A stretch of DNA of 32,163 nucleotides from Planctomyces sp. GTDB lineage: Bacteria; Planctomycetota; Planctomycetia; Planctomycetales; Planctomycetaceae. The position numbers and the translations under genes are program-made. Positions within the stretch are counted from its first letter, which is position 1; each line of letters starts with the position of its first letter. The stretch is taken from the NCBI GenBank assembly GCA_027483145.1, contig JAIXVG010000064.1, forward strand, positions 1 to 32,163, written 5' to 3'. A model generated the notes under the pieces. The model was not told the DNA's origin. It worked only from the letters and a program-made list of their open reading frames with translations, and searched no databases. Of this stretch, positions 1 to 32,163 are shown piece after piece.

Positions 1-1995
1 CTGTGCAGCCGCATCACGAAGCTGGTCGAGCGTTAACGGGTTATCGCTGCGCGACTGCCGAAAATCAAACAGTCTCAGGCAGGCAGCCCCCAGCCGAATT
101 TGAGTTTGCGGCTCAGCCGGCTGAGCCTTAGCGGCCTGCAGCAGGACTTTCAGTTTGGCCTCTGGCAAGTTCTCTTCCAGCTGCTCGCAGCTATCGGTTC
201 CAAAGACCAAGCGTTGATACTGTTCCCACGGGGTCGCAGCAGCCAGCGTTGGCAGTGTTTCGCATGTCACCTTCCAACCCACGGTTGCAATACCAATGCA
301 ACCAGCCAGCCAAATAATCCCCGGCAAATAGATCCCCGGTTTCCGCTGGGACGAAGCGTTCGCAGCTTCGATCGACACGACGCGAGCAAGTGCCGCCAGC
401 GTCACCACCAGCACCATCACACCAGGGATGTACCACAAAAAGTCACACGCGGCATGAAATAAGTGAGCCGCCAAACACGCCAGAAGCGCGCTTGCTGCCA
501 AGCTCCCTTGATCGACTCGCCTCCCCCAAACAGTACTCAATAGCCCCGTCCCAATCACCACAATCGCCAGTACCGCCAACACGGTTCCCGCCAGCCCTGT
601 TTCAGAAAGCATCTGCATATAGCTGCTTTCTGCGTGGGTGTATTCGTATGGCTCGTTCTCAACCTTCAAATACAGGGGATACACATAGCTGTGCGAACCA
701 AGTCCAGTCCCCACCCACCGAAAATCGCAGAATGCCAGGTAGTTTGCCTGCCAGATTTTCCAGCGATCATCCGATGACCAGTCATCCATCCGCGAAGTCA
801 TGTCAGATGCGGAAGGCAGCGCCAGCACCAGTGCCATCACTAAGGCCGCCCCCAACAGCGGCAACAGCACCATCGTCGAAACCGCTTTCTGCCGAACGAG
901 GGCCGCCAGTCCAACTAGTACCGCTAATCCGCCTGCCACCAAGCCGCCGCGCGACTGAGACAATACAATCGCCAAGCCGCAAATCGCCAACCCGGTAATC
1001 GGCAAGACTTTCTCGAATAACACCTGCCCGCGCGATCCTGGCCCCATTCCAAACGACTGCTGCTGCATTGATCGCGATTGGCTGTACACCTTGGACGAAT
1101 TCGTGGCACGTCTTGAACTGTTACCTCTTGCTGCGTATTCACCTCGCTCTGAATTCAGCGAACCATCCTGGCCTCCAATGGTCCGTACTACCCGCTGCTG
1201 ACGACCAGCCACCAGACAGTACAGCAGCGGCCCAATCCCCAATGCGACAAACTGCGCAAAGTGATTCCGATTCGTAAAGCTCCCATTGGCAGAAAGACTG
1301 GTCTTGGTCAGGGGATGCCGATACACCCAGAAGAATTTCTCATTGCAAACCAGGTACTGCGCAATCCCAAATGCTGCCATCGCCACCGCCAAAACGGCTA
1401 TCAGCTTCAGCAAATAATCCACATCACGCAGCGAGCGAATCCGCTGGCTCACCACAAAGTAAAGCAAAGCGTGCGCGATCAATAACTGGCCACATTGCCA
1501 CGTGTTAAACGGCGCTAGCGAAATCGTCGACCATGTTCCCCAAGCCACATTGGCTGGCAGTAACTCGGAAGGAGGCTGCCATAGGGGAAGCAATTGCTTA
1601 ATGTGGGGCGACAACTGGTCGAGTGTCGCCGGCGTTAGCATCGCCATCTGCAGGCCAACCAGTCCAATCGCAGCCAGCCACAACCACTCCAGCTTCGTCC
1701 CCCGAAACTGACGGTCGGAACACGACAGCCGACTGAAACAAAACAAGACCGCAGCCAAAGAGGTCGCGACAACCAGCAGCGTATGCCCACTGGCCACCCG
1801 GCCACCCATCACAAAGGGTACACCGACAATCGCCACAACCAGGCAGCCATCGACTAGCCGCATGAGAGCCGTGTGAAACAGACTCTCATCCTCCGATTCT
1901 GCTCGTACTGAACCAGCCGCTACGTCCCCGGTTGTTGCGAACCGAGTCGCTGATCCCCGAGTAACTGAGGCAAAAGAATAGTCGGTCGCGGCCAT
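1..1995 (-). CDS. O-antigen ligase/polymerase family membrane protein (Wzy_C type), C-terminus outside window
   Basis: The minus strand is open from an ATG at 1995 to the left edge (665 codons, no stop). It encodes a polytopic membrane protein with many hydrophobic segments. Around residue 347 is the SRGG motif typical of Wzy_C domains (LSQSRGGLVAGG). Near residue 452 comes the second family signature, THAESSYMQMLSETGLAG, comparable to the HAHNDYLQ..AEYGLPG of ligases. The last ~100 visible residues are hydrophilic and may start a TPR-like tail. Family proteins polymerise or ligate lipid-linked glycan repeats at the outer face of the inner membrane. It is the third gene after the Wza-like and Wzc-like genes on the same strand, which supports an exopolysaccharide role. 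Ligase and polymerase cannot be told apart here. An in-frame ATG at 2046 preceded by AGGCGG is an alternative start. Confidence 0.85.
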   Translation of the reverse strand, partial: MAATDYSFASVTRGSATRFATTGDVAAGSVRAESEDESLFHTALMRLVDGCLVVAIVGVPFVMGGRVASGHTLLVVATSLAAVLFCFSRLSCSDRQFRGTKLEWLWLAAIGLVGLQMAMLTPATLDQLSPHIKQLLPLWQPPSELLPANVAWGTWSTISLAPFNTWQCGQLLIAHALLYFVVSQRIRSLRDVDYLLKLIAVLAVAMAAFGIAQYLVCNEKFFWVYRHPLTKTSLSANGSFTNRNHFAQFVALGIGPLLYCLVAGRQQRVVRTIGGQDGSLNSERGEYAARGNSSRRATNSSKVYSQSRSMQQQSFGMGPGSRGQVLFEKVLPITGLAICGLAIVLSQSRGGLVAGGLAVLVGLAALVRQKAVSTMVLLPLLGAALVMALVLALPSASDMTSRMDDWSSDDRWKIWQANYLAFCDFRWVGTGLGSHSYVYPLYLKVENEPYEYTHAESSYMQMLSETGLAGTVLAVLAIVVIGTGLLSTVWGRRVDQGSLAASALLACLAAHLFHAACDFLWYIPGVMVLVVTLAALARVVSIEAANASSQRKPGIYLPGIIWLAGCIGIATVGWKVTCETLPTLAAATPWEQYQRLVFGTDSCEQLEENLPEAKLKVLLQAAKAQPAEPQTQIRLGAACLRLFDFRQSRSDNPLTLDQLRDAAAQ

Positions 1996-2137
1996 AAGAA
2001 AACACTTCACCTTGGATGCCGACTTGATTGGTACGGCACCCCGCATCGTTACAACCGCCTAACGCCCTTCCGAAATCCCGCTGGTGACCCCTCGGTACCA
2101 CCCTTCGTGCACCGCCACCGCTTCTTCTTCGTGTGCC

Positions 2138-2154
2138 ACTGGCTTAGCCAGTGT
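2138..2154. repeat. palindromic intergenic repeat, CACTGGC type
   Basis: CACTGGC, loop TTA, GCCAGTG, preceded by TGTGC. It shares the TGCCACTG...CAGTG frame with palindromes at 4610, 17293 and (as a terminator) 18973. It lies in the gap between the kinase and the O-antigen ligase genes, so it may also act as an intra-operon RNA hairpin. Confidence 0.6.
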
Positions 2155-2178
2155 CTTCATAGGGTTCGACGGATCGCA

Positions 2179-2201
2179 CCGGCTCACGTCGTTCGTGTTA
2201 A
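2179..2201. repeat. possible planctomycete intergenic repeat half-site
   Basis: The stretch starting CCGGCTCACGTCGTTCGTG and ending GTTAA matches a repeat I recall from planctomycete intergenic regions. Only one copy is present in this window, so the call rests on memory and not on internal repetition. Confidence 0.3.
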
Positions 2202-2250
2202 AACAATGTCCCTCAAGTGCCAATCGCCCAACCCGCTCCGCCTCTGTCAT

Positions 2251-4509
2251 CTAGGCAGCCCGCTGATACTGGTGCTCTTCATCGTCAGCCGTCTGTGGGT
2301 GCGAATCGTGCCCATAGCCATGTCCATACCCATAGCTATACGCATCACTGGTCATTTCCTTACCCAAATGATTGACTGCCATCCCGACGACTGTCACACC
2401 TGCACTCATCAGGGCTTCACCCGCTCGAATCACCACCCTGCGGCGATTCTTGTCAGGCCGCACAACCAACACGCAACCATCCACTAATCGCCCAATAATC
2501 GCCGGATCTGCCACCGCCAAAATCGGCGGAGCATCAATCAAAATCTGGTCGTACTGGGTCTCGGCCCAGGCCAATAGGTCACTGAATCGCTCGCTTTGCA
2601 GCAGCTCAGCCGGATTCCCAGGCCGCGGACCAGCTGGTATCACATCTAAATTCTCAAGTGGCATCGCATACACATTCAGCGGAGCACAATCGGCAATCGC
2701 GCGGTCATCACGCAAAATCTGCGAAAGCCCCTGCTGCCCCTTCAGCTCAAGCATCGCCGTCATCCCCGGACGTCGCATATCGGCATCGATGAGCAGCGTC
2801 CGCTTCCGGGCCTGGGCATACGTCACCGCCAGATTGGCTAATGTCGTTGTTTTACCATCTCCTGGCTCGGTACTAGTGATCACCAAACGCCCGGTATCTT
2901 CTGCAGAGAACGAAATCGCCGACCGAAGTGTTCGATACGCTTCAGCCGCCAGCCCGTTCGGATTACGGAACGCTTCCACATTCGCAATCCCCAGCCCCCC
3001 CGCCCCGTCCAACTTCGCAATCAACGCAAGAATCGGGAAGCGTAAGTGCAACTTCAGTTCTTCTGGCGAACGGAAGCGATCATCCAATGCATCCAGAATG
3101 TAAATCAGCAGTAGGCCAATCGCCGTCCCGCAAAAAAGGGCGACCGTTCCAATAAACGACATCCGTGGTGCCACCGGAATACTGCTCAAACGGGGTTCGC
3201 TGACCACGCTCGTTCGCATCCCGCCACTCTCGCGTCCTAAATCGACATCGCGAATTCGGTCTAACAGCAGATCATAAAACGATCGCATCCGCTTGATGTC
3301 GAGTTCGGCAATCTGAATCTGGGCTAACTGATTATTCAAACTGAGTGCCAGTGATTTTTCACGTTCAAACTCGGCTCGAATCGATTGTTCATGATTGGCA
3401 GCCTGATTGAACTTCTGCCGCGCGATCGCTGAGAGCTTGGGTCGCAGTTCACTTTCGCGCGTTTCTCGCACCGATGCAGCAACCTGCTGTTTCCGCTGCA
3501 ACAGATACGTATGCGTCTGCTTGATTTTGTCTTCCAGCTCGCGCACTTGAGGATGCTTGGGCCCAAAATGGGCGAGTTTATTGCGCAAGTCAGCCTGGGC
3601 ATCAACTAACTGCCGCTCGAAGTAGGCCAGCACCTGGTTATCGTCGGTCCCCAGCCCCATTTCTCGCAGCATCAGACTATCACCAACAGTGTCGATTGCC
3701 TGCTGCAATAGCTGTTGAATATCACCCCCCGAAGCGATCGCGCTCTCGACCGAGTTCAAGAACGACCTTGCTTCGACTGTCGTCCGCTGAGCTTCCACCA
3801 GCGCTTCGTTCAGCTTAACCACTCGGCTCACGACCACATTCGTCATGTCATCTTTGCCGCTGAACAACACTTCCGAGCGTCGTTTCAATTGCACCAGCTC
3901 GCGTTCTTTCTCTTGCAGCTTCTGCTCATGCATGGCTTTTTCGCGGGTCAGGCTTTCCAGCATGTCCCCGGCATTGTTCTTATGCATTTCGTTGACAAAT
4001 CGCGTATACGAAGCCAACAGGCTTTGCACCATCGCAAACGCAATTCGCGGACTTTTCGACCGATATCTCATTTCCAGAATGTTGGCTCCCCGTGAGGTTC
4101 CCACATTCAAGTTAGTCCGCAGCGTTGCAATCCACTTTTCTTTGGGAACCGTTTTGAGCTCAGCCAGGTAAGCTGGGGGCAAGGCCTTAATGGTTGCATC
4201 CAGCACGCGATCGCTGGTCAAAATCTTCTGGTAAGTCGGCATGTAGTCTTGAATGCCGCGCTGACTGCTATTCCCCTGGTTTTTCAGTCCTTCGCTTCCA
4301 ATTTGCAGGACTAGAACTTCGGCAGCCGACTCATAAATCTTGGGCGTCGTCAAATAGTAAATCGCACCCAGCACACCAGCCGCAGCCAGGCAGACCAGCA
4401 GCACGTTTCGGCGCAGCTTGACCACCTGCAGAAATCGAAACACTTCTGTCAGCGGATGGCTGCCAGTTGCTTCTGCTCGAGGGCTTAGTGGATCGTTATC
4501 AATCGCCAT
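2251..4509 (-). CDS. polysaccharide biosynthesis tyrosine autokinase / chain-length co-polymerase (Wzc/CpsD-like)
   Basis: 752 aa inner-membrane protein that sets polysaccharide chain length and autophosphorylates on tyrosine. Residues 15-55 form a Wzz domain start with TM1 (about 35-52). A long periplasmic coiled-coil-rich region (about 180-420) follows, then TM2 (about 452-471). The cytoplasmic BY-kinase has Walker A PGDGKTTT (549-556), Walker A' LLIDADMRRP (572-581) and Walker B ILIDAPP (656-662). The C-terminus is the expected tyrosine cluster, here alternating Tyr, Gly and His (Y724, Y726, Y728, Y732) with Y748 near the end. The length and fused kinase match the proteobacterial Wzc layout, not the split Gram-positive one. 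It lies between the Wza-like gene (207 bp upstream) and the O-antigen ligase gene. Confidence 0.93.
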   Translation of the reverse strand: MAIDNDPLSPRAEATGSHPLTEVFRFLQVVKLRRNVLLVCLAAAGVLGAIYYLTTPKIYESAAEVLVLQIGSEGLKNQGNSSQRGIQDYMPTYQKILTSDRVLDATIKALPPAYLAELKTVPKEKWIATLRTNLNVGTSRGANILEMRYRSKSPRIAFAMVQSLLASYTRFVNEMHKNNAGDMLESLTREKAMHEQKLQEKERELVQLKRRSEVLFSGKDDMTNVVVSRVVKLNEALVEAQRTTVEARSFLNSVESAIASGGDIQQLLQQAIDTVGDSLMLREMGLGTDDNQVLAYFERQLVDAQADLRNKLAHFGPKHPQVRELEDKIKQTHTYLLQRKQQVAASVRETRESELRPKLSAIARQKFNQAANHEQSIRAEFEREKSLALSLNNQLAQIQIAELDIKRMRSFYDLLLDRIRDVDLGRESGGMRTSVVSEPRLSSIPVAPRMSFIGTVALFCGTAIGLLLIYILDALDDRFRSPEELKLHLRFPILALIAKLDGAGGLGIANVEAFRNPNGLAAEAYRTLRSAISFSAEDTGRLVITSTEPGDGKTTTLANLAVTYAQARKRTLLIDADMRRPGMTAMLELKGQQGLSQILRDDRAIADCAPLNVYAMPLENLDVIPAGPRPGNPAELLQSERFSDLLAWAETQYDQILIDAPPILAVADPAIIGRLVDGCVLVVRPDKNRRRVVIRAGEALMSAGVTVVGMAVNHLGKEMTSDAYSYGYGHGYGHDSHPQTADDEEHQYQRAA

Positions 4510-4605
4510 GAGGCGAATTCCATTCGCGGTTAGTCGACCTGATTGTTTTCTTCGGCAGCCTTATTCATCTCGGATGCTATTGCACCGTAAAAGCGAAATC
4601 CTTGT

Positions 4606-4636
<31 letters not shown>

Positions 4637-4716
4637 AAAAACTGACTAGCCCTGTCTCGTTGCGGTGATAGAACCAACAACAACCAACCCAAATTCTTAA
4701 GCCTTAAACGACGGCA

Positions 4717-5877
4717 TCAAGGAATGAGCGGAATCGCTCCACCCACGCTCAAGTTCAATCTCAACAGAATCATCACCAGAACCGTTGATGGGGTTTGCTC
4801 GACACTCACAATATCTCCGGGAGCTAGTATCGGGTTGTCTGCTTTGTCTCGCTTGGCCTTACTGATGCTCGCTTCAATCAGCTTCGTATCTTTTTTGCCA
4901 GGCACTTTGCGAATTATGTAAACCTTGTCTGCCACCGGGTTGTTCACCCCTCCCGCCAGTGCAATGGCATCCAGCACGCGAACATCTTCTGCAATTGGAA
5001 ACTCATAGCGGTCGGGCTTGTAAACCAGCCCAAGCACATGCAGCGGTTCAGGGTCTCGTTTCTCAACGTTAACCACTGCCCCATCCGCAACCAGGTAGCC
5101 TCCGTTACCCTTCCGTGCGGCACTCACCAGATTGACATGAATCGTCTCGCTATCTTCGTCATCTTCGGTTTGAATCACGCCGTTCGCGTCCGCTTCACCC
5201 CGCGACATTCGATTGCCCGATGCCCGTTCAATATCCCCGTTGTCTTTACTGGCAATTCGGTCTCCACCCGCAGCAATCCCCCCCTTGCGACGGGGATTGC
5301 GAATTTCAACCGTGCTCCCTGCTTCCTTGCTTAAGCTTCCCGCAGCTGTCAGGGCTGCCAGCAAATCACTCGCATTGCGGGGCAACTGGTAAATCCCTGG
5401 CTTTTCGACCGCACCAACCACCATTACGCGATTGGTCCGCTGCCGCTTCATCGTGACTGTCACATGCGGGCTGCGATACAGGTCCCGTTGGATACACGTC
5501 TCTGAGATCGCCGCCTCGGCCGTAATCGGATCGAGCCCGGCCAGCTGAATTGGCCCAATCAATGGCAAGACACCCTGGCCTTCTTCATTGACGCGAACCG
5601 GAATCGTCACCTTCTCTTTTTCATCTAAACCAGCCGCAATCGTCACTTCAACGACGTCGCCATAATCGATGATGTCGCTGGGAGGAGAGGTCTTGGCCAA
5701 CCGAGAGAGGTCAATCGTCTGGGGATTATCGCGCGGAGTTGCCGCCAGCCAGTCGGGAATGCGATTGGCCGAGTACTTCTCACCCGCGCAGCCGCTCACT
5801 GCAACCAGGGCAAAGATTGCTACCCCGATTGACCAGTAAGACCGCATCAGTAAGCGACATCGCGCCGCTGCCATCAT
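4717..5877 (-). CDS. Wza-like polysaccharide export lipoprotein (Poly_export + two SLBB domains)
   Basis: 386 aa. The N-terminus has a hydrophobic stretch ending in a lipobox, AVSGC, with the acylated Cys at residue 30. A Poly_export domain (about 65-145) begins IIDYGDVVEVTI. It is followed by two SLBB-type repeats: VMVVGAVEKPGIYQL (151-165) and LHVLGLVYKPDRYEF (279-293), each continuing into an ..A.AGG/AAGS helix. Between them lies a polar, low-complexity stretch (about 195-245) rich in Gly, Asp, Glu and Arg. Family members form the outer-membrane or periplasmic channel for capsule or exopolysaccharide. It is the promoter-proximal gene of the minus-strand operon and works with the Wzc-like kinase downstream. 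The ATG at 5877 gives a complete signal peptide; an internal ATG at residue 11 is also possible. Confidence 0.92.
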   Translation of the reverse strand: MMAAARCRLLMRSYWSIGVAIFALVAVSGCAGEKYSANRIPDWLAATPRDNPQTIDLSRLAKTSPPSDIIDYGDVVEVTIAAGLDEKEKVTIPVRVNEEGQGVLPLIGPIQLAGLDPITAEAAISETCIQRDLYRSPHVTVTMKRQRTNRVMVVGAVEKPGIYQLPRNASDLLAALTAAGSLSKEAGSTVEIRNPRRKGGIAAGGDRIASKDNGDIERASGNRMSRGEADANGVIQTEDDEDSETIHVNLVSAARKGNGGYLVADGAVVNVEKRDPEPLHVLGLVYKPDRYEFPIAEDVRVLDAIALAGGVNNPVADKVYIIRKVPGKKDTKLIEASISKAKRDKADNPILAPGDIVSVEQTPSTVLVMILLRLNLSVGGAIPLIP

Positions 5878-6276
5878 CCCTGATGTTTCCTCTTTCGCGC
5901 AAGGGACTTAGTCCCGATAGGCGAATAGCGGTTGATTCTGCCGAACTAATTGGCCGACCATGGCCAGATTTGCCGCAGTCTTGTAGGCCAACTTGCAAAA
6001 GTGGTCAATATGTCTGAATTGGTGTTAAACCAGGCTGTTTGGGCGAATACTCATCCGGGACTGGCAGTGGCAGTTTACCTGGCCCCCGATAGTTCGTGCG
6101 CCGGTCCGGAATTCGCACTTGCTAATGCAACATCGCGCGCCCACTTCGACTCACTTGTAATGGTTCTGGGTTACCGCTCCCCCTGCCGAACGTCGTTGAC
6201 CCAGTTTGCCATTCTCGTCTAAAACCCACAGCAGTTTTGCCCGCAGATCAGCCCGATCCCCCGAGATAAACACCTC
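5878..6276. other. divergent intergenic region (promoters expected)
   Basis: 399 bp between the minus-strand exopolysaccharide operon and the plus-strand permease gene, so promoters for both should lie here. A 13-bp palindrome GGGACTTAGTCCC sits at 5903-5915, 26-38 bp upstream of the Wza-like start, and could be an operator. No convincing -35/-10 pair or coding frame is seen. Confidence 0.5.
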
Positions 6277-7455
6277 ATGCCCCTGTTGCAGCGATACATC
6301 CTGGGAGAGCTCACCCGCACGTTCCTCGTGCTGCTCACCTCTGCGACGCTGCTCTTTGTGTTCGCTGGCGTCTTCAGCCAGGCTAAAGAACGAGGCTTGG
6401 GACCTTGGCAAATCCTGCAAATTCTTCCCTACGTTGCCCCCAGCCTGTTGCCGTTTACGATCCCGTCATCGCTTCTCTTAACCGTCTGCGTCGTCTATGG
6501 CCGCATGGCTGGTGATCGAGAAATCATTGCTGCGAAAGCAGCCGGGGTGAATGTCATCTCGATCATGTGGCCCTCATTCTTCCTGGGAGCGGTCCTCAGC
6601 GTGATGGCCCTGGTCATTACCGATCAAATCATCCCCTGGTCAGTTCGCAACATCGAGCGAACAGTCACGCTTGCGATGGAAGATATCTTCCTCGATCTTT
6701 TGCGAGCGCGCAATCAAGTCGAGTTCCGCGAGCAGGGGATCTCCATCACAGTGATGGATGTCAAGGATCGCACCCTCATCATGCCCGTCTTTCGCTTCTC
6801 CCCAAACGGAAAGTCACAAACCGTCATTCAGGCCCAAGAGGCTCGGCTGCGATTCGATCTCGAAAAGCGGCAGGTCATCCTCAACTTGTCCCAAGGCTAC
6901 ATCGATGTTCCCGGTCAGCATCGGGGCTGGTTCGAAGCAGAAGAACGAGCCTTCCCCATGCCCGACCAGAACCTGCGGGCCAAAGCAAGAGACCTGCAAG
7001 TCCAGGAGATTCAGGCCGCCATTCGCGATACCAGCGAAGCCGTCCAAACAGCCGAACGCCGTCAGGCCGTCGAAGCTGCGTTGCTTCTTTCAACCGGACG
7101 CTTCGACGCCCTTGCTGCTTCCCCCTTCCGGCAGCACCCCGAGAAAATCAAGGCCGAGAAGACTCACTTCTATTCTCTACGAACAGAACTTCACAACCGC
7201 TTCGCGATGGCCAGTAACTGCTTCTTCTTCGTTCTGTTCGGCAGCCCCTTCTCGATCTGGATGGCCCGCAAGCAGTTCCTTACCAGTTTCATGTTCTGTT
7301 TCGCCCCGATTCTGCTCGTCTATTACCCCCTATCCCTGATGTCGCAAAACCTCTCCCGCACCGGCATGGCCGACCCCACCTACACCGTCTGGGTCGGAAA
7401 CCTTGTCCTGCTTCTGGCCGCTCTCTTCGCTCTGCGAAAAGTCACCCAGAACTAA
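6277..7455 (+). CDS. LptF/LptG family permease (YjgP/YjgQ)
   Basis: 392 aa. The start MPLLQRYILGELTRTF matches the typical LptF/LptG N-terminus. Three TM segments occupy the first ~125 residues, a beta-rich periplasmic jellyroll-type domain the middle (about 135-300), and three TM segments the C-terminal ~100. The loop DREIIAAKAAGVN after TM2 is the conserved family sequence near the coupling helix. LptF/LptG form the inner-membrane part of the LptB2FG transporter that extracts lipopolysaccharide and sends it to the outer membrane. Only one of the pair is present here, with no lptB, lptC or lptA nearby. It is divergent from the exopolysaccharide operon, consistent with an envelope locus. Whether it is LptF or LptG cannot be decided by eye. 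Confidence 0.87.
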   Translation: MPLLQRYILGELTRTFLVLLTSATLLFVFAGVFSQAKERGLGPWQILQILPYVAPSLLPFTIPSSLLLTVCVVYGRMAGDREIIAAKAAGVNVISIMWPSFFLGAVLSVMALVITDQIIPWSVRNIERTVTLAMEDIFLDLLRARNQVEFREQGISITVMDVKDRTLIMPVFRFSPNGKSQTVIQAQEARLRFDLEKRQVILNLSQGYIDVPGQHRGWFEAEERAFPMPDQNLRAKARDLQVQEIQAAIRDTSEAVQTAERRQAVEAALLLSTGRFDALAASPFRQHPEKIKAEKTHFYSLRTELHNRFAMASNCFFFVLFGSPFSIWMARKQFLTSFMFCFAPILLVYYPLSLMSQNLSRTGMADPTYTVWVGNLVLLLAALFALRKVTQN

Positions 7456-7824
7456 CTAGCCTCGCTCCTCATCTCCCAGTAGCCCGAAGCGTCAGCGAGA
7501 CGGATGGCACACTCACCTCCCAACGAATCAAACCGCTCGAACCAACATCCTGGTCTCGCCCAGCTTCACCCACTAACCCGGTACCAACCCATTTTGGCCA
7601 CCCATTCACCAACCGCAGAATTCAGCCTACCCCATACAAGTCACCGCTTCAGCCCGCAAAAACTCCAACCAAGACCATTTGTAACCCGTTTCGCAGAATA
7701 GCTTTACAGCAATTCACTGCCCGGCAATCCGCAACCCTTGGCTTTTTGGCCGGAAGGGACTACCCTCTTGGACCTGTTTGGAATCGGTCCAACGCCAGTT
7801 TTCCTCGTAGTAACACACGCAATC
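7456..7824. other. intergenic region with one repeat copy
   Basis: 369 bp between the permease gene and the small basic protein gene. It holds one copy of the TAGCCCGAAGCG repeat at 7480-7500. The rest is A+C-rich on the plus strand with no credible coding frame. The promoter of the small gene is presumably in 7700-7820 but no clear boxes are seen. Confidence 0.45.
7480..7500 (+). repeat. TAGCCCGAAGCG repeat, copy 1
   Basis: TAGCCCGAAGCGTCAGCGAG followed by A. The same element recurs at 11318, 23643, in a shorter variant at 23553, and in an interrupted inverted form at 11461-11506. All copies are intergenic or at gene ends. Confidence 0.75.
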
Positions 7825-7923
7825 ATGGCCAAGACACAACGCCGCTTGAAGCCCGCAAATCACGGCTGCCGACCAGCCAGCTCCAAGGCCCGCAAGGCCA
7901 AGCGCAAGAAGATCCGCACCTAA
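7825..7923 (+). CDS. 32-aa highly basic protein, candidate bL37-like ribosomal protein
   Basis: ATG at 7825 to TAA at 7923 encodes 32 residues starting MAKTQRRLKPANHG and ending RKAKRKKIRT. Fourteen residues are Lys or Arg and none are acidic. The core ANHGCRP resembles the ANHGKRP motif that I recall from the small actinobacterial 50S protein bL37, a peptide of about 24 residues. The protein has no hydrophobic core, as expected for a peptide that folds only on rRNA. It stands alone between intergenic stretches of about 370 bp on each side. A longer frame opens at a TTG at 7738, but its first 29 residues are hydrophobic and unlike the rest, so the ATG is preferred. The ribosomal assignment is inference from a short motif; a non-ribosomal nucleic-acid-binding peptide is possible. 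Confidence 0.6.
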   Translation: MAKTQRRLKPANHGCRPASSKARKAKRKKIRT

Positions 7924-8294
7924 TTCTGCGGTCTCGCCGAGGCTTGGTGTCACTAATGGGCACATACGAAGCCCGGCCGTAGCCAAGGTTTGGTCTGTTA
8001 CCTTCGCCAGCTCGCATCGTCTGGTAACCAAGCTGCAAGCTTCCGCGAGGCTTACACCCGAATCAATTCACCCGAATCTCCATCAGCCGCAAGGGTTTAC
8101 CCTCTGCGGCTGTTAGTGTTTCTTGGCCTCCGGTTACCTGATCCGGGCAAGCCAGCCCGGACCGGCACTCCAGACCAAGATCGAATTCACAAATCGGAAT
8201 GTTGCGTTTCGCAATCCTGCAGGATTAGGCTGATATCGGGCGTTACCGTCTTTGCTTGGTCGCACGGTCATTACTCTTCTGCTGGGCCACTCTC
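7924..8294. other. intergenic region with one strong hairpin
   Basis: 371 bp between the 32-aa gene and the protease gene. It holds the hairpin at 8085-8111 and two direct copies of CTTGGTCGCACG (about 8255 and 8307, the second inside the protease gene). No coding frame is convincing; the promoter for the protease should lie after 8111. Confidence 0.45.
8085..8111 (+). terminator. hairpin, possible terminator
   Basis: AGCCGCAAGGG, loop TTTA, CCCTCTGCGGCT: a G+C-rich stem of about 11 bp with one bulge. The tract after it (GTTAGTGTTTCTT) is only moderately T-rich. It would end transcription from the 32-aa gene about 160 bp upstream. Confidence 0.4.
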
Positions 8295-9842
8295 ATGATT
8301 CGTCACCTTGGTCGCACGACTCCACAGCTTGCGTGGATATCAGTCTTGTCACTAGTTGTTGCTGGGCTATTGGCTGGCACTACGCTGGCGCAGCCCCCCA
8401 AACCCAAATCAAAGTCGACGCCGCAAGTGGCCGATGCGGTTAAGAAGCTTGAACTCGCAGCCGAGAAGTGCCGCACTGCTACCGAGGTTGTCTCCCTTTA
8501 CCAGATCTGTTTAGCAGAGAACAAACTCGGCGCGCTCGATAAACGGGACGTTGAAGCCAAGCTGGTTGAATGGCAAGCTCGTGCCGATGCAGGTCTCATT
8601 CGCGTGGGGAAAAAGTGGATCACACCAGATGAAGAAAAGCAGCTAGCCAAAGAAGCCGACGCCTTGGTTGAGCAAGCCATGCTGCTCTTGAAGACGAAGG
8701 CCTACAAGCAGGCCGACGATAAACTGTCCGCCGCCAGCAAACTCTATCCCGACCATTTGCCGTCGGTCTTTCTGCTGGCACTCGGTGCATTGCTGAATGA
8801 CAACTTCCCGAACGCTGAGAAGCAGTTCTCTGAGATGTTGAAGCGGGCGCCAGGCAACGTCGCCATCCTGAACAACCTGGCCGTTGCCGAAGCAATGAAC
8901 GGCCGCGTCGACAAAGCGATCACCCATCTCGAAAAAGCAGCCACCCTCAAACCCGATCACCCATGTACCGTGCAAAATATGGGGAACCTCGTCAAGCTAC
9001 TTGAAAATCCCCGGCCCGGCCTCAAAGTGAAGGCCGACAAAAAAGTCCGTGACCGCGCTGCAACAGCGTTCGCAACCCTCAGCCAAAAATCGAAAGCCAG
9101 TTATTCTTCGCGACAGCCATTCCTGATGGATTTCGACTTCATCGAAAAAGATGAAAATGGCGAAGCGATTCCACCAGCCGAAGCAGACGCGGTGGTCGGC
9201 AGTGGCAGCGGGTTCGTCATCGCTGAAGGCTACATCCTGACAAACCGCCACGTGGTTGAAGACGGCGAAAGCTTTGGCGTCGTCGACCCTACCCCCGGCT
9301 CCAAGAAGGTCCTCAACGGTGAAGTCGTCGCCATTGATACCGAGTTCGACCTTGCCCTCGTCAAGTGCACCGACTTGACTTCTCCACCTGTGGCCCTGGG
9401 CCTTGATGACTTGCCCCGCGGCTCCGAAGTGCTGGCCCTGGGCTTCCCCCTCACCAGTGTTGTGGGGACGGGCCTGAAAGCAACGCGCGGCATTGTCACC
9501 GGTCTTCCATCGGCCGAGACCGAAAACATGATGGTTCTCGACGTACAGATCAATCCTGGTAACAGCGGCGGCCCTCTGTGCGATGGTCGCGCCCGCATCG
9601 TCGGCATCAACACTGCCGTCACCTTTTCATCGCGGTTCGTTCAAGGCTACGGCTTAGCGCTTCCCATCGTCAAAGCGATGACATTCATCAAGAAGCAATT
9701 ACCCGATTTCAAACCAGCCGAGAATGACGGAGCGAAGAAAGAATGGACCGAAGTCGATGCCGCCATCTCCCCGTCGACCGTCATGATTCTGGTAAAGAAG
9801 AAGATTCCCACTGGCAATCCCCCACCTGCAGGAAAGAAGTAG
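8295..9842 (+). CDS. exported TPR-containing trypsin-like serine protease (HtrA-like, no PDZ)
   Basis: 515 aa. The ATG at 8295 gives a signal peptide with a hydrophobic core (about 14-29) and a likely cleavage after TTLA (residue 32). A helical region with TPR-like repeats spans about 110-240 (AYKQADDKLSAASKLYPD, PNAEKQFSEMLKRAPGN, VDKAITHLEKAATLKPDHP). A chymotrypsin-fold protease domain follows (about 298-470) with a complete triad: His319 in TNRHVVED, Asp352 in EFDLALV and Ser424 in NPGNSGGPL. No PDZ domain is present, so substrate choice or oligomerisation may depend on the TPRs instead. The frame extends upstream to a TTG at 8256, which would put extra residues before the signal peptide, so it is not preferred. 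Function is likely periplasmic protein quality control or processing; the substrate is unknown. Confidence 0.88.
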   Translation: MIRHLGRTTPQLAWISVLSLVVAGLLAGTTLAQPPKPKSKSTPQVADAVKKLELAAEKCRTATEVVSLYQICLAENKLGALDKRDVEAKLVEWQARADAGLIRVGKKWITPDEEKQLAKEADALVEQAMLLLKTKAYKQADDKLSAASKLYPDHLPSVFLLALGALLNDNFPNAEKQFSEMLKRAPGNVAILNNLAVAEAMNGRVDKAITHLEKAATLKPDHPCTVQNMGNLVKLLENPRPGLKVKADKKVRDRAATAFATLSQKSKASYSSRQPFLMDFDFIEKDENGEAIPPAEADAVVGSGSGFVIAEGYILTNRHVVEDGESFGVVDPTPGSKKVLNGEVVAIDTEFDLALVKCTDLTSPPVALGLDDLPRGSEVLALGFPLTSVVGTGLKATRGIVTGLPSAETENMMVLDVQINPGNSGGPLCDGRARIVGINTAVTFSSRFVQGYGLALPIVKAMTFIKKQLPDFKPAENDGAKKEWTEVDAAISPSTVMILVKKKIPTGNPPPAGKK

Positions 9843-9913
9843 GCCGCATACTTGAGGGCGAACTCAGTGGGCTGCATGGACGAAGTCGGTCCGAGGGCAA
9901 ACACCGTTCCCGG

Positions 9914-11110
9914 CTATCGTCCCATGCCGGGCGGAGGTGGCAACTCCTCGTACCCCTTCTTCGCTGGCCGCGAAACGGGCTTCATGGTTTTCTTCGAGAC
10001 GGGCATTGGTTGCTCGGCCGGCCCTGCGTCTCCTTCCAACGAAGTCACCAGGTCTTGCTCCAGCCCGCCGAACGGCTCCCACAACGGCGTTTGACTCGTC
10101 TTGGCCATATTCCCATTGTTGCCGCTCCAGGCTGGTGCCGAAGTCAGGGCCAACTGGAATGCGTGTTGCTGATCAGCCACTACTTGCTGCCAGTCACTCC
10201 CTACACCGACCGATAATCGCATGAACTCGCATGCCAAAACTTCATCAGCATACGCATCCAGCGAGCCGGGCATCTTCTCTGCATCGAACTGCCGTGCCGA
10301 CCAGCGATGTTCGACTTCCAGTTTTTTCGCTAATCCTTCGCACGTCTTGCCATACCAGCAATCCGATGTATCCCCTGCTTGCGACTGCAACAGCAAAACG
10401 CGATGCGGTGCCGTCTGAGCAATCAACTGCATCACAGCTCGCGTCTCCACTTCGCTGGTGGGGAATGGCCCGGCAGCCCCTTGGGCCAGTTGACGCTTCT
10501 CCTTCACTGGAAAGTTTCGATTGATCTCCACGCCCCGCGTGTTCCCAACCTGCTTCTTAAGCAGGCCATCTGGGTTCACTGCGCGAACCAAAGTCACTTG
10601 CACCGCGGCATACTTTTCGGGCTGCGACAGCATCGTCGAGCCAAGTCGATCGATCCACTTCACTGCCGCCCGATCAGTCCCATCCAGCCCTGCCAAAATC
10701 AAAATCTTGGTACTACCGGTCCCCAGCGTCCTGGTATAAATCGGCCGCTCTTCGGTCGATTGAAACGCAATCTTCCAGCCCTGATCGAATGGTCCTTCGC
10801 TCCCGTTCTGGCTCGATAAACGCTGTTTGATGACCGTCTGCTTCGTTGCAGCCGGGGTTGCCACTGCTTTAAGTGGCCCACGCTGCGAGACGGTGTTCAC
10901 ACTTCCCGGCTCACTGAATACCGTCACATACCCCAAGTCGTCTTCGCGAGCAGGTGATGGCTCGTCAGCCACCAGAGGAGCGCCCGAGTACCGCGCCTGA
11001 CTATCGCGATTAACGCTTGGCTGCGGCATCGGAATTTCGTCATGTCCTGCCCACCAGGCGGCAGACAACACTCCAATCAGAATCCACAGCATCGTCGAAA
11101 GCGTTTTCAT
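9914..11110 (-). CDS. exported M14 carboxypeptidase-like protein, zinc ligands apparently lost
   Basis: 398 aa from the ATG at 11110 (a TTG at 11152 is in frame but weaker). The N-terminus MKTLSTMLWILIGVLSAAWW is a signal peptide or anchor. Residues about 118-245 align by eye with the M14 (MpaA-like) fold: ILILAGLDGTDRAAV, then RAVNPDGLL, GVEINRNFP and PTSEVETRAV. The substrate-loop signatures NPDG and EINRNFP are kept. The usual HxxE zinc pair is D143..D146, and the expected third ligand His is Q242 (LLLQSQAG). It is therefore probably a non-catalytic relative that may bind peptidoglycan peptides. The C-terminus is Pro/Lys-rich (ELPPPPGMGR). It converges with the protease gene, leaving a 71-bp gap, and is probably transcribed alone. 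Confidence 0.72.
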   Translation of the reverse strand: MKTLSTMLWILIGVLSAAWWAGHDEIPMPQPSVNRDSQARYSGAPLVADEPSPAREDDLGYVTVFSEPGSVNTVSQRGPLKAVATPAATKQTVIKQRLSSQNGSEGPFDQGWKIAFQSTEERPIYTRTLGTGSTKILILAGLDGTDRAAVKWIDRLGSTMLSQPEKYAAVQVTLVRAVNPDGLLKKQVGNTRGVEINRNFPVKEKRQLAQGAAGPFPTSEVETRAVMQLIAQTAPHRVLLLQSQAGDTSDCWYGKTCEGLAKKLEVEHRWSARQFDAEKMPGSLDAYADEVLACEFMRLSVGVGSDWQQVVADQQHAFQLALTSAPAWSGNNGNMAKTSQTPLWEPFGGLEQDLVTSLEGDAGPAEQPMPVSKKTMKPVSRPAKKGYEELPPPPGMGR

Positions 11111-11503
11111 AGGAACGTATCCGAATTCCCGGTTGTGCCTGCTCGAAAACAAAGCGATTCCAGGCCAAAGCCGGACGCATCAGAGGGTATTCGGATCGGC
11201 GCTCGGAGTGGCCTGAGGGTGGGCCTTGCTAAATGTCAGCATTCGACCTGAGCCAAGCAGCTACGAGCAGCTGCCACTTGTAACCCCCCCTGCGAACCGA
11301 GCAATCTCAACAATTCTTAGCCCGAAGCGTCAGCGAGGGATCTTGATCTTCACCATTAAAGAACCGGACTAAAAGGATTGCCCAGCCCCAGCGAGCACGT
11401 CACTTCATGCATCCATTCAGCCCACCGGAGTCGCTGATTATCACTTCTGATCACCCCGTCCCCCCGCGCTAACGCTTAGGGTTACAGAGCACCCTGCTTC
11501 GGG
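11111..11503. other. intergenic region with two repeat copies
   Basis: 393 bp between the M14-like gene start and the end of the 227-aa gene; both are on the minus strand. It contains a TAGCCCGAAGCG repeat at 11318-11340 and the inverted, interrupted copy at 11461-11506. No coding frame or clear promoter is seen, though the promoter of the M14-like gene should lie here. Confidence 0.45.
11318..11340 (+). repeat. TAGCCCGAAGCG repeat, copy 2
   Basis: TAGCCCGAAGCGTCAGCGAG followed by GGA. It is identical over 20 bases to the copies at 7480 and 23643. Confidence 0.78.
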
Positions 11504-11506
11504 CTA
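11461..11506 (-). repeat. interrupted inverted copy of the TAGCCCGAAGCG repeat
   Basis: Read on the minus strand it starts TAGCCCGAAGC, continues with a small dyad (AGGGT ... ACCCT) and AAGC, and ends GTTAGCGCGGGG. It looks like the standard repeat opened after GAAGC by about 22 bp that duplicate AAGC. The first three bases, TAG, are the stop codon of the 227-aa gene. Confidence 0.55.
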
Positions 11507-12187
11507 GTCCTCATCAATGCCCAACCGATACTTCAGTTGCAGGAACTGACGCCCGAACTCTTCGGTCGAAGCATGGACATGCTCAGCCTCGGTAATGAAT
11601 TTCATCTCAGGCCGACCAGGAACCCCATAGTCATCCAGAATATCTTGGAAGACCGACAAGTCCTGCCCGTACATAATCAGAAGCTTGTGCTCATCGAACT
11701 GCACTTCGAGCGGAATCCGCGGATTGAGGACTGCCAACCCCGTACAGCCATCATCTAGCAGCAGGTCTTCAAAGTCGTAGAGCGTACTCTTCAAAATCGG
11801 CATGTCGATTTGTTCGCGGTACAGGTCTTCATGCCCACCCCGCCGCTCGTGACTCGTTTCCAGAACGACGTCGACTTCGTCACCCAAGGGATCAAGCAAG
11901 TCGAAAAACAAGTCGAGTAGCCGTTCTCGCGAGGCCGAGGCCATCAGCACCGGAATCTTGATCCCCGATTCTTTGTCGACATACTTATCGTGGCGATACC
12001 CAACCCCAGGAACCACTTGCAGGTCGTAGGAAGGGCGAATCGCGTCAGTCAGCATAAAGTTGCCATACCGCGCAATATTGAGGTGGGCCTCTAACTGCTC
12101 TTCTTCCAAGTTTTCAAAGCTACTGGGGCCTTGGCGGACTTCTCCGTCGCGATAGGTGTTTTTGAAGAAACGCTTCAGGAAACCCAT
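11504..12187 (-). CDS. conserved-looking acidic protein of unknown function
   Basis: 227 aa from the ATG at 12187 (MGFLKRFFKN...); a GTG at 12268 would add 27 residues. I do not recognise the family. The N-terminus is basic and amphipathic without a signal peptide, so the protein is probably cytoplasmic. The rest is strongly acidic, with repeated Asp/Glu runs such as DLFFDLLDPLGDEVDVVLE and YDFEDLLLDDG, alternating predicted strands and helices. It lacks catalytic motifs that I can name. The stop codon TAG is supplied by an inverted intergenic repeat, so the C-terminus may have been altered by that repeat's insertion. It is divergent from the transglutaminase gene. Confidence 0.7.
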   Translation of the reverse strand: MGFLKRFFKNTYRDGEVRQGPSSFENLEEEQLEAHLNIARYGNFMLTDAIRPSYDLQVVPGVGYRHDKYVDKESGIKIPVLMASASRERLLDLFFDLLDPLGDEVDVVLETSHERRGGHEDLYREQIDMPILKSTLYDFEDLLLDDGCTGLAVLNPRIPLEVQFDEHKLLIMYGQDLSVFQDILDDYGVPGRPEMKFITEAEHVHASTEEFGRQFLQLKYRLGIDED

Positions 12188-12296
12188 GTTCGGCCTACTC
12201 TCGACGACTTCGAGATTGGTCGCTCGCCTCCTGCAAACGCCCCTCTGATGAAAATTGGAAAGCACCACCCCTAGGACCGAGTGGCCTTATCAGCCA

Positions 12297-12319
12297 GTGT
12301 TCTCCTGATCAAAGAACAC
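12297..12319. promoter_or_regulatory. inverted repeat, possible operator
   Basis: GTGTTCT, 9-bp spacer CCTGATCAA, AGAACAC: a perfect 7-bp dyad in a divergent promoter region. The size and spacing fit a dimeric regulator site. No T-tract follows, which argues against a terminator. Confidence 0.35.
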
Positions 12320-12578
12320 GACGCCATCGAAATCTAGCATGCAAAATGGGACCGCTGCGGCCCATGTCGAGCATTGACCCCGCGATTTACCCTGCTCGCT
12401 CGCAATCGGGACCGTCAGCGACGGCCAAGAAAAAAGTTCTCAAGTTTTCGTCTGGGTAGTCTCGCTAACCTGTTCCCCTTCACCCGACTTTCCGATGATG
12501 GACCCGTCAAGCTGCCAATGCACTCCCCCCAAAACTCGCTACAACCGGCGCGACCAGCCAATTCGCCGGCCTGTTCTC

Positions 12579-12587
12579 AGGAAGGAG
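12579..12587 (+). promoter_or_regulatory. ribosome binding site fixing the transglutaminase start
   Basis: AGGAAGGAG ends 5 nt before the ATG at 12593. It is one of the strongest Shine-Dalgarno sites in the window and decides for this start over the ATG at 12518 and the upstream codons. Confidence 0.75.
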
Positions 12588-12592
12588 CCTCG

Positions 12593-14155
12593 ATGCCCAT
12601 CTTCTCTTCTCAATCCCGCACAAACGTCTACCTGATTGCAGTATGCACGTTTTGTGCCCTCATTGACGGGTCGGCCGTTCAGTTCCCCCTTTTGCCGGTG
12701 GCCCCCTCCTTCGCCGCGGAAACACCGGCCGCTCCTGCCGAAGCAGTCACCCCGGTCAGCGTCTCCGAGGCCTGGGAAATCAATCAAATCAGCGGTCAGC
12801 GCGTCGGATTCGGCTCGACCATCGAAAAGGTATTTCCAAACGGCGACATCGAAACAACAGAAACGTCCGAGATGCTCTTCAAGCGGCTCGGGCAACTCTT
12901 GCGAATCAAGGCGGTTGGCACCCAACTCACCGGACCCAACGGCGAACTGCGCCAATTTCGCTTGGAGATCGCCAATCCACCCGCCTCCACCACAGTTACC
13001 ACGGGTGTCGTTCGCGACGGCAAGCTCGAACTCGAATCGATCGTCAACGGCAAGTCGTCCAAAAAAACAACCGACTGGCAACCAGGAACTCAAACTCAGT
13101 CTTGGCTGAAGCGGGAACTCCGTACCAAACCGCTGGCTCCAGGCGAAAAGCGGAGTGTGCAGGCGTTCTTCCCCGAGTTTTCGAAGTCGGGCAAGGCCAC
13201 CCTCGAAACCATTGGCTCGGAAGAAACCACCCTCGCCGACGGTAAGTCAGCCACGCTGCAAAAAATCAAATCCACCCAGTCGATCATTCCCGGGTTAGCA
13301 GTTTACATGTGGGTCGATGACCAGGGAGCGGTCCAAAAGTCGGTCACTAACGCCGTAGGGCTCGAACTCGTTTCGCTCACCGTTGCCAAAGATATCGCCC
13401 TCCAGCAATTGGCTGGTTCCGAGTTCGACCTCGCGGCAGCCACACTGGTCCGGGTCAATGATTGCACCCCTGCCATCGGCTCGAAAACCGCTCGCTACCG
13501 TTTGCGCCACCCCACCGGCGACCTGGCTAGCTGGCTTCCTGATGATCGCTTTCAGCAGATCAAAATCATTGATCCTCAAACCGTCGAAGTAACCGTCACC
13601 TCCGCCCCCCTCGAAAAAGGAGTCCAGCCCGGGAAAGGGACCCCAGCCAGTCTCGAAAGCAGCCCCTATCTCCAGTCTGACGACGAACGGGTCATCGGCC
13701 ACGCGAAGCGGGCCATCGGCTCGGCAGTCGACGCCAGCGAGATCGCCGCCAGCATGTCGACCTACGTCCACCGCCAAGTTCAACGCAAGAACTTCAGCAC
13801 CACACTCGCCTCAGCCGGCGAAGTCGCCAAAACCCTCGAAGGAGACTGCACCGAACATGCGGTTCTTCTGGCAGCAATGCTCCGCGTTGCCCGCATCCCC
13901 TCCCGTGTCGCCATCGGCCTTGTTTACGTCCCCAGCGAACGGGCCTTCGGCGGACACATGTGGACCGAGGCTCTTTTGGGGAACGATTGGTACCCCCTGG
14001 ACGCCGTCACCGGTTCAGCCGGCGCCAAATGCCACTACATCAAGTTTTCGTCGTCATACCTCGATGAAGTCGGCTCCCAGCCATCTTCGCTATTCAACCC
14101 GATGGTTCTCACCATCGGCCAACTCGAAATCAAACTGTTAAGCACCACAAAATAG
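12593..14155 (+). CDS. exported transglutaminase-like protease/ligase domain protein
   Basis: 520 aa. The N-terminus (MPIFSSQSRTNVYLIAVCTF...) is a long signal peptide with a possible cleavage after SFAA. A large beta-rich N-terminal region (about 50-350) has no motif I can name. The C-terminal transglutaminase-like domain has the full triad: Cys419 in EGDCTEHA, His455 in GGHMWTEA and Asp470 in YPLDAVTG. The flanking AAMLRVARIPSRVAIGLVY is typical of the bacterial transglut_core family, which contains proteases and amidases as well as cross-linking enzymes. Localisation is periplasmic or membrane-associated. The gene is preceded by a strong ribosome binding site and stands alone. Specific substrate unknown. 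Confidence 0.88.
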   Translation: MPIFSSQSRTNVYLIAVCTFCALIDGSAVQFPLLPVAPSFAAETPAAPAEAVTPVSVSEAWEINQISGQRVGFGSTIEKVFPNGDIETTETSEMLFKRLGQLLRIKAVGTQLTGPNGELRQFRLEIANPPASTTVTTGVVRDGKLELESIVNGKSSKKTTDWQPGTQTQSWLKRELRTKPLAPGEKRSVQAFFPEFSKSGKATLETIGSEETTLADGKSATLQKIKSTQSIIPGLAVYMWVDDQGAVQKSVTNAVGLELVSLTVAKDIALQQLAGSEFDLAAATLVRVNDCTPAIGSKTARYRLRHPTGDLASWLPDDRFQQIKIIDPQTVEVTVTSAPLEKGVQPGKGTPASLESSPYLQSDDERVIGHAKRAIGSAVDASEIAASMSTYVHRQVQRKNFSTTLASAGEVAKTLEGDCTEHAVLLAAMLRVARIPSRVAIGLVYVPSERAFGGHMWTEALLGNDWYPLDAVTGSAGAKCHYIKFSSSYLDEVGSQPSSLFNPMVLTIGQLEIKLLSTTK

Positions 14156-14362
14156 CGAGCTTAGGAGGACCGCTCGCGAGTCTGGCAACTTGTAAAAACA
14201 ACAATTCCCTTTCCGTCGGTCAATTGTAAATTCGACAATCCACCCTCGCTTTCGGCTGTGCAAAATTTTCCGAGCAAATAAACACCGTCGATAAATGCAT
14301 ATCATAAAACAGGTTGCATCCCGAATCCTACGACTCACGGGTCCGCTGGCGGCCAATTGGCA

Positions 14363-14573
14363 CTGGGTGTGCATAGAAAGCCTTCGTCAAAGCTAAGAAC
14401 CCCGAACCGGTAAGCCGCCTCTTGTTCTAGAGCGGCGGCTGGCGGGTTCGAATGTATTTCCCACCGGCCCGAGGGAGACGGGCCAGGATTCCCCTCCGCA
14501 CAACACCTGTCACACATTCCCGTCCACACCCAGCCGAGACAGTTCCCGCACTGTCTCGGCTGCTCGTCTTTTC
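14363..14573 (+). ncRNA. structured RNA candidate of unknown class (6S-like size)
   Basis: CTGGGTGTG at 14363-14371 is perfectly complementary to CACACCCAG at 14525-14533 and would close a domain of about 171 nt. Inside, GAACCC (14397) or CGAACC (14403) can pair with GGGTTC/GGTTCG (14444-14450), enclosing a second stem, AGCCGCC..TCT with AGA..GGCGGCT (14413-14440). A further hairpin GGCCCG/CGGGCC lies at about 14466-14483. A perfect terminator follows at once. No open reading frame is credible. The closed-rod layout and size resemble 6S RNA, but I see none of the signature sequences of SRP RNA, tmRNA or RNase P RNA. The 5' end is a guess. Confidence 0.5.
14532..14573 (+). terminator. rho-independent terminator
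   Basis: AGCCGAGACAGT, loop TCCCGC, ACTGTCTCGGCT: a perfect 12-bp stem followed by GCTCGTCTTTTC. It lies 377 bp after the transglutaminase stop, so it more likely ends an independent RNA from the preceding region than that gene. Confidence 0.8.
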
Positions 14574-14740
14574 ATAGGCCCCGTTTTCGACAATCAACGA
14601 CATCTGCGAACAAATCGGCCTTTTCCGCCTCTGCCAACAAAATCGGGTCCCCCGCGAACCTCCTCCTGGCTAGACTATCTCTATCCATAATCCTTAAAGA
14701 TCGATCCACAGCATTAGGCAACCATCCACCGGCCAATCAT

Positions 14741-16159
14741 TTGGCCCCAGTGGCCTGCTTACAACTCAGCTCCCCAGCCAACGTCCCGCTCACACAAACT
14801 GGAAAAAGAAACTTGGGTGAACCGTTACGAGATGGACTGAAGGTCCAAAGCCAATCCGCTATTCTGGTCGCCGTCATTGATGGGGGACGCAAAATCCCGC
14901 GCGAAGATGTCCTCACCGAATTGCACGGCCTGGTCAAAACGGCTGGGGTCGACGTCGTTGGCGAACTTGTTCAGTACCGCCACGAAGTCCACCCTGGAAC
15001 TTGTCTGGGGAGCGGAAAGGTCGAAGAACTCTGCGACCTTATCCACGCAACCGGGGCCACACTGGTTATCTTCGATAACAACCTCACCCCCGCTCAGGGA
15101 CGCAGCCTCGAAAGCGAAACGAAATGCGTCATCGTTGATCGCAGCGAACTCATCCTCGACATCTTCGCCACCCATGCCCGCACAGCCGAGTCTCGCCTCC
15201 AGGTCGAACTGGCCCAACTTCAGTACACCCGCACCCGACTCAAGCGCATGTGGACCCACCTCGAACGAATCGATGGCGGTATCGGAACGGCCCGTGGCCC
15301 TGGCGAAAAGCAAATCGAAACCGACCGCCGCCTGATCGATCAGCGCATTTCTGAACTGAAGCGCAATCTTTCTGAAGTCGAACGCCGCCGGGAACGCATT
15401 GTTTCACAACGACAAGATCATGGCCTCGTATCGCTTGTTGGCTACACCAATGCCGGAAAAAGCACTCTCATGCGGGCCTTAACCGGGGCCGATGTCTACG
15501 TTGCCGATCAGTTGTTTGCGACCCTTGAAACACGCACGCGCAAATGGAGCATCCCCAATTGGGGCGATGCTCTGTTGAGCGACACCGTTGGGTTTGTGCG
15601 CGACTTGCCCCACCAGTTGGTCGCTTCGTTCAAGTCGACCCTCGAAGAAGCGCGGCACGCTGATGTCCTGCTGCACGTGGTTGATGTCAGCCACCCTGAA
15701 GCCGAGCTGCAGGTTGATACCGTCGAGCAAGTCCTGGCTGAGATCGGCGTCGAGATTCGCAAGTACATCTTGGTCCTCAATAAAATTGACAAGGTTCAAG
15801 ATCGACAACTCGTCGACACTCTCCGTGCCCGTTACTCCCATTCGGTCACCATCAGTGCTCAAAGTGGCTTGGGACTCGATCAGCTTGGTCAGCTTGTGGC
15901 TGACCAGCTTGGCGATGGGTTCATCAATGTTCAGGTCACCGGCTCGGTCTCCGATGGCAGGCTGTACGCCTTCCTGGCCGAACATGCCGAAACCACCTCC
16001 ACCGACTACTCCCAGGAAAACGAGGTCAAATTCGATATCCGGTTGCCCCGGGCTTACCTCCATCGGCTGAAACAGTTGGCCTTGAATGTCGTTTGGTCCG
16101 ACAGCCAGCCCGTTCTAACTCAAGCCGCTCAAGAACACGAACCGGGCTGGACCGCATAA
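14741..16159 (+). CDS. hflX: GTPase HflX
   Basis: Up to 472 aa. HflX is a ribosome-associated GTPase that splits stalled or stressed 70S ribosomes. The N-terminal HflX domain (about 38-225) carries the family signature GGIGTARGPGEKQIETDRR (179-197) and a coiled-coil helix pair. The G domain has G1 GYTNAGKST (234-242), G3 DTVGF (281-285), G4 NKID (347-350) and G5 SAQSG (372-376), followed by the usual C-terminal region. No in-frame ATG occurs before residue 170, so translation must begin at TTG or GTG: TTG 14741 and GTG 14750 are the candidates upstream of the domain, with TTG within AACTTGGGT also possible. It is followed after 116 bp by scpB on the same strand, possibly cotranscribed. Confidence 0.93.
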   Translation: MAPVACLQLSSPANVPLTQTGKRNLGEPLRDGLKVQSQSAILVAVIDGGRKIPREDVLTELHGLVKTAGVDVVGELVQYRHEVHPGTCLGSGKVEELCDLIHATGATLVIFDNNLTPAQGRSLESETKCVIVDRSELILDIFATHARTAESRLQVELAQLQYTRTRLKRMWTHLERIDGGIGTARGPGEKQIETDRRLIDQRISELKRNLSEVERRRERIVSQRQDHGLVSLVGYTNAGKSTLMRALTGADVYVADQLFATLETRTRKWSIPNWGDALLSDTVGFVRDLPHQLVASFKSTLEEARHADVLLHVVDVSHPEAELQVDTVEQVLAEIGVEIRKYILVLNKIDKVQDRQLVDTLRARYSHSVTISAQSGLGLDQLGQLVADQLGDGFINVQVTGSVSDGRLYAFLAEHAETTSTDYSQENEVKFDIRLPRAYLHRLKQLALNVVWSDSQPVLTQAAQEHEPGWTA

Positions 16160-16275
16160 CAGCCCAAGGCGATACTTGGGACGTATTCAAGAACCCCCTG
16201 AAGTTCACGCAACTTCAATCACTCAACCAGCCAGAAGCGGCCAGGCCCATCGTTTGCCCCAAGGACGGGAATCAC

Positions 16276-17127
16276 ATGGAAAGCCCTACTAACGATCCCG
16301 ACCAGCTCACCGATCCCCTCATCCCATCGGATGAACCCGAGTGGCCCAACGACGATCTCGAAGCCGCCTATCAAAAAGCCCTCGACGCCCTCGATCATGC
16401 CGAATCACGCTGGTCCCTCGTTGCCCCTCACGGCTTAACGACCGAACTCGATGGCGACTTAGGCGACGCGCCTGTCGCAATTCCCTCCGAACCCTTGGCC
16501 AATAGCGAACTTCAACCCGCAGTGATCAGCCCCGCTGCATCGACCACGGCCGTTCCTCCCAGCAACAGCATTGCTCAACTGGCCCCGCCGTCCACCGCTG
16601 ACGATCCTCAGGTTACCCCCCGTCAAGTCGTCGAAGCCTGCCTCTTCGTTGGCGGAACCCACCTCTCAGCCGATCGCCTCGCCCTTCTCATCGGTCGCGA
16701 GTTCCCCTCCGCCAAAGTCGAAGAGATGATCGCCGAGCTGAACATCGCCTACGCCCAGGAAGGTCGCCCTTACGAAATCGCATTGGGCGATGCCGGATAT
16801 TCTTATCGCCTCAAGCCCGAGTTCGAACGGATTCGTTACAAAGTCTTCGGCATGGGTCCTAAAGAGGTGAAGCTCTCCCAAGATGCTCTCGAAACACTGG
16901 CCGTCGTTGCTTATCACCAGCCCCTTAGCGAAGCCGAACTCATTGCGTTAGGAAAAGCAGCCCCGGGTGCAGTCTTGCGGCAGCTACTCCGTCGAGAACT
17001 CCTCGCCATCGAACGCGCGGGTGGCGACAACACCGTCCGTTATCGAACGACCCCCCGCTTTCTCTCGCTGTTCGGCATCCGCTCGTTGGCCGACCTGCCC
17101 CGTCCCGAACAACTCGCCTTCAAGTAA
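16276..17127 (+). CDS. scpB: segregation and condensation protein B
   Basis: 283 aa from the ATG at 16276, preceded by AAGGACGGG. ScpB is the winged-helix kleisin-associated subunit of the SMC-ScpAB condensin complex on the nucleoid. The ScpB domain occupies about 115-283: PRQVVEACLFVGGTHLSAD, VEEMIAELNIAYAQEGRPYE, LSQDALETLAVVAYHQPLSEAEL, then the second winged helix ending FLSLFGIRSLADLPRPEQL. The first ~114 residues are an acidic, Pro/Ala-rich, probably disordered extension; typical ScpB proteins are about 200 aa. No scpA or smc is adjacent. The frame stays open upstream into hflX but no better start is seen there. Confidence 0.9.
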   Translation: MESPTNDPDQLTDPLIPSDEPEWPNDDLEAAYQKALDALDHAESRWSLVAPHGLTTELDGDLGDAPVAIPSEPLANSELQPAVISPAASTTAVPPSNSIAQLAPPSTADDPQVTPRQVVEACLFVGGTHLSADRLALLIGREFPSAKVEEMIAELNIAYAQEGRPYEIALGDAGYSYRLKPEFERIRYKVFGMGPKEVKLSQDALETLAVVAYHQPLSEAELIALGKAAPGAVLRQLLRRELLAIERAGGDNTVRYRTTPRFLSLFGIRSLADLPRPEQLAFK

Positions 17128-17164
17128 TCCCGAACTCTAACTCGTATCTTCAAAACCTGTCGAG

Positions 17165-17184
17165 CCGACGACGCAAGTCGTCGG
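17165..17184 (+). terminator. hairpin, probable terminator of the hflX-scpB unit
   Basis: CCGACGAC, loop GCAA, GTCGTCGG followed by GTGCATTTCTTTGAC. The stem is a perfect 8 bp starting 38 bp after the scpB stop. The T-tract is interrupted. Confidence 0.5.
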
Positions 17185-17292
17185 GTGCATTTCTTTGACT
17201 TGCTCAGTTCACGAGAGTATTTACTGGCGCAAACTGCCAGAAATTTATCCGTTTCAAATAAGCCTTCAACGCGGACGATTCATGTCGGGTGC

Positions 17293-17315
17293 CACTGCTG
17301 GCTTGTCCAGCAGTG
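17293..17315. repeat. palindromic intergenic repeat, CACTGCTGG type
   Basis: CACTGCTGG, spacer CTTGT, CCAGCAGTG, preceded by GGGTGC. It differs from the copy at 4610-4632 by one base in the loop. Confidence 0.7.
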
Positions 17316-17389
17316 AGATTCATTCATCGACTTTCCAACCCTGTCGCTCTGCTGCGAAGCAGCAAGACGCCGCGCCAATCCGAACGAGA

Positions 17390-17481
17390 CGAACCACAGA
17401 TTTCGCAGATGGTCGCAGATAATTCAGTTACAGAAATAAGCCCCTCTTTTCATTTGCGTCCATCTTCCTAATCTGCGGTTC
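17390..17481. repeat. inverted pair of ACCACAGATT-type repeats
   Basis: CGAACCACAGATTTCGCAGA at 17390-17409 faces AATCTGCGGTTC at 17470-17481, with GTCGCAGATAAT as a third partial unit in between. Such ACCACAGATT units are widespread in bacterial intergenic DNA. It may be a small non-autonomous element. Confidence 0.45.
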
Positions 17482-17714
17482 CACTATCCCCGCTGAGCAT
17501 AGTCGCCGGGAGCCTGGGGTCGAACGCGGCGAAGCCCCCAGTTCTTGCCCCACTTCACCAGGCCACACCAGCTACTTCCGCCATTCATCTCATCCGAACC
17601 GCTCGGCAAGATTGCCAATCGCTCTCTCGGCTGCGATAACCATAAGCCGTAGAGTGCGGCTCGCCGCACCGTTTCTGAACTTCCACACGAGCACAACCAC
17701 CAGGCACAACCCTC

Positions 17715-18950
17715 ATGGTTCAAGTCAACGAGAACTATCTCAAGCTCAAAGCCGGATACCTCTTCCCCGAAATCGGCCGCCGTGTCTCCAAATTCGCCGC
17801 AGAAAATCCCAGCGCTAAAATCATTCGCATGGGCATCGGCGATGTCACCGAACCTCTTGCCCCTGCCATCATCGAAGCCATGCACCAGGCCGTCGATGAC
17901 CTCGCCCGCCGCGATAGCTTTCGCGGCTATGGTCCCGAACAGGGCTACGATTTCCTTCGTAACGCCATCGCCGAAAACGACTATCGCGCCAAAGGCTGCG
18001 ATGTCCACGCTGATGAGATCTTCGTTTCCGATGGCTCGAAGTGTGACGGCGGCAATATCCTTGAAATTTTTGGGATTAACAACACCGTTGCTGTCACCGA
18101 CCCCGTCTATCCCGTCTATGTCGATACCAACGTCATGGCTGGCCGCACCGGCCCAGCCGATGCCACCGGCCGCTATGCGGGCCTGGTCTATCTCCCTGTC
18201 ACTGCCGAAAACAACTTCACTCCGCAAATCCCTCAGCAGCCAGTCGACCTCATCTACCTTTGCTATCCCAATAACCCGACCGGAACCGTTGCGACTCGCG
18301 AGACGTTAGAGAAGTGGGTCGCTTACGCAAAGGCCAACGGCTCGATCATCTTCTTTGACGCCGCCTACGAAGCCTATATCACCGAACCAGGTATCCCACG
18401 TTCGATCTTTGAAATCCCCGGCGCCAAAGACTGCGCCATCGAGTTCCGCAGTTTCAGCAAAACTGCTGGCTTCACCGGCACCCGCTGCGCATTTACCGTT
18501 GTTCCCAAAGGCCTCATGGGCAAAACAGCCTCCGGCGAGCGGGTCGAAATCCACCCTCTTTGGAATCGGCGACACACCACCAAATTCAACGGCGTCTCGT
18601 ACGTGGTGCAGCGCGGTGCCGAAGCCGTCTACTCGACCGCAGGCAAGCAGCAAGTGGCTGCCACCATCGCCTTCTACTTGGAAAACGCCAAGCTTCTAAC
18701 GAACGCTCTGCGCGATGTCGGCCTCCCTGTCTATGGCGGCGTCAACGCCCCGTATGTCTGGGTCAAGACCCCCGGCAGCGTAACAAGTTGGGACTTCTTC
18801 GACACGATGCTTCGCGAAGCCAACGTCGTCATGACCCCCGGCAGCGGCTTCGGAGCTGCAGGCGAAGGCTACTTCCGTTTAAGCGCCTTCAACAGCCGCG
18901 CCAACGTCCAAGAAGCCATCACCCGCATCAAGCATCTGATCAAAGGCTAA
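17715..18950 (+). CDS. dapL: LL-diaminopimelate aminotransferase
   Basis: 411 aa, the expected length of DapL. This PLP enzyme converts tetrahydrodipicolinate directly to LL-diaminopimelate with glutamate as amino donor, a one-step branch of lysine and peptidoglycan-precursor synthesis known from plants, Chlamydiae and planctomycetes. Visible motifs are [10 protein letters not shown] (39-48), [14 protein letters not shown] (69-82), the cofactor-contact YPNNPTGT (184-191), [10 protein letters not shown] (213-222) and the PLP lysine K249 in [12 protein letters not shown]. The C-terminus ends [12 protein letters not shown]. The ATG at 17715 matches the family start ([20 protein letters not shown]). 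No other dap genes are adjacent. A strong terminator follows. Confidence 0.96.
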
Positions 18951-18972
18951 CCGTCGCTGAGCCATTGGGTGG

Positions 18973-19004
18973 CACTGGCGGTTGCCTTGAACCGCCAGTG
19001 TTTT
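18973..19004 (+). terminator. rho-independent terminator of dapL
   Basis: CACTGGCGGTT, loop GCCTTG, AACCGCCAGTG, then TTTTCTTT: a perfect 11-bp stem with a T-tract, 22 bp after the dapL stop. It is preceded by GGTGG and shares the CACTGGC...CAGTG frame with the palindromic repeats elsewhere in the window. Confidence 0.88.
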
Positions 19005-19164
19005 CTTTCCATTCCCATTATCCGCCCCTTTCAAACATCAAAGCCAATCAATTGCCAAAGGCTCGAGGACAAAGCAGCCCCCTGCGTCTATACACTCGCT
19101 TCACTACTCTCAGCAGCCGCAACTCGCTAGCTTTTGGTTACTTCACTTTAAGCGTCACGCTCCA

Positions 19165-19680
19165 TCATCCAGCGGCTACATCAAGTAGCGTGTGATGAAA
19201 CTGATTCTCGAAAAAATCGAACCCTTCGATAATACGCCCGAATCGACCATGGCCTGAAAACCCGGCGAGGGCAGCCAGCAGATACTTAAAATTGTCAAAT
19301 TCGTGATCGTTGGCCAGTTGCTCTATTGCCAGCTTTCGGCCAATCTTTTTGCTTAACTCCAACTCCACTGTCAGGTCAGCAGGACAGGGGATGGCAGCTT
19401 CCGATTGAGACGCGGCGCAAATGAGCCCGGCACCAACAATTAAATCATTTGCCATCTCCTGGCCACATCCTTCAGACAGCGCCAAAAGGTGCGGCACAGC
19501 GGCATACATCGCCTCAGACGTATCCCCTTGATGTTGGATTTCGTTAATAATTTCGCCAAGCAATTCACGGGTGATACCAGAGCGATACGCTGTTTCGAGC
19601 CATTCTACGACATCGGTGGCCGGCATTGCGTATGCCGTCTTGAGCGAAAGCCAACGTGCATCATCAAGCGGAAGCGGCAT
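19165..19680 (-). CDS. probable HEAT-like, immunity-type protein
   Basis: 171 aa from the ATG at 19680, which has GGGAG 9 nt upstream; the frame is open further up but lacks a better site. The protein is mostly helical. The stretch HQGDTSEAMYAAVPHLLAL resembles the HQG....ASYAAVPHLV motif that I recall from HEAT-repeat-like proteins found beside polymorphic toxins, where they act as immunity proteins. No toxin gene is adjacent in the window, so it may be an orphan. The function is inferred from that motif only. It is the most distal of a minus-strand cluster of small genes (19165-21083) inserted between longer plus-strand genes, typical of an accessory island. Confidence 0.6.
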   Translation of the reverse strand: MPLPLDDARWLSLKTAYAMPATDVVEWLETAYRSGITRELLGEIINEIQHQGDTSEAMYAAVPHLLALSEGCGQEMANDLIVGAGLICAASQSEAAIPCPADLTVELELSKKIGRKLAIEQLANDHEFDNFKYLLAALAGFSGHGRFGRIIEGFDFFENQFHHTLLDVAAG

Positions 19681-19781
19681 CCGTTTTATCTCCCTGCAAC
19701 TTGCTTTAGCAGCACACCACAAACTCCGCCGCTCAGGTCGCGTTGCCAAGCGCGAACGCTTCACGAAATCACAACAATCAT

Positions 19782-20126
19782 TCAACCAAAAAGGCTATCT
19801 CTGCCCTTCCGCAGCTCCCTTCTCACCGCATTGAACAAGTCCAGCAGATACTGATCGTAATAGTTGAAGACATCACCCATGATGTATCCCTGCGACACGG
19901 TTGATGCGACGATTTCAGTCCCGGTGTTAGTCGCTTGAAGCTCGATGGTCATCTTTGTGCCAAGCAGCCACCAACTTGGCTTGACGATCGTTGTGAACAT
20001 CACATCTTTCTGCGTTTCAACCGAGTCGATATACGGCGGACGACGAGTGAGCACCACCCGCACCGCAGCAGCCACTTTGGCGAGAGGCATATCAAACCAA
20101 TGAGCGTTTTCGCGTCTGACTGTCAT
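19782..20126 (-). CDS. hypothetical protein, 114 aa
   Basis: ATG at 20126 to stop at 19782. I do not recognise the family. No signal peptide or TM segment is evident. The middle (VKPSWWLLGTKMTIELQATN..TEIVASTVSQ) looks like successive beta strands, and the C-terminal part (VFNYYDQYLLDLFNAVRREL) is a long helix, a pattern seen in small lipid- or ligand-binding folds of the START or SRPBCC type. It is 101 bp upstream of the HEAT-like gene and 141 bp downstream of the antitoxin gene on the same strand. The upstream sequence has no clear ribosome binding site. Confidence 0.55.
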   Translation of the reverse strand: MTVRRENAHWFDMPLAKVAAAVRVVLTRRPPYIDSVETQKDVMFTTIVKPSWWLLGTKMTIELQATNTGTEIVASTVSQGYIMGDVFNYYDQYLLDLFNAVRRELRKGRDSLFG

Positions 20127-20267
20127 TGTGGTGACTCAACTAAAGATGATCCATCAACAACTGACCACTTTGTGTTTTCTTGGGCTCGATGTCACTGGTC
20201 TTTAGCCCCTTCAGGCTTTAGCACAATTGAACGACGTAGTTTTGGCGGTATCGAATTCCGTAACACT

Positions 20268-20708
20268 TCAGCCAACTGAACTGTTACGATCTTTCTTGCC
20301 GGAACCAACCTTCAACTTACCACCCAACTCTCGAACCACTATTCGCCGGAGGCCTTGCTTCGAGGTCTCGATCGCAACGCCATCAAGAGTGACTTCCGGC
20401 ACGCCGGCGCTTTGGCAGATCACGCTTGGCGCCATCGTAAAAACTTGAATCAGGCGTCTTGCAGCATCGGAAGGTTGGCGGACCCCCTGCTCCCAACTTT
20501 GAATCGTTTTGGCAGAAACATTAAGCAATGCTGCAAACACCGGCTGAGACATCTTCGCCCGATGACGAAGCGCCGCTACGGTCTTGGCATCAATCGCTGG
20601 CGGAGCCTCAGGCACTTCCAGCGTCCGCAAGTTCAACTCTCCCCTCGCATGAGAAATTGCCTCTTGCAGACCTGCCTTGAGTCGTTCGAATAGTGGGGGT
20701 CTTGTCAT
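20268..20708 (-). CDS. HigA-like XRE-family antitoxin with C-terminal extension
   Basis: 146 aa from the ATG at 20708, preceded by GAGAGAAG; an ATG at 20735 would add nine residues. An HTH of the XRE/Cro type lies at about 41-92: KTVAALRHRAKMSQPVFAAL, then LNVSAKTIQSWEQGVRQPSDAARRL. This is the sequence style of antitoxins encoded after a HigB/RelE-type toxin. They neutralise the toxin by binding and repress their own promoter. The last ~54 residues (VTLDGVAIETSKQGLRRIVV and on) exceed the usual length and form a basic tail. The gene starts 36 bp after the toxin stop (or 9 bp with the upstream ATG), consistent with a bicistronic module. Confidence 0.85.
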   Translation of the reverse strand: MTRPPLFERLKAGLQEAISHARGELNLRTLEVPEAPPAIDAKTVAALRHRAKMSQPVFAALLNVSAKTIQSWEQGVRQPSDAARRLIQVFTMAPSVICQSAGVPEVTLDGVAIETSKQGLRRIVVRELGGKLKVGSGKKDRNSSVG

Positions 20709-20744
20709 TTGCTTCTTCTCTCTCGGTTCAATCATCTTTGAGAT

Positions 20745-21083
20745 TCAGGTGGCTTGTGACCGAACTTCGTCAGCCAACTGCGACAGGAACTTCTTTTCCG
20801 CAGTTGAAAGGTCTTCTTTTTCGTCCTTACCATAAACATCCAGCATGTAGAAACGCTTCACTTCTAGCACATAAAGGTAGATAATCCGTGCGCCGCCCCG
20901 TTTCCCTTTCCCTCGACCGGGATCGCTCACGCGCAGCTTGCGCAGGCCGCCGCAGCCTGGCATCACGTCCCCTCGGTCTGGATTGTTCATCAGCTCATGC
21001 TGAATTGCCGCGTAAGTTTCGTCTGGTAAGTGGCCCGCAATCCAATTGGTGAACGCCGTAGTTTCGACAAAAACTGCTTTCAC
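20745..21083 (-). CDS. HigB/RelE-family toxin
   Basis: 112 aa from a GTG at 21083, preceded by AGGGG; another GTG in frame at 21116 would add 11 residues not seen in the family. It begins VKAVFVETTAFTNW and contains the family core GDVMPGCGGLRKLRVSDPGRGKGKRGGARIIYLY, here broken into its parts: GLRKLR (about 56-61), GRGKGKRGG and RIIYLY. RelE-fold toxins of this HigB-2-like group cleave mRNA on the ribosome. Toxin-first order with the antitoxin immediately downstream is typical of higBA. The module is chromosomal here and heads the minus-strand accessory cluster. Confidence 0.88.
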   Translation of the reverse strand: MKAVFVETTAFTNWIAGHLPDETYAAIQHELMNNPDRGDVMPGCGGLRKLRVSDPGRGKGKRGGARIIYLYVLEVKRFYMLDVYGKDEKEDLSTAEKKFLSQLADEVRSQAT

Positions 21084-21287
21084 AATACCCCTGTAGTCTA
21101 TCCCACATAGTAGCACGAAACAACATCAGCCTTTGGCTGTGCCCCCGGCAACCTCTGCTAGCTTACAACCACACCCTTGTATTCCTCTCCCCCCTCAGAA
21201 CACAATCTCCACGCCACGTTGTTTCCCCCTCCCGCTCCCTACCACCACTACCACCACTCTCAAACTTTCCGCTCCGAAGGTGATCTC

Positions 21288-23510
21288 ATGCCTCGTCGCC
21301 AGCGTCCAACATCATCCCACTCCTTGGCATTCGCACTCTTGGCCCCGCTCATCCTCCACCTCTTCCAAACCGCTGCCCATGCAGAAGAACCCCTCGTCAT
21401 CCAATCTCCGCTCCCTTTCCAGGTCCTTCAGCGTCAAGGGTTTCCCGCTGGCACTAACACCGCCCAGCCTCAATACCCACTCGGCTATGCTCAGGCCAAA
21501 GTGGTCATCGCCAATACGGTCGCTTGCGATAATGAAGCCTGGGACGCCGCACTAACCGTCACCAGTCAGCCATCCCAGCCAACCTTTCATCCCGTCCCAG
21601 CCTTCGAGCGCACCGCAACCCATGTCATCATCACCCTCCCGATCCCTGCTGGCGGCTGGTACACCCTTTCCTTGCAGCAGCGCTCTGGAGACAAAACACG
21701 AGCAACCATCACCGCTGGTCCACTGGGTGTCGGCGAAGTCTTTCTTGTCGCAGGTCAGTCCTATTCGACCAACTGCAACGATGAGCGTCTCACGGTCCGC
21801 GACCCTGCCGAACGTGTTGTCGCCTGGAACCCCGGCATCTCAAGCTGGCAAGTCGCACACGATCCTCAGCCTTGCCCCGATGGCAGCGATGGCGGGTCGA
21901 TCTGGCCCCCATGTGGCGATGCACTCGTCGCAGCCCTCAATGTCCCTGTCGCGTTTCATAATGTCGGCGTTGGCGCGACTGCCAGCTCACAGTGGCTGCC
22001 TGGCACTCCACTATTCGACAACTTAACCAACGCAGGCGTCAGCCTCGGGCAGTTTCGAGCTGTCCTGTGGCAGCAGGGAGAGTCCGACGTTATCGCTCAA
22101 ACCACCACTCCTCAGTATGTCGCCAATTTGAAAACCATTCGCCAGACAGCCACCGACTCCTGGCGCTGCCAACCACTCTGGTTTCTCGCCAAATCAACGC
22201 ATCACCCAACGGTTTATAACAATCCAGCAGGTGAAGGAGCGATTCGCACTGCCTACGATGCTCTCGCCCTAGAACCCGGTTTCCGGCCCGGCCCCGATAC
22301 CGATACGCTCCAGAACGAAAACCGCGGCGGCATGCAAACACGTCGACACTTCACCGGCATTGGCCAACGCAATGCAGCAAAAATGTGGGTCGACGTTTTA
22401 CTGGCCCATTTAACTCAGCCCCGACCCGAGTATCCGCAAGCAGACCCTCTCCTGGCCGATTGTCATCTCTGGCAACCCGCCTGGTTATCTGATGTCGCCT
22501 GGCACGAAAGCAGCGTCCTCTTTGAAGCAGATGATAACCTCACCGCAACTGCGCGGCTCGCCTACCCCGCCCGCAAAATATTGTCCGTTCGCACAGCCGC
22601 AACGCACCAGCTATTACAAGCAGGGGAGCACTACCAGCTCGATGCCGACAACACGACTCTGTCGTTCAATCTACCAGTAAGCATCCCTACCATCCGCACT
22701 GCCGACTTGTTCCTTCCTGCGAAGTCCCCGCACAGCTACTCCCACCGAGCAGGTCACCCCGACCAATTCATGCTTTACAGGCCAGGCCGCTGGTTCCACG
22801 ATCATCAGATTGAAGTCACCTACGAACGCCTCCACCCCGTCGTCAGGCCCGCCATCGCCCGCTTAAACCATCCTCTCCCCAAAACTCGCGCCCGACTGCT
22901 GGCCAAACAACCTCTCAAGATTGGTGTCAGTGGCGATAGCATTTCCACCGGAGCCGACGCGTCAGCCGTCTCGGGGGCGTTCCCCAATCAACCCGGTTTT
23001 GCCGAGTTAGTCGCTGCTCAAGTTCAAGCGACGTTCGATTCCGATGTCACTCTTGTCAATCGCGCCGTCGGAGGGTGGGGCGTCGATAACGGTGTCAACG
23101 ACCTCCCGCAACTCCTGGCAGAGCGGCCCGACCTGTTCATTGTCGCCTACGGAATGAACAACGTCGGCGGACGCAGCCCCGCAGCCTTCGGCAACTCAAC
23201 TCGCCAAATCGTGCAGCAGATTCAAGCCGCCCTCCCCGAAGCCGAAATCATTCTCGTCTCGACCATGCGCGGCAACAAAGATTGGGTCCACACCCCCCCA
23301 GAGATGTTTGACCCCTATCGTGACGAACTCACAAAGCTCACCGGGCCCGGTATCGCACTGGCCGACTTAACCGCCGTCTGGACCGAGATGGAAACGCACA
23401 AACACCACTTCGACATCACTGGCAACGGCCTCAACCACCCCAACGACTTCGGCCACCGCCTCTACGCCCAAGCCCTCTTGCAACAACTCATCGAACTTCC
23501 CTCTCCCTAA
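21288..23510 (+). CDS. exported two-domain esterase: sialate O-acetylesterase-like + SGNH hydrolase
   Basis: 740 aa from the ATG at 21288, with GAAGGTG about 7 nt upstream; the frame is open from 21177 but that part precedes the signal peptide. The signal peptide ends near QTAAHA (residue 32). The N-terminal half is SASA-like: GEVFLVAGQSYSTN with Ser158 as likely nucleophile, VLWQQGESD (about 259-267) and RRHFTGIGQRNA with His354. The C-terminal half is a second SGNH domain: IGVSGDSIST with Ser551, NRAVGGWG, FIVAYGMNN and GNGLNHPNDFGHRLYAQ. Both catalytic sites look complete. Such enzymes remove acetyl groups from glycans, so a role in polysaccharide deacetylation is likely. It stands alone, after the toxin-antitoxin pair on the other strand. 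Confidence 0.85.
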   Translation: MPRRQRPTSSHSLAFALLAPLILHLFQTAAHAEEPLVIQSPLPFQVLQRQGFPAGTNTAQPQYPLGYAQAKVVIANTVACDNEAWDAALTVTSQPSQPTFHPVPAFERTATHVIITLPIPAGGWYTLSLQQRSGDKTRATITAGPLGVGEVFLVAGQSYSTNCNDERLTVRDPAERVVAWNPGISSWQVAHDPQPCPDGSDGGSIWPPCGDALVAALNVPVAFHNVGVGATASSQWLPGTPLFDNLTNAGVSLGQFRAVLWQQGESDVIAQTTTPQYVANLKTIRQTATDSWRCQPLWFLAKSTHHPTVYNNPAGEGAIRTAYDALALEPGFRPGPDTDTLQNENRGGMQTRRHFTGIGQRNAAKMWVDVLLAHLTQPRPEYPQADPLLADCHLWQPAWLSDVAWHESSVLFEADDNLTATARLAYPARKILSVRTAATHQLLQAGEHYQLDADNTTLSFNLPVSIPTIRTADLFLPAKSPHSYSHRAGHPDQFMLYRPGRWFHDHQIEVTYERLHPVVRPAIARLNHPLPKTRARLLAKQPLKIGVSGDSISTGADASAVSGAFPNQPGFAELVAAQVQATFDSDVTLVNRAVGGWGVDNGVNDLPQLLAERPDLFIVAYGMNNVGGRSPAAFGNSTRQIVQQIQAALPEAEIILVSTMRGNKDWVHTPPEMFDPYRDELTKLTGPGIALADLTAVWTEMETHKHHFDITGNGLNHPNDFGHRLYAQALLQQLIELPSP

Positions 23511-23552
23511 TCCGTTCGATGTATTTCGAGCACCGTCCGCCCTCGCTGCCCG

Positions 23553-23568
23553 TAACCCGAAGCGTTAG
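23553..23568 (+). repeat. short variant of the TAGCCCGAAGCG repeat
   Basis: TAACCCGAAGCGTTAG, matching the main repeat over its first half, with GTTAG for GTCAG as in the inverted copy at 11461-11506. Confidence 0.5.
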
Positions 23569-23642
23569 TTTTGAAGTTGCGCTATCCTGAATGTTGACCA
23601 ATCAAGCACGCGAAAACACCGTGAATCCAACCTCTTTCTTCG

Positions 23643-23665
23643 TAGCCCGAAGCGTCAGCGAGGGG
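23643..23665 (+). repeat. TAGCCCGAAGCG repeat, copy 3
   Basis: TAGCCCGAAGCGTCAGCGAG followed by GGG. It is identical over 20 bases to the copies at 7480 and 11318. Confidence 0.78.
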
Positions 23666-23748
23666 CATCGATCGTTTGAGCCTGCATGAGCTGTAAGTTC
23701 TTTCCACCCTATGATCTTCGCGGGGTGGCCCAGTTTTGTCGGGAGTGG

Positions 23749-23900
23749 CTTGCCGCACCATTCTCATCCCAATCAACGACAAGCTCAATTCGCGATCAGC
23801 AACCTTGGTCATCGGCCAAGCACCAAACGCACCACCAAGACCCACTACCGCATTCCGTGCATCCAGCCGCACCCCAAAAGGAATGGACACCCCGGTTATC
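23749..23900 (+). repeat. direct repeat R1, left of the PSD1-DUF1501 cassette
   Basis: About 150 bp homologous to 29431-29581 in the same orientation. The best 112 bases (from CTTGCCGCACC to the GCATTCCGTGC end) show about 13 differences by eye. On the minus strand both copies keep the frame NAVVGLxGA...WPMTK...R.L.LSLI for some 40 codons, suggesting remains of a coding family. R1 is followed by CATGCTTG palindromes. Confidence 0.75.
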
Positions 23901-23934
23901 TTGTGTCAGGCTGCCACGGGGGTCAGCTTGGTGC

Positions 23935-23960
23935 CATGCTTGCTCCCCAGAGCAAGCATG
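23935..23960. repeat. CATGCTTG palindrome, copy 1
   Basis: CATGCTTGCT, loop CCCCAG, AGCAAGCATG: perfect 10-bp arms. It is related to the palindrome at 24011-24034 and probably to the degraded ATGCATGCTTGCCC at about 29600. Confidence 0.7.
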
Positions 23961-24010
23961 CTGAAGGCAATGATCGCTATTCATCCGATCTTCGCAGCAT
24001 CCCCGAAAAC

Positions 24011-24034
24011 CATGCTTGTCAAAGGACAAGCATG
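24011..24034. repeat. CATGCTTG palindrome, copy 2
   Basis: CATGCTTGTC, loop AAAG, GACAAGCATG followed by CCACTC: perfect 10-bp arms. It has the same outer arms as the copy at 23935. Confidence 0.7.
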
Positions 24035-24596
24035 CCACTCCGCCGTGCTACTGCCTCCCACCCGCTGATGCGTTAGCGTTTTATTGACATCGCCCGAAGG
24101 AATGGCGGCAACATCTTCTATCGCCGCACTTGCCACAGTAGCTCTAAACGCAGCTAATCTTTCGTCTTCAGGCGGCAAATTGGCGGTTGGGTGAGGTTCT
24201 ATTCGACGCGTAAGCCGTTTCAGAACAGGGGTTTGCCCTGCGCCGGAAAGGCAAGGTGGTACGCCAACTGGTCAATCTGGCTGGCCGATGTGGTTTTTTC
24301 GATTTTCCGGTTGACCCAACAAGTTTTCATCGGGATACTTTGATGTATCCGATGTTTCTGCTTGGTGAGAGGTTGCCCCTTAGGCAAAACTCAGGTCCCC
24401 TCGTTTTGTTTTCCCCGCCTCCTGACAATCGACATCCTTCCTGCTCCAAATTTCCCACCCATAGGCCACAGTGTTGCAAGTTTGCAACAGGAACCCTTGT
24501 GACGCCCATCCGCCGTTAGTGCTTTGGCCCCGGTCATAGAAACTTTGCAGTCGAAGTTCTTCCGCCACGGCCGTTATTCCCAAAGAACGATCTGAC

Positions 24597-27500
24597 ATGC
24601 GGCCATCTGTTACCTCCTGTTTTTTTGCCGTCGTTGCAGCGCTGACTGTTCCCGAGATCTGTCTGGCTGAAGTCATCCCAACGTTCGAAAAGCCAACTTT
24701 TGAAAAAGAAGTTTGGGCGATTTTTCGCGCGCACTGTTTCGACTGCCACGGCGCAGGGCCGAACCCGGAAGGCAAGCTTGACCTCCGGCAAGTGCGGCGG
24801 ATGATTACGGGGGGCGAAACGGGGCCTGCTGTCGTTCCGGGGCAAGTACATGAATCGCTGTTTTTGAATCGGATTCGAACTGGGGAAATGCCCCCGGGCG
24901 AAGGCAAGGTTTCTGCGGCCGAACTGCAAACGCTGGAGCATTGGGTGGCTGCGGGGGCACCCACTCGTCGGCCCGAACCAGAAACCATTCCGCAGGGGCT
25001 GGGGATTCAGCCGGAAGAACGTGACTTCTGGTCGTTCAAGCCAATCATCCGACCGGACGTGCCGACCTTCCCGGACAATTCTCGCGTCCGGACGCCAATC
25101 GACGCGTTTATTCTGGCGCAGTTATCGCCAGCAGGACTCGATTTCGCGCCCGATGCCGACTGGCAATCGCTGCTCAAGCGGGCAGCGTTCGACTTGACTG
25201 GGTTGCCCCCAACAGACGCACAGCGGGCGGCTGTGGCAGCGAATCCCAATTCAGAAACTTATTCGCGCCTTGTTGACGAAATGCTGGCCTCACCGCAATA
25301 CGGCGAACGCTGGGGGCGGCATTGGCTGGACGTGGCAGGCTATGCAGATTCCGAAGGTGCTACAAACGACGATGTGGTGCGCGGCTCGGCCTATCACTAC
25401 CGCGACTACGTCATTAACTCATTCAACGCAGACAAACCGTTCGACCAATTCATTATCGAGCAATTGGCGGGAGACGAATTGGTCCCCCGTCCGCATAGCA
25501 ATTTGAACTCGCAGCAGATTGAGCAACTGACAGCGACCGGGTTTTTGCGAATGGCCGCCGACGGAACTGCCGGAGGCGATATTGATCACGAGATTGCCAA
25601 AAACGCGGTTGTGGCAGACACGCTGAAAATTGTTTCCACATCACTCCTCGGGCTGACTGTGGGTTGTGCCCAATGCCACGACCATCGCTACGACCCAATT
25701 CCCCAAAGCGACTACTTCCAGCTCCGAGCCGTGTTTGAGCCCGCGCTCGACTGGAAGAATTGGCGGAACCCGGCTCAACGGGAAATTTCGCTCTACACCG
25801 ATGCCGACCGCGCTCAAGCGGCTGCGATTGACGCCGAAGCCGAGGTGGTACGCCGCGAACAGCAAACGGCCCAGGCCCAGTTCGTCCTGGCGGCGATCCA
25901 GCGCGAAGTGGAAAAGCATCCTGCCGAGCAGCGCGAAATGCTCTTGGCTGCTGCCACCACTCCGGGCGACAAACGCACGCCCGAGCAGATTGCATTGCTC
26001 ACGCAAATCCCTGCACTGAACATTAATCAGTTCAACTTAAGCCAATACAGCCAAGCCGATGCCGACAAGCTGAAGGCATTTGACGGGCAAATTGCCGCAA
26101 TCCTGGCGAAGAAGGCTCCCGAACACTTTCGACGTGTGCTAACGGAAGTGCCCGGACAGGTGCCGGTGACGTATCTCTTCAATCGTGGCGATCATCGTCA
26201 ACCACGGCAGCCCGTTTCGCCGGGCGAATTGCAGATTACGGCGAACGCGGGCGAGGCGCTGGCCATTCCTGAGCAAGCGTCTGACCTGCCCACCACCGGA
26301 CGGCGATTAGCCTTGGCCCGGTATCTCACTCAAGGCAATCATCCGCTGGTCAGCCGAGTATTGGTGAACCGCGTCTGGCTAAATCACTTTGGCAAAGGGC
26401 TGGTCGCAACGCCGGGCGATTTTGGAAAGCTGGGTGTCGCACCTACTCATCCCGAACTACTCGATTGGTTAGCAACGGAGTTTCGCGAAACCGGCTGGAG
26501 TTTGAAGCGTCTGCACCGCCTGATTATGAATTCCACGGTCTTCCGGCAATCGAGCGTTCCGAGTTCAGAAACGCTGGCCACCGACCCGGCCAACCAGCTC
26601 TACGGACGGATGCCCGTGCGCCGGCTGGAGGCTGAAACGGTTCGCGACCGAATTCTTGCAGCGAACGGCACGCTGAACCTGACGCAATTTGGTCCGCCTG
26701 TACAAGTACAAGCGGACGAGACCGGGCAGATTATCGTTGGGGGCGAGGACACGCGCCGCAGTCTTTATTTGCAAGTGCGGCGTTCGATGCCGGTTTCGTT
26801 TCTGGCGATGTTCGACGCACCCACAATGGAAGTGAATTGCGAGCGGCGGGTTGTTTCGACGGCCGCAACGCAAAGCTTGATGATGTTGAACAGCGACTTT
26901 GTGCTGAAGCAGGCGCGGCTGTTGGCAGAACGGGCACTGCGTGAGGCGGCCGCTTCGCCAACACGCAATGGGTCAGAAAATGCTGCAATTGAACTCCTGT
27001 GGGATGACCCGTGGCAGTATGGATACGGCGAGGTGACCGAATCGGGTACGCCAGAAGTGCGATATACCAAGTTCCCCGTTTGTGCCAACGAGACCTACGC
27101 CGGCGGTGTGGCCGTTCCGGATGCGCTGCTCGGCTATACGCTGCTGAACAATCAGGGAGGGCACCCGGGCGGCACGGGCGCTCTGGCGGTCATTCGGCGG
27201 TGGGTCGCACCGGCCGACGGAACCGTAGAAGTTCGGGGCTCGATACAACACTTCAACGAAGGTGGCGACGGTGTGCGGGCCCGTATTGTGGTAACCGGTC
27301 AGTCGGTGCAATTTGCTGTTGTTGCCCATAACAACGTGGCGGATTTTCCGGTGACACACTGCATGGTTCGCGCTGGGGACACGGTTGATTGTGTGGTCGA
27401 TTGCAGGGCGGCGGAGACATCTGACACGTTCGCAAACCGGCTCGAGTATCGATTAGTCTCGCCAAGTGGTCAGTTGTTGGGGTACTGGAATTCGATCGCG

Positions 27501-27749
27501 GATTTCCGCTCGCCAATGACAGTGTCGCCAGTCGTGGCTATTCGCCGGGCCTGGGAACTGGCCCTGTGTCGATCGGCAACCGACGACGAGGTGGCTTCGG
27601 CGGTGCAGTTTCTTCGGTCGCAGGCACAGACAATTCGCACCACTCCCGAGTTTGCTTCCCTGGGCGGACAGACCGACATGCAGAAACAGCTGTTGACGAA
27701 CTTATGTCAGGTGCTGATGAGTTCCAACGAATTTCTCTATGTCGATTAG
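24597..27749 (+). CDS. PSD1-family cytochrome-like protein (PSCyt1-PSCyt2-PSD1)
   Basis: 1050 aa. A signal peptide (about 1-24, ending CLAE) leads into a PSCyt1 domain with heme motif CFDCH (47-51). The PSCyt2/DUF1549 region (about 140-380) follows, with a second motif CAQCH (357-361). The PSD1/DUF1553 domain begins near residue 570 (LARYLTQGNHPLVSRVLVNRVWLNHFGKGLV). It is split by a beta-rich insert at about 792-970 (DDPWQYGYGEV..., GGHPGGTGALAVIRRWVAPADGTVEVRG, VDCVVDCRAAETSD) before resuming with RRAWELALCRSATDDEVASA and ending NEFLYVD. Family function is unproven; in planctomycetes these proteins pair with DUF1501 proteins, as here 83 bp downstream. Base composition differs from the neighbours: the plus strand is G>=C instead of C-rich. 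Confidence 0.95.
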   Translation: MRPSVTSCFFAVVAALTVPEICLAEVIPTFEKPTFEKEVWAIFRAHCFDCHGAGPNPEGKLDLRQVRRMITGGETGPAVVPGQVHESLFLNRIRTGEMPPGEGKVSAAELQTLEHWVAAGAPTRRPEPETIPQGLGIQPEERDFWSFKPIIRPDVPTFPDNSRVRTPIDAFILAQLSPAGLDFAPDADWQSLLKRAAFDLTGLPPTDAQRAAVAANPNSETYSRLVDEMLASPQYGERWGRHWLDVAGYADSEGATNDDVVRGSAYHYRDYVINSFNADKPFDQFIIEQLAGDELVPRPHSNLNSQQIEQLTATGFLRMAADGTAGGDIDHEIAKNAVVADTLKIVSTSLLGLTVGCAQCHDHRYDPIPQSDYFQLRAVFEPALDWKNWRNPAQREISLYTDADRAQAAAIDAEAEVVRREQQTAQAQFVLAAIQREVEKHPAEQREMLLAAATTPGDKRTPEQIALLTQIPALNINQFNLSQYSQADADKLKAFDGQIAAILAKKAPEHFRRVLTEVPGQVPVTYLFNRGDHRQPRQPVSPGELQITANAGEALAIPEQASDLPTTGRRLALARYLTQGNHPLVSRVLVNRVWLNHFGKGLVATPGDFGKLGVAPTHPELLDWLATEFRETGWSLKRLHRLIMNSTVFRQSSVPSSETLATDPANQLYGRMPVRRLEAETVRDRILAANGTLNLTQFGPPVQVQADETGQIIVGGEDTRRSLYLQVRRSMPVSFLAMFDAPTMEVNCERRVVSTAATQSLMMLNSDFVLKQARLLAERALREAAASPTRNGSENAAIELLWDDPWQYGYGEVTESGTPEVRYTKFPVCANETYAGGVAVPDALLGYTLLNNQGGHPGGTGALAVIRRWVAPADGTVEVRGSIQHFNEGGDGVRARIVVTGQSVQFAVVAHNNVADFPVTHCMVRAGDTVDCVVDCRAAETSDTFANRLEYRLVSPSGQLLGYWNSIADFRSPMTVSPVVAIRRAWELALCRSATDDEVASAVQFLRSQAQTIRTTPEFASLGGQTDMQKQLLTNLCQVLMSSNEFLYVD

Positions 27750-27820
27750 AGGCGTGTTAACGAACAGATTGTTTCGTTGGTTTCTCGCTGTTTCATTTTC
27801 ACGACTTGCTTCGATTGCCT

Positions 27821-27824
27821 GGAG
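27821..27824 (+). promoter_or_regulatory. ribosome binding site of the DUF1501 gene
   Basis: GGAG lies 8 nt before a GTG at 27833. It supports that GTG as start over the in-frame TTG at 27806, which has no purine-rich site. Confidence 0.55.
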
Positions 27825-27832
27825 ACGTTTCA

Positions 27833-29275
27833 GTGTTCCCAAACCTGCTGCCCACACGACGCCAGTTTCTGTCTGAAAACGCCATGGGTATTGGGTCGAT
27901 CGCACTCGCGGTGATGCTGGCCGAAGAAGAGGCCAAAGCGAAACCGCCCAGCGTGCGAACTGAGCCGGTCGTCTATGACCTGCGTCCCAAGCCAACGCAG
28001 TTCCCCGGCAAAGCCAAAGCGATGATTTCGCTCTTCATGCATGGGGGGCCTTCGCAGATGGAGTTGATGGACCCCAAGCCGGAGCTATCACGCCTGAATG
28101 GCACCGACTATGCCGGCGAAGTTGGCTATAGCGACCAGAAGAACGCCTCGCGAAAGCTATTGGGCAGCCGGTGGAAGTTTGAGAAGCATGGACAATCGGG
28201 CCTGGAGTTTTCCGAACTCATTCCCAACATCGCCAGCGTTGCCGACGATCTGTGCGTCATTCGGTCGATGCACACCGGGCACAACGGCCACGAGGTTTCC
28301 ATTCGGTACTTCAATGCCGGTATTCCAGCAGTGTTGGGCCGGCCCTCATTGGGCTCCTGGCTGACGTACGCACTGGGCAGCGAATCGCAAAATCTCCCAG
28401 CCTACATGGTTCTGGTCGACCCGGGTGGCCATCCCGTCGACGGCGTCAACAACTGGTCAAACGGGTTCATGCCGCCGCTCTTCCAGGGGACGGTATTGCG
28501 GGCCACGGAACCCAGAATTCTGAACTTGAACCCGCCACCTCATTTGAAGGGCGAGCTTCAGGCTCAAAACCTGGCGTTTCTGAAGGGGCTGAATGACCGG
28601 CATTTGGAACAGCATCCAGGCGAAGCCGACCTGGAAGCCCGGATTGCCAGCTACGAACTGGCTGCACGAATGCAGATCGCGGCCAAAGAAGCGCTCGACA
28701 TTTCGAGCGAAACCGAGGCCACCCAGAAAATGTACGGCCTGGATAACGAGGCAACACGCGAATACGGCACACGCTGCCTGATTGCCCGGCGACTCGTTGA
28801 ACGCGGCGTGCGCTTCGTGCAGCTCTTTCTGGCTCACCAGCCATGGGATCATCACGAAAACATTAAGGACGCCCTGCCCGCAATCTGCAAGCGGACTGAT
28901 CAGCCTTCGGCAGCACTGGTGAAAGACCTGAAGCAGCGTGGGCTGCTCGACTCAACCCTGGTTCACTGGGGCGGCGAAATTGGCCGGTTGCCCGTCACCC
29001 AAGGGACGGCTGAAACTGGCGGACGCGACCATAACGGCCAAGGCTTCAGCATTTGGATGGCCGGTGGTGGCATCAAGCCGGGAATGACCTACGGCGAGTC
29101 GGATGAAGTTGGCCATCGCGCCGTCACAAACGTGGTGACTGCGAACGATTACCAGGCAACCGTCATGCACATGTTTGGGCTGGATCACTCGAAGGTGATT
29201 TACCACCACAGCGGTCAGCCACAACAAATTACGGCCGGCCGAACAGCGCGAGTTGTTAACGATATTCTCGCTTAG
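27833..29275 (+). CDS. DUF1501 domain protein with Tat-like signal
   Basis: 480 aa from the GTG at 27833. The N-terminus VFPNLLPTRRQFLSENAMG contains a twin-arginine motif (RRQFL) and a short hydrophobic segment, so export in folded form by Tat is likely. DUF1501 is related to the alkaline-phosphatase/sulfatase superfamily. Visible family motifs are SLFMHGGPSQMELMDPKP, SMHTGHNGHEV, RLVERGVRFVQLF, WDHHENIKDALP, VHWGGEIGRLP and GRDHNGQGFSIWMAGGGIKPG. The reaction is unknown. It follows the PSD1 gene by 83 bp on the same strand, the standard planctomycete arrangement, and the two probably act together at the cell surface or periplasm. The composition shift of the PSD1 gene continues weakly here. 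A long hairpin follows the stop. Confidence 0.94.
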   Translation: MFPNLLPTRRQFLSENAMGIGSIALAVMLAEEEAKAKPPSVRTEPVVYDLRPKPTQFPGKAKAMISLFMHGGPSQMELMDPKPELSRLNGTDYAGEVGYSDQKNASRKLLGSRWKFEKHGQSGLEFSELIPNIASVADDLCVIRSMHTGHNGHEVSIRYFNAGIPAVLGRPSLGSWLTYALGSESQNLPAYMVLVDPGGHPVDGVNNWSNGFMPPLFQGTVLRATEPRILNLNPPPHLKGELQAQNLAFLKGLNDRHLEQHPGEADLEARIASYELAARMQIAAKEALDISSETEATQKMYGLDNEATREYGTRCLIARRLVERGVRFVQLFLAHQPWDHHENIKDALPAICKRTDQPSAALVKDLKQRGLLDSTLVHWGGEIGRLPVTQGTAETGGRDHNGQGFSIWMAGGGIKPGMTYGESDEVGHRAVTNVVTANDYQATVMHMFGLDHSKVIYHHSGQPQQITAGRTARVVNDILA

Positions 29276-29300
29276 GGTGGAGGATCTCACGGCCGCAGGC

Positions 29301-29373
29301 GGCAAGATCAAAGGGGTCAAGACGAGTTGCTTTCTGAGGCAATTCGACGAGTCCTGACCCCTTTGATTTGCCC
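29301..29373. repeat. long imperfect palindrome (REP or MITE-like)
   Basis: The left arm contains ATCAAAGGGGTCA (29307-29319) and the right arm TGACCCCTTTGAT (29355-29367), a perfect 13-bp match extended outward by GGCAA/TTGCC. Between them CGAGTTGC and GCAATTCG make a second, inner stem around TTTCTGAG. It starts 26 bp after the DUF1501 stop, so it may also function as a terminator or mRNA 3' hairpin. The layout resembles REP-type elements mobilised by Y1 (RAYT) transposases. Confidence 0.65.
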
Positions 29374-29430
29374 TAGCTCCATCAATCACGCCGCGTCAAT
29401 CTGATACTTCTTCAGTTTGGTAGAGTGTTA

Positions 29431-29581
29431 CTTGCCCCACCTTCTCATCCGAATCAACGACAATCTCAATGCGCGATTAGCACCCTTGGTCATCGGCCAA
29501 GTATCAAGCGCACCATCGAGACCCACTACCGCATTCCATGCGGCAAACCGCACCGTTCAACGCTCCAAACACCCTGAAATC
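29431..29581 (+). repeat. direct repeat R2, right of the PSD1-DUF1501 cassette
   Basis: This is the counterpart of 23749-23900 in the same orientation, about 5.7 kb away. The conserved frame on the minus strand (NAVVGLDGALDTWPMTK) ends early at a TAA because of an indel relative to R1, so R2 is the more decayed copy. Confidence 0.72.
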
Positions 29582-29759
29582 CTCAAGCAATCGCTCAAGA
29601 ATGCATGCTTGCCCTAAACGGAAAGCATCGCACGCACTTTCCCCATGGCTACTCGGCTGAGTCCGAACATGCCACCTCGCCAATGCTGCACCGGTGAGCC
29701 TTAGCCTAGCTGAGCGGTTAGGTACACTCTAGACTCCATCGCGTGATGTGTGTAATGGC

Positions 29760-29821
29760 CCTACGGCAGGAAAGAAATTCGTATGGTGAAAACAAAGTTG
29801 AACAAGCTCGTTGCCCGTAGG
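29760..29821. promoter_or_regulatory. inverted repeat enclosing a small-ORF start
   Basis: CCTACGG (29760-29766) and CCGTAGG (29815-29821). The ribosome binding site and start codon of the 29-aa frame lie in the loop, so folding could control access to them. Confidence 0.3.
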
Positions 29822-29872
29822 ACCGAACAACATAACTCCGGAGACGCTACGTCCAGCAATGTTTCAGCTTAG
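29783..29872 (+). CDS. possible 29-aa leader peptide
   Basis: ATG at 29783 to TAG at 29872, beginning MVKTKLNKLVARR and ending SSNVSA. The site AGGAAAG stands 8 nt before the ATG, better than for most genes in the window. The frame ends 54 bp before the metallophosphoesterase start. The peptide is basic at its N-terminus and has no known motif. It may be a leader or a small regulatory protein of the downstream operon, or chance. Confidence 0.3.
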   Translation: MVKTKLNKLVARRTEQHNSGDATSSNVSA

Positions 29873-29910
29873 TGGTGGTCACATCGATAGGCCATCAAAT
29901 ACAGCCACTT

Positions 29911-29917
29911 GGGGGAG
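29911..29917 (+). promoter_or_regulatory. ribosome binding site of the metallophosphoesterase gene
   Basis: GGGGGAG ends 9 nt before the GTG at 29927. ATG codons at 29939 and 29942 would be 21 nt or more away, so the GTG is preferred. Confidence 0.6.
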
Positions 29918-29926
29918 TAGGAACCT

Positions 29927-31378
29927 GTGAGAGTCACAATGATGCATATCTCCGACCTTCATCGTGATCCGACTCAGGGGATTCGGAATGGGCCATTACT
30001 CCGCTCACTCGTGAATGACCGTAATCGCTACGCCACTGGCACACCGCCACTTTCACCGCCTTCCCTGATCATCGTCAGCGGAGATATTGTTTACGGTGTT
30101 CCGGCCACGCACTCTACCCCGAACGACACACTTGCAGCCCAATACCAAGAGGCAGAATCATTTCTTGTAGACTTGGTGAACACCTTCCTTGATGGGGACC
30201 GGCAGCGGTTAGTTCTTGTCCCCGGCAACCATGACGTGAGTTATCCCGAAACGCTGACAGCCCTTACTTCACTCACCGCATCCTCTCCCGCCGCTTCATC
30301 CCTCTCAGATGCAATTGCAGACTTGTTTTCGCCGCATTCCTCGCATCGCTGGTCTTGGAAAGACCTGCAGCTATACCGCCTGACCGACAAAGATCGCTAC
30401 AATCGACGCATTGAACATTTCGCCTCCTTTTATTCCCGCTTCTATAAAGGGGCTCGGAGCTACAGCTTAGCCCCGGAAGAACAGGTTGATATTTTCGCTT
30501 ATCCAGCCTATGGCATCGTCATCGCCGCTTTCAATAGCTGCTACAACAATGACCCGCTTCACAGGGCCGGGTGTATTCATCCCAATGCGATTGCAGTGGC
30601 AGCACGACAAGTCGAATCTCTTCAGTATCAGGGTCACATCCCTGTTGCCGTGTGGCATCACAACACCCTTGGCGGGCCACATTCGGACGATTACATGGAT
30701 GCGGACACGCTGCAAGTCCTAATCGACTGTGGCTTCAGCATTGGACTACACGGGCACCAACACAAGCCAACATTCGTGGAAGAGCGTTTTCGCTTCGCCA
30801 CTGGTCGAAAGATCACGGTCCTGAGCGCCGGAACGCTCTGTGGAGGCCACCGCTCGCTGCCACATGGACACGACCGATCATATAACCTGCTCGAACTCGA
30901 TACCGAAGCTTACTCGGCTACCGTGCATCAGCGGCGTATGTCCAACGACTCATTTGACTTGCCCGTGTGGACAGCCGGGTGGTACTCAGATTTGAACGCC
31001 AGCACAATCCAGTTCGATATTCAGACGCCACTTGTGCCTCAGCCATCTCAAAATGCCCGGCTATCGGAAGCTGAATCATTGCTAGCGAAGAACGATCATG
31101 CCGGTGCGAGGAGCGTCCTTTTGAGACTCGTCAGCACGGACGGCATTGCGCGTCGAATGCTTGCGGAGTGCTATACAGTCCTTCCGTATGACGACGACCT
31201 AATAAGCAGCTTGTTTCCTCCGCAGTCCGTAAGCGAAGCCATCCTTCTTGCGGACGCCCTCTGGGAGTTGGGAGACAAGAAACGCCTTGGTGAACTGCTC
31301 GGCCTAAGCGTCGTCGCTGACAGCATTGATTCTGCGGCAATCGAACTACGGCAGAAATACGAAGCGAGGGTGAAATGA
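29927..31378 (+). CDS. calcineurin-like metallophosphoesterase with C-terminal helical domain
   Basis: 483 aa from the GTG at 29927. The complete metal-binding set of calcineurin-like phosphoesterases is visible: DLH (D10, H12), GDIV (D53), GNHD (100-103), WHHN (H244/H245) and GHQH (276-279). The catalytic domain spans about 1-340. The rest (about 365-483) is helical with short TPR-like repeats (ARLSEAESLLAKNDHAGARS, AILLADALWELGDKKRLGEL), suitable for protein contacts. Substrates of such enzymes include nucleotides, cyclic nucleotides, nucleic acids and phosphoproteins; none can be chosen here. The stop overlaps the start of the next gene (ATGA), so the two are translationally coupled. With an HSP90-like partner, a defence or stress function is plausible but inferred. 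Confidence 0.9.
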   Translation: MRVTMMHISDLHRDPTQGIRNGPLLRSLVNDRNRYATGTPPLSPPSLIIVSGDIVYGVPATHSTPNDTLAAQYQEAESFLVDLVNTFLDGDRQRLVLVPGNHDVSYPETLTALTSLTASSPAASSLSDAIADLFSPHSSHRWSWKDLQLYRLTDKDRYNRRIEHFASFYSRFYKGARSYSLAPEEQVDIFAYPAYGIVIAAFNSCYNNDPLHRAGCIHPNAIAVAARQVESLQYQGHIPVAVWHHNTLGGPHSDDYMDADTLQVLIDCGFSIGLHGHQHKPTFVEERFRFATGRKITVLSAGTLCGGHRSLPHGHDRSYNLLELDTEAYSATVHQRRMSNDSFDLPVWTAGWYSDLNASTIQFDIQTPLVPQPSQNARLSEAESLLAKNDHAGARSVLLRLVSTDGIARRMLAECYTVLPYDDDLISSLFPPQSVSEAILLADALWELGDKKRLGELLGLSVVADSIDSAAIELRQKYEARVK

Positions 31379-32163
31379 GCACGTCTGAGGATCGCATCAC
31401 ATTTGAGGTCGAAACGAGTCGAGTCCTAGAGATTCTTTCGAAGGAGATTTACGACTCGCCTTTGGCGATGCTTCGTGAGAACGTCCAGAACGCCTATGAC
31501 GCAATTCTGATGCGGGCTTCGCTAGAAAACTCATCCTTGGCTGACGGACAAATTACAGTAGATATTTCCGGCCAGCAGATCACTATCGAGGACAACGGTA
31601 TTGGCATGACTGAAGAAGTTCTTCGGAAGAACTTCTGGAAGGCAGGGTCGAGCGGCAAACGTGGCGAATTGGCAATGCGTGCAGGGGTGATCGGTACCTT
31701 CGGCATTGGTGCGATGGCGAACTTCGGCGTCTGTACATCGCTTAGGGTGGAAACCAGAGCGGTTGCAAGTGACGAAACCCTAATCAGCACAGCACAGCGA
31801 GACGCGCTTTCGATTGCAAGAGACTGCATCGCCTTGAGCCGCCAAAAGGATGGCCGAACGCCGGGGACTCGGCTTGCCGTCACCCTCGACCCTCAGAACA
31901 TCATCACAGCGGAGAAGGCCCAGTCGTATTTGGAACCGTATGTTCGATACGTTCTCGTTCCAATTCACATTAATGGCACACTGATTAGCCAACAATCACT
32001 CCACGAGCGATACCTTCGCCGCACGAAAGACTTTCAGTCGCTCGGCACGATGAACGTCACGCAGGGAGATTACCGCTGCACCGTTGAGGCGTTTTGTGAC
32101 ACGAATGCCGTGGTTGCTTGCCGAATCACCAATCTGAACCTTGCAAGCGAAGCTGTGATGGGA
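31375..32163 (+). CDS. HSP90/GHKL-like ATPase, C-terminus outside window
   Basis: 263 residues are visible from an ATG that overlaps the preceding stop by 4 bp; the frame is open to the right edge. The N-terminal ATPase has the Bergerat-fold motifs: N-box RENVQNAYDAI (34-44), G1 EDNGIGM (72-78) and G2 GTFGIGAMANF (107-117). This is the HSP90/MutL-like branch and not a histidine kinase, as no H-box precedes it. The next part (about 180-263) looks like the beta-alpha middle domain. Canonical HtpG begins differently and is usually a single gene, so this is a divergent member of the kind found in accessory and defence loci. Its partner is the upstream metallophosphoesterase. Confidence 0.88.
   Translation, partial: MSTSEDRITFEVETSRVLEILSKEIYDSPLAMLRENVQNAYDAILMRASLENSSLADGQITVDISGQQITIEDNGIGMTEEVLRKNFWKAGSSGKRGELAMRAGVIGTFGIGAMANFGVCTSLRVETRAVASDETLISTAQRDALSIARDCIALSRQKDGRTPGTRLAVTLDPQNIITAEKAQSYLEPYVRYVLVPIHINGTLISQQSLHERYLRRTKDFQSLGTMNVTQGDYRCTVEAFCDTNAVVACRITNLNLASEAVMG

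Follow-up and report, generated by a model that had tools for sequence, protein, structure and literature searches.

The end of a planctomycete contig raises the question that we address here: are a metallophosphoesterase (MPE) gene and the gene for an HSP90-like ATPase directly behind it two parts of one undescribed system, and what might such a system do? The window, by which we mean the whole 32,163-nt stretch analysed, is contig C276 (JAIXVG010000064.1, positions 1-32,163) of the 625-contig genome G000 (Planctomyces sp., assembly GCA_027483145.1), and the two-gene operon at its 3' end has a size of ~3.8 kb. We conclude that the pair is probably a previously unnamed two-part immune system, for which we infer both the defence role and the mechanism.

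Structure of the two genes and their surroundings

The MPE gene (29927..31378, forward strand) is an open reading frame with a GTG start that encodes 483 aa, with a calcineurin-like N-terminal catalytic domain (PF00149, E=5.9e-8) and a C-terminal TPR-like helical domain. Its motifs, all on the forward strand and invariant in 12 homologues, are HISDLH (motif I, 29945..29962, metal ligands D10 and H12), SGD (motif II, 30077..30085, metal ligand D53), GNHD (motif III, 30224..30235, N101 and H102), WHH (motif IV, 30653..30661) and GHQH (motif V, 30752..30763). The sequence-only reading had credited the protein with a complete set of metal ligands, and the alignment of these homologues confirms it: D10, H12, D53, N101, H102, H244/H245, H277 and H279 are all present and unchanged. 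That reading had also proposed an extra TPR-like domain, and structure prediction points the same way. The AF2 model of the MPE (pLDDT 81, pTM 0.72) has an all-helical segment, modelled at good confidence, at residues ~373-482 (31043..31375, forward strand). The closest folds to these helices in Foldseek are the TPR domains of HOP, CHIP and Sgt2, and Pfam TPR_4 gives a sub-threshold score only.

The ATPase gene has an ATG start, and its 5' part of 263 codons (31375..32163, forward strand) runs off the contig end. A same-genome contig search placed the remainder on contig C38 (L200, positions 2-1561), where the segment corresponds to residues 263-779 of the closest-homologue probe at 80% identity. 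The 3' end of the window and the 5' end of C38 have 7 nt in common (GATGGGA), in frame; this overlap is weak alone, and it is the in-frame continuity with the homologue that makes the join very likely correct. The joined ATPase of 780 aa is stop-free and 81% identical over 779 aa to that of a Mu-like phage contig (L091). Judged from this joined frame, the truncation is due to the assembly only and the gene is intact.

The HSP90-type motifs claimed for the ATPase are likewise present, all on the forward strand: an N box, LRENVQNAYDA (31471..31503), in which the catalytic Glu and the Mg-binding Asn are assigned by HSP90 alignment, a G1 box, DNGIGM (31591..31608), and a nearly family-specific G2 box, GVIGTFGIGAMANFG (31684..31728), which contains GVIGTFGIGA. 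The fragment in the window scores with PF13589 (HATPase_c_3, E=3e-10), and the ATPase scores, under the cut-off, with the HSP90 family PRK14083 (1.5e-26). As read from their motifs, both MPE and ATPase have intact active sites.

Homology to HSP90 is supported by profile comparison for residues 4-198 only. Full-length HSP90 models (HtpG PRK05218, PRK14083) were not reached (57-97 bits against cut-offs of 371/455, from the N domain only), PF00183 was not found in the ATPase, and hhalign gave no significant match between the ATPase middle region and HSP90, so that middle-domain homology finds no support at the sequence level. Past the N-terminal domain, a wider likeness to HSP90 is suggested by two features. 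One is a conserved motif, PTAGREALSRES(I/V), that appears to resemble the SREMLQ catalytic-arginine loop of HSP90; the other is the predicted fold. The structure model is of low confidence (pLDDT 71, pTM 0.47), and its top Foldseek matches are all HSP90, TRAP1, GRP94 or HtpG over 600-700 columns (E=6e-17 over 650 columns), with Hsp90-PP5 structures among the matches. A canonical HtpG is encoded separately, on contig C23 of genome G000, in keeping with the earlier view that this ATPase is not HtpG-like in context.

The next gene after the ATPase stop, on C38, is a convergent and unrelated sigma-54 (NtrC-type) regulator. The operon therefore consists of two genes, and the suggestion that further genes may follow in it did not hold. 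A third conserved gene was sought across the loci described below and none was found, only MPE and ATPase being common to all; RNA folds around the operon showed nothing unusual.

On its other side, the pair had been said to lie next to decayed repeats at an apparent island boundary. The repeats are real, with 113-nt copies at 23761-23873 and 29442-29554 of the window that are 87% alike, but alone they do not mark a boundary, being dispersed through the genome. The intergenic stretch with the repeat matches the C276 copy and eight further genome sites, most of these at 75-84% identity, and this wider occurrence led us to reject the 113-nt repeats as an island edge. No coding function is evident for this dispersed family. 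Separately, a 45-bp imperfect direct repeat has its left copy at 29374..29418 (unstranded), which matches C38 1883-1927 at 38/45 positions. The right copy is the 3' end of the sigma-54 regulator gene, which is conserved in 39/40 relatives, and the two copies flank the operon. From its sequence and position, we treat this repeat as a candidate attachment-site duplication, apparently an old one, that encloses an insertion of ~4.7 kb. An empty site was not shown: the DUF1501 gene does not lie beside the regulator in the eight regions compared from relatives, these relatives being too distant.

Pairing, distribution and neighbours

The MPE and ATPase genes are associated, and the association is mobile. 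Their stop and start overlap by 4 nt (ATGA, 31375..31378, forward strand), as the sequence-only reading had noticed, and this arrangement is conserved in most loci. In 14/14 loci with readable flanks (the window, G013, pPUV-9, Rhizobium 007, L011-L016, L091-L093 and G735), the MPE is directly upstream of the ATPase on the same strand; the count leaves out L094/L095, which start at a contig edge, and G364, which has an ATPase remnant only, without an MPE. The 4-nt overlap is exact at 11 of the 14, and possibly in P. aeruginosa too, from an alternative ATG. Together these loci cover planctomycetes, Alpha- and Gammaproteobacteria, Bacteroidota, conjugative plasmids and IMG/VR contigs, and at least three bacterial phyla. 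Co-occurrence in this order among unrelated bacteria and mobile elements, which an operon of this kind had been expected to show, is thus seen at every readable locus.

The reverse test, from MPE to ATPase, gave 4/5 plasmid records (the exception is a distant fusion protein), 2/2 genomes in the window's phylum and 3/3 matches in IMG/VR. The two proteins have also diverged together: their pairwise identities correlate (r=0.90, permutation p=1e-4), and their trees have congruent well-supported clades.

The family is discrete, because a scan of a genome collection with the ATPase gave six more full-length proteins, all with E no higher than 1e-128, and nothing further until E=1e-16, where matches begin that are only N-terminal and GHKL/HtpG-like. 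By tblastn on plasmids, the pair is found in P. aeruginosa pPUV-9, two near-identical plasmids and Rhizobium sp. 007; an IMG/VR search gave five contigs, and genome sampling added G013 and G735. Copies are rare in the sampled groups (2/294, 2/385, 2/393 and 1/369 genomes, ~0.3-0.7%, with the genome at the centre of each sample counted in). A phage-collection search gave no match to the MPE and partial GHKL/HtpG-like matches only to the ATPase. A hypothetical protein in a Salmonella Infantis entry that is filed under phages (AFYI01000005.1, 51110-52174) matches ATPase residues 1-347 at 25%, possibly a further GHKL family.

That the locus might be a housekeeping one shared by planctomycetes had been raised as the alternative to a system, and the MPE occurs in only 2/294 genomes of the phylum. 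The pair is rare and does not follow taxonomy, and therefore is not housekeeping. To a housekeeping locus or chance neighbours we give next to no probability, since both are refuted by the 14/14 pairing in unrelated taxa, the 4-nt overlap, the correlated divergence and this rarity.

In the trees, the window copy groups with the Mu-like phage copy (ATPase 81%, MPE 70% identical) and that of G013 with Alphaproteobacteria; the two planctomycete copies thus fall apart, and the pair therefore moves horizontally. The phage contig (IMGVR_UViG_3300048574_000496) is Mu-like, with transposase and Gam, and carries the pair as cargo flanked by its late activator and terminase genes; a neighbouring protein weakly resembles NACHT (EruA). 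Of the other IMG/VR contigs, L092 carries a Ccr-like recombinase and L093 a portal and a head protease.

Some copies are broken. The G013 MPE is broken by an insertion sequence and split over two contig ends that carry the same insertion-sequence end, whereas its ATPase is intact. These breaks, together with the G364 remnant, the tight overlap, the obligate pairing and the conjugative plasmids, would suit a toxin-antitoxin or plasmid-addiction module with a toxic MPE and the HSP90-like ATPase as chaperone-type antitoxin. Known type II pairs, however, are far smaller, and a broken MPE beside an intact ATPase suits an effector under ATPase control equally well and does not discriminate; we regard such a module as unlikely. 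Nearby, the G013 contigs (L009 = G013:C50, L010 = G013:C11) also have genes for a polymorphic toxin of the deaminase type and for a 1895-aa protein, and a gene that, by eye, may be a SUKH-type immunity gene.

Known defence genes were not found among the ten genes scanned at the window's own locus. They do occur near the pair elsewhere, as would be expected if the suspected defence role were correct. Lamassu genes are upstream of the pair in pPUV-9 (Pseudomonas) and downstream in Oceanibaculum, where the locus also has HsdM (type I RM), a ZacB-like PLD protein and PDC-S31. Septu PtuA/PtuB genes lie ~2 kb downstream in one Rhizobium, Abi_2 is near the pair in a Paludibacteraceae genome, and PIN and toxin-deaminase genes are near other loci; TA genes also number among the neighbours. 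LmuB was found in only 6/240 Alphaproteobacteria, so that Lamassu at two of 14 loci far exceeds what a rough estimate (order of 1e-5) allows for chance; this estimate is post hoc, uses LmuB only and assumes ~3 Mb per genome. Sporadic, mobile and near other defence genes, the pair has the profile of a defence class, with the neighbour enrichment gauged by this rough LmuB estimate only. In the Paludibacteraceae locus (L015:6719-12298), a tight pair of genes for an MBL-fold hydrolase and an 8xMP membrane protein closely precedes the MPE and ATPase genes in the same orientation, and the four may make up an enlarged version of the system.

Anti-CBASS and anti-Thoeris enzymes degrade nucleotide immune signals, and the pair could be a counter-defence module that protects phages and plasmids, its MPE degrading host nucleotide immune signals with the HSP90-like protein as dedicated chaperone. 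Its presence on a Mu-like phage, other IMG/VR contigs and conjugative plasmids is consistent with such a role, and MPE domains include cyclic-nucleotide phosphodiesterases, one related MPE scoring weakly to a cAMP phosphodiesterase model. Several copies, however, lie on chromosomal contigs with Lamassu, RM, Septu or Abi genes next to them, and an obligate ~770-aa ATPase is unneeded by a signal-degrading enzyme. We judge counter-defence rather unlikely.

Comparison with known systems

The top Foldseek match of the MPE model is B. subtilis YydB (E=7.4e-17, near full length), followed by Mre11 and Vps29. The MPE shares with the YydB-type ABC three-component system about the same length (481-485 aa), a YydB-like fold and a gene beside an ATPase gene. 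An IMG/VR contig (L097:1800-5324) holds a three-component relative, in which genes for a YydB-like MPE, a small protein and a Rad50-like ATPase follow one another; its MPE has a profile match to the window MPE at probability 97. In these systems, the partner is a Rad50-like ATPase with a small middle protein, whereas here it is an HSP90-type GHKL ATPase with no conserved third gene; the SMC/Rad50-like ATPase and the middle component are both absent from the operon. SbcCD/Mre11-Rad50 likewise pairs an MPE of related fold with an ATPase, but that partner is an SMC-type ABC ATPase, in place of which the pair has a GHKL protein.

Among NCBIfam anti-phage phosphoesterases, DS9_1 (NF053862; E=1e-12, 47.6 bits) and DS8 (NF053861; E=1e-5, 23.3 bits) have a related catalytic domain, but the window MPE is far below their cut-offs of 420 and 790 bits, respectively, and its match is confined to the catalytic portion of the profile. 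Related MPE domains also occur in larger proteins. One of 1185 aa on an IMG/VR contig (L096:7992-11549) has a DS8-like MPE (109 bits, below the DS8 cut-off) fused to a formylglycine-generating-enzyme-like C-terminus (EgtB/GldK models), and one of 1443 aa on Nostoc plasmid p057_H (L008:5400-9731) lies between NACHT and HEAT-repeat genes.

The ATPase shares the N-terminal ATPase domain of HtpG/HSP90/TRAP1 by sequence (N, G1 and G2 boxes), and its low-confidence model resembles their overall fold by Foldseek. It differs from HtpG in that the likeness covers the N domain only, at ~27% identity, and in its extra C-terminal region and mobile two-gene context. An accessory of stress response or proteostasis, with a divergent HSP90 co-transferred with a phosphatase client or co-chaperone much as in eukaryotic PP5-HSP90 and no role in conflict, would account for the HSP90-like predicted fold and for an MPE tail closest to the TPR domains of HOP, CHIP and Sgt2. 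It fits poorly with a pair that is rare, patchy, mobile and near defence genes, in genomes such as G000 that already have HtpG, and it strikes us as quite improbable. GHKL ATPases are used in phage defence by MZA MzaB, TmtA and the BbrUII/HgiDII restriction enzymes, which give weak N-domain scores; these proteins have other C-terminal regions and partners, and all score far below cut-off. Full-length PADLOC-DB 2.0 models (PDC-S60, TmtA, GHKL REases) gave only partial matches of 10-25 bits.

No library family reaches its cut-off for either protein, and literature searches (gene pair, DS-8/DS-9, Lamassu with MPE) found no description of the pair. It fits none of the known systems compared: for HtpG, DS9/DS8, PADLOC systems, SbcCD and the YydB type, a defining feature is lacking in each case. 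NTPase-dependent conflict systems are known to use calcineurin-superfamily domains among their variable effectors (eLife 52696; eLife 70394), and calcineurin-type domains are described as the most common such effector of GTPase-centred ones (eLife 52696). The systems of Kaur et al. 2020 (eLife 52696) likewise have an MPE as variable effector beside an NTPase regulator, but their regulators are MoxR-vWA, STAND or DO-GTPases, and HSP90 is not mentioned. By analogy, we read the pair as acting like an effector-plus-NTPase conflict system with a different regulator.

Proposed function

We consider it fairly probable that the pair is a mobile two-gene conflict module, most likely anti-phage, in which the HSP90-type ATPase regulates the MPE effector. 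The MPE would be a two-metal calcineurin-superfamily enzyme that cleaves a nucleotide, a nucleotide signal or a nucleic acid. The ATPase may stand in as regulator for the STAND, ABC, MoxR-vWA or GTPase partners of other systems, binding the MPE in an ATP-driven clamp cycle and holding it inactive or poised. The TPR phosphatase PP5 docks on HSP90, and because of this analogy we propose that the MPE docks on the ATPase probably through its C-terminal TPR-like domain. Infection, with a phage protein as client or through a perturbed ATP or clamp state, would release or activate the MPE, which could then stop growth or phage replication as an abortive defence. In this scheme we infer the physical contact, the effector activity, the trigger and the defence phenotype.

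More tentatively, and with considerable doubt, we suggest that a bacterial HSP90 paralogue might have been recruited as the infection-sensing switch of an immune system and might act directly on a calcineurin-superfamily effector with a TPR tail. It would then be the prokaryotic counterpart of the eukaryotic PP5-HSP90 pair and of the control of NLR immune receptors by HSP90. As a two-gene operon that occurs naturally on plasmids of Pseudomonas and Rhizobium, the system is directly testable. If the proposal is true, the HSP90-type ATPase would join STAND, ABC/SMC, MoxR-vWA and GTPase proteins among the few NTPase switches of bacterial immune effectors, and one may ask whether immunity first came under HSP90 control in bacteria.
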